A stretch of DNA of 64,000 nucleotides. Origin: Colwellia polaris (lineage in GTDB: Bacteria > Pseudomonadota > Gammaproteobacteria > Enterobacterales > Alteromonadaceae). A program made the translations under genes and the position numbers. Below, in pieces: positions 1 through 64,000 of the stretch. How positions within the stretch are numbered: position 1 is the first letter of the stretch; every line of letters begins with the position of its first letter. Below the pieces are notes generated by a model. It did not search any database. It was not told the origin of the DNA and saw only the letters and a program-made list of their open reading frames with translations. The stretch spans positions 186,001-250,000 of the forward strand of contig NZ_NBOE01000002.1 of NCBI RefSeq assembly GCF_002104515.1, given 5' to 3'.

Positions 1-304
1 AGCTTGCAATTAAAAAGTCTTTAAATTGATTACCTGTTAAATGTGCGACATGCATTCGAGGAAAATACTGTAAGGCAGCCCATTTTAATAATGTGACTAT
101 GGCACGGGTATCAGACACCGCTGATAATTTTTTTAATGCCTGTTTTTGTACTTTTCGCGCTTTAAAATATTGGCGTAACTTTATTATGCTATAAACTAAT
201 ATTGCCAAAGTTATAACGACTAATAGCCACCAACCCGGCGCTATCGGGTAGTTATGCACGTTGTCAGGTAAGTGAATATCACTAAGTTGCGCTAACGGAT
301 CCAT
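1..304 (-). CDS. DUF4381 family membrane protein (partial, C-terminus outside window)
   Basis: The ORF starts with ATG at 302-304 and runs off the left edge. About 101 residues are visible. The N-terminus begins MDPLAQLSDIHLP and is followed by a single membrane segment (PGWWLLVVITLAILVYSII), then a basic stretch rich in K and R, which is the usual layout of DUF4381 proteins. These proteins accompany MoxR ATPases and DUF58 proteins in Bat-like / MoxR operons; their biochemical role is not established. The start codon lies inside the end of the DUF58 gene (13-bp overlap), which suggests translational coupling. Further VWA and TPR (BatA/BatB-like) genes would be expected just outside the window; this is inference. 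Confidence 0.8.
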   Translation of the reverse strand, partial: MDPLAQLSDIHLPDNVHNYPIAPGWWLLVVITLAILVYSIIKLRQYFKARKVQKQALKKLSAVSDTRAIVTLLKWAALQYFPRMHVAHLTGNQFKDFLIAS

Positions 305-1302
305 GATGCTACTCCGCGATGTAATTGAGTTTCTAGCGTTTCACTCGCACATAAATGTAGTAAACGAGCTCCTGCTTTACTCAGCTGTTGCTCTATAGTG
401 TTATTTAAGTTTAAGGCCTGCTGGTGGTATTTTTCAGCTAATGCTTTATCACCAAGCACAAATTGTTGACGTTCGCTTTCATCACCGTTAGTCATAGCTA
501 CGCTAATTTTGTGTTCACTTTCGGGGAGTTGTTGCTCAAGTGGATCGCTGATCATACAAACAACTAATTCACAATGTCGACTAACATTAGCCAAATGACG
601 AATAGCTTCATCAGAAAGGTTAAATGCGTCGGTGATCAAATAAACTAAACTGCCTGGTTTTGCGAGTTGTCTTAAACGTGCGCAATTTTGTTCGAAGGCT
701 TCTGTTGCTTTCTTTCTATCTGCTTTTTCATCGGCACTGTGGAGTGAGTCTGCGTGAATTTTTACTAAACCATGCAAATAATGCAGCACACCTTGCTGTC
801 GGCTACGAGGTTTTAATTCGGTGTGATTTGTTTGATTAAATACCACACCGCCGATACGATCGCCTCGTGATTTAGCATGCCAAGCAACCAGGGCGGCTAC
901 ATGGGCAGCTTGCACAGATTTAAAAAGTAAACGACTGCCAAATAACATGCTGGTACTTAAATCGGTAGCGATAAGAACAGGGCGTTCAACCTCTTCACGA
1001 AATAATTTTGTGTGTGTTTTACCCGTACGGGCAGTAACACGCCAATCGATAGCACGAATGTCGTCGCCATTTTGGTAATGGCGAACTTCATCAAACTCCA
1101 TACCACGGCCTTTACTTCGAGCAAGATAATTCCCAGACATTTTACCGTGTGAGCTTTTGGCGGCAGCTAAATTAATTAGTGAACTTTTCGTTTGATAACG
1201 TATTAGTTCATCTATATTTAATTCAATACCATTACTAACCAATTCATCAAGCAAGGTTTGTGGGTTGTATTGTTCGGCTGATTTTTTTTGTTTAAACCAC
1301 AT
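292..1302 (-). CDS. DUF58 domain-containing protein (MoxR-associated)
   Basis: This is a 336-residue soluble protein. The DUF58 signature is visible at about residues 65-105: GRGMEFDEVRHYQNGDD, then IDWRVTARTGK and a downstream REEVERP. It leads into a von Willebrand A-like fold with a MIDAS-type DLSTS at 114-118. Family members sit with MoxR ATPases and are thought to act as adaptors for metal-centre insertion or protein folding; the exact substrate is unknown. The gene lies 15 bp downstream of the MoxR gene and overlaps the following DUF4381 gene, so the three are almost certainly one operon. The start ATG at 1300-1302 has an AAGGGT element shortly upstream. Family assignment is strong; cellular function is open. 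Confidence 0.88.
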   Translation of the reverse strand: MWFKQKKSAEQYNPQTLLDELVSNGIELNIDELIRYQTKSSLINLAAAKSSHGKMSGNYLARSKGRGMEFDEVRHYQNGDDIRAIDWRVTARTGKTHTKLFREEVERPVLIATDLSTSMLFGSRLLFKSVQAAHVAALVAWHAKSRGDRIGGVVFNQTNHTELKPRSRQQGVLHYLHGLVKIHADSLHSADEKADRKKATEAFEQNCARLRQLAKPGSLVYLITDAFNLSDEAIRHLANVSRHCELVVCMISDPLEQQLPESEHKISVAMTNGDESERQQFVLGDKALAEKYHQQALNLNNTIEQQLSKAGARLLHLCASETLETQLHRGVASWIR

Positions 1303-1317
1303 AAGGGTAACTTGCGC

Positions 1318-2274
1318 TTAGGCAACTGCCACTAAACTGAGTAAGTGATCAAGCAGTTGATTACTACTAATACCTTCTGCTTCAGCTTGGTAAGTCATAA
1401 TTATGCGATGACGTAATACGTTATGAAAAACCGCTTGTACATCTTCAGGGCTAACGAAATCTCGGTTGTTTAACCAAGCTCTTGCGCGGGCACAGCGATC
1501 TAAAGCAATAGTAGCACGAGGACTAGCGCCGTATGCTAGCCACTGTTTTAATTTATCGTCATATTTTTCTGGGTTGCGTGTTGCCATAATTAAGTCGACG
1601 ATATAGTTTTCTACTGCAGGTGCCATGTGAATTTTCATCACTTGTTCCCGTGCAGCAAAAATATCAGCTTGAGTGATTTCTTTAACAGAGGTTTTATCTG
1701 ATTTTAATGCTTCACCACGGTTGAGTTTTAAAATTTCTAATTCGCTTGCTGCATCAGGGTAGCCAATTTCAACATGCATTAAAAAGCGATCGAGCTGTGC
1801 TTCGGGTAAAGGATATGTACCTTCTTGCTCTATCGGGTTTTGTGTTGCCATAACCAGAAATAATTCAGGTAATGGGTAAGTATTGCGGCCAACAGTAATT
1901 TGACCTTCTGCCATTGCTTCTAATAAAGCAGATTGAACTTTTGCAGGTGCACGGTTTATTTCGTCGGCTAAAACTAAGTTACGAAACAATGGGCCCGGTT
2001 GAAAAACAAAGGTGCCATCTTCGGGACGATAAATATCAGTACCGGTTAAATCTGCGGGTAATAAATCAGGAGTGAATTGTACGCGATGAAAGTCAGCTTC
2101 AAGGCCTTGAGCTAATGCGTTAACAGCACGCGTTTTTGCTAAACCCGGAGGACCCTCTACAATAAGGTGACCATTAGCTAAAAGTGCAATGAGCAAGTTT
2201 TCAACCAGCGAGTGCTGTCCGATAATTTGTGAAGATAAATGTTCTTTTAATGAGGAAAAATGTTCAATAGCCAT
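1318..2274 (-). CDS. MoxR family AAA+ ATPase
   Basis: This 318-residue ATPase has Walker A GPPGLAKT at 41-48, Walker B LVLADEINRAP around 101-111, a sensor-1 region MATQNPIEQEGTYPLPEAQLDRF and a C-terminal AAA lid. These are hallmarks of the MoxR proper subfamily. Such ATPases act as chaperones that help assemble or activate protein complexes, usually together with VWA-domain partners. It is the first gene of the visible minus-strand operon (MoxR, DUF58, DUF4381). The start ATG is at 2272-2274. The 255-bp space to fadI on the other strand must carry its promoter; no convincing -10/-35 pair was picked out. Confidence 0.92.
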   Translation of the reverse strand: MAIEHFSSLKEHLSSQIIGQHSLVENLLIALLANGHLIVEGPPGLAKTRAVNALAQGLEADFHRVQFTPDLLPADLTGTDIYRPEDGTFVFQPGPLFRNLVLADEINRAPAKVQSALLEAMAEGQITVGRNTYPLPELFLVMATQNPIEQEGTYPLPEAQLDRFLMHVEIGYPDAASELEILKLNRGEALKSDKTSVKEITQADIFAAREQVMKIHMAPAVENYIVDLIMATRNPEKYDDKLKQWLAYGASPRATIALDRCARARAWLNNRDFVSPEDVQAVFHNVLRHRIIMTYQAEAEGISSNQLLDHLLSLVAVA

Positions 2275-2485
2275 AGTTTATCGTTCTTATTGATTAAAAA
2301 AAGTTGACGTCAGCACTTCTGACCCACAGATTGATATAAGGTTCAGGTTTAAAAAAAACAAGCACAGAAATTAAATTTTTAAGGCTTTTTGTTAGCTTTT
2401 TTAATACCTTGATATTAATTTGAACAAGTTTTATAAGCTAATGATTGAATTATTTCTATATATGTTTAGAATTATGATAAATCCA

Positions 2486-2502
2486 AAGAGGTCTGACCTC
2501 TT
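2486..2502. promoter_or_regulatory. FadR-like operator upstream of fadI
   Basis: A perfect 17-bp palindrome, AAGAGGTCTGACCTCTT, lies 27 bp before the fadI start codon. Its core GGTCTGACC matches the core of the enterobacterial FadR operator (consensus around AnCTGGTCnGACCnGnT). FadR represses fatty-acid degradation genes until acyl-CoA accumulates, so a site just before fadIJ makes biological sense. The outer bases (AGA rather than ACT) depart from the E. coli consensus. Whether FadR or another GntR-type regulator binds it is inference. Confidence 0.6.
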
Positions 2503-2529
2503 AATTGTTGCAACAAGATGGAATTAAAA

Positions 2530-3837
2530 ATGACAAAATCAAAATTAGTAACCGGTAGTGGAGAGCGTATAGCGATAGTTGCTGGATTACGTACACCTTT
2601 CGCAAAGCAGGCTACTGCATTTCATGGTGTTCCTGCGGTTGACTTAGGCAAAATTGTTGTTAATGAGTTACTGCAAAAACATGACGTTGATCCTAAAATT
2701 ATCGATCAGTTAGTTTTTGGGCAAGTAGTACAAATGCCAGAAGCGCCAAACATTGCTCGTGAGATTGTTTTAGGAACCGGTATGAATGTTCATACTGATG
2801 CCTACAGTGTGTCACGTGCTTGTGCGACTAGTTTTCAGTCAACGGTGAATGTGGCTGAATCAATTATGGCTGGTTTTGTTGATGTGGGTGTTGCCGGTGG
2901 TGCCGACTCATCTTCTGTTGCGCCTATTGGTGTGTCGAAAAAATTCGCACGCACTTTACTCGATTTAAGCAAAGCTCGCTCATTTGGCGCAAAAATGGCG
3001 CTTATTCGTAAATTAAATTTTAAAGATATTTTGCCTGTACCGCCTGCGGTTGCTGAATATTCTACGGGTTTGTCTATGGGACATACCGCAGAGCAAATGG
3101 CAAAAACGCATGGTATTACCCGTGAAGCGCAAGATGCACTTGCTCATCGATCACATACTTTGGCGACTAAAAGCTGGCAAGAAGGTAAATTAGCCGGCGA
3201 AGTAATGACTGCGCACAGCGAGCCTTATAAGTCTTTTATTGAAAAAGACAATTGTTTCCGTGAAAACTCTGAATTAGCCAGTTATGCGAAATTGCGCCCT
3301 GTATTTGATCGTAAACACGGTACAGTAACCGCAGCAACAAGTACGCCATTAACTGATGGTGCTTCAGCAGTGTTAATGATGCGAGAAGGCCGAGCAAAAG
3401 AATTAGGTTACAAACCATTAGGTTATATTCGTAGTTATGGTTTTGCTGCTATTGATGTATGGGAAGATATGTTAATGGGTCCAAGCTATGCTTCACCAAT
3501 TGCTTTACAGCGTGCTGGTATGAATTTAGCCGACTTAGACTTAATTGAAATGCACGAAGCATTTGCTGCCCAAGCACTCGCTAACGTAAAAATGTTTGCC
3601 AGTAACAAGTTTGCACAAACTCACCTAGGGCGCGATAAAGCCATAGGCGAAATTGACATGGACAAATTTAATGTTATGGGCGGCTCATTAGCTTATGGAC
3701 ATCCATTTGCAGCGACAGGTACGCGCTTAATTGTACAAACATTAAATGAATTAAATCGTCGTGGCGGCGGTGTTGGCTTAACTACCGCTTGTGCAGCTGG
3801 TGGTTTAGGTGCGGCTATGATTGTGGAGACAGACTAA
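2530..3837 (+). CDS. fadI: 3-ketoacyl-CoA thiolase, FadI type
   Basis: This is the beta subunit of the FadIJ fatty-acid oxidation complex, which cleaves 3-ketoacyl-CoA with CoA to give acetyl-CoA. Counting from the second ATG it has 435 residues, matching FadI (about 436) and longer than FadA (about 390). The acylated cysteine lies in SRACATSFQ near residue 98, the catalytic histidine in [14 protein letters not shown] near 391 and the second cysteine in [12 protein letters not shown] near 421. The ATG at 2518 has no good ribosome site, while ATG 2530 has GGA seven bases upstream and gives the family-like N-terminus [17 protein letters not shown], so it is preferred. It overlaps fadJ by one base. 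Confidence 0.93.
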
Positions 3838-5987
3838 TGACTGATGTAAAAAATGTAGAACAAGAAAATAACAATACTTTTAGCTTAGTTCGACAAGAAA
3901 ATGGCATTGCACATTTGATCATGGATGTTAAAGGCGACACCATGAATACGCTAAAAGCTGAATTTGGTGAAGAAGTCTCTGAAATGTTAAAAGAGATACG
4001 TCAGGACCAAACGATTAAAGGTATTGTGTTAATTAGCGGCAAAGCAGATTCTTTTGTCGCAGGTGCTGACGTGCATATGTTAGCCAACTGTACTTCAGCT
4101 GCTGAAGCAACGACTTTATCACGACAGGGTCAAATTATTTTTGACCAACTCGAAAACTTATCTATTCCTGTTGTAGCAGCTGTGCACGGTGCTTGTTTAG
4201 GTGGTGGATTAGAACTTGCGATGGCATGTCATGCAATAGTGTGTAGTGATAGCCCTAAAACAGCATTAGGCTTGCCAGAAGTTCAACTTGGTTTATTACC
4301 TGGTGGCGGTGGTACGCAAAGACTACCTAAACGTGTTGGTATTCAAAAAGCATTAGATATGATGCTAACAGGTAAACAGTTACGCGCAAAACAAGCATTA
4401 AAATCTGGTTTAGTCAGTGATGTAGTGCCACATAGTGTACTAATTCAAACAGCAGAAAAGTTAGCCCTTTCTGGCAAGGTAAAACCTAAAGCACGTAAAT
4501 TATCAGTAATGGATAAGTTACTTGAAGGCAATGGTTTAGGTCGCAGCATTTTATTTAGTAAAGCGACTAAAATGGTGTTAAACCAAACTAAAGGTAACTA
4601 CCCTGCGCCTTTAAAAATAATTGACTGTATTCGCGCTAGTGCTGAACAGGCTCCTTCGAAGGGATATCAATTAGAAGCAGACCATTTTGGTCAACTAGTG
4701 ATGTCGGACGTATCAGCCCAGCTTAGACAACTATTTTTTGCTACAACCGATATGAAAAAAGAACAGGGTGTTGAAGGTGTTAGCCCTGAAAAAATTACTA
4801 AAGCAGCGGTGCTTGGTGGCGGACTTATGGGGGGTGGTATTGCTTTTGTTACGGCAACAAAAGCTAAATTACCCGTGCGTATAAAAGATATTTCACATCA
4901 AGGAATTAGTTATGCCTTAAAGTATGGCTATGACTTATTGAACAAAAAAGTTAAACGCCGTTTTATGCGCCATAGCGAAATGCAAAGTCAACTAGCGTTG
5001 ATAACCGGAACTACTGAATATACGGGGTTTGGTGATGTCGACATCGTTGTAGAAGCGGTATTTGAAGATTTAACGTTAAAGCAAAACATGGTCGCCGATA
5101 TTGAAAGTCACTGTAAAGAAGAGACAATTTTTGCTAGTAATACATCAAGCTTGCCAATTGGCCAAATAGCAGAGAAAGCATTGCGTCCTGAGAATGTTAT
5201 TGGTCTTCATTACTTTTCTCCTGTTGATAAAATGCCATTAGCAGAAATTATTGCTCATGAGAAAACCTCGGACCAAACAATTTCTACTACGGTAGCATTT
5301 GCTAAAAAACAAGGTAAAACCCCTATTGTTGTTAAAGACAAAGCAGGGTTTTATGTTAATCGCATTTTAGCGCCTTACATGAATGAAGCGGCAATTTTAT
5401 TGCTTGAAGGTTGCTCTATTGAAGCACTAGATAAAGCCATGGTTAAATTTGGTTTTCCAGTAGGACCTATGCAATTATTAGATGAAGTGGGTATTGATGT
5501 TGGTTCTAAAATTGGACCTATCTTACAAGCTGAATTAGGTGATAGATTTGCACCGCCTGCTGCTTTTTCTAAATTAATTGAAGATGGTCGTTTAGGTAAA
5601 AAATCTAAAAAAGGTTTCTACCAATACAACACTAATAGCAAGAAAAAGCTCGTTGATGAAAGTGTATATACCTTACTAGGCTTGCAAGTTAGCAATACAA
5701 ATGTAACCGAAGCGCAAGTAGAGCGTTGTGTGTATATGATGCTTAATGAAGCTGCTCGATGCTTAGATGAAGGCATAGTTCGTAATGCTCGTGACGGAGA
5801 CATTGGTGCTATTTTTGGTATTGGTTTTCCTCCTTTCCTAGGCGGACCATTTCAGTACATGGATAAAATAGGCGCAGTGACCATTGTTAGCAAATTAAAC
5901 CAATGGCAAGCGGAGTTTGGAGAGCGTTTTACCCCTTGTGATACCTTAGTCAAAATGGCTGAGCAAGGCGAGCGCTTTTACAACTAA
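3837..5987 (+). CDS. fadJ: Multifunctional fatty-acid oxidation protein alpha subunit, FadJ type
   Basis: This protein has enoyl-CoA hydratase, 3-hydroxyacyl-CoA dehydrogenase and probably epimerase activity, partnering FadI. It is 716 residues from the ATG at 3837, which overlaps the fadI stop as TAATG. The N-terminal crotonase domain shows GADVHML (76-82) and GACLGGGLELAMAC with Glu126, plus LGLPEVQLGLLPGGGGTQRLP with Glu148, the two catalytic glutamates of this family. The NAD-binding motif GGGLMGGG starts near 327, followed by the dehydrogenase motif GLHYFSPVDKMPLAEII. The start 16 codons further upstream lies inside fadI and has no family match. A GGAG ribosome site sits in the end of fadI. 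A strong terminator follows. Confidence 0.94.
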   Translation: MTDVKNVEQENNNTFSLVRQENGIAHLIMDVKGDTMNTLKAEFGEEVSEMLKEIRQDQTIKGIVLISGKADSFVAGADVHMLANCTSAAEATTLSRQGQIIFDQLENLSIPVVAAVHGACLGGGLELAMACHAIVCSDSPKTALGLPEVQLGLLPGGGGTQRLPKRVGIQKALDMMLTGKQLRAKQALKSGLVSDVVPHSVLIQTAEKLALSGKVKPKARKLSVMDKLLEGNGLGRSILFSKATKMVLNQTKGNYPAPLKIIDCIRASAEQAPSKGYQLEADHFGQLVMSDVSAQLRQLFFATTDMKKEQGVEGVSPEKITKAAVLGGGLMGGGIAFVTATKAKLPVRIKDISHQGISYALKYGYDLLNKKVKRRFMRHSEMQSQLALITGTTEYTGFGDVDIVVEAVFEDLTLKQNMVADIESHCKEETIFASNTSSLPIGQIAEKALRPENVIGLHYFSPVDKMPLAEIIAHEKTSDQTISTTVAFAKKQGKTPIVVKDKAGFYVNRILAPYMNEAAILLLEGCSIEALDKAMVKFGFPVGPMQLLDEVGIDVGSKIGPILQAELGDRFAPPAAFSKLIEDGRLGKKSKKGFYQYNTNSKKKLVDESVYTLLGLQVSNTNVTEAQVERCVYMMLNEAARCLDEGIVRNARDGDIGAIFGIGFPPFLGGPFQYMDKIGAVTIVSKLNQWQAEFGERFTPCDTLVKMAEQGERFYN

Positions 5988-6051
5988 AATAGTATCTAGT
6001 TAGTGCCATTTTTATGGCATGTCGTTGCCGGCCATGCGGCAATATTTGACG

Positions 6052-6082
6052 AAAAAAGAGGCGAAATATTGCCTCTTTTTTT
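6052..6082 (+). terminator. Rho-independent terminator after fadJ
   Basis: A stem AAAAAGAGGC / GCCTCTTTTT (10 bp) with an 8-nt loop is followed by further T residues, 65 bp downstream of the fadJ stop. The A-rich 5' arm could also terminate transcription arriving from the other strand. Confidence 0.85.
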
Positions 6083-6232
6083 GTGCCTTTTTAAAACCGT
6101 GCTGAATATACATTTAGGAGGAATAATTTAAGTTAAGAGAATTTTTTTGAACATTTACTCTAAACTTGCTAGAATTTGCGCGTTAATAAAAGCTGTTTTT
6201 TTCCAAAAAATATTTTCCGAAGAGAGTAGAGC

Positions 6233-6436
6233 ATGATTATATTATTAGGTGTTGTATTAAGCGTTGTATTTTCTATCTTTTTTTATTGTCAGGCTATGAG
6301 TAGTGGTTTGGGAGTTAAACGTTGGGCAACTGCGGGTTTAATGTTTGGGCCTTTTGTTTGGCCAATGTTCTGTATGAAAAAACGTTTAAAGACTTATCAG
6401 CGTTTTGGTTTTGATTGTTTGTTGTTTTCTGCATAA
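6233..6436 (+). CDS. Small membrane protein, 67 aa, unknown function
   Basis: The protein is short and hydrophobic. The N-terminal membrane helix runs over residues 2-20 (IILLGVVLSVVFSIFFYC), then comes the motif GLGVKRWATAGLMFGPFVWPMF, forming a second hydrophobic segment, and a basic tail with KKRLK. The G-x-KRWA-x-AG-x-x-x-GP-x-x-WPMF pattern looks like a small conserved family of marine Gammaproteobacteria, but this is from general impression, not a search. The ATG follows an AGAGAGTAGAGC purine-rich ribosome site. An AT-rich upstream region with TAGAATTTGCGCG could contain a -10 element. It is not obviously linked to fadIJ, because a terminator separates them. Confidence 0.65.
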   Translation: MIILLGVVLSVVFSIFFYCQAMSSGLGVKRWATAGLMFGPFVWPMFCMKKRLKTYQRFGFDCLLFSA

Positions 6437-6451
6437 TCCGTTAACTATTTG

Positions 6452-6503
6452 GTGTTTATAAATAGCTTGAACTTATTATAAACACGCTACCTTCCTTGTA
6501 GCG
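6452..6503. terminator. Twin hairpins in the convergent gap
   Basis: Two adjoining perfect stems share one base: GTGTTTATAA / TTATAAACAC (10 bp, 14-nt loop, 6452-6485) and CGCTAC / GTAGCG (6 bp, 7-nt loop, 6485-6503). They lie between the 67-aa gene (plus) and the two tiny minus-strand ORFs, where terminators are expected. Neither has a clear T-tract, so termination is inferred from position only. Confidence 0.4.
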
Positions 6504-6546
6504 AATGCTTAATACACTTTATAGCCTAATACTAAACTTGAAGTGC

Positions 6547-6651
6547 TTAATTCCACCATGTACTAGCTGGCATCTCTTTAATTTCGATACCTGCAGCAAT
6601 AGTATTTTCGGTCTTTTCTGTAACAAATAATGATTTAATTAAGTTAATCAT
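6547..6651 (-). CDS. Tiny ORF, 34 aa, coupled to the nonapeptide-repeat gene
   Basis: The start ATG is at 6649-6651, with an AGGAAA ribosome site seven bases upstream inside the 9-bp gap that follows the stop of the repeat-peptide gene. The peptide starts MINLIKSLFVTEKTENT and ends MPASTWWN. It has three Lys against four Glu, no signal peptide and no transmembrane helix. The paired tryptophans before the terminal Asn are striking. Good ribosome site, tight spacing and shared strand argue that it is translated as the second cistron of a two-gene unit. No family is recognised. It could be a modified or cleaved peptide, a partner or immunity peptide of the first ORF, or a chance ORF. Confidence 0.55.
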   Translation of the reverse strand: MINLIKSLFVTEKTENTIAAGIEIKEMPASTWWN

Positions 6652-6660
6652 AGTGGTTTC

Positions 6661-6912
6661 CTAGATACGAACAGTGCCGCGTTTAGTACCAACTTCATCT
6701 ACTGGTGTATTTTTAGAATCAATGCGAACAGTGCCACGTTTAGTACCAATGCGAACAGTGCCACGTTTAGTACCAATGCGAACAGTGCCACGTTTAGTAC
6801 CAATACGAACAGTGCCACGTTTAGTGCCTACAACTTCAGGGGTGAAATCATTTACATTTGTGGCCGCTGGTGTTGACGACATTACTAAAGATAAAATTAA
6901 TGAACTAAGCAT
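6661..6912 (-). CDS. Nonapeptide-repeat precursor-like protein, 83 aa, 5 x GTKRGTVRI
   Basis: The 83-residue product has a hydrophobic start (MLSSLILSLVMSSTPAA) that could be a weak signal peptide although it lacks N-terminal Lys/Arg. A short linker NVNDFTPEVV follows, then four head-to-tail copies of GTKRGTVRI, a spacer DSKNTPVDEV and a fifth copy at the very C-terminus. Each unit carries Lys-Arg and another Arg, so the repeat region is strongly basic (about +15). An AGGAAA ribosome site precedes the ATG at 6910-6912, and a sigma-54-like promoter lies about 43 bp upstream of the start codon. The leader, linker and repeated-core layout resembles multi-core peptide precursors, but no modifying enzyme or transporter gene is adjacent. 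No family was recognised; function is unknown. Confidence 0.6.
   Translation of the reverse strand: MLSSLILSLVMSSTPAATNVNDFTPEVVGTKRGTVRIGTKRGTVRIGTKRGTVRIGTKRGTVRIDSKNTPVDEVGTKRGTVRI
6664..6828 (-). repeat. 27-bp coding repeat, 4 tandem copies plus one separated copy
   Basis: Four head-to-tail 27-bp units occupy 6721-6747, 6748-6774, 6775-6801 and 6802-6828; a fifth unit sits at 6664-6690 after a 30-bp spacer. The three middle units are identical. The two outer units differ from them at two and three positions, and all five changes are synonymous in the minus-strand frame encoding GTKRGTVRI. This indicates recent expansion or homogenisation together with constraint on the peptide. Confidence 0.9.
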
Positions 6913-6954
6913 ACTATTTCCTATTTAAGTTATTATTATATTCAATAATAGATA

Positions 6955-6970
6955 AGCTAGAAGCGTGCCA
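6955..6970 (-). promoter_or_regulatory. Sigma-54 (RpoN) type promoter of the repeat-peptide gene
   Basis: On the minus strand the sequence TGGCACGCTTCTAGCT matches the RpoN consensus TGGCACG-N4-TTGCW with one mismatch (TAGCT). It keeps the required GG-N10-GC spacing of the -24/-12 elements. Transcription would begin near 6943, giving a leader of about 30 nt with the ribosome site. Upstream lie imperfect repeats built on AACCCTTTA (6979-6990 and, inverted, near 7050), which could be activator sites. RpoN dependence is inferred from the match. Confidence 0.6.
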
Positions 6971-7066
6971 AAAGTTCAAACCCTTTATTTATAGGGCTTT
7001 AAACTTAATATTGAACAAGATAAACTTAAGTGTCAGAAAATCGACGCTAAAGGGTTAAAGTTTATT

Positions 7067-10000
7067 TTAACTAAATGATGTGGATTTATTCGTAATTTGA
7101 AAGGAGAGTAAATATTTTTGAAAATCATTTTTAGGAAGTGGTTTGCTATATAAATAACCTTGCAATTGCTCACAACGTAAACCCGATAAAAAACTTAGTT
7201 GTTGATTGGTTTCAACACCTTCTGCCACAACTTGCATACCTAAGTTGTGAGCGATGGTAACTATCGTAGCGACCATGTTTCGACCTTGCTCAGAGGTTTC
7301 AATATCGTCAACAAACGCTTTATCTATTTTTAGGGTATTTAATGGGAATTTCTTTAGATACGCCAATGAAGAGTAGCCAGTACCAAAATCATCTAACGAT
7401 AAATGAATGCCCATAGCGCGAATTTGCAGCATAGTATCAATGGCTTTTTGGGGAGAGTCCATCACAGTACCCTCAGTTATTTCTAGCTCTAAATATTTGG
7501 CAGGTAAGCGGCTTTCTTTCAGCGCGTCTGCAATCATTGCAACCAAGTTTGGCTGGGTAAATTGCACGGCGGAAAGGTTAACGGCAACACGACCGTCAAA
7601 AAGCCCCGCATCAACCCACTTCTTAGTGGCAATACATGCTTTTCTTAAAACTATTTCGCCAATATCAATTATTTGCCCTGTCTCTTCAGAAACCGGTATA
7701 AATACTACTGGGCTTATAATGCCTTTTTTAGGTGTTTCAAAGCGCACTAACGCTTCCATTCCCGCAATTTTTCCAGTGGTAATCTCTATTTTAGGTTGAT
7801 AAAAAACTGAAAATAAATCTTCTTTTAACCCGTGGCGAATTAAACTTTCAATTTGTAAGCGTTTTACCGCCGTTTTATTCATAGAATCACTAAAAAATTG
7901 ATATTTATTTCCGCCAATATTTTTAGCATGGTACATCGCAGTATCAGCATTTTTTAGCAATTCTTGTGGATTTTTCCCATCTTCGGGATATAGAACAATT
8001 CCAATACTACTATAAAGTACAATTTCTTGATTTTTGAGTCTTAATGGTAAGGCAATAGATTTTAATATTTCTTTACCAAGCGTAGTAATCGTGTGAATAT
8101 CATTTGTATTTTCAATAATTAAACTAAACTCATCACCACCTAAACGATAAACGGTATCAAGATTTTTACCTAAGCCTTTAATGCGCTCTGCAACTTTACA
8201 GAGTAATACATCACCAACTTCATGGCCTAGTGAGTCATTAACTTTTTTAAAGTTATCGAGATCGAATACTAATAATGCATGTGGTACTTTACTGTTTACC
8301 AACTTCTGTTGGTTAGCCTGAAAATAAGCTCGATTTGGAAGGCCAGTGAGAGTATCAGTGTTAGCAAGCTTTCTTAATTCGTACTCTGTTTGTTTACGTT
8401 TAGTTATATCAGAGAAAACGCCAACAAAGTGAGAAACATTACCGCTTTCATCACGAATTATATCAATGTTTAAATCGGTTAAGTAAAGGTCGCCATTATC
8501 ACGAGTATTTTCGATCTCACCGTGCCAACTGCCTTTAGTGATTAAGTGCTTCTTTACGTTTTGATTAAAGCTGTCAGAATATCGTTCAAACTTAAGAAGT
8601 GTACCGCGCATTTGTAATTTACTTTTTCCGGTAATACTTTGAAATGCCTTATTAACATCAACAACAGTAAATTGACGGTCGTAAATAACAATAGCGTCAG
8701 AGATGTTTTCGATACATTTTGCAAAAAGCTTTAAACGTTCATCAGCACGTTTAATTTGACTAATATCTTTTAGTGTTCCTGTCATTCGGCTAGGGTTGTT
8801 TTTTTCATCTCGCTCAACAATCTTTCCACGATCTAGCACCCATATCCATTTATTATCTTTATCTTTAACACGATATGTTGATTCAAAATGCTGGCTACTG
8901 TCTTCAAAATGTTGATTTAAAGCTTCCCTAACACGTGGAATATCGTGTTGATGAATGTTGGTTTGGTCAGCACCAACATTACGTTTACCATCTTGAGGGA
9001 ACTCTAATATCCCCCAGATATTGGAACGGAATATTTTACCGCTTTTAATATTCCAATCCCACATTTCGTCACCACTACCCCAAAGTGATAATTTAAGACG
9101 TTCTTCACTGAGTTTGATTTGGAGGTGATATAAGCGTTTGTGGCGCATTTGTTGCAAAATATAAGCGAAGATCAACAGTGCAACGCAACTGTAAAAAATT
9201 ATCGCTGTAGTTGATAACCACCAAGGCGGCATGATGGTAATATTAAGTGACTTGATTTTACTTTCTTGATTGCTTTGTAAATCATATGCTTGTACTTCGA
9301 AAGTATAATCGCCAGAGTTTAAGTTCGTATATGTTGCTCTTTGGTTATTTTTTCCTGAATCAATCCACTTATCTTCTAATCCAACCAAGCGGTAACGATA
9401 ATTTAGTTGGTTGGGGAGTTTAGTATTTGGTGAGATGAACTCGATACTAAATTGAGATTGTGTATGCTGCAAAGTAAGAGTACTTAAATAGTTTGGAGCC
9501 TGCTCTAAAAAATACTGATTTTCTAATGTTTTAGGCTGTATATTACTCCTGACAGGCACTTGTTTATTAGCAATAAATACATTTGAAATAGTAGGTGTTA
9601 GTGGAAATTGTTTTATTTGATAAACTTCTTGAGGAATAAAGGTATGAAAACCATTTACACCACCAAAGAAGATGGTATCACTAGATGTTAATAATGAACT
9701 ATCGCTAATATATTCATTGTCATTCAATAGCATATCTTTATTAAAAGTTCTGACTAATTGGTTTGAGGGGTTAACAGAATTTATACCAATATTAGTTGAT
9801 ACCCAGCCTGTATCTGAGGAGTCAATGACAACATCAGCTATAAAATTATTACTAAGTCCATTTTTTTCGCTAAAAAATAAGTTTGTATTGTTGTTTTTGT
9901 TAATTAAGGCTAAACCGTTGCGTTGCGAGCCTAACCAGATCCATTCATTAGACACCGCAATATTTGAAATTTCGCCAAATTTGATTTTATTTGAAAGCTT

Positions 10001-11638
10001 GTAGGTTTTATTTGAAAATTCTAGTTTAGTAACGTTGAAGCTTAAAACCTCTCCTTGATCTGATGATAGCCAAATTGTTTTATCTTTATCATATTTTAAA
10101 GAGGTAAAAGTACTTCCATTTTCATAAGTTTCAAACTGATTTGTTTCAATATCAAACGAAGTTAGTTTTAAGTTACTGTTAATAAACCAAATTTTATTAA
10201 TTATCAAAAACATAAGACTTAAATTGGCGTGATAGGAGTTGTTTTTCCAAAATTTGTTTTCAGTAAGAGTGAAGTTTTTGGTATTAAAGTTATATAGTTT
10301 TCCTGGTCGGTTTGAGTTTTCTTCTTCAGTCCTTAACCAAATGTTATCGAGCTTGTCAGTCATCAAGTGGGAAATAGGAAACTTGTTTCCAATATTTATA
10401 TGGACAATCTTTTCATCTGAATTCAAGTAACTTAACTGTCCATCATCGGTAGCAAACCATACTTTACCATCTTTAGTTTCTGCTAAAGCATATACCGAGC
10501 TTGGCATTTCGTTATAATTAAATAAGCCATGTCTAATTTTTAACTGAAGGCTATTAAATGTGTTAATCCCATTCCCATCAGTTCCAAGCCAAATATTATC
10601 TGCTTTATCTTTGAATAACTTTAATATGTAATTGTTGGAAATAGCATTTTTATGTTGTACAGATTGATATGAATCAATATCACCAGATAGCAAGTTAATA
10701 ATGTTGAGGCCATTTAATGTTCCGAGCCAAACCATCGAACCATTCAATAACTCAATAGTCCTAACGTTGTTAGATAGAAGTTTATCGTTTTTATTTTCAG
10801 CGTTAGCTGAGTAATGTTTTTTTATTTTATATTCTTGAGAGATAACAAATAAACCGTTATCGGTCGCTAACCAGTATTGATTGTCGATGAGTTTTAGATC
10901 GTAAAGTGCATCTGCATTTAGTTTCAAATTCCATTTATTGTGTTCACTTAAAGAAATTGCAAAGGTTAGTGTATTGTTGGCTAAATATATCCCTTTATCA
11001 TAAGTACCAAGCCAATAGTTCCCTTTTTCATCTTGGAAAATGGTTTTAATCTCTTTTAAAGCAGTATCAAAACCACGAATTCTTATTCGTGAAAAATTTT
11101 GATTTTCTGGATCAAATTTATGTAGACCTTCTTTGGTGGAAACCCAAATGTTATTATTGGGGTCTTGATAAATATCCCAAATTTCGTTGTCTTTTAATGA
11201 GCTATTGTCGTTAGTTTGATGTGTGAAATTTTCAAAATTATCGAGCGATTCGTTGTAACGACTCAATCCTTTATTTGTGCCAACCCAAAGCACGTTTTGT
11301 TTATCTATAAATAATTTGCGAATAAAATTATCAGCAATTGATGATTGATCAGAGCTATCGTGACGATAATAAACGAAGTTCTTACCATCATATCGATTTA
11401 AGCCGTCTTGGGTGGCTATCCATATAAAGCCATTTTGGTCTTGGGTAATATCGTAAACATAGCTTTGAGAGAGGCCTTCAGCTATCGAAATTCGTTCAAA
11501 TTTCAAGGGGTTTTGATTAATATTGTACTGTGAAGCTAGGACCTTGGTATGAGGAAGTAGCAAAATTGTCAGGGTCAAAAAAGTGACCACTGCAAAACAT
11601 CGGGGAATTAATTTATTTCTTAAAAGAAGCAAAAGCAC
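7067..11638 (-). CDS. Membrane sensor: two-component-regulator propeller, PAS, GGDEF and EAL domains
   Basis: This large sensor (1523 aa) would make and/or break cyclic-di-GMP. After a signal/anchor (residues about 1-36) come many propeller repeats of the type GL-x-RYDG-x-x-F with W(I/V)AT or WLGT strands (about 50-720), then a Y_Y_Y domain (about 730-805), one transmembrane helix (about 810-830), two PAS segments with PAC motifs, GGDEF and EAL. The GGDEF motif is intact (RLGGDEFSLII). The EAL domain keeps EALVRFE, NLSAVQF, ELEITEG, DDFGTGYSS, KIDKAFV and AEGVET, so both activities look possible. The start is GTG with AAAGG eight bases upstream. The periplasmic ligand is unknown; related propellers in Bacteroidetes sense oligosaccharides. 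It ends 154 bp before the repeat-peptide gene on the same strand. Confidence 0.92.
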   Translation of the reverse strand: MLLLLLRNKLIPRCFAVVTFLTLTILLLPHTKVLASQYNINQNPLKFERISIAEGLSQSYVYDITQDQNGFIWIATQDGLNRYDGKNFVYYRHDSSDQSSIADNFIRKLFIDKQNVLWVGTNKGLSRYNESLDNFENFTHQTNDNSSLKDNEIWDIYQDPNNNIWVSTKEGLHKFDPENQNFSRIRIRGFDTALKEIKTIFQDEKGNYWLGTYDKGIYLANNTLTFAISLSEHNKWNLKLNADALYDLKLIDNQYWLATDNGLFVISQEYKIKKHYSANAENKNDKLLSNNVRTIELLNGSMVWLGTLNGLNIINLLSGDIDSYQSVQHKNAISNNYILKLFKDKADNIWLGTDGNGINTFNSLQLKIRHGLFNYNEMPSSVYALAETKDGKVWFATDDGQLSYLNSDEKIVHINIGNKFPISHLMTDKLDNIWLRTEEENSNRPGKLYNFNTKNFTLTENKFWKNNSYHANLSLMFLIINKIWFINSNLKLTSFDIETNQFETYENGSTFTSLKYDKDKTIWLSSDQGEVLSFNVTKLEFSNKTYKLSNKIKFGEISNIAVSNEWIWLGSQRNGLALINKNNNTNLFFSEKNGLSNNFIADVVIDSSDTGWVSTNIGINSVNPSNQLVRTFNKDMLLNDNEYISDSSLLTSSDTIFFGGVNGFHTFIPQEVYQIKQFPLTPTISNVFIANKQVPVRSNIQPKTLENQYFLEQAPNYLSTLTLQHTQSQFSIEFISPNTKLPNQLNYRYRLVGLEDKWIDSGKNNQRATYTNLNSGDYTFEVQAYDLQSNQESKIKSLNITIMPPWWLSTTAIIFYSCVALLIFAYILQQMRHKRLYHLQIKLSEERLKLSLWGSGDEMWDWNIKSGKIFRSNIWGILEFPQDGKRNVGADQTNIHQHDIPRVREALNQHFEDSSQHFESTYRVKDKDNKWIWVLDRGKIVERDEKNNPSRMTGTLKDISQIKRADERLKLFAKCIENISDAIVIYDRQFTVVDVNKAFQSITGKSKLQMRGTLLKFERYSDSFNQNVKKHLITKGSWHGEIENTRDNGDLYLTDLNIDIIRDESGNVSHFVGVFSDITKRKQTEYELRKLANTDTLTGLPNRAYFQANQQKLVNSKVPHALLVFDLDNFKKVNDSLGHEVGDVLLCKVAERIKGLGKNLDTVYRLGGDEFSLIIENTNDIHTITTLGKEILKSIALPLRLKNQEIVLYSSIGIVLYPEDGKNPQELLKNADTAMYHAKNIGGNKYQFFSDSMNKTAVKRLQIESLIRHGLKEDLFSVFYQPKIEITTGKIAGMEALVRFETPKKGIISPVVFIPVSEETGQIIDIGEIVLRKACIATKKWVDAGLFDGRVAVNLSAVQFTQPNLVAMIADALKESRLPAKYLELEITEGTVMDSPQKAIDTMLQIRAMGIHLSLDDFGTGYSSLAYLKKFPLNTLKIDKAFVDDIETSEQGRNMVATIVTIAHNLGMQVVAEGVETNQQLSFLSGLRCEQLQGYLYSKPLPKNDFQKYLLSFQITNKSTSFS

Positions 11639-11833
11639 AAATACAACCTTTTGGTAATGAAACCCATACCTAACTCATTTAACTTAGTTGGTATGCCATA
11701 TATTTTTATTATTTTTGGATGCCACGCCCCATTACAAATGATGTAGAGGGGGAAGTCAATCATTGCTGCGAAAGTAACAATTATTAAATATATTTAAACG
11801 CCATTAGCTCAGCTAAACATTGTATCGGCTAGA

Positions 11834-14629
11834 TTAATATTTTCTTTGACATATTTTCAATAAAGTTTCTTCGTCATTTTTAATGGCATAGTTTTTTGTC
11901 ATTTCCTTTAATTGTTGACGACTTTCATAACTAAGTAATGATAAGCAGTCTGTGTTTTGGGCTTGATTGAAAACAGTCATAATAAATTCAGCAACATCTT
12001 CTATTGATAAGTTTTCAATAATTGAAATGAGTTTGCTCTTTTGATTGAATGAAGGCTCTTTGTTACAAATAGCAGCCCAATATCTTTGACTTTTTATTCT
12101 TAAATTTGAGTCCTTTTCCTGTAACTGGCTGGCAAGACCATGTTGTAAATGTTGCCAATGCTCTGCAGGTAATTGATCAATAAAGTCACTAGAGCGAGCA
12201 ATAAACTCATTCATTGCAATTGTTAATGTAACCGAATCGGTATGGGGTGATTGAATATAAAATGCTATTCCAGGGTAGCGATTAATAGGAATAAAGCCTA
12301 CACCGACCAAATAGCCATATTGTTTTTCTGTGCGCATTTCTTGGAAAAAAATAGGTGAGAGTAGTTGGTTAGTTAACATGGTTAACGCTACTGTGCGTAA
12401 ATCTTTATTTGGCATCGGATAATAAAGTACCGCAGCATGGTCATGAGCGGGTAATGCCATTGGCAATGTTAAAGTGCCTTTTCCTTTAATATCATTACAA
12501 GTAATTTTGACTTGATTGTTGTCTGACAATTTATTGACGAACACTTTTTTAATATCAGTAATTATTGTATCCGCAGATTGCCTAGACCAATTACCATGAA
12601 TGAGAAGATCAACAGCATTGTTTTCAAAAATTTTAGGAACAAAGTTTTTAAAGTGATCAAATTCTATTTTTTCTAGGGCATTAATTAATGTTTTGCTACT
12701 TGGGCTTGTAGGTTGCATTGAGGCACTGAGTTTAGCGAAAAGTTGCGATATAGACTTACTATTTTCTGCATTTTGCCAATGACAAAGTAGCTGTTGTTTA
12801 AATAATTCAAACTTATTTGGACAAAACTTCCCTTGCTTTAAGCTTGCGAGTAACTTTGGCAATAGTTGCTCTTGTTTCGTACTAATACCCGACAATTGTA
12901 GTGTTAGCCCACTTTGATGGGAATATAAGTGATAGTGAATGCCGGCTAACTCTGCGTCGTAATGTTCTTCTATAACGGCATCGCTGTATAAGTCAATAAA
13001 AAGACGAGTCATAGCGATTGAGCTCGGACTTTCTATTACTGCAGGTGAGTCTATCGATAAGTAGATGTAACCTTTGGGAGTATTAAAACTTGTATCATGC
13101 TTGAACCAAGCATTCAGGCCATTTTGTTGATAAATTTTTTCGGGTGGCTTTTGTGGTGTGTTGCTTAAGTCTTCATTAGCAATTAGCTGGGGCCGAGCAA
13201 CAATATAGGGGTTGTTTTTAGGTAAAGTTAACGCGTTTAAAGTTTCACTTTGTTGCCATTGCTCGATTTTTTTAAGCGCAATGTTTTTAACAGAATAGGG
13301 CACTTGATACCATTTACTTGTGTTGCTATGAGGCATGTCAGGGCTGTTTTTATCAATAGAAATTATGCGCATATTGCTAGCGACTAAATAGCCTAACAAG
13401 GTCGTTAGGGTTATTTGGTTTTGACCTTCCATAACATAGTCGCCAAAGATGTAATCTTTTTCTGGGTAATGTTGCATGTTAATGACAAGCTGACTAACAG
13501 AGTCAAGTGGCGACAACTTTTCTTGATAACAAAACGATAACTCAGCTAATGCTTTTTTTTCTCTATAATATTGCTCATTAAGTGGGGACTTTTTCAATAA
13601 GTTTATATAGGCGAATACAATACTTATTATCTCATTTATATTTGTAGCGCCGAGCTCAGAAAGTGAAATGCTAATATTAAAGTCTTTAAAGTTAGAGCCA
13701 TTTATACCTGAACCAGCGGTTAAACCTAAAGCCCACTGCTTACTTTTTAACAATGACAATATGCTGCCAGGACCTTCATGGCCAATTAAATAAGCGAGAA
13801 TAGATTCCGGTTTTTGTCGGTAATATTCATCGATACTTGGCATTGCAAAACTAATAATTAATTGTTGATCGTTTCTAACCGGTGTTACAGATATCCACTT
13901 TTGTTGATGCTCAGGGTAATAAAGGGGCTCAGTGATTTTAACTTTTTCAAGGCCATTTGATTTTATATCAGAAAAATTAGCATTAGCTAATGCTGCTAAG
14001 TTATCGAGCGACTGAGGGCCTTCTAGTACCAAAGTCATAAAATGTGCTTGATAGTTTTTGTCAAAAAATGCACTTAACTCTGCTTGTAAATTGTATCCAG
14101 CTTTATCTGCTAGAGTTTCACTACTACCAACAGAAAATTTTGCAAAAGGGTGTTCTTGGTTAATGGTTTCTTTGTGAACATCGTAAAGGCGTCGAATGTC
14201 GTCTTTTAGCTTAAGTTTAAACTCGGCATCTATATTTTTACGTTCTTTATTAACGAATTCTTCAGATAATAAAGGGCACGTAAAAAACTCACCAAAACGT
14301 ACTATTGCAGAATCAAAGTGTTGATGGCCGATATCGAAGAAAAAACAGGTATGCTCAGTTGCTGTCCAAGCATTGTTACTACCACCGTGTTCATTAATAA
14401 ATTTTTGGTATTCACTACCATCAGGAAAGTTTTTTGTACCAAGAAATAGCATGTGTTCAAGAAAGTGAGCAAGACCTTGTCGATGCTTAGGATCATCGAA
14501 ATGACCAACATTTACTGCTAAAGCTGCTGCAGATTTATGAGAGTCGTTATTATGAACTAATAAAACTCTTAAGCCGTTGTTTAAGGTAATTGACTTATAT
14601 TGTTTAGTGTCATTCGGGCTTATTTTCAC
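11834..14629 (-). CDS. Insulinase-family (M16) zinc peptidase, pitrilysin-like
   Basis: This 931-residue metallopeptidase belongs to the protease III / insulin-degrading enzyme group. The inverted zinc motif HFLEH lies at 55-59, and the third zinc ligand is a glutamate about 76 residues later. The downstream motif GGSNNAWTATEHTCFFFDI is also typical. The C-terminal half contains the inactive M16 repeats, including the RTEKQYGYLVGVGFIP segment. No signal peptide is evident (MKISPNDTKQYKS), so it may be cytoplasmic, unlike periplasmic E. coli PtrA. It probably degrades peptides; the substrate is unknown. The start is GTG preceded by GGGAGCGAAA. The gene stands alone, with 195 bp to the sensor gene downstream and a divergent gap of 283 bp to sixA. 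Confidence 0.9.
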   Translation of the reverse strand: MKISPNDTKQYKSITLNNGLRVLLVHNNDSHKSAAALAVNVGHFDDPKHRQGLAHFLEHMLFLGTKNFPDGSEYQKFINEHGGSNNAWTATEHTCFFFDIGHQHFDSAIVRFGEFFTCPLLSEEFVNKERKNIDAEFKLKLKDDIRRLYDVHKETINQEHPFAKFSVGSSETLADKAGYNLQAELSAFFDKNYQAHFMTLVLEGPQSLDNLAALANANFSDIKSNGLEKVKITEPLYYPEHQQKWISVTPVRNDQQLIISFAMPSIDEYYRQKPESILAYLIGHEGPGSILSLLKSKQWALGLTAGSGINGSNFKDFNISISLSELGATNINEIISIVFAYINLLKKSPLNEQYYREKKALAELSFCYQEKLSPLDSVSQLVINMQHYPEKDYIFGDYVMEGQNQITLTTLLGYLVASNMRIISIDKNSPDMPHSNTSKWYQVPYSVKNIALKKIEQWQQSETLNALTLPKNNPYIVARPQLIANEDLSNTPQKPPEKIYQQNGLNAWFKHDTSFNTPKGYIYLSIDSPAVIESPSSIAMTRLFIDLYSDAVIEEHYDAELAGIHYHLYSHQSGLTLQLSGISTKQEQLLPKLLASLKQGKFCPNKFELFKQQLLCHWQNAENSKSISQLFAKLSASMQPTSPSSKTLINALEKIEFDHFKNFVPKIFENNAVDLLIHGNWSRQSADTIITDIKKVFVNKLSDNNQVKITCNDIKGKGTLTLPMALPAHDHAAVLYYPMPNKDLRTVALTMLTNQLLSPIFFQEMRTEKQYGYLVGVGFIPINRYPGIAFYIQSPHTDSVTLTIAMNEFIARSSDFIDQLPAEHWQHLQHGLASQLQEKDSNLRIKSQRYWAAICNKEPSFNQKSKLISIIENLSIEDVAEFIMTVFNQAQNTDCLSLLSYESRQQLKEMTKNYAIKNDEETLLKICQRKY

Positions 14630-14912
14630 TTTCGCTCCCGCACAGGTTAATTACAGCAGGTCTTTGCTATAATCTATAATATTATTTTTTTAATCTTCTA
14701 AATTACCTTAAGGAATAAGGTGAGTCCATTTTATTCTTAACTGATGTTATAAAAATATAAGTAATTCATTTACTATAGCGCCAATTCTGAAGATATATAC
14801 CTAATGATTTTTAACACTGTGTGGTTAGTGTAATGAGAAAAAGGTGTTTTAGTCTCACAAGTTGAAAATGTTCATTTGGTCCAGGTGAGCATATATTGTG
14901 TTTAAGGTATTT

Positions 14913-15398
14913 ATGCAAATTTTCGTTATGCGTCATGGTCAGGCTGAAATGCTTGCAGCAAGTGATGCGCAAAGACCGTTAACCCAAAGCGGTATTGAAG
15001 AAGCTCAAGTTATGGGGCAATGGTTATTAAAAAATAGCCCTGCATTTGACTGCATTTTTGTTAGCCCATACACACGCGCACAACAAACAGCTGACGCGGT
15101 AATAAATGAGTTAACATGTGTTGCTAAAAGAGAGACCTTAGCGATTATTACTCCTGAAGATAATGCTAAAGATGTGCATGGTTATTTAGATGCTATTTGT
15201 AGCCAAGAGCAATATAAGAGTATTTTACTTGTGTCTCATATGCCTTTAGTGAGTTACTTGGTTGCTGAATTAACCGTAGATCACGTCATGCCGATGTTTC
15301 AAACGGCTTCAGTAGCAAACATAGAGTACAGTTTAGATAAAATGTCTGGTGAATTGTTGGCTTTAGTTTCCCCCTATGACATTGAAGAGGCACGTTAA
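14913..15398 (+). CDS. sixA: Phosphohistidine phosphatase SixA
   Basis: This is a small histidine phosphatase-superfamily enzyme of 161 residues that removes phosphate from phosphohistidine. It starts MQIFVMRHGQAE with the catalytic RHG at 7-9; PLTQSG, the VSPYTRAQQTA motif and SHMPLVSYLVAEL supply the other active-site residues. In E. coli SixA dephosphorylates HPt domains and components of the nitrogen phosphotransferase system. The ATG at 14913 is chosen over the upstream GTG at 14898 because it gives the family N-terminus and has AAGG seven bases before it. It converges on smrB. Confidence 0.9.
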   Translation: MQIFVMRHGQAEMLAASDAQRPLTQSGIEEAQVMGQWLLKNSPAFDCIFVSPYTRAQQTADAVINELTCVAKRETLAIITPEDNAKDVHGYLDAICSQEQYKSILLVSHMPLVSYLVAELTVDHVMPMFQTASVANIEYSLDKMSGELLALVSPYDIEEAR

Positions 15399-15445
15399 CG
15401 TAATTAGCTGTTAATCGGCTTAGGAGTTTAAATACTTAGGGTAAA

Positions 15446-15988
15446 TTAGTCGCGTATAAACTTATCTTTTAATTCCACTAAAACTAAAATCGCACCATTC
15501 CCACCCCATTCTAAAGGTGCTTGATGAAAGGCCATTACACTGGGATGTTGTACTAACCAATGCGGTACTTTATTTTTTAAAATCCGCGCGCCTAAGCCAT
15601 GTACAATACAAACACATTGGGCGTGCTCTTTATCGCAAGCAGCAAGTAAAGCAGCAATTTCGCGTTTTGACTGATGTTGATCTAAACCATGTAAATCTAA
15701 AATTAAATCAGGGGTGTACTGTCCGCGTCTTAAGTTTTTAGCTTCAAAACTATCAACGTCCTCTCGCACATATTTCAATGGCCCTTGAGTATTTAAATCA
15801 GGTTCAAACTCATCTGAAAAATGAAACTCGGCGAGGGCCTTGTTATCTTTTTGCTTAGATAGGGTTGATTTAGACTTGATGGTTCTTTTTTCCGGGTGTA
15901 CTCTGTCCTGCACCATAGGTTTGACCTTACCTACGGCATCTTTAAATAATTTTTTTTCATCCGCATTTAGCGCGTCTTTAAATTTCAT
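15446..15988 (-). CDS. smrB: Smr-domain endonuclease SmrB
   Basis: The protein is 180 residues from ATG 15986-15988. The N-terminal region ends in FSDEFEPDLNTQGPLKYVR, shared with E. coli SmrB (YfcN). The Smr domain follows with LDLHGLDQHQSKREIAALL (the DLHG motif), CVCIVHGLGARILK (the HG-x-G motif) and HPSVMAFHQAPLEWGGNGA. SmrB is a ribosome-collision endonuclease that cuts mRNA between stacked ribosomes. A TTG two codons upstream is possible, but the ATG gives the family-like start MKFKDAL. It is divergent from prmB with 85 bp between the start codons; the same divergent arrangement is common in Gammaproteobacteria. Confidence 0.9.
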   Translation of the reverse strand: MKFKDALNADEKKLFKDAVGKVKPMVQDRVHPEKRTIKSKSTLSKQKDNKALAEFHFSDEFEPDLNTQGPLKYVREDVDSFEAKNLRRGQYTPDLILDLHGLDQHQSKREIAALLAACDKEHAQCVCIVHGLGARILKNKVPHWLVQHPSVMAFHQAPLEWGGNGAILVLVELKDKFIRD

Positions 15989-16073
15989 GTGCAAAGTCTA
16001 AAAACATCGACGAACAATAACAAGTGAAAGTATAATAAAATATATGCAATATGATGAACAACCTGAGGAATGT

Positions 16074-16997
16074 GTGGAAATAATAAACTTTACAGAGGTA
16101 AGCGAACAACTGCATACCGTTAATGACTATGTGCGATTTGGCGCGAGTCAGTTTAATCAAGCTGATTTATACTTTGGCCATGGTACAAACAACGCATGGC
16201 ATGAAGCGCTTACATTAGTTATGCATCAGCTTGCATTACCTCAAGAGCTTTCTAATGAATTAATGCAGTGCCGCTTAGTATCAACAGAGCGAATTGCTAT
16301 TTTACAATTATTTGAACGCCGTATTGTTGAAGGCCTACCCGCTGCGTATTTAACTAACCAAGCGATGTTTTGTGGTTTACCTTTTTATGTTGATGAACGT
16401 GTACTAGTGCCGCGTTCACCAATAGGTGAACTAATCGAGCAAAGTTTCACGGGGTTAATAGAAGAGTCTCCAGAACGTATTTTAGACTTATGTACAGGCA
16501 GTGGTTGTATTGCCATTGCTTGTGCTGTTGCTTTTCCTGAAGCTGAAGTTGATGCCGTAGATCTTTCTGTTGATGCGTTAAACGTGGCGCAAATTAATAT
16601 TGATGGCCATGGTTTATCTGCACAAGTTATTCCAATTCAGTCTGACGTTTTTTCTGGGGTGCAAGGGCAAAGCTATGATTTAATAGTGACAAATCCACCT
16701 TATGTCGATCAAGAAGATGTGGATTCATTGCCGCAAGAGTACTTGCATGAACCCGTAATGGGTTTAGGTAGTGGTTTTGATGGTCTGGATATCGTTCGAC
16801 AAATTTTAGCGCAAGCGGCGGATCATCTTAACGATAATGGTGTACTTATTTGTGAAGTGGGCAATTCACAAGTTCATTTAACCGCGGCTTTTCCATCAGT
16901 GCCATTTCAGTGGTTAAGGTTTGAGAGAGGCGGTCATGGTGTGTTTAAATTGACTAAAGCGCAATTAATAAATCATCAGCAAGACTTTAAACAATAA
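16074..16997 (+). CDS. prmB: 50S ribosomal protein L3 glutamine methyltransferase PrmB
   Basis: This is an S-adenosylmethionine-dependent N5-glutamine methyltransferase acting on ribosomal protein L3. The SAM motif ILDLCTGSGCIAIACA and the catalytic TNPPYVDQED (the NPPY that binds the glutamine amide) are present. VDERVLVPRSPIGELI separates PrmB from PrmC. The GTG start at 16074 follows a GAGGAA ribosome site and aligns residue for residue with the start of E. coli PrmB, giving 307 residues. An ATG ten codons upstream (16044) has no clear ribosome site. It lies 92 bp before aroC on the same strand, as in many relatives, so they may be co-transcribed. Confidence 0.9.
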   Translation: MEIINFTEVSEQLHTVNDYVRFGASQFNQADLYFGHGTNNAWHEALTLVMHQLALPQELSNELMQCRLVSTERIAILQLFERRIVEGLPAAYLTNQAMFCGLPFYVDERVLVPRSPIGELIEQSFTGLIEESPERILDLCTGSGCIAIACAVAFPEAEVDAVDLSVDALNVAQINIDGHGLSAQVIPIQSDVFSGVQGQSYDLIVTNPPYVDQEDVDSLPQEYLHEPVMGLGSGFDGLDIVRQILAQAADHLNDNGVLICEVGNSQVHLTAAFPSVPFQWLRFERGGHGVFKLTKAQLINHQQDFKQ

Positions 16998-17089
16998 ACA
17001 ATGAATACTCACTAAGATTTAAATTTATTTAGAGTACTTTGAGGCCAATATTATGGGTATATCATCACTTTTAACGGGTAAAATTTATT

Positions 17090-18184
17090 ATGTCAGGTAA
17101 TACTTTCGGGAAGTTATTTACGGTCACTTCATTCGGTGAAAGCCATGGTTTAGGCTTAGGTGCGATTATTGATGGGTGTCCTCCAGGTTTAGAACTTTGC
17201 GAGGCAGATTTACAACACGACCTTGATCGTCGTCGACCTGGCAAATCTCGATTTACTACTGCTCGTCGCGAAGCTGATGAAGTTAAAATAATGTCGGGCG
17301 TTTTCGAAGGCAAAACAACGGGTACTCCAATTGGTTTATTAATTGAGAATACCGATCAACGCTCTCAAGACTATGGCGATATTGCACAAACTTTTCGCCC
17401 TGGACATGCTGATTATACCTACTGGCAGAAGTATGGCATTCGTGATTATCGTGGAGGCGGTCGTTCTTCAGCACGTGAAACCGCAATGCGAGTTGCTGCT
17501 GGCGCTGTAGCGAAAAAATATTTGCAGCAAAAATTTGGTATTACTATTCAAGCTTGTGTTACTCAAATTGGCGAAGTTTGTGCAGAGAATATTGATTGGA
17601 ATGTAGTTGAAGAAAATCCGTTTTTCTTTCCTGATGCTAACAAACTTGAGCAATTAGATGAATTATTACGTGGCATTATGCGTGAAAAAGATTCTATAGG
17701 CGCAAAGTTAATGGTTGTTGCGAACAATGTTCCTGTTGGTTTAGGCGAGCCTATTTTTGACCGATTAGATGCTGAAATTGCTCATGCTTTAATGGGTATT
17801 AATGCCGTTAAAGCTGTTGAAGTTGGAGATGGCTTTGGTGTTGTTAATCAAAAAGGCTCGCAGCATCGAGATGAATTAACTCCTGACGGTTTTGCCTCTA
17901 ATCACGCAGGTGGCGTTTTAGGTGGCATATCTTCAGGACAGCCTATTGTGGCATCTATCGCTTTAAAGCCAACTTCTAGTATTGGTGTTAGCGGTAAAAC
18001 CGTTGATCTTGAAGGCGCTTCGGCCGATATCGTAACTAAAGGTCGTCATGATCCATGTGTGGGCATTCGAGCGGTACCTATTGCTGAAGCTATGTTGGCG
18101 TTAACCTTAATGGATCACTACCTAAGACACAGAGCACAGAATATGGATGTGGTTTGTCAAACGCCAGATATTGAAGGCAAGTAA
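17090..18184 (+). CDS. aroC: Chorismate synthase
   Basis: This enzyme catalyses the last step of the shikimate pathway, converting EPSP to chorismate with reduced FMN. All three signature blocks are present: [18 protein letters not shown] near the N-terminus, the [23 protein letters not shown] block in the middle, and the C-terminal [19 protein letters not shown]. At 364 residues it is the usual bacterial length. The ATG start gives the standard N-terminus [21 protein letters not shown] perfect inverted-repeat terminator follows, separating it from lipA on the other strand. Confidence 0.96.
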
Positions 18185-18207
18185 AAGTAATACTGAGTCA
18201 TTTCAAA

Positions 18208-18243
18208 ACAAAAAAGCTAGAAGTTCAACTTCTAGCTTTTTTA
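18208..18243. terminator. Bidirectional terminator between aroC and lipA
   Basis: A perfect 16-bp inverted repeat, AAAAAAGCTAGAAGTT and its complement separated by one base, forms a long stem with A/T runs on both sides. It sits between the convergent aroC and lipA genes and should terminate transcription both ways. Confidence 0.9.
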
Positions 18244-18277
18244 TTTCTGCGTGTTAAATAGAGTAATCGATTAACAA

Positions 18278-19246
18278 CTACTTTACTTCTTCACCAGCAG
18301 CTTGTTTATCAGCATGGTAGCTTGAACGTACTAACGGACCACAGGCTGCGTGATCGAAGCCCATTTTATCAGCTTCACGCTTGAACATGTCAAAGTCATC
18401 AGGATGTACGTAACGCTCAACCGGTAAATGGTGCTTACTTGGCTGTAAGTATTGACCTATGGTTAACATAGTTACACCATGGGCACGTAAATCGCGCATC
18501 ACTTGTAAAATTTCTTCGTTAGTTTCACCTAAGCCAACCATTAAGCCAGATTTAGTCGGAACAGTTGGGTTAGCTTCACCAAACTTTTTCAATAAATCTA
18601 AAGACCATTGGTAGTTCGCGCCAGGGCGAGCTTTAGTATATAAACGTGGAGCCGTTTCTAAGTTATGGTTAAATACGCCTGGTGGGTGAGTATTTAAAAT
18701 TTCTAGAGCACGATCCATACGACCACGAAAATCTGGTACTAATATTTCTACTTTAGTGTGTGGAGAATGCTCGGCAATTTCGGTGATACAATCAACAAAC
18801 TGCTGTGCGCCACCGTCACGTAAATCATCACGATCAACTGAAGTAATAACCACGTATTTTAGTTTCATATCTTTTAGCGTTAACGCTAATTTACGTGGCT
18901 CTTCTTTATCGGCGGCTAACGGGCGACCATGACCTACATCACAAAATGGACAACGGCGAGTACATATGTCGCCAAGAATCATGAAGGTTGCGGTACCGTG
19001 GTTAAAACATTCTGTTAAATTTGGGCAAGAAGCTTCTTCGCAAACCGAGTGTAAATCATGTTTACGCAGTGCTGCTTTTATACTATCTATACGCTCTGAA
19101 CTTTTTGGCAGTTTAATACGTAACCAATCTGGTTTTCTTAGCATAGTTTCACGCTCTGAAGTAACCACTTTAATTGGTATATGAGCCATTTTCTCGGCAT
19201 CGCGTAATTTAGTGCCTGGGGTAATGCGTGATGATTTAGTGGTCAT
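18278..19246 (-). CDS. lipA: Lipoyl synthase
   Basis: This radical-SAM enzyme inserts two sulfur atoms into octanoyl groups on the E2 and GcvH lipoyl domains. The auxiliary cluster motif C-x4-C-x5-C is at Cys69, Cys74 and Cys80, and the radical-SAM CTRRCPFC motif has Cys95, Cys99 and Cys102. The SAM-binding [18 protein letters not shown] follows, and the conserved RSSYHADKQ near the C-terminus carries the serine ligand. Its 322 residues are normal. It overlaps the end of lipB by 11 bp, so the two are coupled; both serve protein lipoylation. The enzyme needs Fe-S supply from the isc system encoded at the right of this window. Confidence 0.96.
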
Positions 19247-19895
19247 GTACTGTTTCCAATCCCGTTTGATAAGATAAATGCTGAGTGTTTAATAATTCAC
19301 TAAGATGTTTAACCAGTGATTCACCCGCTTGTTTTACAGTGGCAGGGCCCTGTAAATCGATAGTTTGTATCATTTCTAAACCTTGATAACCACAAGGATT
19401 AATGCGCAAAAATGGCGATAAATCCATATTTACGTTTAAAGCTAAACCATGAAAAGAGCAGCCTCTGCGTACTCTTAGGCCCAAAGATGCAATTTTTTTG
19501 TCGTTAACATAAACACCTGGAGCATCGGGCTTTGCATTAGCGTTAATATCAAAATCGGCCATTGAAGCAACAATACCATTTTCAATAAGGGTAACTAATT
19601 GCCTTACCCCCATTTTTCGGCGGCGTAAGTTGATCATAAAGTAGATCACTTGCTGTCCAGGACCGTGATAAGTAACTTGTCCACCTCGGTCGACTTTTAC
19701 CACAGGAATATCGCCAGGCATTAATAGATGTTCATCTTTACCTGCTTGGCCTTGAGTAAATACTGGCGGATGCTCTACTAGCCAAAGTTCGTCAGGGGTG
19801 TGTTCATCTCGATCATCGGTGAAATTTTGCATGGCATGCCAAACATCGACATAGTCGAGGTTATTCAGTTGCCGAATAATCAATGTGTCTTTCAA
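19236..19895 (-). CDS. lipB: Octanoyl-[ACP]:protein N-octanoyltransferase LipB
   Basis: This enzyme transfers octanoate from acyl carrier protein to lipoyl domains, the step before LipA. The motif [15 protein letters not shown] and the catalytic lysine/cysteine blocks [22 protein letters not shown] and RINPCGYQG are present. The protein has 219 residues and aligns from [10 protein letters not shown] with E. coli LipB, which supports the TTG start at 19893-19895 (GAGA element about eight bases upstream). It overlaps lipA downstream. ybeD lies upstream by 75 bp on the same strand, giving the conserved order ybeD-lipB-lipA. Confidence 0.95.
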
Positions 19896-19970
19896 AATAC
19901 ATCTCTATCGATTTTATTTCGCGTATTATAGCCAAATAGTAAGTGGAATACACTGGATAAAAAGTAAGGC

Positions 19971-20234
19971 TTAAAGTACGTAGCGCACTTGCTCAATTGC
20001 GTTTAATGTTTTATATATTTTTTCTATGTGATCTTTACTGGTAACGGTTACCGCAACTGAAATTGAGTGGTAGTTGCCTTTAGAACTTGGCTTTATTTTA
20101 GGCGCATAATCACCAGGGGTATGCTTTTGCAACTCACCAACCACCAGATCGGGTAATTCATCACATGCTATACCCATAACTTTAAAGTTTAACACGGTAG
20201 GGAAGTCGAGTAATTCATCAAACTTAGTATTCAT
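19971..20234 (-). CDS. ybeD: YbeD family DUF493 protein
   Basis: The 87-residue protein has the DUF493 / UPF0250 pattern: an N-terminal [21 protein letters not shown], followed by a compact ferredoxin-like fold that ends [14 protein letters not shown]. Its place between dacA and lipB is the same as in E. coli. It has an ACT-like fold and no established activity; a role linked to lipoate metabolism has been suggested only from its position. The start ATG lies at 20232-20234. The promoter for ybeD-lipB-lipA is expected in the 326-bp gap upstream. Confidence 0.92.
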
Positions 20235-20560
20235 TTATTTTCTCTTTATACGGTAAACAACGCTTTTAAAGGCTGTTTTTAAATGGCAGGGGAATTCAAT
20301 AAAATGAAATATTCCAAGCCACTTGTAATTATTAATGTGTTTGTATCAGCAAATTGGCGATATTTTAACATTATTTGTTAAGAATGTGACCAACTGACGA
20401 TACTTTATTGGCTATAAATGGGGGAGGTATTACTTTATTTCAATGTTCATTGGTTATTTAATTATTCAATACACTGCGTAGCATTAGACATTATAAATAA
20501 AAAAACTCAGCCGAAGCTGAGTTTTTTTAATAAAGTTTATAGTCGGCAATGATAACTACA
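20235..20560. other. Noncoding gap between dacA and ybeD
   Basis: This 326-bp AT-rich stretch carries the dacA terminator at its right part and probably the ybeD-lipBA promoter on the minus strand. A small perfect hairpin, TTAACA-TTATT-TGTTAA, lies at 20365-20381. No coding sequence or RNA gene was recognised. Confidence 0.6.
20499..20528 (-). terminator. Terminator after dacA with a UUCG tetraloop
   Basis: On the minus strand the hairpin reads CTCAGC-TTCG-GCTGAG inside A and T runs. The C(UUCG)G tetraloop is exceptionally stable in RNA, and the T-tract follows directly. It lies 33 bp after the dacA stop. Confidence 0.92.
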
Positions 20561-21748
20561 CTAGTCAGCAAATTGCTGCTTAACGTAGTCCATTAATTTG
20601 TTGAACATGCTGCCTTCATTTACCTCTTGCAATGTTACTAAAGGGTATTGAGCAATATCTTCACCGTCAAGCTGTAAAAATAACTTACCTACTACTTCAC
20701 CTTTTTGCAGCGGAGCAGTTAATTGTTTGTCTAGTTCAAAATTTGCTTGTAAATTTTTGCGTTGACCACGAGGAATGGTAATTGGCGTATCAACCATAAT
20801 GCCTAAATCTACTTCTTTACGATCGCCCATCCAAACGCGGTTACTAACAAATTTTTCACCGGCTTGATAAGGTGTATAAGTTTCAAAAAAACGAAAACCA
20901 TAGTTCAGTAGTTTTTTACTTTCTACTTTACGAGCGCGTTCACTTTCTGTGCCCATAACTACACTTACTAAACGCATGTCACCTTTGGTGGCTGAAGTTA
21001 CTAAACTATAACCAGCTTGTGAAGTGTGACCGGTTTTTAAGCCATCAACATTCATGCTTTTATCCCACAACAAGCTGTTGCGGTTATATTGCTTGATGTT
21101 GTTATAAGTAAACGACTTTTGGCTGTAAAGTTTGTACTCTTCAGGCACATCACGAATTAAGGCAATAGCCAAAGTCGCCATGTCTCTAGCCGTTGTTTTG
21201 TGTTCTTTGCTATCTAAACCATGACTGTTTTCAAAGAAGCTACTGTGCATGCCTAATTGCTCAGCGTGAGCATTCATTAACTGAGCAAAAGCGCCTTCGC
21301 TACCAGCAATATGCTCTGCCATAGCGACACATGCGTCGTTACCAGATGCAACGATAATACCTTGATTAAGTAAACTAACCGGTACTTCTGTGCCTACTTC
21401 GATAAACATTTTTGATGATTCAGGGAAGTTTTTTGCCCAGGCTTTTTCACTAATTCTTACCGGGTCTTCATTACTGATATTGCCGCTAGCAAGCTCTTTA
21501 CCAATTATGTAGCTTGTCATCATTTTGGTTAAACTTGCTGGTGCTAGTAAAATATCAGCATTACTCTGTGCAATAACTTTACCTGTAGTATAGTCAATTA
21601 AAATATGACCTTTTGCATTGACCTCAGGCGCTGACGGGATAATAGTTTGAGCGTGAGAGAAAGAGCAAACACTTAATAATACCGAACCTAAAAAGGTTAA
21701 TAACTTTATCGGCTTCTTAGTCGCTTGAATAAACTTGATTTGGGGCAT
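20561..21748 (-). CDS. dacA: D-alanyl-D-alanine carboxypeptidase (PBP5 family)
   Basis: This periplasmic enzyme trims the terminal D-Ala from peptidoglycan stem peptides. A signal peptide runs to about SHA (residue 33), giving a mature start QTIIPSAPEVNAKG. The active-site triad of class C penicillin-binding proteins is intact: SLTK (72-75), SGN in VASGNDACVAMAEH, and KTG in DGLKTGHTSQAGYSLV. The C-terminal PBP5_C domain is followed by a likely amphipathic anchor (MFNKLMDYVKQQF). Length (395) is close to E. coli DacA. The gene lies in the classic cluster dacA-rlpA-rodA-mrdA, all on the minus strand. Confidence 0.95.
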   Translation of the reverse strand: MPQIKFIQATKKPIKLLTFLGSVLLSVCSFSHAQTIIPSAPEVNAKGHILIDYTTGKVIAQSNADILLAPASLTKMMTSYIIGKELASGNISNEDPVRISEKAWAKNFPESSKMFIEVGTEVPVSLLNQGIIVASGNDACVAMAEHIAGSEGAFAQLMNAHAEQLGMHSSFFENSHGLDSKEHKTTARDMATLAIALIRDVPEEYKLYSQKSFTYNNIKQYNRNSLLWDKSMNVDGLKTGHTSQAGYSLVTSATKGDMRLVSVVMGTESERARKVESKKLLNYGFRFFETYTPYQAGEKFVSNRVWMGDRKEVDLGIMVDTPITIPRGQRKNLQANFELDKQLTAPLQKGEVVGKLFLQLDGEDIAQYPLVTLQEVNEGSMFNKLMDYVKQQFAD

Positions 21749-21933
21749 AATTGTCCTACAGCACTATCGATTAATGGAGATTATATAAATTTAACGGAGT
21801 ATAACATTTTTCATTTTGATTTCTATTGAGCTCGTACATCATTTTGTTACCATTGATGAATTTGGCTTGATAACGATAAAGTTTTGCCTTTAGCTCGCTC
21901 TATTTTTCGAAAGAGTAAAGCCTAAAAGTAACC

Positions 21934-22851
21934 TTAACGGCGAATAAAAGCGTTGGGGTAGCCAGTATCTTTTATTGCTGCTAATAAACGCGATAATTCT
22001 TGCTCAGTTAATATCGGACCAACGAGAACACGAAAAATTCCATTTATTTCTTCTATTTGTGTATTACTGTTATGGTTTTGCATTAATGTTTTCGAAATCT
22101 TACTTGCTTGCAACTTACTTTTACTTGCAAATACTTGAATATATCGTTTTTTCAACGCTATATTTGTTGAGGGTGGCTCTTTCTTAAGTGCTTTTACAGA
22201 TGAGCTATTAGCAACTTTTGCAGCTTTTGCAACTTCGGCTTGTGCTAAAGGTACTGCTTCTGTGGTGTTAGATGTAAAGTGCGGCAAATTATGTTGTAGC
22301 TGAGCTAAGGTCTCAGCAGTAAAATCATTAATTGCAGTAATAGTAACATTCGCGGTGCCTGTTTTTAGCATATCGAGCTTATAAGCCGCGCTGTATGATA
22401 AATCGATGATCCGGTCTTGATGAAATGGCCCGCGATCATTTACCCGCACAATAACGAATTTTCCATTGCTATTATTGACCACTTTTAAATAGGTAGGTAA
22501 AGGCAAATTTTTATGTGCGGCGCTCATCGCGTACATGTCGTAAATTTCACCGTTAGAGGTTAAATGGCCGTGAAATTTTTTACCGTACCAAGACGCTGTA
22601 CCTGTTTGGCTAAAGTTTTCAGCCGTTTTTAACACTTTATAATGCTGACCAAATACTTGGTAATGTTTATTACCGCCGCGACTGTGTGCTTCTGCCCTAG
22701 GGGTAGCATTGAGAAGTTCATTAGCGTTTGGCACTCGTGTTGGTGTGCTGTCATGCTTTTGCTGATATCGGCTAGTATGGCTACTACAAGCCGACATTAT
22801 GATTAACGTTATGTATAAGCAAATAAGCTGTGATGTATTTAATTTTGCCAT
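21934..22851 (-). CDS. rlpA: Septal ring lytic transglycosylase lipoprotein RlpA
   Basis: This lipoprotein of 305 residues has lipobox IIMSAC with Cys22 as lipidated residue. The double-psi beta-barrel domain is clear: GTASWYGKKFHGHLTSNGE, with YAMSAAHKNLPLPTY, VRVNDRGPFHQDRIIDLSY and the catalytic-type Asp and His. The last about 75 residues form a SPOR domain (RYIQVFASKSKLQASKIS to the end) that binds denuded glycan at the septum. An Ala-rich linker joins the two. It sits between dacA and rodA. Gaps of 185 and 50 bp separate it from its neighbours. Confidence 0.92.
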   Translation of the reverse strand: MAKLNTSQLICLYITLIIMSACSSHTSRYQQKHDSTPTRVPNANELLNATPRAEAHSRGGNKHYQVFGQHYKVLKTAENFSQTGTASWYGKKFHGHLTSNGEIYDMYAMSAAHKNLPLPTYLKVVNNSNGKFVIVRVNDRGPFHQDRIIDLSYSAAYKLDMLKTGTANVTITAINDFTAETLAQLQHNLPHFTSNTTEAVPLAQAEVAKAAKVANSSSVKALKKEPPSTNIALKKRYIQVFASKSKLQASKISKTLMQNHNSNTQIEEINGIFRVLVGPILTEQELSRLLAAIKDTGYPNAFIRR

Positions 22852-22901
22852 AAATAACGGGTACTCTTTTAAGGTGATCGTTGCGTTACGAGAATTTTTT
22901 A

Positions 22902-24017
22902 TTAACTATTAAAGCGTCTATGCGTACTAACAGCCATTAGAATGCCAAATCCTGCCATTAATGTCACCATAGAAGTACCACCATAACTAACCAATGGTAA
23001 AGGCACGCCGACCACAGGCAATAAACCTGAAACCATGCCTATATTTACAAAAACATAAACAAAGAAAGTTAAGGTTAAGCTGCCAGCGAGCAGTTTAGTA
23101 AATGCATGCTGAGCATTGACCGCGATCCATAAGCCGCGCATTACAATCGCTAGATATACAGTTAATAATAAACCCACACCTATCAAGCCAAACTCTTCGC
23201 TAAATACGGCAAAGATAAAATCGGTATGACGCTCGGGTAGAAACTCTAGCTGAGATTGAGTACCTTGTAACCAACCTTTACCGTCGATACCACCTGAGCC
23301 AATCGCTATCTTAGATTGAATAATGTGATAACCAGAGCCGAGTGGATCTTGCTCTGGGTTTAAAAAGGTTAATACCCGTTGTTTTTGATAAGGCTTCATC
23401 AAAAACATCCACAAAATAGGGGCGAATGCTGAAGCTAAGCCAACGCAAGCACCAATAAGTTTCCAGCTAGCGCCAGCGAGGAAAATAACAAAAATTCCAG
23501 AACTAGCAATAAGTAAAGATGTACCTAAATCAGGTTGTCTAGCGATAAGTAAGGTCGGTAAAAGTACCAAAATAAAGGCGATTATTATTTTCGACATTTT
23601 AATGGGTAAGTCATGTTGGCTGACATACCAGGCGATCATTATTGGTACTACTAGTTTCATTATTTCAGAAGGTTGAAACTTAGTCACACCAAGGTCAAGC
23701 CAACGTTGAGCGCCTTTGCCAACATGACCAAACAGTAATACTGCGGTTAAAAGCATTAAACCAATAACGAACACAGGTACCGCCCATTTTCTATAAGATA
23801 ACGGGGGGATTTGCGCAACGATAAACATAGCAAGAAGGGCTAAACCAACACGTTTTGCGTGTCTTATTAATACGGCTGACTCTTGTCCGCCTGCGCTATA
23901 AACGACAAATAATCCTAGCGCCATTAAAGCTAAAATACCGCTTAATAACGGTAAGTCAATGTGTACTCGTTGCAAGAAGGTTCGTGGTCTTTGCTGATCG
24001 TGTCCGGTACTACGCAC
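22902..24017 (-). CDS. rodA: Rod-shape peptidoglycan glycosyltransferase RodA
   Basis: This is a SEDS-family integral membrane glycosyltransferase that polymerises glycan strands during cell elongation, paired with PBP2. It has 371 residues and about ten transmembrane segments. Conserved blocks include [34 protein letters not shown], the loop with [22 protein letters not shown] and the C-terminal [15 protein letters not shown]. The start is GTG at 24015-24017, sharing its G with the TAG stop of mrdA (TAGTG), so translation is coupled to mrdA. Confidence 0.95.
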
Positions 24018-25996
24018 TAGGGATTACCTGCTATATTTTCAATGTGCTGATGATAAGTATCGCTGTGTAAAGCATGCTTTTTAGGGTTTTTACTGACAAT
24101 TTCTCGATCACCAAAGTATTGGTCCATTATTTGTCTAGCCACAGGAGCGGCATTGGTTCCCCCTCCGCCTTTAGCCACATTTTCTATTGCTACAGCGACC
24201 ACAATTTCAGGGTTTTCGTAAGGTGCAAAGGCAATGAACATGGCATTATCACGTTTACTTTCTTTTACTTTAGTGGCGTCGTATTCTTCATCTTGTGCAA
24301 TATTAGCTGTTTGAGCTGAACCGGTTTTACCGGCTGCGTCATATTTACTACCTTTAAATGCGCTGTAGCCGGTTGCGCCAACTTTTTGCACTGTGTTGTG
24401 TAAGCCATCTAGCACTACGTCCCAGCTTTTATTGTTTTTAAGGATAATGGGCGCTTTTTCATCAACCACATATTGGGTAACTAAAGGCGCTTGTGCTACA
24501 ACGCCTTCTTCGTTTATAACCACTTCACTGGTTGATTTTAATAAATGCGGGACTTTAATTTGTCCTTTATTAACTAAAATAGATATCGCTTGTGATAACT
24601 GTAAAGGTGTAACAGACCAATAACTTTGCCCTATGCCTACCGACAATGTTTCTCCGGTATACCAAGCTTTATTATAACGCTCTCTTTTCCATTCAATGCT
24701 CGGCATAATAGCGCGACTTTCTTCATGAAGATCAATACCAGTGTAATCACCAAAGCCAAACTTTCTCATCATTTTGCTAATTTTGGTAATACCAAGCTTA
24801 TAAGCCAAATCGTAGTAATAAACATTACAAGATTGTTCTAGCGATTTAGTTAAATTGACCTTGCCATGCCCCCATTTCTTCCAATCACGGCGCTTAGTTT
24901 CAATACCGGGAAGTTGATAAAAGCCAGGGTCGTAAATTTCAGTTTCTGGTGTAATTATACCATCGTCTAAACCGGTAAGCGCGAGCAAAGGCTTAATGGT
25001 GGAAGCCGGTGGATAACCTTGTACGGCACGATTTAGTAGCGGCTTGTTGCTTTCTGGCGCTAAGAGTTTTTTATATTTTTTACTACTAATACCATGTACA
25101 AACAGGTTGCCATCGAAACTAGGGTTTGAATACATAGCCAGCACACCACCATCTCTAGGATCAATCGCGACAATTGCACCACGCTTACCTGATAACGCAC
25201 GTTTTGCGATCATTTGTAGTTCAATGTCTAAAGTGAGTGTTAAGTCTTTTCCTGGTATGGGCGGGGTAAAATTTAATGTGCGAATAACACGGCCTAAGTT
25301 ATTTATTTCAACTTCTTGGTGTCCAATTGTTCCGTGCAAAATGTCTTGGTAATATTTTTCTAAACCAAGTTTACCTATGTTACGAGTAGCTGCGTAGTTT
25401 TCAGCTAAGCCTTTCTTTTCAAGCTCAAGCGAGTCTCGACCATTGATACGAGCGACATAACCGAGAGAGTGTGTGGTTAAATCTGCAAACGGATAATAGC
25501 GCTTTAAACGGGCATCGATAAAAAAACCAGGAAACTTATGCTGATTAACCGAAAATAACGACACTTGCTGTTCGCTTAAACGTGAATAAAGCTCAATTGG
25601 TTTAAAGCGACGTTTACTTTTTACCGCTTTAAGTAACTTGTCTTGTTTTTCTTCGCTGATATCTAAAAGCAAACTAACTTCGGCTAAACTTCGCTTCATA
25701 TCTGTTACTTGCTCAGGGATAACTTCTAAGCTGTAAACCGGGGTGTTGTCAGCGAGCAAAACGCCATTTCTATCGTAAATCAAGCCTCTGTTGGGAGCCA
25801 CAGGTAATAGCTTAATACGATTGGAGTTAGAGCGAGTTTGATATTTTTGATAAGAATTAACGCCAAGATCATAAATATTACTGAATAGCAGCAAAGACAA
25901 TACAATTACGCCCATAAAGGTAATAAAAGTTCGGCGTGCAAATAAATTGGCTTCAGCGCTATGGTTTCTAATGGCTACGCGTTTTTTTCGAGCCAT
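24017..25996 (-). CDS. mrdA: Penicillin-binding protein 2, peptidoglycan transpeptidase
   Basis: This is a class B penicillin-binding protein that crosslinks peptidoglycan in the elongasome with RodA. It has a short cytoplasmic start ([12 protein letters not shown]), one membrane anchor (about 28-50), a pedestal domain with the [17 protein letters not shown] motif, and a transpeptidase domain. The triad is the serine motif in [11 protein letters not shown] in [11 protein letters not shown] and KTG in [10 protein letters not shown]. It has 659 residues. Its stop overlaps the rodA start, and the stop codon of rlmH lies only 4 bp upstream of the mrdA ATG, so rsfS-rlmH-mrdA-rodA-rlpA-dacA likely form one long unit. 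Confidence 0.96.
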
Positions 25997-25999
25997 TAT

Positions 26000-26470
26000 T
26001 TATTCTCTATGATAAGGGTGGTTGTTATTAATTGACCAAGCACGATAAAGGCTTTCTGCTACGATAACTCTAACCATAGGATGTGGTAATGTCAGTGGCG
26101 AAAGCGACCATTTTTGCTCAGACGCTTCAATACAAGCGGGCGCTAAACCTTCTGGGCCGCCGACAAGCAAAGCAACATCTCTGCTATCAACATGCCAACG
26201 ATCAAGTTGTTTGGCAAGCTGAGGCGTTGTCCAAGGTTTACCTTCAACTTCTAACGTTACAATGCGATTACCTTTTGGAATGGCTGCTAGAGTTTGCTCA
26301 CCTTCTTTTTCAAGAATACGAGCAATATCGGCATTTTTTCCACGTTTACCGGGCGGTATTTCGACTAAATGGAAGCTCATATCACGTGGGAATCGGCGAC
26401 AATATTCGTTGAAGCCTTGGCTAACCCACGCGGGCATTTTATTACCAACAGCATATAAGGTAATGCGCAT
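26000..26470 (-). CDS. rlmH: 23S rRNA pseudouridine-1915 N3-methyltransferase RlmH
   Basis: This SPOUT-class methyltransferase modifies pseudouridine 1915 in helix 69 of 23S rRNA on assembled 70S ribosomes. It is 156 residues, the normal length. SPOUT knot motifs [11 protein letters not shown] and [25 protein letters not shown] are visible, and the C-terminus ends in NNHPYHRE, the typical tail that reaches the active site. It is spaced 11 bp after rsfS; this pairing of two ribosome-maturation genes is conserved in most bacteria. Confidence 0.96.
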
Positions 26471-26481
26471 TGTTGTTTAGA

Positions 26482-26799
26482 TTATTCCCAAAGTTGTTCT
26501 AGTTGGTAACGGTCGCGAATTTCATCAGTCATCACGTGAACAATTACATCACCTAAATCAACTAAAGACCATTCACCAATATCATTTCCTTCAACACCTA
26601 ACGCTTCAATACCGGCAGCGCGTGATTCAATAACCAGTGATTGAGCAATGGAAATAACGTGACGTTTTGAGTTACCTGAGCAAACTAACATGTAGTCTGT
26701 GAAACCTGACTTTTTAGATACATCTAAAGTGACGATATCTCGGCCTTTCATATCTTCTATTTTTTCGGTAACAAAAGTAATTAGTTCTGAACTTTGCAA
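26482..26799 (-). CDS. rsfS: Ribosome silencing factor RsfS
   Basis: This protein binds ribosomal protein L14 and blocks subunit joining in slow growth. The core block GRDIVTLDVSKKSGFTDYML and the C-terminal GEWSLVDLGDVIVHVM are diagnostic. A TTG codon at 26797-26799 gives exactly 105 residues aligning from the first residue with E. coli RsfS and has a GAGA element upstream; the ATG 14 codons earlier (26839-26841) has no recognisable ribosome site. The TTG start is therefore preferred but not certain. The following gene is rlmH. Upstream, 160 bp separate the longer start from nadD. Confidence 0.9.
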   Translation of the reverse strand: MQSSELITFVTEKIEDMKGRDIVTLDVSKKSGFTDYMLVCSGNSKRHVISIAQSLVIESRAAGIEALGVEGNDIGEWSLVDLGDVIVHVMTDEIRDRYQLEQLWE

Positions 26800-27001
26800 A
26801 GTGGGATCTCTATAATTAGCAATAATCGGCGATAATAACATTAATTTGTTTGTCAGTTAACCATCTAATGTTGTTGTAAGCATGTTTTTTACACAACAAT
26901 TGAATTATTTCACTATGAAGGAACTCATAGTAGTCTTAAATAGTGCCAATATCTAGAAAGCTTGGCCATTTAAGAGGAAGGCTAAACACTGAGTTAATAT
27001 T

Positions 27002-27661
27002 TTATCTATAGAGTTTATGTTGCTCAATATAGTGATAAACCTGTGTTGGTAGGTCTTGGCTATAGTTTTTGCCAGATTGAATTTTTGCTCTAATTTCGGT
27101 TGATGAAATATTGACAGCCTGGCTTTCATGAATTAATACCACCCCTGTTGTTTGAGGTTGTATTTCTGTCGGATTATAAATCAGACGATCTTTCAATTCC
27201 GGTGCAAGTAACGTTTCTAATGATTGGTGATTATATCCAGGGCGAATATTAACCACCAAATTACATAAGCTTAAAATGTCTTGCCAGCAATACCAGGTTG
27301 TAAATGTGAGCAGAGAGTCCATCCCCATAATAAAGTATAAATCTGCCTCAGGTTGCTCAGCTTTTATTTCTTTTAAAGTATCAAGGGTATAAGAGCGACT
27401 TTGTCGATTAAGTTCACGATTATCTAGGTGGAAAACTGGGTCGGTATTACAGGCCAGTAATACCATGTTTGCACGATGTTTTGCGTTTGCGTGGGTACCA
27501 AGCTTATGAGGGGGAATATGAGCGGGAATTAAAAACACCTGTTCAGCGTTTAGCCATTTTGCGGTTTCTTGTGCGGGTAGAATATGACCAAAATGAATGG
27601 GATCAAAAGTTCCGCCGAGTAACGCGATAAGCTTTGGCGCAGATTGTTTAGCTATATTCAT
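27002..27661 (-). CDS. nadD: Nicotinate-nucleotide adenylyltransferase
   Basis: This enzyme makes deamido-NAD from nicotinate mononucleotide and ATP. The nucleotidyltransferase motif ALLGGTFDPIHFGHI, with the catalytic H-x-x-H pattern, stands near the N-terminus. FIMGMDSLLTFTTWYCWQDIL and the C-terminal VNISSTEIRAKI complete the family. It is 219 residues. The start lies inside the end of holA (14-bp overlap), so the two are coupled, as in E. coli. Confidence 0.95.
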   Translation of the reverse strand: MNIAKQSAPKLIALLGGTFDPIHFGHILPAQETAKWLNAEQVFLIPAHIPPHKLGTHANAKHRANMVLLACNTDPVFHLDNRELNRQSRSYTLDTLKEIKAEQPEADLYFIMGMDSLLTFTTWYCWQDILSLCNLVVNIRPGYNHQSLETLLAPELKDRLIYNPTEIQPQTTGVVLIHESQAVNISSTEIRAKIQSGKNYSQDLPTQVYHYIEQHKLYR

Positions 27662-28691
27662 AATCTAAACTGTAGCCCTGACTTAACTCACTATGAAATA
27701 AGCTAATAAAAACATCACTGAGCAAAATAAATTCGTTAAAATCGCTACTGGTTTTACTCAGTAAATCGACCTGTGCTAGCCTCGAAAGCGCTTGTTCAGC
27801 ATTGCTTAAAGTAATGTGCTTTAACGCATGTTGATATAAAGGCTTTTTCTTTTCCCATATGCGATATTGTTTAAAAATATCGTTGATACTGCTGCCTTGC
27901 TTTATTTGTTCTAACATTGCATAAAGTTGGCTTATTTCTTTATGTACAACCCAAACTAATTGGCCAAAGGCGCTACCGTCGTGCTGCATTTGATCTAAAA
28001 TTTTAAAACATTTTTTTAGATCGCCAATAAGCATGGTGTCAATCAGTTGAAAGGGGCTAAATCTCGCTTGCTTAATAAAAAGCGTTTCGGCGTCTTCAAA
28101 AGTTACGGTTTGATGAGAGAACAATATTGAGAGTTTTTGTAATTCTTGCGCTAATGCCGGGAGGTTACCTTCAAATAGCTCGGCCATTAAATCAATAACA
28201 TCGGGTGCTAGCGTAAGCTGTAATTGCCGTGCTTGATTATTAAGCCATTGTTTTAATTGCTTACCTTCTACGTCGTATAAAGGTACAAAGCAGCCGGCAG
28301 CCTCTAGCGATTTAAACCATTTACGTTTTTGTGTTGCAGCATCAAGTTTTGGACCATAAAATATTAATTGAATGTCTTGATGTAACATAGCGAGTAACTG
28401 CGCAATACCTTTTGCACCATTATCACCAATTTTCCCTGATGTGAATTCAATTTCAATAACACGTAATGGCGAAAACAAGCTCATTGACTGGTACGCTTGA
28501 AAAAGTTCGTCCCAATCAAATTTATCGTCGATACTAAAGCGTATGATTTCGCTAAAACCTTGCTTTTTCGCGTGTTGTTTAATTTTTTCTAATGCATCGT
28601 TTTTTTGCCATAACTCATCACCAAACACCAGCCATATCGGTTTGAAACCTTGGTTTAGTGTGTTGTCGAGTTGATTATGATAAATGCGCAT
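27648..28691 (-). CDS. holA: DNA polymerase III delta subunit
   Basis: This clamp-loader subunit opens the beta sliding clamp. The 347-residue protein starts MRIYHNQLDNTLNQG and has the LVFGDELWQKNDALEKIK block that stands where a Walker A motif would be, but without the GKT signature, as expected for delta. The EFTSGKIGDNGAKGIAQLLAML segment and the central and C-terminal domain FSPFQLIDTMLIGD also fit. It lies 9 bp after lptE, and its end overlaps nadD; the order leuS-lptE-holA-nadD is the normal one in Gammaproteobacteria. Confidence 0.94.
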   Translation of the reverse strand: MRIYHNQLDNTLNQGFKPIWLVFGDELWQKNDALEKIKQHAKKQGFSEIIRFSIDDKFDWDELFQAYQSMSLFSPLRVIEIEFTSGKIGDNGAKGIAQLLAMLHQDIQLIFYGPKLDAATQKRKWFKSLEAAGCFVPLYDVEGKQLKQWLNNQARQLQLTLAPDVIDLMAELFEGNLPALAQELQKLSILFSHQTVTFEDAETLFIKQARFSPFQLIDTMLIGDLKKCFKILDQMQHDGSAFGQLVWVVHKEISQLYAMLEQIKQGSSINDIFKQYRIWEKKKPLYQHALKHITLSNAEQALSRLAQVDLLSKTSSDFNEFILLSDVFISLFHSELSQGYSLDYEYS

Positions 28692-28700
28692 GTCATTTAC

Positions 28701-29207
28701 CTACAGCTGGATACTAGCCATATCACGTAAGATTTTATTAGCCGCCTCTGTGCGCATTTCTCTAAGCATTAACGATAACTCACGACTTTTGGCGAGGGCA
28801 ATATCAGGATCATCTTGATAGTCTCGGTTCAGCTCAAAGCGGAAGTTCTGAATATCTTGTCCTGGGATTAAGATTTGATAACGAACGGTATAGATAAGTT
28901 CGTATTCAGCAACTTGTCCATTAGGAAAAACCGAAAGCGTTCTTCTGTCTAAGTTGTCTTGCAACATGCGCATTTGTGGAATCGCGTCATCGCTTTTTTG
29001 CACTAAATTTACATTGTTTATCGTTAAATGTTGCTTAACTAAACGGGTAAGTTCACCGTATTGATCAACCGAACTAAAAGCTATCGTTTGTAATTCAGGA
29101 GCTAATAAATAATTTCCACGCAATTGAAAGCCACAACCTGTAATTAGCGCTAAAATTAGGCTTAATGAGAGTAGTTTACTTATGCGGTTCATGATCATTT
29201 GCTTCAT
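28701..29207 (-). CDS. lptE: LPS-assembly lipoprotein LptE
   Basis: This outer-membrane lipoprotein plugs the LptD barrel for LPS export. A short basic start is followed by LLSLSLILALITGCGF, where the lipobox LITGC gives the lipidated Cys. The mature part starts GFQLRGNYLLAPELQTIAF, which is typical. It is 168 residues from the first ATG. ATG codons at residues 4 and 6 are alternatives that leave the signal peptide intact. It follows leuS after a 148-bp gap with two strong hairpins and precedes holA by 9 bp. Confidence 0.93.
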   Translation of the reverse strand: MKQMIMNRISKLLSLSLILALITGCGFQLRGNYLLAPELQTIAFSSVDQYGELTRLVKQHLTINNVNLVQKSDDAIPQMRMLQDNLDRRTLSVFPNGQVAEYELIYTVRYQILIPGQDIQNFRFELNRDYQDDPDIALAKSRELSLMLREMRTEAANKILRDMASIQL

Positions 29208-29235
29208 AAAGTGTTCACTTTTTAATGGAAAAACG

Positions 29236-29275
29236 TTATCAGTACATAACTCAAAACAGCGTTATGTACTGATAA
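29236..29275 (-). terminator. 15-bp perfect hairpin between leuS and lptE
   Basis: TTATCAGTACATAAC and its exact complement flank a 10-nt loop. Read on the minus strand it is followed by CGTTTTTCC, a short T-run. It could end or attenuate leuS transcripts, or shield the 3' end of leuS mRNA, while lptE is read from a new start. The stem lies only 28 bp before the lptE start. Confidence 0.6.
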
Positions 29276-29288
29276 TTGTTGGTAACAT

Positions 29289-29337
29289 TGTTAATCATTA
29301 ATTTATTTACATTAATTTATTTACTTAATGATTAACA
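29289..29337. repeat. 13-bp inverted repeat just after leuS
   Basis: TGTTAATCATTAA and TTAATGATTAACA are perfect inverted copies separated by 23 bp. The loop contains most of a 14-bp direct repeat, ATTAATTTATTTAC, present twice from 29298. It is very AT-rich, and no T-tract follows, so its role is unclear. Confidence 0.55.
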
Positions 29338-29355
29338 CATTAGCAAGCGTGTAAT

Positions 29356-32249
<2,894 letters not shown>

Positions 32250-32735
32250 ATGAAAAAAGAACAATCTCGGGTGCAAGATGTTTATCAGAACATTCAGACT
32301 TGGCTTTCAGAAACAAGCGATAAAGAAGTGCGCTCAATCGTTGAGTTAATTGAGCAAGCGAAATCGATATTAATTGCTGCAGAACAAATACCAGAGCAAC
32401 AAGTTAAACAGTTCATAAGTAATCTAAAATATGATTTAAGTGACTTTTACCAGCAATACCAAGCAGATATTAAGCACTCAGTTTATTTAGATATATTGAA
32501 TGAAAGTCTATGGGATAACTTGGCAAAAATAACTGATAAATCACAGGTCGAGTGGTCTGAATTAATGGATGATTTCCAGCATCAAGATGGCTACCATGTT
32601 GGCGACTTTGTTGGTTTTGGCCAATTGCAATGTCAAACATGCCAACATTGCGTTACATACAGCCACGCCAATATAGTTGCTGATTGCCTTGCCTGCGGCG
32701 GTAAAGATTTTAATCGCATAAGCTTAACCCCTTAA
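32250..32735 (+). CDS. Zinc-ribbon protein of the YbeL / DUF1451 family
   Basis: The 161-residue protein has an acidic helical N-terminal part (about residues 1-115) and a C-terminal zinc ribbon with C-x2-C-x2-C and a later C-x2-C: LQCQTCQHCVTY and ADCLACGGKDF. This is the DUF1451 / YbeL pattern. In E. coli ybeL also neighbours leuS in divergent orientation, which supports orthology. Function is unknown. The ATG has an excellent GGAGG ribosome site. Confidence 0.88.
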   Translation: MKKEQSRVQDVYQNIQTWLSETSDKEVRSIVELIEQAKSILIAAEQIPEQQVKQFISNLKYDLSDFYQQYQADIKHSVYLDILNESLWDNLAKITDKSQVEWSELMDDFQHQDGYHVGDFVGFGQLQCQTCQHCVTYSHANIVADCLACGGKDFNRISLTP

Positions 32736-32893
32736 AGTAACTTTTTCAGCGGGTTATGAATATTGTTTTTGCTGTTAATAGGCTTGTCGCTGTACACTAT
32801 ATTTAATGAAGCTGTATCTTTACTTGTCGAATTAAAATGTTTCGCTGAGTATAACCTTACAGGCTATTAAACTTGTACCTCAAGAGATTCTCT

Positions 32894-35284
32894 ATGACAA
32901 ATGTGTCAACCAACACGCGCCTTAAACCTCACCAATTAACTGCAGACCTAACGGTTAAGCAATTTGCGAATGCAACACCTACGGCTGAAATAGAACAGGT
33001 ATTTATTGGTCACGAAAGGGCTAAAGAAGCCTTAACGTTCGGCTTGTCGATGGATGCTCCCGGTTTTAATGTTTATGCTATGGGTGAACATGGTACGGGC
33101 CGTCAAACGCTTATTAAACAAATGTTGACAGCAACCGCCAGCAAAGAACCAACACCTGATGAATGGTGTTATATCAACAATTTTGATGATCCAAATTCAC
33201 CCCATAATCTATATGTAAGTCCAGGTGATGGTAAGCAATTACTTACTCGAATGAATACATTTATTGATGAGTTAATGGATTTATTCCCTGAAATATTTGA
33301 TAACCCAGGCTACCAAAGACAAAAAGCGGCGATCGATCGCGAGTTCAACCAAAAATATGATCAAGCTATTACGGAAGTTGAAGCAACAGCATTAAAAAAT
33401 GACGTGGTACTGTTTGAAGAAAATGGCGAAATTGGCTTTTCACCGTTGGTGGCAGGTAAGCCGCTAAATGATAAAGAATTTGCTGAATTGAATGAGCCTA
33501 AACGCGCCGATTTTTATGTTTTATTAGCTAAGCTAGAAGATATATTGTCTGAAAAACTTATTGAATTACCACAATGGAAGCGCATTTCATCTGATAAGTT
33601 ACGTAAACTAAAACAAGAAACTGCAGCACAAAGTATTCAACCTTTTTTAGCCGAATTGGAGTTAGAGTTTGCCAGTAATATTGGTGTGCAAAAATATTTA
33701 GCTAAGGTAAAAACACATGTTGTAGACGCAGTTTTAGAGTTGTTGGTGGATGAAAGCAATGAAGTACCCAATGACAAAGATATGCGTAAATTGATGGTTG
33801 AGCGTTTTTTACCTAATTTGCTGGTTACTCGAAATGTAGGTGAGGGTGCACCGGTTATTTATGAGCAAAACCCAACCTTTCAAAACCTATTTGGCCATGT
33901 CGATTTTGGCAGTTTTCAAGGTGCTAGTTATACAAGCTATCGTCTTATACGCCCTGGTGCTTTGCATAAAGCCAACGGCGGTTACCTATTACTTGAGGCT
34001 GATAAATTATTAACACAACCTTTGGTTTGGGCACGCTTAAAGCTAGCGCTAAAAACACAGCAAATTACCATTGAAAACCCACATTTAGAATATGCGCAAC
34101 CAGGGGCATTTAGCTTACAACCTGAGAAAATCCCATTAAAAGTAAAAGTAATTTTATTGGGAGACCCAGAAATTTATTACATGCTACAAGATTATGATCA
34201 AGAGTTTACTGAGTTGTTTAGAGTATTGGCTGACTTTGACCGTCATTTAGAGAAAAGTCAGAATAACTTAAATGATTATGCTAACTTAATTCGCCAACGA
34301 GCCCACCGTAATAATTACCCCGAAGTAAGCGATGAAGCGGTTTTAGAATTAGTCAAATACGCGCTAAGACGTGCAGAACATCAGCATAAAATTTCCGCCA
34401 ATATTGTGCAAGTTAACGACTTATTAGACGAAGCTTATTATTTGTGGAAATTGTCTGATGCTAAAAATAGCTTGTGTGGTAAACATGTCACGATGGCATT
34501 AGCAGCTAAACAACGCAGAACAGGCCGCATGAGCGAAACTTGGTTAGAGGAAATAAAAGAGCGCCAGTTACTTATTGATACCGAAGGTGAAAGAATAGGG
34601 CGAATAAATGGCTTAACCGTACTAGAGATTGGCGATAGTGTTTTTGGCACGCCTGCGCGTATAACCTCAACCGTTTATGCCGGCAGCGAAGGAGTTACTG
34701 ACATTGAACGTGAAGTTGACTTAGGTAAATCCATTCACTCTAAAGGCGTTTTAATTTTAACCGGTTATTTAGGGCATAAATATGGCCAAGAATTCCCAGT
34801 AACTATTTCAGCCAATATTGCTATTGAGCAGTCTTATGGTCATATCGACGGCGATAGTGCTTCGATGGCCGAATTATGCGCCTTGATTTCTGCTATCGCT
34901 AAACTGCCAATAAATCAAGGTATTGCCATAACAGGTTCAATGAATCAGCATGGTGAAGTGCAGTCAATTGGTGGTGTAAATGAAAAAATTGAAGGCTTTT
35001 ATCGCCTCTGTAAAGATAAAGGTTTAACCGGAAAACAAGGGGTTATTATCCCTAAAACTAACACCATTAATTTAATGTTAGCCCCTGAAGTTATTCAGGC
35101 AGTAGCAGATGAGCAGTTCGCGATATATGCAGTGGATAACATTGATCAAGCGATAGAAATTTTAATGTCTCACCCTGCGGGAGAAATTACCCGTACAGGA
35201 CGATACCCAAGAAAATCGATACACGGTATGGTGCTTGATAAATTATCTACTTTTTCTGACTTACTCAATGGTACTGAAGAATAA
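32894..35284 (+). CDS. Lon-family ATP-dependent protease (LonB-like, AAA_32 type)
   Basis: The 796-residue protein has an N-terminal AAA-like ATPase region and a C-terminal Lon protease domain. The proteolytic dyad is Ser655 in DGDSAS and Lys698 in GGVNEKIEGF, with the same 43-residue spacing as E. coli Lon. The P-loop reads GEHGTGRQT, with Arg in place of the usual Lys; the substitution is common in this COG1067 group. No transmembrane segment was noticed. It is related to E. coli YcbZ but has a complete N-terminal domain. The ATG at 32894 has AAGAGA upstream and is preferred over a TTG seven codons earlier. A terminator follows. Confidence 0.9.
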   Translation: MTNVSTNTRLKPHQLTADLTVKQFANATPTAEIEQVFIGHERAKEALTFGLSMDAPGFNVYAMGEHGTGRQTLIKQMLTATASKEPTPDEWCYINNFDDPNSPHNLYVSPGDGKQLLTRMNTFIDELMDLFPEIFDNPGYQRQKAAIDREFNQKYDQAITEVEATALKNDVVLFEENGEIGFSPLVAGKPLNDKEFAELNEPKRADFYVLLAKLEDILSEKLIELPQWKRISSDKLRKLKQETAAQSIQPFLAELELEFASNIGVQKYLAKVKTHVVDAVLELLVDESNEVPNDKDMRKLMVERFLPNLLVTRNVGEGAPVIYEQNPTFQNLFGHVDFGSFQGASYTSYRLIRPGALHKANGGYLLLEADKLLTQPLVWARLKLALKTQQITIENPHLEYAQPGAFSLQPEKIPLKVKVILLGDPEIYYMLQDYDQEFTELFRVLADFDRHLEKSQNNLNDYANLIRQRAHRNNYPEVSDEAVLELVKYALRRAEHQHKISANIVQVNDLLDEAYYLWKLSDAKNSLCGKHVTMALAAKQRRTGRMSETWLEEIKERQLLIDTEGERIGRINGLTVLEIGDSVFGTPARITSTVYAGSEGVTDIEREVDLGKSIHSKGVLILTGYLGHKYGQEFPVTISANIAIEQSYGHIDGDSASMAELCALISAIAKLPINQGIAITGSMNQHGEVQSIGGVNEKIEGFYRLCKDKGLTGKQGVIIPKTNTINLMLAPEVIQAVADEQFAIYAVDNIDQAIEILMSHPAGEITRTGRYPRKSIHGMVLDKLSTFSDLLNGTEE

Positions 35285-35744
35285 TCACTAATAACGCACT
35301 ATAGCTTAAAATTTTTCACTTTAAATAAACACGGCAAGCGCCGTGTTTATTGCTTTTCATATAATCCTTAATATTATAAATATCAATAATTGATTAAAAA
35401 ATAAGCATAAATCAAATTCTTTTCTATAATGAATTTATCGGCAACATTTTTCGTACTGATCTTTTGCAAAGTATTTATGCAAAAGTTAATTATGTAAATT
35501 GAGCTTATTGATACTTAATTAAAGGTGCTAGCTCATTACCCTAAATAATGAGAGAAAATTAGCTAAAATTGCTAATATCTATAACAACAATAATAAGTAA
35601 ATGCAGCGAGTCAAGTTTATCAAGGGCGATAACTAACTCCTTATAAGGTAAGGAAATAGCCTACCTCACTGACATTTAATGTCTTTCTACTTAGTTGTTA
35701 ACAGCTTCTGAATTAAGTAACACTGAAATATGTGGAGAAGCTTT
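35285..35744. other. Upstream region of the nuo operon
   Basis: These 460 bp separate the protease gene from nuoA. They contain the protease terminator, a long AT-rich tract and a small inverted repeat CTCATTA / TAATGAG at 35532-35552. The nuo promoter must lie here. No gene was recognised. Confidence 0.5.
35324..35358 (+). terminator. Terminator after the LonB-like protease gene
   Basis: A perfect 12-bp stem AATAAACACGGC / GCCGTGTTTATT with an AAGC tetraloop is followed by GCTTTT. It lies 40 bp after the stop codon. Confidence 0.85.
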
Positions 35745-36233
35745 GTGGAAATATCTGATCAAATAACACAGGTTTGGCCGATTGCGGCTTACTTTATTAT
35801 CTTGGCAGGCATGCTCATAGTTATGATGCTGCTATCGCATTTTCTTGGTCCAAAAAGCAAGCAAAGAGCGAAAAACACGCCTTACGAGTCTGGTATTATT
35901 TCCGTTTCAAACAACAAAACCCGCTTTACTAATCACTTCTTTTTATATGCAATATTTTTTGTCATTTTTGATTTAGAAACCATTTACCTTTTTGCATGGG
36001 TTATTGCTTTTGATGAAGTCGGCTGGCCTGGTTTTATCGAAGCGAGTATTTTTATTACCGTACTTTTAGCGGCATTAATTTATTTGATTCGTATTGGCGC
36101 TTTAGCATTAACCCGCCGACATCAACCCTTTAGAGCTAGCCAACTTAAACGTATACAAGGTGTACAAACGCAGTCGAGTAAACACGGTCTTTTTGATGAG
36201 ACTATCTTTGATAAAAAAGAAGGACAGCCATAA
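35745..36233 (+). CDS. nuoA: NADH-quinone oxidoreductase subunit A
   Basis: This is a small membrane-arm subunit with three transmembrane helices. The motif NTPYESGI and the conserved [22 protein letters not shown] identify NuoA. A GTG at 35745 has GGAGA seven bases upstream and gives [17 protein letters not shown]; the ATG five codons earlier has no ribosome site, so GTG is chosen. The C-terminal cytoplasmic tail (about 35 residues, ending FDKKEGQP) is a little extended. The stop overlaps the nuoB start as TAATG. First gene of a 13-gene operon. Confidence 0.94.
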
Positions 36234-36871
36234 TGGAATGGTCGCTAACGAAAGCAAAGCTAGATGAAGAAATGTCAGTAATGAAGAACGTTTCTGAGGC
36301 AGACCTTAAGCGCAATGTTCTTTTTGCTCGACTCGATGACATGGTGAATTGGGGACGTAAAAACTCTATTTGGCCATTTAATTTTGGTTTAAGTTGCTGC
36401 TATGTCGAAATGGCTACGAGTTTTACTTCTCGACACGATATTGCCCGCTTTGGCGCTGAAGTGATACGTGCTACCCCCAGACAAGCTGATTTAATGGTTA
36501 TTTCAGGTACCTGTTTTCGAAAAATGGCGCCAGTTATTCAGCATTTATACGAACAGTTATTAGAACCTCGTTGGATAATTTCTATGGGCTCATGTGCCAA
36601 TTCTGGTGGTATGTACGACATTTATAGCGTGGTTCAAGGCGTCGATAAATTTATTCCTGTTGATGTTTATGTCCCTGGCTGTCCGCCGCGCCCCGAAGCA
36701 TTACTCGAAGCTTTATTGTTGTTGCAAACTAAAATAGAGCATCAGCCACGACCATTAAGTTGGGTGGTTGGTGAGCAAAATGCTAGCGAAATAGGCAAAC
36801 CGTCTTTAAGAGATATTAAACACCATGACCGGATTAAAGTGACAAACTTAGATCCCCCAGATCATATTTAA
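36233..36871 (+). CDS. nuoB: NADH-quinone oxidoreductase subunit B
   Basis: This peripheral-arm subunit carries the terminal cluster N2, which reduces quinone. The tandem cysteine motif [10 protein letters not shown], the [11 protein letters not shown] block, [18 protein letters not shown] and [17 protein letters not shown] supply the four ligands. At 212 residues it is normal. The start overlaps nuoA by one base. A 105-bp gap with a purine-rich GGGAAG element precedes nuoC/D. Confidence 0.97.
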
Positions 36872-36976
36872 TTTTTAAGGTTAAAACCAAGTAATAGCTA
36901 TACACGTAATCAAAATATTAAATGAATTAAGAAGACAAAAAAATACAATAATAAAATAGCGATTTAAGGGAAGTTA

Positions 36977-38776
36977 ATGGCAACTCAAGTAAATATTAAA
37001 GCGAGTAATGACTGGCAAATGTTGCAAGCTATTCCCTTGCTTGATGAAATTATTGTACTTTCGCCAAAACTAAAGTTGCAACCAGTTACGGCTATCGAAA
37101 ATATTGTTGATGATATACCCTCCTTTTGGGTAGATAAACAGCAATTAAGTAAACTGATGCAAGTGTTAAAACATGACTTAGCACAGCCATTTGACATGTG
37201 TTTTGATATTACCGCCATCGATGAGAGTGAGCGCGAGCATTGCGCTTCATTTTCACAAGCTTTTACTGTGAGTTATCATTTACGATCTTATCAACGTAAC
37301 CAAGATATTCGCCTTAAAGTTGCCTTAAATTCTCATGAAAAAACCTTAGAAAGTGTTTGCCGATTTTGGCCAAATGCTAATTGGTATGAACGAGAAGTAT
37401 GGGACATGTTTGGTATTATTTTTGAAAACCATCCGTATTTAACGCGCATTTTAATGCCACTCACTTGGCAAGGTCACCCATTACTAAAAACCCATCCTGC
37501 GCGTGCGACTGAAATGGATCCTTTTACATTACCTCCTTACCAACAAGATAAAGAGCAAGCTGCGTTGCAATTTAACCCCGAAGCTTGGGGTATGAAGCGA
37601 CAAAGCAAAGACAGTGATTTTATGTTCTTGAACTTGGGACCTAATCACCCAAGTGTTCATGGTGCTTTTAGAATCGTGTTGCAAATGGAAGGCGAAGAAA
37701 TTGTCGATTGTGTGCCCGATATTGGTTATCACCATCGTGGTGCTGAAAAAATGGGCGAACGACAATCTTGGCATAGTTATATTCCTTATACCGACCGCAT
37801 TGATTACCTAGGTGGCGTAATGAATAACTTTCCTTATGTCATGGCGATTGAAAAACTGGCAGGCATAACCGTGCCTGATCGCGCGAAAGTTATTCGCATT
37901 ATGACCGCTGAAATGTTTCGTATTCTCAGTCATTTATTATTTTACGGTACCTTTGCACAAGATCTTGGTGCACTTTCACCGATATTTTATATGTTTATCG
38001 ACCGAGAAAAACTTTTTGGCATTATTGAAGCGTTTACTGGCGCTCGAATGCATCCAAGTTGGTTTCGTATTGGTGGTGTTGCACAAGATTTACCAAAAGG
38101 TTGGGAGAGCCTAGTGCGAGATTATGTTAATTACTTGCCCAAGCGCCTAGACGAATACGAAAAAATGGTTATGCAAAACTCCATTTTAAAACAACGTACG
38201 ATTGGTATTGGCGCTTATTCAACTCAAGAAGCAATTGCTTGGGGGGTAACAGGGCCGGGCTTAAGAGCGACAGGGTTTTCGTGGGATTTACGTAAGCAAA
38301 GACCTTACGGTGGCTATGACCAATTTGATTTTGAAGTGCCATTGGGCCAAAACGGTGACTGTTATGACCGATGTCGAGTGCGTGTAGAGGAAATGCGTCA
38401 AAGCATACGTATTATTGAACAGTGTTTAAACAACATGCCTGAAGGTCCTTATAAAGCAGAACATCCACAAACAACACCGCCATTAAAAGATCGCACTATG
38501 CGAGATATTGACACTTTAATACCACATTTTCTGAATGTTTCATGGGGACCTGTTATTCCTGCAGGTGAAGTGTCAGTAAGTGTTGAGGCAACCAAAGGTA
38601 TTATGGCTTATCACTTGATCAGTGACGGTAACACCATGAGTTATCGCACGCGAATTCGCACGCCGAGTTTTCCCCATTTACAAATGTTGCCATTAATCAG
38701 CAAAGGGCAAATGGTAGCTGATCTTATTGCGACCTTAGGCAGTGTTGATTATGTCATGGCAGATGTTGATCGATAA
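36977..38776 (+). CDS. nuoC: NADH-quinone oxidoreductase fused subunits C and D
   Basis: This single 599-residue protein joins NuoC (about 1-190; [26 protein letters not shown]) to NuoD (about 200-599; [41 protein letters not shown]). The fusion (NuoCD) is the normal enterobacterial and gammaproteobacterial form. The NuoD part lines the quinone channel, with His in NHPSVHG. The C-terminus ends [12 protein letters not shown] as usual. No frameshift is present at the fusion point. Confidence 0.97.
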
Positions 38777-38860
38777 AAGTTAATAAAGGCTAACGAAAGC
38801 GTTCGTATAGTAGGAAGTAACGTTCAGAAAGTAACCGCATAAGCAAATAAAGAGATAGTG

Positions 38861-39385
38861 ATGGAAACAATCGACATAACGACAATTGATTATCAACATT
38901 ATTTAACCGCACTTGAAATTGCGACCATTGAGCATGAGGCCAGTATTATGGAAACACGAGAAGCTGCTGGTATTGAAGCGCTTAAAGTGGTGCAAGAACA
39001 GCGCGGCTGGATCAGTGATGAAAGCCTATATGCGATTAGTGATTTACTGGCCATTCCGGTTGCTCAATTAGAAGGCGTAGCTACTTTTTATAATTTAATT
39101 TACCGACAGCCTGTTGGGGAAAACGTTATTCATTTATGCGATAGCATTGCTTGTCATTTAACGGGGCTCGACTCTGTACTTGCTGCTATTAAACAATATT
39201 TAAACATAGATTATGGACAAACAACGACCGACGGAAAATTTACCTTACTTTCTAATGCGTGTTTGGGCAGTTGTGATAAAGCGCCTGCGATGATGATTGG
39301 CACCAAACATTATCAACATTTAAGCCCAGAAAGCGCGATTGATATTTTACAAAAACTCTCGGTAACGGGAGGCGATAATGCTTGA
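38861..39385 (+). CDS. nuoE: NADH-quinone oxidoreductase subunit E
   Basis: This subunit has a thioredoxin-like fold with one 2Fe-2S cluster (N1a). The four cysteines are visible in LCDSIACHLTG (C-x4-C) and SNACLGSCDKAPAMMI (C-x3-C). It is 174 residues from ATG 38861; the GTG one codon earlier is less likely. The end overlaps nuoF by 8 bp, indicating coupled translation. Confidence 0.95.
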   Translation: METIDITTIDYQHYLTALEIATIEHEASIMETREAAGIEALKVVQEQRGWISDESLYAISDLLAIPVAQLEGVATFYNLIYRQPVGENVIHLCDSIACHLTGLDSVLAAIKQYLNIDYGQTTTDGKFTLLSNACLGSCDKAPAMMIGTKHYQHLSPESAIDILQKLSVTGGDNA

Positions 39386-40778
39386 GCACTCTAACAACAA
39401 TCACCTTAAACCTTTAACCCATTGGGTGAATTTACAACAGCCATTGTCGTTCGATGATTATTGCCAAGCTGGCGGCTATATGGGAGCTATAGCAGCGCTA
39501 CAACAATCTCCAAAAGAGGTTTTAGACATTGTTAAAAACTCAGGTTTAAAAGGGCGCGGCGGGGCAGGTTTTCCTACCGGCATGAAATGGAGCTTTGTGC
39601 CGATGTTTGAAGCCGATGATGAAGATGCGCCTGATAATAAGTATTTAGTGGCCAATGCCGATGAAATGGAGCCAGGCACCTTTAAAGACCGCTTATTACT
39701 TGAAGGTGTGCCGCATCAACTTGTTGAAGCAATGATAATTGCAGCCTATACCATAGGTGCCAATAAAGCCTATATCTTTTTACGTGGTGAATACCATTTA
39801 GCCGCCAAACGATTACAACATGCGATTAACGAAGCTTATCAAAACAATTGGCTTGGTGAAAAAATTCAAGGCAAGCAATTTACCTTGGACTTATATGTGC
39901 ATTGCAGTGCTGGTCGTTACATTTGTGGTGAAGAAACCGCATTAATTAATGCACTTGAGGGCAAGCGTGCAACACCACGAGCAAAACCACCATTTCCGCA
40001 GGTTAGTGGTTTATTTGGCAAACCTACCATAGTCAATAATGTAGAAACATTGTGTAATTTACCGCACATATTAAAAAATGGTATCGAATGGTTTCAGGCT
40101 ATATCTCCGAATAGTGATGCGGGCAGTAAAATTTATGGTGCTTGTGGTCGCGTAAAAAAACCAGGTTTATGGGAATTACCCATGGGACCAAGCTTACGTG
40201 AAGTGCTTTACGATTATGCGGGCGGTATGCAAGACGGATTAAACTTCAAAGGTTTATTGCCTGGTGGTGCATCGACTGACTTTCTGGTTGAAGAGCATTT
40301 AGATACCCCGATGGACTTTGACTCTATCGCTAAAGTCGGCAGCCGCTTAGGCACTGGTGGCTTAATCGTGTTAGACGATAAAAACTGTCCGGTAGCTATG
40401 GTGTTAAATTTAATGCGATTTTTTGCTCAAGAGTCTTGTGGTTGGTGTACACCTTGTCGAGATGGCACACCTTGGGCTGTAGAAATACTTAGCCGAATTG
40501 AAAATGGACAAGGTAACTTGGCCGACTTAGACGCTTTAGCACAATTGTGCGATTTTATGTGGATAGGAAAAACCCATTGTGCCTTAGCTCCTGGCGCCGT
40601 TGAGCCGCTAAGAAGTGCTTTAAAATATTTTCATGACGATTTTCTTCAACATATTGAACACGGCTGTTGTCACTATAATCCCTCGATGAATGCAAAAAGA
40701 ACGCACGTAGCTCAAATTCATTTATCTAAAACACCTCATTCATCTATAACACCTACCCCACATAAGGCAGGGCAATAA
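39378..40778 (+). CDS. nuoF: NADH-quinone oxidoreductase subunit F
   Basis: This is the NADH- and FMN-binding subunit with cluster N3. The FMN/NADH loop GLKGRGGAGFPTGMKWSF stands near residue 60, YICGEETALINALEGKR binds NADH, and the cluster motif ESCGWCTPCRDGTPW has three cysteines with the fourth in THCALAPGA. It is 466 residues, with about 25 extra at the C-terminus (the Ser/Thr/Pro-rich LSKTPHSSITPTPHKAGQ). It overlaps nuoE and ends one base before nuoG. Confidence 0.96.
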   Translation: MLEHSNNNHLKPLTHWVNLQQPLSFDDYCQAGGYMGAIAALQQSPKEVLDIVKNSGLKGRGGAGFPTGMKWSFVPMFEADDEDAPDNKYLVANADEMEPGTFKDRLLLEGVPHQLVEAMIIAAYTIGANKAYIFLRGEYHLAAKRLQHAINEAYQNNWLGEKIQGKQFTLDLYVHCSAGRYICGEETALINALEGKRATPRAKPPFPQVSGLFGKPTIVNNVETLCNLPHILKNGIEWFQAISPNSDAGSKIYGACGRVKKPGLWELPMGPSLREVLYDYAGGMQDGLNFKGLLPGGASTDFLVEEHLDTPMDFDSIAKVGSRLGTGGLIVLDDKNCPVAMVLNLMRFFAQESCGWCTPCRDGTPWAVEILSRIENGQGNLADLDALAQLCDFMWIGKTHCALAPGAVEPLRSALKYFHDDFLQHIEHGCCHYNPSMNAKRTHVAQIHLSKTPHSSITPTPHKAGQ

Positions 40779-40779
40779 T

Positions 40780-43700
40780 ATGAGTGAAAACAAAGTGACG
40801 ATTTTCATTGATGATGTGCCTTACCAACTCAGTACTGACGATAATTTGTTGGCAGGTGTATTATCTGAAAAATTAAATTTACCTTATTTTTGTTGGCATC
40901 CATCGATGGGCTCTGTAGGCGCTTGTCGCCAGTGCGCGGTAACGCAATTTCAAGATGAGGCGGACCAACGTGGTCGTATTGTTATGGCTTGCATTACTCC
41001 TGTAACTGACGGTATGCGGATCAGCATTAAAAATAAAGCGGCAAGTGAATTTCGCGAACAAGTGATTGCGGCAATGATGACGAATCACCCACACGACTGC
41101 CCGGTATGCGCTGAAGGCGGCGAGTGCCATTTACAAGATATGACGGCAATGACAGGCCATAGTGTAAGGGAATATCAAGGCACAAAGCGCACCTTTAATA
41201 ACCAATATTTAGGTGAGTTAGTGGGTCACGAAATGAACCGCTGTATAACCTGTTATCGTTGTACAAGGTTTTATAATGACTATGCAGGCGGCAAAGATTT
41301 TGGTGTTTACGGTTCAAAAAACCAAGTGTATTTTGGTCGTCAAACTGGTGGTGCATTAGAGAGTGAATTTAGCGGTAATTTAGTTGAAGTTTGTCCTACA
41401 GGTGTTTTTACTAATAAAGTTTTTTCTTCGCATTATACCCGCAAGTGGGATTTACAATCTGCGCCATCTGTTTGTAGTCACTGTTCAGTGGGTTGTAACT
41501 TAAGTATTGGCGAGCGTTATGGTTCGGTGCGAAGAGTAATGAATCGTTATAACCCCGATATTAATGGCTATTTTCTATGTGACAGGGGCCGTTATGGTAT
41601 CGGTTTTGTTAATGGTGAGCAGCGAATTAGGCAAACTAACGGTATAGCTCAGCAATCACCGGTTGCCTTGACGAAATTAGATGTAGCGAAAGCTTTTTCA
41701 CATTTTAGACAAAAACAATTTATTGGTATTGGCTCTGCTCGCGCCTCACTAGAAGCTAACTTTTATTTGAAAAATATCGTTGGCGCAGAAAATTTTAGCC
41801 CAGGCTATAACGATGAAGAGATGAAAGTAGCAGCGCAACACACGCAATTACTCTCAGCAAATAAACCACCTAGCTTAATTGAAATTGAACAAAGTGACTT
41901 TGTTTTTATTATCGCAGAAGATATCAGCCAAACAGCACCAAGAATGGCCTTGTCTGTACGGCAAGCTCTGCGCAATGCCGCCAATGCTAAGGCAGCAAAA
42001 ATTGGTATTCCTTCTTGGCAAGATAGTGCGGTGCGCAACATCGGTGGTAAATTATTATCACCTTTGTTTTCTCTACAATCGACCACCACTAAACTTGATG
42101 ATGTTGCCGAACAAGCAATACTCTTATCTGTAACGCAAATATCTAGGTGTTTAGCTGTTTTAGAAGAACTAGTAAACCATGGCAATATTGAACTCAGAAG
42201 TATTGAAAACATAGTTAATGAGAAATCATTACTTGAAGTACTGAACAATTTAGCTGAAAAAGATCAATTAACTAAATTAGAGCAAAGCTTTATCGCATCA
42301 GTATATAAATCTTTGCGTAGCGCTAAAAAACCACTATTTATATCAGGCATTAGCGCTGTTTCTGCTGAATTATTAGCGCGTTTGGCAAGTGTTATGACCG
42401 CGCTTAAGCAACAACAAGAAATAACAGTACCACAATTAATTATTGTGCCGCCAAGTAGCAATAGCGTGGGGTTATTATCAATTGTAGATGCACAGTCTTT
42501 GTCAATTGAACAAGTTTTAGCGCAGCTTAATGAGCCTAATAAAGCCTATCAAGGGCTTATTTTGTTAGAACAAGAATTAACAACGTTTTCTAACACAGAA
42601 ATCACCAAGTTACGTTCATTAGCAAAAAGCCTGATAGTACTGGATCATTCAGAGCATCGTTTATCACGCATCGCCGATATTGTCTTACCGGTTGCTGCAG
42701 TCAGTGAAGGTGACGGGCACTATGTTAACTACCAAGGCAGAGCGCAAAAATTTGTCCAAGTACATCCTCCTACTTTGCCAATTCAAGAAAGCTGGCGTTG
42801 GTTAGATAATATTGCCGACATTATTGGAATAAAAGTCGTTAATGATGAAAAAGCACTAGATGAAAAGCAGTGTTTACAATCGGTAGCTAAAAACATCAAA
42901 TGCCAATCATTAAGGCAGTTACATCAGTTTTTTATCGAGACTTATCCTCAATGGTCAAAATTACTTATTGAATCTGATGAAAGCGATGAAAAAATCACAG
43001 CGAGAATGAGCCATAGAGCGAGCGGTCGTACAGCTCAAATGGCGAATATTAGTGTGCATGAAGCAAAAACCACTCAGAAAACTGATGACAACTTTAGCTT
43101 TTCAATGGAAGGACGCTCGGTAAAAAATGCCAGTGACATGCCTTTTGCTTGGGCTCCAGGGTGGAATTCGAATCAAGCGATCAGTCAATTTCAAGATGAA
43201 ATTAATGGCCAGTTAATCAATCATAAAAGCGCGGTATTTATCTCAATACCGAAGACAATAACTAACAATCCACATTGGCAATTACCTGAACAAAGTCAGT
43301 CAAGCTTTTCTCAAAGCGCAGAAAGCGGTACAGAAAGCGGTACAGAAAAAATCACAGAAAAAAGCACTAATATGCCTGCTCTGGTGACTTATGTGCAGCA
43401 AAAGCATGTTTATTTTAGTGACTGGCAAGCTGCACTAACCCCTGAATTTCAAATGCAGGCACAAAGTCATAAAATTTATATTAATGCAGATATTGCTAAG
43501 CAAGCGGGAGTGCAAAAGGGCCAATGGTGTCATGTTAATTTTTCTCTGACAAATAAGAAAATGCAATTGATTAGTCAAAGCGTTATTAGCCAAGTCAACA
43601 TTGTTAACAACTTACCTAACAGCCTAGTGTTTGGTAATTTTGCACTCTGCCAGCCCCTGTTATCGACTGTAGAAATGTCTATTACGCTAGCGAGTGAACA

Positions 43701-43842
43701 AGAAATTAGTGATTATTTAGTGCTGTTTAACCACAATATTTTGCAAGCTAAAAAAAGTAAAAAAGCAATATTAGCTAAGCTGAAAGAGCAAGATCAAACC
43801 ATTCCTATCCGCTTATTTTCGGGGGGACTCAATGATGGCTGA
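40780..43842 (+). CDS. nuoG: NADH-quinone oxidoreductase subunit G (long form)
   Basis: This is the largest peripheral-arm subunit, carrying several Fe-S clusters. Visible motifs are the 2Fe-2S ferredoxin start CWHPSMGSVGACRQC, the His-ligated cluster CPVCAEGGECHLQD, the pair CITCYRC and VEVCPTG, and a fourth site CSHCSVGC with a later Cys, which is cluster N7 found in E. coli but absent from many relatives. The molybdopterin oxidoreductase-like domain follows. At 1020 residues it is longer than E. coli NuoG (about 908). The extra length includes a low-complexity stretch with repeated ESGTE near residue 850. Its end overlaps nuoH by 11 bp. Confidence 0.95.
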   Translation: MSENKVTIFIDDVPYQLSTDDNLLAGVLSEKLNLPYFCWHPSMGSVGACRQCAVTQFQDEADQRGRIVMACITPVTDGMRISIKNKAASEFREQVIAAMMTNHPHDCPVCAEGGECHLQDMTAMTGHSVREYQGTKRTFNNQYLGELVGHEMNRCITCYRCTRFYNDYAGGKDFGVYGSKNQVYFGRQTGGALESEFSGNLVEVCPTGVFTNKVFSSHYTRKWDLQSAPSVCSHCSVGCNLSIGERYGSVRRVMNRYNPDINGYFLCDRGRYGIGFVNGEQRIRQTNGIAQQSPVALTKLDVAKAFSHFRQKQFIGIGSARASLEANFYLKNIVGAENFSPGYNDEEMKVAAQHTQLLSANKPPSLIEIEQSDFVFIIAEDISQTAPRMALSVRQALRNAANAKAAKIGIPSWQDSAVRNIGGKLLSPLFSLQSTTTKLDDVAEQAILLSVTQISRCLAVLEELVNHGNIELRSIENIVNEKSLLEVLNNLAEKDQLTKLEQSFIASVYKSLRSAKKPLFISGISAVSAELLARLASVMTALKQQQEITVPQLIIVPPSSNSVGLLSIVDAQSLSIEQVLAQLNEPNKAYQGLILLEQELTTFSNTEITKLRSLAKSLIVLDHSEHRLSRIADIVLPVAAVSEGDGHYVNYQGRAQKFVQVHPPTLPIQESWRWLDNIADIIGIKVVNDEKALDEKQCLQSVAKNIKCQSLRQLHQFFIETYPQWSKLLIESDESDEKITARMSHRASGRTAQMANISVHEAKTTQKTDDNFSFSMEGRSVKNASDMPFAWAPGWNSNQAISQFQDEINGQLINHKSAVFISIPKTITNNPHWQLPEQSQSSFSQSAESGTESGTEKITEKSTNMPALVTYVQQKHVYFSDWQAALTPEFQMQAQSHKIYINADIAKQAGVQKGQWCHVNFSLTNKKMQLISQSVISQVNIVNNLPNSLVFGNFALCQPLLSTVEMSITLASEQEISDYLVLFNHNILQAKKSKKAILAKLKEQDQTIPIRLFSGGLNDG

Positions 43843-44806
43843 TATATTATGGAAATTGTTTGAAATAACCATCATTATCGCCTTGCTTATTCCTATTGCG
43901 GCAATGCTGGTTTGGGTTGAACGTAGAATGATCGGCATTTGGCAAGACCGTCATGGACCTAACCGTGTAGGGCCTTTTGGGGTTTTGCAATCGTTAGCCG
44001 ACTTACTAAAAATTCTCGGCAAAGAAGACTGGATCCCACCTTTTAGTGATCGTTTAGTCTTTGTTTTAGCGCCTATAATTGGCGCGATGTGCGTATTAAT
44101 GAGCTTTGCTGTTGTGCCTTTTTCTCCCAGCATTGGTGTGTCAGATCTAAATATTGGCTTATTGTTTTTTCTGGCTATGGCTTCTCTTGCTGTTTATAGC
44201 GTGGTGCTAGCTGGTTGGGCGTCAAACTCAAAATATGCCTTACTAGGAGGAATGCGCGCCGCAGCGCAAACAGTAAGTTATGAAGTATTCATGGGCCTAT
44301 CGGTGATGGGAGTCGTGCTACTGACGGGGAGTTTTAATTTACGTGAAATTGTTTTAGCACAAACTAACGGTTGGCTTATTCAATCACAATTCGTTGGCTT
44401 CTTTATTTTTTTAGTGGCAGGTATTGCTGAAAGTCATCGTTTACCCTTCGACTTACCTGAAGCAGAAACTGAGTTAACTGCGGGCTTTCATACTGAATAT
44501 TCTGGTTTAAAGTTTGCGCTTTTCTTTTTAGGTGAATACTTAGGCGTAACCTTGATCTCAGCCATGTCAGTAGTGCTTTTTTTCGGCGGCTGGTTAATGC
44601 CAGAGCCGTTTGCTTCTTGGTTGCCTCCATTGCTTTGGTTCATTATCAAAATTATGTTTTTTGTGATGTTTTTTATTCTTTTAAGAACTTCTCTGCCACG
44701 CCCTAGATTTGACCAACTGTTAAAGTTTGGCTGGGTAGTAATGTTACCGCTAGCGTTACTAAACTTGTTAGTTACCGCAGTGCTGCGCTTAACGGGAGTA
44801 CTATAA
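43832..44806 (+). CDS. nuoH: NADH-quinone oxidoreductase subunit H
   Basis: This membrane subunit sits at the junction of the two arms, next to the quinone site. About eight transmembrane helices are present. Conserved blocks are ERRMIGIWQDRHGPNRVGPFG and the LPFDLPEAETELTAGFHTEYSG loop. It has 324 residues. The start overlaps the end of nuoG, with GGGGGG five bases before the ATG; the next codon is also ATG. A 57-bp gap with GAGGG separates it from nuoI. Confidence 0.96.
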   Translation: MMADILWKLFEITIIIALLIPIAAMLVWVERRMIGIWQDRHGPNRVGPFGVLQSLADLLKILGKEDWIPPFSDRLVFVLAPIIGAMCVLMSFAVVPFSPSIGVSDLNIGLLFFLAMASLAVYSVVLAGWASNSKYALLGGMRAAAQTVSYEVFMGLSVMGVVLLTGSFNLREIVLAQTNGWLIQSQFVGFFIFLVAGIAESHRLPFDLPEAETELTAGFHTEYSGLKFALFFLGEYLGVTLISAMSVVLFFGGWLMPEPFASWLPPLLWFIIKIMFFVMFFILLRTSLPRPRFDQLLKFGWVVMLPLALLNLLVTAVLRLTGVL

Positions 44807-44863
44807 CTATGCTGAAATTTTTACCCGTTCTCATTGTTAAAATTACTATTAGTGAGGGCGAAC

Positions 44864-45379
44864 ATGTTTAGTCAATTTCGAACTATGTGGTTAGTACTGA
44901 AACACACTTTCACAAAAGCCGATACGGTGCAATACCCGGAAGAAAAACCTTATTTAGCGCCGAGATATCGCGGACGAATTGTACTTACGCGCGATCCAGA
45001 TGGTGAAGAGCGCTGTGTCGCTTGTAACTTGTGCGCCGTGGCCTGCCCGGTTGATTGTATTGCTTTACAACAAGTTATTGATGATGACGGTCGCAAACGC
45101 GCTGACTTTTTTCGTATTAATTTTTCACGGTGTATTTTGTGTGGTTTTTGCGAAGAAGCTTGTCCTACCTATGCTATTCAATTAACACCCGATGTGGAGT
45201 TAGCCGAATATGAACGACAAAACCTAGTTTATGAAAAAGAACATTTATTAATTAACGGCCCGGGTAAGTATCACGACTATAGCTTTTACCAGCAGTCAGG
45301 TATTGCTATTGCAGGTAAAAACAAAGGTCAGGCAGAGCAAGAACGGCCGCCAATTGATATTAAAGGATTAATGCCATGA
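44864..45379 (+). CDS. nuoI: NADH-quinone oxidoreductase subunit I
   Basis: This subunit carries clusters N6a and N6b through two ferredoxin motifs, [15 protein letters not shown] and [15 protein letters not shown]. The block [17 protein letters not shown] precedes them. The ATG at 44864 gives 171 residues and the family-like start [16 protein letters not shown], with GAGGGCGA just upstream; the longer reading ten codons earlier is not supported. nuoJ follows after 54 bp. Confidence 0.96.
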
Positions 45380-45433
45380 GTTATCGTAATTCGCTGCATC
45401 GGGTTAGCCATAAATTGGTCAAGGAGAAGCACT

Positions 45434-45964
45434 ATGTTTGAAAACGTAGCATCAATTGAGGGCTTATTTTACTTTGCGGGTTTAGTCGCCGTTATTGCAA
45501 GTTTAAAAGTGGTTACTGGCAATAATACGGTTCATGCCTTGCTTTATCTGGTGGTGTCGCTATTGGCCGTCGCTGTTTGCTTCTATTTAATGGGCGCGCC
45601 CTTTGCCGCAGGCTTAGAAGTTATTGTTTATGCTGGGGCTATATTAGTGCTGTTTGTTTTCGCTGTGTTGATGTTTGGCTTGGGGGCAGACGAAACAAAA
45701 AATGCACCTAAAAGTAAAAGCTTAGCGAACATGATGGGTGCCATGCTTTTAGCTGCCGCGTTATTAGTCGAAATTGTCGTTATTATTAATAATGCTGAAA
45801 TGCAACAAAGCCTACAAGCCAATGTTATTAGTTCAAAAGCTGTAGGTATTATGCTGTATGGGCCTTATCTGCTTGCTGTCGAAATTGCCTCGTTTTTGCT
45901 GTTATCTGGATTGTTAGCAGGTTATCACTATGCAAAACCTGATGCTACAGGGGGAGATCTATGA
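45434..45964 (+). CDS. nuoJ: NADH-quinone oxidoreductase subunit J
   Basis: This membrane-arm subunit of 176 residues has five predicted transmembrane helices. The conserved GLEVIVYAGAILVLFVFAVLMFG segment (the pi-bulge helix, with the Tyr-Ala-Gly-Ala core) is present. A good AAGGAG ribosome site precedes the ATG. It overlaps nuoK by 4 bp. Confidence 0.95.
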   Translation: MFENVASIEGLFYFAGLVAVIASLKVVTGNNTVHALLYLVVSLLAVAVCFYLMGAPFAAGLEVIVYAGAILVLFVFAVLMFGLGADETKNAPKSKSLANMMGAMLLAAALLVEIVVIINNAEMQQSLQANVISSKAVGIMLYGPYLLAVEIASFLLLSGLLAGYHYAKPDATGGDL

Positions 45965-46269
45965 CCACCATTCCTTTGTTCCATGTGCTTATTTTGTCTA
46001 GCTTACTATTTTTAATTGGTTTTGTTGGCGTAGTAGCTAGAAAGAATACGCTTTTTATGCTGATGAGTTTAGAAGTTATGTTAAATGCCGTAGGTGTTGC
46101 GTTTATTGGTGCAGGTAGCGTTTGGCAACAAGCTGACGGTCAAGTTATGTTTGTACTTATTCTTACGCTTGCTGCGGCAGAAGTAGCAGTAGGGTTGGCG
46201 CTGTTAATTCGTATGCAAAATAAATATCGCTCCTTAGATATTGATTTGTTAAATCAGATGAAGGGGTAA
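45961..46269 (+). CDS. nuoK: NADH-quinone oxidoreductase subunit K
   Basis: This small three-helix membrane subunit of 102 residues is MrpC-like. Conserved acidic residues needed for proton transfer are in LMSLEVMLNAVGVAF and LAAAEVAVGLALL. It overlaps nuoJ by ATGA and is 4 bp from nuoL. Confidence 0.96.
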   Translation: MTTIPLFHVLILSSLLFLIGFVGVVARKNTLFMLMSLEVMLNAVGVAFIGAGSVWQQADGQVMFVLILTLAAAEVAVGLALLIRMQNKYRSLDIDLLNQMKG

Positions 46270-46273
46270 CGCA

Positions 46274-48163
46274 ATGCTTTTAGCGAGTTTACCTTTTTAT
46301 CAGCTATTGAGTTTTTTACTGCTTATTACTTTTGGTAAAAAATTGTCTTGGCAGCTTGCCGCTATTATTAGTGTTAGCAGTATGGCGCTTACTGTATTGG
46401 CTAGCACAATATTATTATTTGAGTTATCTGCGAGTGAAAACCAAATACTAAACGTTAACCTTTGGCATTGGTTTGATTTAAATCATGCCCTAGGCAAGAG
46501 CCAAATTAATCTGAGCTTTTATCTTGATGGCTTATCCGCTGTGATGATTAGTGTAGTGAGTGGAGTCGGTTTTCTCATTCATTTATTCGCCGCTATTTAT
46601 ATGAAGTCGGATGAAAATTTTGCACGCTTTATGGCCTACATGAACTTATTTATTGTTGCTATGTTGATACTGGTATTAGCTGATAATTTAGTCTTGTTGT
46701 ATCTAGGGTGGGAAGGGGTAGGTTTATGCAGCTTCTTATTAATTGGCTTTTGGTATCATGAAAAAAATAATGTTTTAGCGGCTCGTAAGGCGTTTATAGT
46801 TACTCGCATAGGTGATACCTCAATGGCGATAGGCTTGTTATTATTGTTTAATTCTTTTGGTGAATTAAATATTGCCGCTGTCACAACACTTGTGCAACAA
46901 AGTAGTCATTCAGTTTCTGGCCTTAGTGTCGAGCAAACCAATAACATTTATTGGATTGCCTTATTGTTGCTAGGTGGTGCTGTAGGGAAGTCAGCACAAC
47001 TCCCCTTACAAACATGGTTGCCAGATGCCATGGCTGGCCCGACTCCCGTAAGCGCCTTAATTCATGCGGCGACTATGGTAACCGCTGGCGTATATTTAAT
47101 CGCTCGTATGCACGATATTTTTATACTGTCGCCAGAGGTAATGAATTATATTGCTTGGTTAGGCGCTATTACCTTATTACTAGCCGGCATTGCAGCACTA
47201 GCTCAAACTGATATTAAACGCGTTTTAGCCTATTCAACTATGAGCCAAATCGGTTACATGATGCTGGCATTAGGGGCGGGGGCATGGTCAGCAGGCGTTT
47301 TTCATTTAATGACTCATGCTTTTTTTAAGGCTTTATTGTTTTTAACCGCTGGTGCAGTTATTTATGCACTCCATCATCAACAGAATCTATTTAAAATGGG
47401 AGGCTTACTGAAGAAGCTGCCTTTTGAAGGGAGTTTATTTGTTGTTGGTTTAATCTGTTTAATGGCATTGCCCGGCAGTTCAGGTTTTTTCTCTAAAGAA
47501 GCCATAATTGCTCAGCTTTGGTCGTCTAACACGGCTGGGCCACTATTATGGTGGTGTGCAATTTTAGGCGCGTTATTAACCAGTATTTATAGTTGTAGGT
47601 TATTTTTTCTCGCTTTTATGGGAACAGCACGCTTTAGTGACAAAACGCATAGTGAAAAAAATATTTTGTTACGCAGTGCGTTAATTATTTTGGCCTTACT
47701 ATCACTTTTTGGTGGCTTGATCCCACTTGACCTGACGTTAGTCTTTCCTACCGAACTAGCGGCATCTATACCAGAAATATTAGAACCTAGCTGGTTACAC
47801 ACCTTAGCGATTTTAACTCCGTTTATTGGGATTTTATTTTCTTGGTTTTATTTTAAAAAATATCGAACTTCTAGAGTCGTTGGTAGCGAATATAATTTAT
47901 CAGCGAGTGAAAGTCGGCTTGTTGTCTTCTGCCGTCAAGGCTTGGGCTTTGATTCTTTATATTCTTTACTTTTTATTAAGCCTTATCAGTGGCTGGCGGA
48001 AAAAAATAAACACGATGTAGTTGACCAAGTTATTATGCTAAATGCTTGGTATATAAGCTTATGGCACGATGCGTTAATTATGATGCAAAACGGCAGTTTA
48101 CGCTGGTATTTAGCAGCCTTTGGCTTAGCTATAATGTTGTTATTAGGAGTAAGCTTCTTATGA
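46274..48163 (+). CDS. nuoL: NADH-quinone oxidoreductase subunit L
   Basis: This antiporter-like proton channel is the distal end of the membrane arm. Blocks YLGWEGVGLCSFLLIGFWY, GKSAQLPLQTWLPDAMAGPTPVSALIHAATMVTAGVYL and STMSQIGYMMLALGAGAW are visible. It has 629 residues and ends in a long amphipathic helix plus a last transmembrane segment, as expected. Its stop overlaps the nuoM start as ATGA. Confidence 0.96.
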   Translation: MLLASLPFYQLLSFLLLITFGKKLSWQLAAIISVSSMALTVLASTILLFELSASENQILNVNLWHWFDLNHALGKSQINLSFYLDGLSAVMISVVSGVGFLIHLFAAIYMKSDENFARFMAYMNLFIVAMLILVLADNLVLLYLGWEGVGLCSFLLIGFWYHEKNNVLAARKAFIVTRIGDTSMAIGLLLLFNSFGELNIAAVTTLVQQSSHSVSGLSVEQTNNIYWIALLLLGGAVGKSAQLPLQTWLPDAMAGPTPVSALIHAATMVTAGVYLIARMHDIFILSPEVMNYIAWLGAITLLLAGIAALAQTDIKRVLAYSTMSQIGYMMLALGAGAWSAGVFHLMTHAFFKALLFLTAGAVIYALHHQQNLFKMGGLLKKLPFEGSLFVVGLICLMALPGSSGFFSKEAIIAQLWSSNTAGPLLWWCAILGALLTSIYSCRLFFLAFMGTARFSDKTHSEKNILLRSALIILALLSLFGGLIPLDLTLVFPTELAASIPEILEPSWLHTLAILTPFIGILFSWFYFKKYRTSRVVGSEYNLSASESRLVVFCRQGLGFDSLYSLLFIKPYQWLAEKNKHDVVDQVIMLNAWYISLWHDALIMMQNGSLRWYLAAFGLAIMLLLGVSFL

Positions 48164-49602
48164 CTCTTACTTTTATTATGGTTGGCTTAATCATTGCTGG
48201 CTTACTTGTTTGGCAAGCTGAAAATTTATGGTTAGGCAGCGCTAAATGGTTATCACTTATCAGTTTAGTTTTATTGTCGACAGTGTTTGCAGTATTTGTT
48301 CTTAATAACAGTGTTGCGAATGAAGACTTTGTTCAATTACAAGTTTTGACCCGTGTTGCTTGGATCAAAACCTTTAGTATTGAATATGCCTTAGCGCTTG
48401 ATCAGCTAAGTATATTGTTAATCTCATTAACCTTGCTGCTCGCTTTTATTTGCGTATTGGTTTCATGGCGTGAAATCCAGCACCATGTCGGGTTTTACTA
48501 TTTTAATTTATTGTTATCAATCGCCGGTATTATTGGTGTTTTTGTTGCCGTAGATGTGTTTTTATTCTTCTTTTTTTGGGAGGTTATGTTACTCCCAATG
48601 ACTGCAATAATAGCAATATGGGGTCATGAAAAACGTCAGTTTGCCGCATTAAAGTTTTTTATTTTTACTCAGGTTAGCAGTCTGCTGATGTTAGTGGCGA
48701 TTATTGCCACTGCCTATTTTCATTTACTGCAAACGGGTCGATTAAGTTTTTATTACCCTGATTGGTTGCTGTTAGATATTCCATTGGAGATTAGTCAGTA
48801 TTTGATGTTAGGTTTTTTTATCGCCTTTGCGGTTAAGCTACCTTCAGTTCCTCTACATAGCTGGCTTCCAGATGCACATACGCAGGCACCTACAGCAGGA
48901 AGTGTATTACTTGCAGGCGTTCTGCTAAAAACCGGCGCTTATGGTTTAATTCGCTTTGTTATTTTTTTATTCCCACAAGCGAGTGTGCAATTTGCCCCAG
49001 TAGCCGCAACCTTGGCTGTGATCAGTATTCTTTATGGGGCAAAAATGGCCTTTGCACAACAAGACTTTAAACGTCTTGTTGCCTACAGCAGCATAAGTCA
49101 CATGGGGTTTGTAATGCTGGCATTGTTTGCCTTTAATACAATCGCTTATCAAGGTGCAATTATTACCATAGTGGCGCATGGTTTAAGCAGTGCCGCTTTG
49201 TTTGCTTTAGCAGGGATGATTTATCATCGTATTCATAGTCGAAGCTTAACCGATATGGGAGGTTTTTGGCATAGCGCACCTCGTATGGGCGGGTTTGCCT
49301 TAGTTTTTGCCAGTGCTGCTTTTGGTCTACCAGGGTTAGCCAACTTTATTGGCGAATTTTTCAGTTTAGTTGGCGTTTTTCAAGTGTTGCCAGCGTTCGC
49401 GATTGTTGCGGCTGTAGGACTTATTGGCTCAGCTATATATGGCATGGTGTTATTTCAATCGAGCTTTCAAGGTGAGCCTAAACACGTTATTACTGATTTA
49501 CAGCTGCGAGAGCTTCTTATCTGTAGCTCCTTGTTATTGTTGCTTATTGCCATTGGTTTGTACCCTATGCTTTTGCTTAAATTCTCATTCGGAGTTATGT
49601 GA
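48160..49602 (+). CDS. nuoM: NADH-quinone oxidoreductase subunit M
   Basis: This antiporter-like proton channel has 480 residues from ATG 48160. Motifs include FFFWEVMLLPMTAIIAIWGH, KLPSVPLHSWLPDAHTQAPTAGSVLLAGVLLKTGAYGL and AYSSISHMGFVMLALF. An extension of 38 codons into nuoL exists, but it overlaps the long nuoL helix and has no family match. A GGAG element precedes the chosen ATG. Confidence 0.95.
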   Translation: MTLTFIMVGLIIAGLLVWQAENLWLGSAKWLSLISLVLLSTVFAVFVLNNSVANEDFVQLQVLTRVAWIKTFSIEYALALDQLSILLISLTLLLAFICVLVSWREIQHHVGFYYFNLLLSIAGIIGVFVAVDVFLFFFFWEVMLLPMTAIIAIWGHEKRQFAALKFFIFTQVSSLLMLVAIIATAYFHLLQTGRLSFYYPDWLLLDIPLEISQYLMLGFFIAFAVKLPSVPLHSWLPDAHTQAPTAGSVLLAGVLLKTGAYGLIRFVIFLFPQASVQFAPVAATLAVISILYGAKMAFAQQDFKRLVAYSSISHMGFVMLALFAFNTIAYQGAIITIVAHGLSSAALFALAGMIYHRIHSRSLTDMGGFWHSAPRMGGFALVFASAAFGLPGLANFIGEFFSLVGVFQVLPAFAIVAAVGLIGSAIYGMVLFQSSFQGEPKHVITDLQLRELLICSSLLLLLIAIGLYPMLLLKFSFGVM

Positions 49603-49604
49603 TT

Positions 49605-51083
49605 ATGTCTATAGCAAGCAGTTCACAGCCCTTACTTACCATGACAATGGCAGCGGCGATATTACCTCAACTTATTATTGCTTTTGGTATTACATTAGCG
49701 CTTTTGTTAGTCGCTTGGAAAAGGTCACAGCGTACAATCGCACTATTTACATTTTTTATCTTATTAATGGCTTTATTAGCCAATATTAGCTTGCTCTCGC
49801 AGCCTGTAATTCAAGTAACACAACTGTTAAAGGTTGATGGTTACGCTACCTTTGCATTCAACTTAATTTTAATTGCCGCTTTATCTGTTCTTCGCATGAG
49901 TCATTGTTTTTTAAAAACGTCTCTAGAAGTGCATGATGAATACTACTTATTATTATTACTTTTGGTGCTTGGTGCTGGAGTGCTAGTGGTTAGTGACCAT
50001 TTCGCTAGTTTGTTTTTAGGTTTTGAGTTGTTAAGTATTAGCTTAGTTGGCTTAGTGGGTTATCACCGAGGCAATCAATATAGTGTAGAAAGTGGCTTTA
50101 AATACTTAATACTAAGTGCCACAGCTTCAAGTTTTATGTTACTGGGTATTGCTTTTATTTACAGTGTTGTTGGGGATATGAGTTTTAATGCTAGGTTATC
50201 AAGCGAGTTATTTGAGCAAGGCTTAGGGTTGTTCTTTCAATTAGGCTTGTTGTTATTCGTTAGTGGTATCGCCTTTAAATTATCTATTGCACCGTTTCAT
50301 TTTTGGACACCAGACGTTTATCAAGGTGCTCCTACGTCTGTTACTTTTTTAATGGCAACTATTTCTAAAATTGCTATGTTTGTTGTTTTACTTAAGTGCA
50401 TTATTGCGCAGCGCTATTTACTCCTCGAAAGTTTTCAAACCTTCTTAATATCTTTTGCCGTAACTTCGATGCTATTAGGCAATATTATGGCGCTTAAACA
50501 ACAAAACTTAAAACGCTTATTGGCTTATTCTTCAATTGCTCATATGGGGTATTTATTGATCGTTATAATTGTAACATCAGAGCAAAGCTTAGAGTTTACT
50601 TGGCAAAGTAGTTTGTTTTATTTAGCGGCTTACACGGTTGCCAATTTATCTATTTTTTTGGTGATTTCGCTCATTCAGCAACACAATATTCGCTCTGGGA
50701 ATCAGGAAGATATTACACTGCTTGATTTAAAAGGGTTATTTTGGCGTGCTCCAAGTTATGGCTTCTTAATGATACTTGGCGTATTGAGCTTGGCGGGAAT
50801 ACCGTTAACAATGGGGTTTATTGGTAAGTTCTATATTTTAAGCCAAGCCACTATTGCCAATGCGTGGTGGTTAATCTCCATACTTATTATAGGTAGTGGT
50901 ATTGGTTTAGCGTATTACTTACCGATAATATTTAAGGTTTTTTCAAATGTAGTGATAACAAGCCCAGAAGATAAAAAAATAAAGAGTCACTTTATAGAGC
51001 AAACTTTAATTTATAGCTTAATTACCCTTGGTTTAATTTTAGGTATTTTACCTGACATGGTTAATCAGCTTATTAGATCTTAA
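49605..51083 (+). CDS. nuoN: NADH-quinone oxidoreductase subunit N
   Basis: This third antiporter-like subunit completes the 13-gene nuo set. It is 492 residues from ATG 49605 (a GTG two codons earlier is possible; GGAG lies upstream). Conserved motifs are LFLGFELLSISLVGLVGY, KLSIAPFHFWTPDVYQGAPTSV and AYSSIAHMGYLLI. It ends 177 bp before the next gene. No obvious terminator hairpin with a T-tract was found directly after it. Confidence 0.95.
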   Translation: MSIASSSQPLLTMTMAAAILPQLIIAFGITLALLLVAWKRSQRTIALFTFFILLMALLANISLLSQPVIQVTQLLKVDGYATFAFNLILIAALSVLRMSHCFLKTSLEVHDEYYLLLLLLVLGAGVLVVSDHFASLFLGFELLSISLVGLVGYHRGNQYSVESGFKYLILSATASSFMLLGIAFIYSVVGDMSFNARLSSELFEQGLGLFFQLGLLLFVSGIAFKLSIAPFHFWTPDVYQGAPTSVTFLMATISKIAMFVVLLKCIIAQRYLLLESFQTFLISFAVTSMLLGNIMALKQQNLKRLLAYSSIAHMGYLLIVIIVTSEQSLEFTWQSSLFYLAAYTVANLSIFLVISLIQQHNIRSGNQEDITLLDLKGLFWRAPSYGFLMILGVLSLAGIPLTMGFIGKFYILSQATIANAWWLISILIIGSGIGLAYYLPIIFKVFSNVVITSPEDKKIKSHFIEQTLIYSLITLGLILGILPDMVNQLIRS

Positions 51084-51260
51084 CCACACTTAATAATTCA
51101 CTAATTTATTGTTCTTTTAACCAATATCTATTTATTAATAGACTTACTTTACATTGGGTTTTTTTAGGTTATTGATATTTATATTGTTTTTAAATGGCGC
51201 GATTTTTGATTGTATCAAGGAAACAATAAATTATTTAATCATCTACAAGGAAATTACCCA

Positions 51261-52079
51261 ATGAAATTAACTCAAATATTACTTTTTATAGTAAGTGTCT
51301 CTATTTTAAGTGGCTGCATCGTGATAGCGAAACCTTCTCATGCTAAATACCATAGTCAACAAACACTAAAAATTGCTGCTCATAAGCTTAAGGCTTTGGA
51401 TATTGAGGCAGGTGCTGGTGCTTTAATTATTGAAGGCGATGAAACGATAAAAGAGATCAGGGTTGTTGCTGACATCTATAGCAAAAATGGTGATATAGAT
51501 AATGTTGAGTTAAACCTAACTGAAACTGATAAAAGTGCCTATTTGGTGGCAAAAATTGACAGCAGTGGTTTTTGGCATGGTGAATCACCACGTATTGATA
51601 TAAACATTATTATGCCAAGCCACTTAATGTTGAAAATTGATGATGGTTCTGGGGCAATAAATATTAATAATATTGACGCTAAAGTCACAGTAAAAGATGG
51701 CTCAGGTGAACTAACAATAAAAAACGTTAGAAATGATCTTAAAATTGATGACGGCTCTGGCGGTATTTTTATTAGCGAAGTCATAGGCAATATAAAAATC
51801 AATGATGGCTCTGGTGAAATCTCTTTAAATGATCTTGATGGCAATCTCGACATTGACGATGGCTCAGGTAGTATTTTTGTTAACGGGGTATCAGGCGACG
51901 TTATGATTAAAGATGGCTCCGGTGAATTAACCGTGAGAAGTGTTAATGGCTTTGTAACCATTGATGATGGCTCTGGCGATATTGATATAGAACAAGCAGG
52001 AGGTTTGAAAATTATAAATAGTGGCTCTGGTGGCATGCGGGTACAAAAAGTAAAAGGTAGTTTTCAAATAGATAGCTAG
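51261..52079 (+). CDS. DGSG-repeat lipoprotein, DUF4097-like beta-solenoid
   Basis: The 272-residue protein starts MKLTQILLFIVSVSILSGC, an ideal lipoprotein signal with lipidated Cys19, then has a DUF4097-like region and eight repeats of about 18 residues. The repeats have the form I-D-D-G-S-G-x-I-x-I-x-x-V-x-G-x-(V/I)-x, alternating IDDGSG with (I/V)KDGSGEL, and look like turns of a parallel beta-solenoid. The ATG at 51261 follows AAGGAAA and is preferred over an ORF extension. The role is unknown; such proteins are often surface or periplasmic. It does not overlap nuoN and has its own terminator. Confidence 0.82.
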   Translation: MKLTQILLFIVSVSILSGCIVIAKPSHAKYHSQQTLKIAAHKLKALDIEAGAGALIIEGDETIKEIRVVADIYSKNGDIDNVELNLTETDKSAYLVAKIDSSGFWHGESPRIDINIIMPSHLMLKIDDGSGAININNIDAKVTVKDGSGELTIKNVRNDLKIDDGSGGIFISEVIGNIKINDGSGEISLNDLDGNLDIDDGSGSIFVNGVSGDVMIKDGSGELTVRSVNGFVTIDDGSGDIDIEQAGGLKIINSGSGGMRVQKVKGSFQIDS

Positions 52080-52114
52080 ACATAACGCGTATCAATTTAC
52101 TTATACAATTAAAC

Positions 52115-52153
52115 AGCTTTAAGTGTCAGTTTTAGACATTTAAAGCTTTTTTT
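52115..52153 (+). terminator. Terminator after the DGSG-repeat lipoprotein gene
   Basis: A 13-bp stem (AGCTTTAAGTGTC with GACATTTAAAGCT, one G-U pair) has a 7-nt loop and is followed by a run of T. It lies 35 bp after the stop. Confidence 0.88.
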
Positions 52154-52188
52154 ATGATTAAATAAGCTAAACCATACATTATTACTTG

Positions 52189-52213
52189 TATAATTTTACC
52201 GCATCTGTATAAT
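52189..52213 (+). promoter_or_regulatory. Candidate deaD promoter with two -10 boxes
   Basis: Two perfect TATAAT hexamers occur 19 bp apart (52189-52194 and 52208-52213). The second is followed by a GC-rich GCGCGCC discriminator. Neither has a strong -35. Start sites at about 52201-52220 would give a leader of over 200 nt, similar to the long cold-shock leader of E. coli deaD. Confidence 0.45.
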
Positions 52214-52434
52214 GCGCGCCTCTGTGATCGTGAATCGAAATAGTTTCTTAAAGAAGCTTAGAACATCACAGAAATTTCAAAATGAGTGGGGTATATCCGC
52301 CCAATAGACTTGCCCAGTTAACTTTTCAACGTTAACGTAATGAATGTGCCTTAAGTCTTCCTGGTGGTTTCCTCGTATATGTATGTAGGAACTTTGGCGT
52401 ATAGCCAGTTTCTACCATGAGAAGACAAAATTAT

Positions 52435-54219
52435 ATGACTGATCTTAACAATGCCTCTGTAGGCTTTGACGCCCTTGGTTTGCCTGAAAACTTAGTATCT
52501 GCTGTAAAAGCGCTAGGTTTTGAAAATTCAACTGCAATTCAAGCGCAAACAATTCCCCCTTTACTTCAAGGTAAAGACGTTCTTGGTGAAGCACAAACCG
52601 GTACCGGTAAAACCGCTGCTTTTGGTTTGCCAGCACTTGCAAAAATAGACGTTTCTATTCGCAAGCCACAATTAATGGTTTTAGCACCAACACGTGAATT
52701 AGCTATTCAAGTAGCAGAAGCGATTGAAACTTTTGCAAAAAACATGAAAGGTTTAAAAGTTGCCACTTTATACGGTGGTCAATCTTACCAACCACAATTT
52801 CAACAGTTAGAGCGTGGTGCACAAGTTGTAGTAGGTACGCCTGGTCGCTTAATGGACCACTTACGTCGTAAAAGCCTTAAGCTAGATAACTTATCATTTT
52901 GTGTGCTTGATGAAGCTGATGAAATGTTAAACATGGGATTTTTAGAAGACATCGAGTGGATCCTTGAGCACTTGCCAAAAGAAACTCAAATGGCCTTATT
53001 CTCTGCAACTATGCCTGCACAGATTCGTAAAGTAGCTAACCGCTTCTTGAAAAATCCAGAGCACATTAAAATAGCAGCAGTTAAGCAAGCTAAAGCAAAT
53101 ATTACTCAATATGCATGGAAAGTTAGCGGCATTAATAAAATGACTGCGTTAGAGCGTATTGCAGAAACATTTGATTATGATGCCATGATTATTTTCGTTA
53201 GAACGCGTAATGATACTATCGAAGTTGCTGAAAAATTAGAGCGTGCGGGTTATGCGTCTGTTGCGTTAAATGGTGACATGAACCAAGCGCAGCGTGAACG
53301 TACTGTTGACCAACTTAAGTCAGGCGTATCGTCTATCTTAGTGGCAACTGATGTAGTTGCTCGTGGCCTTGATATTCCACGTATTTCATTAGTTATTAAC
53401 TACGATTTACCAGGTGATAATGAAGCTTATGTTCACCGTATTGGCCGTACAGGTCGTGCAGGTCGCAGCGGTACATCTATATCGTTTGTACGTCCACGCG
53501 AAATGTACTCTTTGCGTCATTATGAGCGTTTAACATCTGGTACCGTTGAGATGTACAACTTACCAAATATTCAAGAAATTGGTAAAGCACGTATTGAACG
53601 CACATTAACTGAATTAACTGGTGTTGTAGCTGATAAAGACTTAGCTTCAATGCGTGAAATTATTGAAACAATGGCGAGCGAGTCAGAACTTTCAATGACA
53701 GATTTAGCTGCAGCGTTACTTTATCAAAAACAGTTAAAGCAACCGTTACAGCCGAAAGAAGATCCGAAACCTCGCCGTGATGCTCGTGAAAGAAATGATC
53801 GTAACGACAGCCGCGGTGGTCGTAATGACAGCCGAGGTGGTCGTAACGAAGCTCGTGGTGGCCGCGATAGCCGCAATGATAACCGTACAGAGCGCGCTCC
53901 ACGTAAAGCTAAAGTTGCCCGCAGTGATGTTGATTGGCAGACTTACCGCTTAGAAGTGGGTAAAGAGCATGGTGCACGTCCAGGTGATATTGTCGGTGCA
54001 ATCGCTAACGAAATTTCATTAGACAGTAGCTACATTGGCGCTATTAACTTGCATGATAAACATAGCTTTGTGCAATTGCCAAAAGGTATGCCTGACAAGT
54101 CATTTACACAATTAAAGCGTGTACGTGTTCGCCGTCAAGCATTAGAGATTACGGTTTCAGATGTACAACCTTCATCTGACCGTCCAGCACGTTCTCGTAA
54201 AGAGCAACGTACTAACTAA
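52435..54219 (+). CDS. deaD: DEAD-box RNA helicase DeaD (CsdA)
   Basis: This ATP-dependent RNA helicase works in ribosome assembly and mRNA turnover, especially in the cold. From ATG 52435 it has 594 residues: Q motif and Walker A AQTGTGKT (53-60), DEAD in CVLDEADEMLNMGF, SAT, and HRIGRTGRAGRSGT in the second RecA domain. A DeaD-type C-terminal region follows, then a linker with repeated DSRGGRN units and a DbpA-type RNA-binding fold (DVDWQTYRLEVGKEHGARPGD). The ATG six codons earlier has no ribosome site; ATG 52435 has GAGAAG upstream, although further than usual. Confidence 0.95.
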   Translation: MTDLNNASVGFDALGLPENLVSAVKALGFENSTAIQAQTIPPLLQGKDVLGEAQTGTGKTAAFGLPALAKIDVSIRKPQLMVLAPTRELAIQVAEAIETFAKNMKGLKVATLYGGQSYQPQFQQLERGAQVVVGTPGRLMDHLRRKSLKLDNLSFCVLDEADEMLNMGFLEDIEWILEHLPKETQMALFSATMPAQIRKVANRFLKNPEHIKIAAVKQAKANITQYAWKVSGINKMTALERIAETFDYDAMIIFVRTRNDTIEVAEKLERAGYASVALNGDMNQAQRERTVDQLKSGVSSILVATDVVARGLDIPRISLVINYDLPGDNEAYVHRIGRTGRAGRSGTSISFVRPREMYSLRHYERLTSGTVEMYNLPNIQEIGKARIERTLTELTGVVADKDLASMREIIETMASESELSMTDLAAALLYQKQLKQPLQPKEDPKPRRDARERNDRNDSRGGRNDSRGGRNEARGGRDSRNDNRTERAPRKAKVARSDVDWQTYRLEVGKEHGARPGDIVGAIANEISLDSSYIGAINLHDKHSFVQLPKGMPDKSFTQLKRVRVRRQALEITVSDVQPSSDRPARSRKEQRTN

Positions 54220-54241
54220 TTACATTTGATATGTAATTCTA

Positions 54242-54278
54242 AACGCCAATTCTACTATTAGAGTTGGCGTTTTTTTTC
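54242..54278 (+). terminator. Terminator after deaD
   Basis: A 12-bp stem (AACGCCAATTCT with AGAGTTGGCGTT, one G-U pair) has a 6-nt loop and is followed by eight T. It is 22 bp after the stop. Confidence 0.93.
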
Positions 54279-54410
54279 GTCTATAAAATTAAATGCCAAT
54301 AAATTAATTTAGTACCATAGCCATTTAACTAAATTTCATTGTGTTTTTATAATCGCTATTGCAATGGATTTAGATGGTTATATAAGCAATTTATCACGGC
54401 TAAAATCTTC

Positions 54411-54428
54411 TGTAAAAATAACGTTACA
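54411..54428. promoter_or_regulatory. TyrR/PhhR-like box upstream of hpd
   Basis: TGTAAAAATAACGTTACA matches the TyrR consensus TGTAAA-N6-TTTACA at 11 of 12 fixed positions. It lies 167 bp before hpd, a tyrosine-catabolism gene, and TyrR-family (PhhR) regulators control such genes in other Gammaproteobacteria. The distance is long, so the link is inference. Confidence 0.45.
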
Positions 54429-54594
54429 TCTGCGTGAGCCGCCAGCTATAGCTTAGATCCTTGTAACGAATTATTCCCGTAGTTTTGACGTAACAATAGA
54501 TTTACGCTTCAAATAATGTCAGTTTTTTCATTCACTTCCTCTTCGCTGATTTCAGAGTAATAATCGCTTCATTGCTACAACGAGAGAAAAAATT

Positions 54595-55638
54595 ATGACA
54601 GAAGTAACAAACCCACTAAATTTACGCGGTATCGAATTTATTGAATATGCAACGCCAGACTCTGACTTTATGGCTGATGCTTTTTACGGTTTTGGTTTTT
54701 CAAAAACCAAGAAATTCAAAGGTCGTGACATTGATTATTTTAATCAAAATGATATTCATTTCTTCTTAAACAATGAGCAAGCAGGGTTCTCTAAAGAATT
54801 TGCTAAAAGCCATGGACCTGCAATATGTTCAATGGGCTGGCGTGTAGAAGATGCAGACTATGCTTTTGAGCAAGCTGTAGCGCGTGGTGCTAAATCGGCA
54901 CAAGGTGTAGATAAAAAATTACCTTACCCGGCAATATTTGGTATTGGCGATAGCTTAATTTACTTTATTGAAAAATTTGGTGCTAAAGGCTCTATCTATC
55001 AAGACGATTGTGAAGATCTTGCTGAGCCAGTATTAGTTAAAGACAAAGGCTTTAAAGCTGTTGATCACTTAACGAATAACGTTTACCAAGGCACTATGGA
55101 GTTTTGGGCTGATTTTTATAAAAACATATTTGGTTTCACTGATGTACGTTACTTTGACATTAAAGGTGAGAAGTCAGCATTAGTTTCTTATGCTTTACAA
55201 TCTCCGTGTGGCACCTTCTGTATTCCTATTAACGAAGGAAAGGGCACAAGCAACAACCAAATAGATGAGTATCTAAATGAATATAATGGCCCAGGTGTTC
55301 AACATTTAGCATTTATCAGCGATGACTTGCTCGGTTCTTTAGATCAACTTGATAAAAATATCATTGATACACTAAATATTGTTCCTGAGTATTATGACGA
55401 TGTTTTTGATCGTATTCCTTGGGTAAAAGAAGACCCACAACGCATTCGTGATCATCAAGTATTGGTTGATAGCCAAAAAGAAAATTCATACTTGTTACAG
55501 ATATTCACTAAAAACATTTTTGGACCTATTTTTATTGAAATGATCCAGCGTGTAGACGACCAAGGCTTTGGCGAAGGTAACTTCACTGCCTTGTTTAAGT
55601 CAATTGAGTTGAACCAAATGGAACGTGGCGTGCTTTAA
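54595..55638 (+). CDS. hpd: 4-hydroxyphenylpyruvate dioxygenase
   Basis: This non-haem iron enzyme turns 4-hydroxyphenylpyruvate into homogentisate in tyrosine breakdown. The 347-residue protein has two VOC (glyoxalase-like) halves. The facial triad is His in VDHLTNNVYQ, His in GVQHLAFISDD and Glu in FIEMIQR. FGEGNFTALFKSIE near the C-terminus closes the active site. The ATG start gives MTEVTNPLNLRGIEFIEYATPD, typical of the bacterial form. It stands alone; hmgA and other tyrosine genes are not in the window. A terminator follows. Confidence 0.95.
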   Translation: MTEVTNPLNLRGIEFIEYATPDSDFMADAFYGFGFSKTKKFKGRDIDYFNQNDIHFFLNNEQAGFSKEFAKSHGPAICSMGWRVEDADYAFEQAVARGAKSAQGVDKKLPYPAIFGIGDSLIYFIEKFGAKGSIYQDDCEDLAEPVLVKDKGFKAVDHLTNNVYQGTMEFWADFYKNIFGFTDVRYFDIKGEKSALVSYALQSPCGTFCIPINEGKGTSNNQIDEYLNEYNGPGVQHLAFISDDLLGSLDQLDKNIIDTLNIVPEYYDDVFDRIPWVKEDPQRIRDHQVLVDSQKENSYLLQIFTKNIFGPIFIEMIQRVDDQGFGEGNFTALFKSIELNQMERGVL

Positions 55639-55665
55639 GCAATTAGCTTTCTAAACGCGACCAAG

Positions 55666-55688
55666 AGCCAGCTTATGCTGGCTTTTTT
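55666..55688 (+). terminator. Terminator after hpd
   Basis: The stem AGCCAGC / GCTGGCT with a TTAT tetraloop is followed by six T. It is 27 bp after the hpd stop. Confidence 0.92.
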
Positions 55689-55724
55689 ATGTTCTTATAT
55701 TCAGTCATGAACAATATTTACTAG

Positions 55725-55786
55725 CTGTGAACCATTTTTAACGTTGTTTTACACGTTAACTACTGTGTATCTGACCTTACTTTATA
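55725..55786 (+). repeat. Diverged intergenic repeat, copy 1
   Basis: The segment from CTGTGAACCATTTTTA to CTGACCTTACTTTATA is similar to 56099-56176. Shared blocks are GTGA-x-x-CATTTTTA, CGTTGTTT, CACGTTAA and GTGTA-x-CTGACC-x-TACTTTATA. The tail resembles REP/RAYT-associated ends seen in marine Gammaproteobacteria; this comparison is from memory only. Confidence 0.65.
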
Positions 55787-55837
55787 AATCTTTTAATCAC
55801 CGAGCACTCTAAGGTAAAAACAATAGTTCAAAACATC

Positions 55838-55983
55838 CTACCACCGAGGCACCGAGGCGCTGCGCGCTACACCGAGAAGTTATAAAAAATAAACAATATG
55901 AATGGTAAGATCTTACCCCATAATTTTTTCTGGGTTTAGCTCTTCTCTGTGCAGGACGAAGTCCCTCGGTGCCTCGGTGGTAG
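55838..55983. repeat. 146-bp palindromic (MITE-like) element
   Basis: The element is framed by perfect 20-bp inverted repeats beginning CTACCACCGAGGCACC (55838-55857) and ending at 55983. Its exact midpoint is a perfect 14-bp palindrome, GGTAAGATCTTACC (55904-55917). The two 73-bp halves align without a gap, sharing further blocks such as GAGAAG, so the whole is one diverged palindrome. It has no ORF. Target duplication is not evident. It could be a non-autonomous transposable element or a REP-like hairpin. Confidence 0.75.
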
Positions 55984-56098
55984 CATATCTTTTATGTGTT
56001 AAACACTATTAACCAATTACTCGAATTAAAACAAATATCTTTAAATAGCTGAAAAATACTTCCTGTGTTCAACTCATTCAGTTCTTATTCTTTTCTCC

Positions 56099-56176
56099 CT
56101 GTGAGTCATTTTTATCGTTGTTTATCACGTTAATTAATGTGTACCTTAATTAATGTGTACCTGACCCTACTTTATA
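56099..56176 (+). repeat. Diverged intergenic repeat, copy 2, with internal 16-bp duplication
   Basis: This copy matches 55725-55786 but is longer because TTAATTAATGTGTACC is present twice in tandem. It ends CTGACCCTACTTTATA. Together with copy 1 it flanks the palindromic element. Confidence 0.65.
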
Positions 56177-56190
56177 TGCTGAATTTTAGG

Positions 56191-56219
56191 CATAAAAAAA
56201 GCGCCAGAAGGCGCTTTAA
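56191..56219 (-). terminator. Terminator after suhB
   Basis: The stem AAAGCGCC / GGCGCTTT with a 4-nt loop is followed, on the minus strand, by a T-run (seven A on the plus strand). It is about 20 bp after the suhB stop. Confidence 0.9.
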
Positions 56220-56237
56220 AATTGCAATAATTATGTA

Positions 56238-57041
56238 TTACTTGCTTAGTGCTTCACCTAAGTGAGGACGAATATCTTTTAAGATTTCTTTTGCTAAGCG
56301 TGGGCTACTCGCAACGATATTACCTGAGGTACTGTGATTATGGCCACCAACAAAATCTGTTACCAAACCACCAGCTTCAATAACCATAAGTTCACCGGCA
56401 GCGGTATCCCAAGGTTTTAAACCAATTTCAAAGTAACCGTCAACACGGCCTGAAGCAACGTAAGCTAAATCAAGTGCGGCTGAGCCAGCACGACGCATGT
56501 CTGATGTTTTACCGAATAGCGTTTTGAACATTTCTAAGTAAGCATTGGTATGTTGCTTATGCTTAAAAGGGAAACCTGTCGCTAAAATAGCGCCATTTAG
56601 TTCTTTAGATTGTTTTACGCGAATACGGAAACCGTTTAATTGTGCACCTTTACCACGACTAGCTGTAAATAGTTCACCACGGATTGGATCGTAGATCACA
56701 GATTGATCTAACTTTCCTTTAACTTTAAGCGCGATAGATACCGCAAAGTGTGGAATACCTTTAACGAAGTTTGACGTACCGTCTAATGGATCAATAATCC
56801 ATTGGTAGTCATTGTCTTTCCCTTCAATTACGCCACACTCTTCACCAATAATCGTGTGGTTAGGGTAAGATTTTTGAATTGTTTCAACAATAGCTAGTTC
56901 AGCATTTATATCAACATTAGTAACGATATCGTTAGTACCCTTAGATTCAATTTCAATCTTATCTACTTGTTCAAAAGCGCGCAGAATTACTTTGCCCGCA
57001 GCACGCGCAGAGCGCACGGCAATATTTAGCATCGGATGCAT
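56238..57041 (-). CDS. suhB: Inositol-1-monophosphatase family protein SuhB
   Basis: This Mg-dependent phosphatase of 267 residues also acts in rRNA transcription antitermination with Nus factors in E. coli. The metal-binding motifs are GEECGVIEG, IDPLDGTSNFVKGIPHF and the C-terminal KPWDTAAGELMVIEAGG. The N-terminus MHPMLNIAVRSARAAGK matches E. coli SuhB. It is divergent from trmJ, as in many relatives. A TATAAT box (57150-57155 on the other strand) followed by CGCGCG lies about 110 bp upstream and is a likely promoter. Confidence 0.96.
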   Translation of the reverse strand: MHPMLNIAVRSARAAGKVILRAFEQVDKIEIESKGTNDIVTNVDINAELAIVETIQKSYPNHTIIGEECGVIEGKDNDYQWIIDPLDGTSNFVKGIPHFAVSIALKVKGKLDQSVIYDPIRGELFTASRGKGAQLNGFRIRVKQSKELNGAILATGFPFKHKQHTNAYLEMFKTLFGKTSDMRRAGSAALDLAYVASGRVDGYFEIGLKPWDTAAGELMVIEAGGLVTDFVGGHNHSTSGNIVASSPRLAKEILKDIRPHLGEALSK

Positions 57042-57466
57042 GATCGACTACCCTATAATGTTGTAAAATGTCATAAACAGCTATGTAAAAGAACGAGGTT
57101 AATCTTAAAAAGCTATACTTGTATGAGCCCCCTAAAATTAAGCGCGCGAATTATAGCAAACTAATTATCAATTAGCGATACCCTTCTTCAGTAATAACTA
57201 ACAGAAGTTCCTAATGTGAATTTAAGTTATAGCTTATGTAATACAACTTAGCTGAATTTCTTTACCTAACTTTATTTGCCTATATAAGCGAAAGTGCTAA
57301 GACATATTGATAAACACTAGGGAAGAAATACAAAACGGATGATTTTTTCGCAGTACAAGTATATGGTTCTGTGTTAACATTATCGACAATTTTAGCCATC
57401 TAGATAGTCAACACTATAATTTAAATATAATTGAAATGTTGTCTGCGAATTAAGTAAGTATAAATA
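57042..57466. other. Divergent gap between suhB and trmJ
   Basis: This 425-bp AT-rich region has likely -10 boxes in both directions: ATTATA at 57150-57155 (minus strand TATAAT, suhB) and TATAAT at 57415-57420 (plus, trmJ). Neither has a convincing -35. No gene or RNA was recognised. Confidence 0.5.
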
Positions 57467-58225
57467 ATGTCAGATTCTTTATTAAACAAAGTACGTATAG
57501 TTCTCGTTAATACCTCAGATTGTCGTAACATTGGCTCAGCCGCTCGAGCGATGAAAACAATGGGTTTAACGGATCTTGTGTTAGTTGATCCAATTGAAAT
57601 GCCTAATGGGCAAGCGCAAGCTTTAGCTGCTGGAGCAACTGATGTTTTAAAAAACGCCAGAGTTGTTTCTACGCTTGAAGAAGCCATTGATGACTGTGGT
57701 TTAGTTGTTGGTACAAGTGCTCGCTCTCGTACATTACCTTGGCCGATGTTGGAGCCTCGCGGTTGTGGTGAAAAACTAATCACCGAAGCGCAAGAGTATC
57801 CAGTGGCTTTAGTCTTTGGTCGAGAAAGTAGTGGCTTAACGAATGAAGAACTGCAGCTATGTCACTTTCATGTGCAAATTCCAGCGAACCCAGAATACAG
57901 TTCATTGAACTTGGCAATGGCGGTACAAACATTAAGTTATGAAGTACGTACAAGCTTTTTAATTCATGAACAGCAAGCGTTCACAATGAATGACAACGAA
58001 GAGTATCCATTGGTAGATGAAACTGAACGTTTTTATGAGCATTTTGAAAATGCATTAAAAGACACGGGTTTTATTGTTCCAAGCCACCCTGGTTTAGTCA
58101 TGACTAAGTTGCGTCGTTTATTTAATCGTGCAAGACCTGATGTTAAAGAATTAAAAATGATGCGCGGCATTTTAGCCTCAGTTGAGCGTGCTGCAAAAGT
58201 AGCTAACGCGAATAACAAAGATTAA
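57467..58225 (+). CDS. trmJ: tRNA (cytidine/uridine-32 2'-O) methyltransferase TrmJ
   Basis: This SpoU-class methyltransferase modifies ribose 32 in tRNA anticodon loops. The 252-residue protein has the three SpoU motifs: [35 protein letters not shown] and [22 protein letters not shown]. The C-terminal part (about 170-250) is the TrmJ extension with [19 protein letters not shown]. It precedes cysE by 92 bp in the same direction; trmJ-cysE-iscR order is common in Vibrio and Shewanella relatives. Confidence 0.94.
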
Positions 58226-58317
58226 TGGTAGCTGTAAATAGCAATTGAGTTATCTGACTAATTTTGTTGCTATAAACTGTATAACACGGCTATTGAAAAG
58301 AAAATTAAGGAACGTGA

Positions 58318-59127
58318 ATGTTTAACCGCATGAAAGAAGACATCAACAGTGTATTTGACCGAGACCCAGCAGCACGCAATGTATTTGAAGTGCTTACCAA
58401 CTATCCTGGTTTGCATGCTGTTTGGTTTCATCGTCTGAGTCATAAATTGTGGAAATGTGACTGGAAATGGTTAGCACGTTCATTTTCAACCTTTTCACGT
58501 TGGTTAACAGGCATTGAGATCCACCCCGGTGCAACTATTGGTCGTCGTTTTTTTATTGATCATGGCATGGGTGTAGTTATTGGTGGCACGGCAGAAATTG
58601 GCGACGATGTAACTTTATATCAGGGTGTTACTTTAGGCGGTACAAGCTGGAAAGAAGGTAAACGTCATCCGACATTAATGGATAATGTTGTAATAGGTGC
58701 GGGTGCAAAAATATTAGGGCCAATAACTATTGGCAAGCATGGCAAAGTTGGCTCTAACTCTGTTGTGGTAAAAGATGTACCTGATAATGCTACTGCAGTA
58801 GGTATTCCAGCGCGTATTGTAAATCCAAATAAAAATAAAGATGATGCTGAAAATCGTGAAAAAGTAGCGAAAAAATATGGTTTTGATGCTTATGCTGTTG
58901 CCACTGATAATCCAGATCCAGTGGCTAAAGCTATTGGCCGTTTACTCGATCATATGCACTTGATGGACAACAAAATAGCCTCTTTATGTCGAGGCGTTAA
59001 TCAACTTGGAGGGGAAGTTTGTCAAGAAGCGTTACCCGAATTAAAAGTTGGCGAATTCGACGAAGATGAAAAAGCGGCTGCTAAACGCAGAGAAGGCGCA
59101 GCGGCTAATTTTGACCCTATGATTTAA
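58318..59127 (+). CDS. cysE: Serine O-acetyltransferase CysE
   Basis: This enzyme starts cysteine synthesis by acetylating serine. The N-terminal helical part is followed by left-handed beta-helix hexapeptide repeats: [39 protein letters not shown] and [25 protein letters not shown]. The active-site DHG motif with Asp and His is present. At 269 residues it is typical. A charged C-terminal tail ([11 protein letters not shown]) is present. Cysteine from this pathway feeds IscS just downstream, which fits the neighbourhood. An AAGGAA ribosome site precedes the ATG. Confidence 0.95.
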
Positions 59128-59274
59128 CATCAACTATTTACCTATAGTTACTTATCAAGCTTAAGAATATAGATAACGCCTGATAAGTAATTTAGGTTGA
59201 TAGAACTCAACTACAGCATGATAACCAAGCTATTATTTTTCCTTTTCATTGACTAATTTTTCAACCCGAGTAAA

Positions 59275-59299
59275 ATACCTGAGTAAATCACTCGGGTAT
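59275..59299. promoter_or_regulatory. Type-1 IscR binding site
   Basis: The 25-bp near-palindrome starts ATACCTGAGT and ends ACTCGGGTAT with 5 bases between. It fits the type-1 IscR consensus (ATASYYGACT-N5-AGTCRRSTAT) apart from GAGT for GACT. It lies 60 bp before iscR. A second CCCGAGT half-site lies just upstream (59266-59272). IscR with a 2Fe-2S cluster would repress here, giving feedback on the isc operon. Confidence 0.75.
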
Positions 59300-59303
59300 T
59301 TAG

Positions 59304-59331
59304 TTGACTATTTTATAAGGTTATGTAAAAT
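59304..59331 (+). promoter_or_regulatory. iscR promoter
   Basis: TTGACT (59304-59309), 16-bp spacer, TAAAAT (59326-59331). It starts five bases after the IscR site, so bound IscR would block RNA polymerase. The start codon is 28 bp after the -10. Confidence 0.6.
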
Positions 59332-59358
59332 TGCGCAGCAAATTGATAGGGGTATTAA

Positions 59359-59868
59359 ATGAAATTGACGTCTAAAGGCCGATATGCCGTAACAGCGATG
59401 CTTGATGTGGCTATTCATGCCGTAGCAGGACCTGTACCATTGGCTGATATATCAGAGCGCCAAGGCATTTCATTATCATACCTAGAACAACTTTTTTCAC
59501 GCCTTAGAAAATACGGACTAGTGAATAGTGTTCGTGGCCCAGGTGGCGGATATCGGTTAGGTCAATGCTCTGCAAAAATTACCGTGGCTGATGTTATCAA
59601 TGCAGTAGATGAAAGTATCAATGCCACCAAATGTGGCGGTACAGGTAATTGTCAAGACGGACAACAATGCCTCACGCATTATTTATGGACAGATTTAAGC
59701 GATAGAATTGAAGATTTTTTAAAAAGCATTTCACTTGCCGAGCTCGTCGAGCAACGAAATGTTAAAATAGTGTCACAGCGACAAGATGAAACGGCAGCGA
59801 AAGCACGCAAATCACCCTCGTTAGAGACCTTAATTACCACTCGCAATATTATGAATGACTGGCATTAA
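59359..59868 (+). CDS. iscR: Fe-S cluster assembly transcriptional regulator IscR
   Basis: This Rrf2-family winged-helix regulator senses cellular Fe-S status. The 169-residue protein starts [21 protein letters not shown] and has [33 protein letters not shown]. The three cluster cysteines are in [14 protein letters not shown], spaced C-x5-C-x5-C, with the His ligand just after. It leads the isc operon, with iscS 29 bp downstream. A type-1 site upstream implies autorepression. Confidence 0.96.
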
Positions 59869-59897
59869 TTGCTAGTTCAATTGGAGATTATTAATCA

Positions 59898-61112
59898 ATG
59901 AAGCTTCCTATTTATTTTGATTATTCAGCGACCACACCTGTAGACAAGCGTGTAGCTGAAAAAATGATGCAATATATGACAACAGATGGTTTTTACGGAA
60001 ACCCAGCATCACGCTCACACAAATTCGGCTGGCAAGCAGAAGAAGCGGTAGATATCGCGCGTAATCAAATTGCTGATTTGATCAATGCTGACCCACGCGA
60101 AATTGTTATTACGTCAGGCGCTACAGAATCAAACAACCTTGCAATTAAAGGTGCTGCTAAATTTTACAGTAAAAAAGGTAAGCACATTATTACCTGTAAA
60201 ACTGAGCATAAAGCGGTATTAGATACTTGTCGTGAATTAGAACGTCAAGGTTTTGAGGTTACTTACCTTGACCCTGAAAGCAACGGCTTAATTGATCTAA
60301 AAAAATTAGAAGCGGCTATGCGAGATGACACAGTACTTGTCAGCATTATGCACGTGAATAATGAAATAGGTGTTATCCAAGACATCGCTGAAATTGGCGA
60401 AATGTGTCGTGCACGCAAAGTTATCTTCCATGTTGATGCTGCGCAAAGTGCCGGTAAAATCAACATTGATTTACAACATTTAAAAGTAGATTTAATGTCA
60501 TTTTCTGCCCATAAAATTTATGGTCCAAAAGGCATTGGTGCACTTTATGTTAGCCGTAAACCTCGTGTACGTTTAGAGTCACAAATACACGGTGGCGGAC
60601 ATGAACGTGGTATGCGTTCTGGCACACTAGCAACACACCAAATTGTTGGTATGGGTGAAGCCTTTAGAATTGCCAAAGAAGAATTAGCACAAGACGAGGC
60701 ACACGTAACTAAAATGCGTGACCGTTTATGGGCAGGTTTGAACGATATGGAACAAGTGTTCATTAATGGCGATGCCGACAAACGTTACCCTGGTAACTTA
60801 AACGTTAGCTTTAACTTTGTTGAAGGCGAATCGTTAATTATGGCACTAAAAGACTTAGCCGTATCTTCAGGTTCAGCATGTACATCGGCAAGTTTAGAGC
60901 CGTCTTATGTACTTCGCGCACTAGGCTTAAACGACGAAATGGCGCATAGCTCAATTCGTTTTAGCTTTGGTCGTTTTACTACAGAAGAAGAAATTGACTA
61001 CGCCATTGACCTGATCAAAAAGGCAATTGGCCATTTACGTGACATGTCACCGCTTTGGGAAATGTTCAAAGACGGTATCGATTTAGACTCAATAGAGTGG
61101 GCTGCTCACTAG
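59898..61112 (+). CDS. iscS: Cysteine desulfurase IscS
   Basis: This PLP-dependent enzyme takes sulfur from cysteine for Fe-S clusters, thiamine and tRNA thiolation. The 404-residue protein has the PLP lysine in [18 protein letters not shown] and the mobile catalytic cysteine in [27 protein letters not shown] stacks on the cofactor. The C-terminus ends in [10 protein letters not shown], the usual IscU-contact tail. It lies between iscR and iscU. Confidence 0.97.
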
Positions 61113-61130
61113 AGCACTAGGAGAAATATT

Positions 61131-61514
61131 ATGGCTTATAGCGAAAAAGTAATTGATCATTATGAAAATCCACGCAACGTTGGCTCTTTAGACAAGAGCG
61201 ATCCACAAGTTGCTACGGGTATGGTTGGCGCACCAGCATGTGGTGACGTAATGAAACTACAACTTAAAATTTCAGCTGACGGTATTATCGAAGATGCTAA
61301 ATTTAAAACTTACGGTTGTGGCTCTGCAATTGCCTCAAGCTCATTAGTAACAGAATGGGTTAAAGGGAAATCAATTGACGAAGCAGGCGAAATTAAAAAT
61401 ACTGCTATTGCTGAAGAACTTGCCTTACCGCCAGTAAAAATTCACTGTTCAATCCTAGCGGAAGATGCAATTAAAGCGGCAATCGAAGATTACCGTAGTA
61501 AGCACAAAGCTTAA
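61131..61514 (+). CDS. iscU: Fe-S cluster scaffold IscU
   Basis: This is the scaffold on which new clusters form. It has 127 residues with three cysteines: [26 protein letters not shown] and [12 protein letters not shown]. The LPPVKIHC sequence is the HscA recognition motif. It is 18 bp after iscS and preceded by TAGGAGAAA, a good ribosome site. Confidence 0.97.
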
Positions 61515-61528
61515 GCTGGAGACTAACT

Positions 61529-61852
61529 ATGAGTGTAACGATGACACCTGCCGCATCTGACAGGGTAAAATCGTTTATCGAAAACCGAGGCAAGGGCCTT
61601 GGTTTACGATTAGGTATTAAAACAACCGGTTGTTCTGGTTTAGCTTATGTACTTGAATTTGTAGATGAGCTAAATGAAGACGACACACTTTTTTCTATCA
61701 ATGACTGTAATATCATTATTGACGGTAAAAGTTTGGTTTATCTTGACGGTATCGAACTTGATTTTGTTAAAGAAGGTTTGAACGAAGGCTTTAAATTCAC
61801 CAACCCAAACGCTAAAGGCGAATGTGGCTGTGGTGAAAGTTTTAATGTTTAG
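61529..61852 (+). CDS. iscA: A-type Fe-S carrier IscA
   Basis: This A-type carrier of 107 residues has the three conserved cysteines in [13 protein letters not shown] and ECGCGESF. It delivers clusters to apo-targets. It is 14 bp after iscU, with GGAG upstream. Confidence 0.96.
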
Positions 61853-61879
61853 TGAACAGTTAACTTCACTGGAGTTGTT

Positions 61880-62407
61880 GTGAATTATTTTGAATTATTT
61901 GGTTTAGACGTTCAGTTCAATCTTGATCTTGCTAAGCTTTCAACACTTTATCAAACATTACAAAAAAAAGTGCATCCTGATCGTTTTGCTCATGGCTCAA
62001 GCCAAGAGCAAATGTTAGCAGTTAAGAAATCAACGCTAATTAACGATGCTTATCAAACATTAAAAAAACCGCTTCAACGTGCGCAATACCTATTAGAATT
62101 GCGCGGCGTTAGCATGCCTAGCGAGCAAGCTTCATTTGGTGACGTTAGTTTTTTAATGCATCAAATGGAATTGCGAGAAATGCTAGATGACGTTAAGCAA
62201 GCTGATGATATAGACGCAGCCGTGTTTAACGTTTCACAAGTGTTTGAAACCGAATATCAGCAACTATTTACCCAGTTGCAAGCACAGTTGGCAGATAACA
62301 CCACCGAGTCTAATAATTTGGCGTGCGATAATTTAAGAAAGCTTAAATTTTATCAAAAACTGCATGTTGAACTCGAAAAACTCGAAGAGTTGTTGTTAGA
62401 CGACTAA
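61880..62407 (+). CDS. hscB: Co-chaperone HscB (Hsc20)
   Basis: This J-domain co-chaperone brings IscU to HscA. The 175-residue protein has HPD in KKVHPDRFAHGS and the DAYQTLKKPLQRAQYLLELRG helix, then the C-terminal three-helix IscU-binding domain. The start is GTG (61880), preceded by GGAG. It follows iscA by 27 bp; hscA starts 122 bp later. Confidence 0.94.
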   Translation: MNYFELFGLDVQFNLDLAKLSTLYQTLQKKVHPDRFAHGSSQEQMLAVKKSTLINDAYQTLKKPLQRAQYLLELRGVSMPSEQASFGDVSFLMHQMELREMLDDVKQADDIDAAVFNVSQVFETEYQQLFTQLQAQLADNTTESNNLACDNLRKLKFYQKLHVELEKLEELLLDD

Positions 62408-62529
62408 TTACCAAGTTAAGTAACCTGGTATTAATAACATTTAGACGTTAATAGCGATATTGTTGAGTTACAAAAGCATGTCGCTATTAATAAAAAATCC
62501 GTAAAACTATCACCTAACGAGCTTTTACA

Positions 62530-64000
62530 ATGGCATTATTACAAATCGCTGAACCAGGGCAAAGTACAGTTCCTCACGAGCATCGTCTAGCCGCAGGTAT
62601 TGACCTAGGCACCACCAATTCATTAATCGCTAGCGTAAAAAGTGGCCTGGCAGAAACAATAGTTGACGCTAATGGTTTAGATATTTTACCGTCAGTGGTT
62701 AGCTACCAAAGCAATGAAGTTGTTGTTGGTAACGAGGCAAAAGCGTTTGCGGTAAGCGACCCTGAAAATACCATCGTATCAGCGAAGCGCTTAATTGGCC
62801 GTTCAAAAGCTGATATCAATAATAAATATGCCTCTTTACCTTATACATTTACTGGCGATGAAAATCACCCGTCAATTGTAACGCGCACCGGCGATGTTAA
62901 CCCTGTACAAGTCTCTGCTGAAATCCTTAGAGCACTAGCAAAACGTGCAGAAGATTCTTTAGGTGGAGAGTTAACGGGTGTTGTTATCACTGTACCTGCA
63001 TACTTTGATGATGCTCAGCGTCATAGTACAAAAGATGCAGCAAAATTAGCCGGTGTTAACGTATTACGTTTGCTAAACGAACCTACAGCCGCCGCAGTTG
63101 CTTATGGATTAGATACTAAACACGAAGGCAAGCAAGAAGGTGTTGTTGCTGTTTATGATTTAGGCGGTGGTACTTTTGATATTTCAATATTGCGTTTGAA
63201 TAAAGGTGTGTTTGAAGTATTGGCAACCGGTGGCGACTCGGCACTCGGTGGTGACGATTTTGACGGCATATTAGTTGAACATATTGTTGAACAAGCCGGT
63301 TTAGTACGTCCATTATCACCTTCTTTGGAAAGACAATTAACCCAGCAAGCATGTTCGGCAAAAGAGCAATTATCTCATCATGAAAGTGTCGATATTGCCT
63401 TAAATTTGGCAGATAATAAATCTTGGACCGGTAAAGTAACCCGTTCAGAGTTTGAGCAATTAATTGCGCCTTTAGTTAAGAAAACACTACGTGCTTGTCG
63501 TCGTGCTGTAAAAGACGCAGAACTTGAGATTGAAGAAGTTATTGAAGTTGTTATGGTTGGCGGTTCAACACGCGTGCCATTAGTGCGTAGCGAAGTTGAA
63601 AGCTTCTTTAAGCGACAACCATTAACCTCAATTGACCCTGATAAAGTCGTTGCCATAGGCGCTGCTATTCAAGCTGATATTTTAGCGGGTAATAAGCCAG
63701 ACAGCGACATGCTTTTACTTGATGTTATTCCATTATCACTTGGCTTAGAAACCATGGGTGGTTTAGTTGAAAAAGTCATTTCACGTAACACCACAATACC
63801 TGTCGCTAAAGCACAAGAATTTACTACTTTTAAAGATGGCCAAACCGCCATGGCAGTACATGTTTTACAAGGTGAACGTGAGCTTGTTGACGACTGTCGC
63901 TCTTTAGCCCGTTTTGAACTTCGCGGTATACCTGCCATGACCGCAGGTGCTGCACATATTCGTGTTACTTTTAAAGTAGACGCTGACGGACTGTTAGAAG
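62530..64000 (+). CDS. hscA: Fe-S chaperone HscA (partial, C-terminus outside window)
   Basis: This Hsp70-family chaperone releases clusters from IscU. About 490 residues are visible, starting [19 protein letters not shown], with ATPase motifs [28 protein letters not shown] and [16 protein letters not shown], followed by the start of the substrate-binding domain ([17 protein letters not shown]). The frame is intact to the window edge. The fdx and iscX genes would be expected beyond the edge. Minus-strand ORFs over this region are shadows. Confidence 0.95.

Follow-up and report, generated by a model that had tools for sequence, protein, structure and literature searches.

In a 64,000-nucleotide stretch of the Colwellia polaris genome (contig NZ_NBOE01000002.1, positions 186,001 to 250,000; hereafter the window), we identified a small repeat precursor gene and an adjacent sensor gene that we consider reasonably likely to form a ligand-receptor pair, whereby an exported peptide is read by the propeller sensor in a pheromone-like manner to set c-di-GMP. 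The proposal is built from sequence, namely the gene pair, a promoter motif, conservation, selection on the repeated unit, co-occurrence of the two genes, one joint relocation and co-variation. A precursor that looks exported, a C-terminal unit, a dose given by copy number, a species-specific unit, a periplasmic sensor encoded next door, joint loss and movement and matched divergence together conform to the pattern of a ligand and its receptor. Under the proposed mechanism, ORF1 would encode a precursor that yields a short C-terminal peptide specific to the species (GTKRGTVRI in this case, in five copies) and would be transcribed together with a second gene, ORF2, from a sigma54-type promoter. 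Its hydrophobic leader would export the product, which would be cut at the unit boundaries; the periplasmic propeller domain of the sensor would recognise the released unit, and the GGDEF and EAL domains of the same protein would then raise or lower c-di-GMP. The peptide could accordingly be described as a pheromone-like or self-made periplasmic ligand with a dedicated receptor, which may act between cells and in which ORF2 presumably has some role.

ORF1 (6661-6912, minus strand) encodes 83 aa with five identical GTKRGTVRI units, and its layout is as the initial annotation had described it: MLSSLILSLVMSSTPAATNVNDFTPEVV is followed by four tandem units (6721-6828, minus strand; individually 6802-6828, 6775-6801, 6748-6774 and 6721-6747), the spacer DSKNTPVDEV (6691-6720, minus strand) and a fifth unit at the exact C-terminus (6664-6690, minus strand; stop at 6661-6663). 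The leader and linker (residues 1-28; 6829-6912, minus strand) consist of the hydrophobic MLSSLILSLVMS and a linker that ends in EVV before unit 1. Alignment of the leader (A2, 15 rows from 15 of the 17 genus loci, G014 and G010 being omitted) revealed invariant M1, S3, S4, I6, L7, S8, M11, S12 and P15. The leaders are hydrophobic, and the multi-copy leader has none of the positively charged n-region that Sec signals usually show. Tandem Repeats Finder gave the 27-bp array a score of 207, the top of six rows in the window; a further short tandem repeat (21-bp period, three copies) is located at 53799-53861. Differences among the five ORF1 copies are confined to synonymous sites, suggesting that their identity is held at the protein level. 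In related arrays, spacers belonging to one gene differ from each other in amino acids. ORF1 returned no family match over the cut-off in Pfam or NCBIfam, and its PHROGs matches were insignificant; near-miss matches of ORF1, ORF2 and a one-copy form in these three databases (E values 0.027 to 0.75) fell below the cut-offs or were insignificant and were ignored. On the plus strand, an overlapping ORF of 84 aa (6674-6928) was rejected as the antisense shadow of the array.

Beyond what the initial annotation covered, ORF1 is accompanied by a sigma54-like site upstream, an adjacent sensor gene and a second small ORF 9 nt downstream. The putative promoter, TGGCACGCTTCTAGCT (6955-6970, minus strand), lies 58 nt upstream of the ORF1 start and resembles the sigma54 consensus TGGCAC-N5-TTGCW. 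A site of this kind was positioned 52-90 nt upstream of ORF1 in 65 of the 72 loci with an assignable ORF1 start, compared with 5 of 500 further genes from these loci; the seven loci without the motif comprise four from genus g13, two with a relaxed fit and one cut by a contig end. The evidential value of the pattern lies in this conserved position, since the pattern itself is not rare in the window (4 found versus 2.57 expected). Upstream of the promoter, the dyad-like GTCGATTTTCTGACA (7031-7045, minus strand) is recognisable in the genus alignment and has a single match in its own genome; it is possibly an activator site or the 3' hairpin of the sensor gene. The sensor (7067-11638, minus strand; 1523 aa) combines a double-propeller-like periplasmic part (Reg_prop and Y_Y_Y) with PAS, GGDEF and EAL domains, all of which were returned by a Pfam scan that detected no TPR. 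The periplasmic part can be aligned to the propellers and C-terminal region of PDB 4a2l (E value 3.5e-82).

The wider neighbourhood is that of fadB. Nine protein clusters recur in at least 44 of 76 loci within about 8 kb (fadB, fadA, the MoxR-side clusters, a 67-aa ORF, an M16 peptidase, the sensor and ORF1); the eight besides ORF1 are present in 62-72 of these loci, and every other cluster is found in nine or fewer. The Pfam scan of these clusters covered fadB, the sensor, M16 and the 67-aa ORF; the remainder are putative fadA and MoxR-side genes. The 67-aa membrane-like small ORF (6233-6436, plus strand) is convergent with the module and present in 65 of the 76 loci; several genomes lacking the propeller sensor also have it next to fadB, indicating that it is part of the fadB neighbourhood. 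The M16 (pitrilysin-like) peptidase (11834-14629, minus strand) is a conserved neighbour that probably lies outside the module. A role for it as the dedicated processing enzyme is unsupported: three genomes (L177, L179 and L180) retain it next to fadB at a place that no longer holds the sensor and peptide, and distances between the M16 sequences of the genus do not parallel those between the units. No module-specific exporter or processing protease was found among the neighbours within about 8 kb in the 76 loci.

The initial annotation had made its precursor reading depend on homologues with intact reading frames in related genomes. ORF1 matches were present in 17/17 genus genomes searched, and the genus ORFs examined retain the leader together with one or more units (a single intact and a degenerate unit in G012). 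The match rows of G015 and G012 and the weaker row of G011 cross a TAG; as the gene is shorter than the query there, this TAG is the stop of the ORF itself. In the wider family, a leader-plus-unit profile matched 72 of 295 genomes at an E value of 0.1. We examined the module (sensor, promoter, ORF1 and ORF2) through 76 ORF1/ORF2 loci, which represent 75 genomes (one of them contributing two contigs, L114 and L146) and 18 genera, and a form without ORF2 is found in 12 further genera. The same plan recurs with divergent units, including GIREGKVRI, SQKRRESRI, AKGRGIKV, GRKASTIRI, ATRRGMIRI and TVNTRIRI. Among 63 scored loci we entered 57 distinct cores in 1 to 14 copies, with one-copy forms in six loci; cores were delimited by eye, which is arbitrary for the one-copy forms, and a run of N in the L088 array was read as X. 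As delimited, the cores of these loci end in I, L, V or M and carry a net positive charge of +1 to +5, and the last unit sits at the exact C-terminus in 52 of the 63. Draft contigs end at or near the ORF1 array in L095, L114, L137, L143, L144 and L146, so short-read assemblies will under-report the gene.

These data lend good support to the earlier proposal of a multi-copy peptide precursor: copy number ranges from 1 to 14, leader and locus are kept, and the units are held identical within genes by selection at the protein level (see below). The check suggested with it, whether copy number varies around a conserved leader and unit, showed a variable copy number and a conserved leader; the unit varies widely between species. 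The suggestion that the Lys-Arg pair of each unit could serve as a processing site is not supported, as the sister species L002 has GTRPGTVRI and 18 of the 57 distinct cores, as delimited, are without a dibasic pair.

Within-gene comparison of the units (51 genes, 287 copies) yielded 1734 synonymous versus 18 nonsynonymous pairwise differences, all 18 of which came from L135. As the unit had been chosen as the best repeated word, the spacers were analysed as a control: 30 arrays chosen by hand, all with regular spacers, gave a pN/pS of 0.0018 for cores versus 0.20 for spacers, and the six nonsynonymous core differences in this set match the S/G position left open in L104. The contrast between core and spacer argues that the unit itself is the selected product, and these comparisons point to protein-level selection as what maintains identity among the units. 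An RNA-level function (small RNA or sponge) was ruled out because the copies vary synonymously and hardly at all in amino acids.

ORF2 (6547-6651, minus strand), which had been missed, starts 9 nt past the ORF1 stop and encodes 34 aa, MINLIKSLF...IEIKEMPASTWWN (full sequence in the window, MINLIKSLFVTEKTENTIAAGIEIKEMPASTWWN). Its C-terminus is highly conserved, and 20 of 34 columns are invariant in an alignment of 15 genus rows (A1), in which two identical sequences were merged and G014, whose ORF2 ends in WWS, was omitted. In 11 of the 16 genus loci a GAGG sits no more than a few bases beyond the end of ORF1, suggesting coupled translation of ORF2; the window has TAGGAAACC there instead. An ORF2 profile search matched 93 of 295 family genomes at an E value of 0.1 or better and, by our own count from the table, 74 family genomes in 18 genera at 1e-4 or better, the weaker rows probably being chance matches. 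At the level of the order, 7 of 295 genomes matched at 1e-3, all of them from the same family. Ten genomes of genus g52 (L123, L125, L126, L131, L133, L135, L136, L137, L139 and L142) carry a tandem ORF2 pair with C-termini such as EMSANSWWS. One could tentatively regard ORF2 as a second, clade-wide conserved signal or a maturation helper; this forms part of a joint pheromone reading to which, taken as a whole, we would give not quite even chances.

In 67 of the 76 ORF1/ORF2 loci, the gene immediately upstream of the precursor, and on its strand, encodes a propeller sensor. The sensor is cut by the contig start in two more (L109 and L143), the contig ends at four (L095, L114, L137 and L144) and the sensor is elsewhere in the genome in two (L115 and L121); at L141 (genome G132, 78 % complete), peptide genes were present and no sensor was found within 7.7 kb upstream. 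Searches of the C. polaris genome for paralogous modules revealed no comparable promoter-plus-leader ORF in the 1500-nt flanks of 18 other GGDEF-EAL loci or in wider stretches around five other Y_Y_Y loci.

As a control, we inspected the 3' flanks of fadB in 60 hand-picked family genomes with no ORF2 match better than an E value of 0.02, of which five truncated flanks were omitted (L178, L181, L208, L218 and L226). The 55 remaining flanks comprised 26 with sensor and peptide, two with the sensor and no recognisable peptide gene (L189 and L199), none with the peptide only and 27 with neither (Fisher p 1e-13, a descriptive value rather than a strict probability, as related genomes are not independent). 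In the 26 flanks with both, from 12 genera, the promoter motif is followed by a short ORF that begins with a leader (for example MLKAYAVALVLTTAAPVA) and ends in a variable C-terminus (WKPGSVRI, IKVGSVRF, GFGMWGF and others); in L200, a leader that appears Sec-like by eye, MLRALVIAAAVVASAPALA, is followed directly by ISKPGGVIR units. Twenty-two of these outer loci have one copy and four have two to five, suggesting that the repeat represents an increase in dose rather than a requirement of the fold. No such ORF was seen in the 27 flanks without the propeller sensor. A leader-filter scan, which recovered 24 of the 26 known positives (missing L163 and L164), also matched L165, L205 and L225, where the propeller sensor is absent; these matches were judged unrelated by eye. 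Several of the 27 flanks carry a different, non-propeller GGDEF-EAL gene at this position without a peptide gene, which points to the propeller as the part that accompanies the peptide. In L165 and L171 (genus g42, no propeller sensor there), a longer secreted-looking protein is encoded 3' of fadB, in L165 with a sigma54-like site upstream; going by the start of its sequence, it is possibly a PEP-CTERM protein.

Losses and moves were also seen. Three congeneric genomes (G147, G092 and G053) have neither an ORF1/ORF2 match nor a sensor match at 1e-60, a threshold that misses the sensor of G018 but finds those of congeners at 47-50 % identity. In G283 and G293, the peptide genes are kept by fadB and an intact sensor is found elsewhere. 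In G170, scored as 'neither' at fadB, sensor, promoter, ORF1 and ORF2 are located together at another place, i.e. they have moved jointly.

The unit and the sensing domain also diversify together. Sequence differences among 16 genus sensors affect 36 % of sites in the propeller and 7 % in the GGDEF-EAL part. Across the 15 of 16 genus loci with the full-length fadB and M16 needed for the partial test, unit distance correlated with propeller distance (r 0.38, 1 of 2000 permutations; partial r 0.42, 0 of 2000), while the raw and partial values were -0.05 and 0.07 for EAL, -0.15 and 0.12 for fadB and -0.24 and -0.28 for M16. Leaving out one genome at a time in the 16-genome test gave 0.32 to 0.53. 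The clade-wide Mantel test drew on 62 of the 76 loci, with L106, L109, L121, L143 and L144 dropped as having no complete linked sensor and loci without an entered core omitted (among them L115, L120 and L123-L125). The partial correlation with the propeller was 0.32 over all 53 clade loci (0 of 2000) and 0.26 over the 38 that remain when the genus is removed (1 of 2000). Raw correlations over the 53 loci were also significant for EAL (0.44), fadB (0.27) and M16 (0.52; 0 of 2000 each), as shared ancestry predicts, and M16 retained a small partial correlation (0.18, 30 of 2000). In the 26 outer loci, the partial correlation was weaker (0.26, 72 of 2000). Sliding windows placed the signal at sensor residues of about 260-800; this propeller end lies farther from ORF1 than the EAL part, which linkage alone would favour. 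Two other propeller sensors considered as Mantel controls were too patchy, these paralogues occurring in 2 and 6 of 17 genomes, and no second fast-evolving propeller usable as a control was found. Unit and propeller, the proposed ligand and receptor domain, therefore diversify together beyond the linked control genes in the genus and the clade, and more weakly in the outer loci.

All of the sequence evidence on the pair would fit equally well if the peptide acted solely in the periplasm of its producer, as an accessory ligand or inhibitor that tunes the sensor with no intercellular role, and sigma54 control could make such a peptide an internal growth or stress signal. We nevertheless regard this autocrine tuning as unlikely: strong diversification between species combined with strict identity within genes would suit specificity between neighbours, which is an argument rather than a test. 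The initial annotation had offered signal, toxin and matrix component as possible roles; of these, a signal is favoured, since the partner gene encodes a periplasmic sensor and the unit co-varies with its sensing domain, and the other two are less so. A structural or matrix role for a short cationic product (amyloid-like or surface-binding), with copy number tuning bulk properties and the sensor regulating biofilm in general, would be in keeping with regular, net positive repeats in 1-14 copies beside a c-di-GMP gene. It is quite unlikely given that one-copy forms occupy this position in 6 of 63 loci and 22 of 26 outer loci, which departs from the functional amyloid pattern of several repeats being needed for the fold, and given that the unit in the genus tracks the sensing domain but not any of the three other regions tested. 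That the units are secreted antimicrobial or toxin peptides, varying through competition, appears very unlikely; short cationic peptides that diversify rapidly between species would be expected of such a system, but no immunity or export gene is kept among the recurrent clusters of the 76 loci, and the partner is a sensor whose variation the unit tracks. A multi-core RiPP precursor with ORF2 as helper or second precursor, as the leader, cores, spacers resembling repeated recognition sequences and the highly conserved ORF2 C-terminus might suggest, is highly improbable, since no recurrent cluster within about 8 kb in the 76 loci was recognised as a dedicated modifying enzyme (fadB, the sensor, M16 and the 67-aa ORF being those scanned against Pfam) and M16 stays where the module is gone. 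Finally, units such as GTKRNQVRIG resemble a CsrA strand; CsrA mimicry was dropped as the likeness is lost in other genera.

The preferred reading, a peptide ligand read by the adjacent sensor, has partial parallels in known systems. The Bacteroides double-propeller hybrid two-component sensors (PDB 4a2l/4a2m, presumably BT4663) share the periplasmic Reg_prop propellers and Y_Y_Y with our sensor, but their output is a kinase-regulator rather than PAS-GGDEF-EAL, and their ligands are oligosaccharides, whereas a gene-encoded peptide is proposed here. Fungal multi-copy secreted precursors, such as alpha-factor and the Kex2-processed repeat proteins, likewise have a leader, a linker and several identical short units; the present precursor differs in being bacterial and in having no conserved dibasic site, and no sequence relation is claimed. 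An organisational likeness is also seen to the RRNPPA systems of Firmicutes (Rap-Phr, NprR, PlcR and AimR), in which, according to PMC9765709, a small exported propeptide gene lies beside the receptor gene, the mature peptide is at the C-terminus and some propeptides hold up to six identical copies. Here, too, the propeptide gene is adjacent to that of the proposed receptor. RRNPPA propeptides leave the cell through Sec and their peptides are taken up again; in the present case, export and release of the C-terminal unit would belong to the proposed mechanism. The differences are a periplasmic propeller with GGDEF-EAL output and no TPR in place of a TPR receptor, a Gram-negative host, a sigma54-like promoter, the additional ORF2 and a precursor with no family match over the cut-off in Pfam or NCBIfam.

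To our knowledge, ribosomal peptide pheromones with dedicated receptors are a Gram-positive hallmark, Gram-negative cases not being established, and few propeller-type c-di-GMP sensors have a known ligand. We found no description of this gene pair in the open-access papers searched, and the sequence comparisons suggest a previously undescribed peptide signalling system in Gram-negative bacteria. The units offer a clean case of unit-by-unit homogenisation under selection. It is possible, if somewhat doubtful as a whole, that many marine Gram-negative genera of one family use a species-specific linear peptide pheromone, whose precursor lies behind a sigma54 promoter and holds 1 to 14 identical copies, and which a dedicated double-propeller receptor detects in the periplasm and turns directly into c-di-GMP. 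For one such receptor, the genome itself would name the candidate ligand in dozens of species, and the natural unit variants across species would provide material for specificity swaps.
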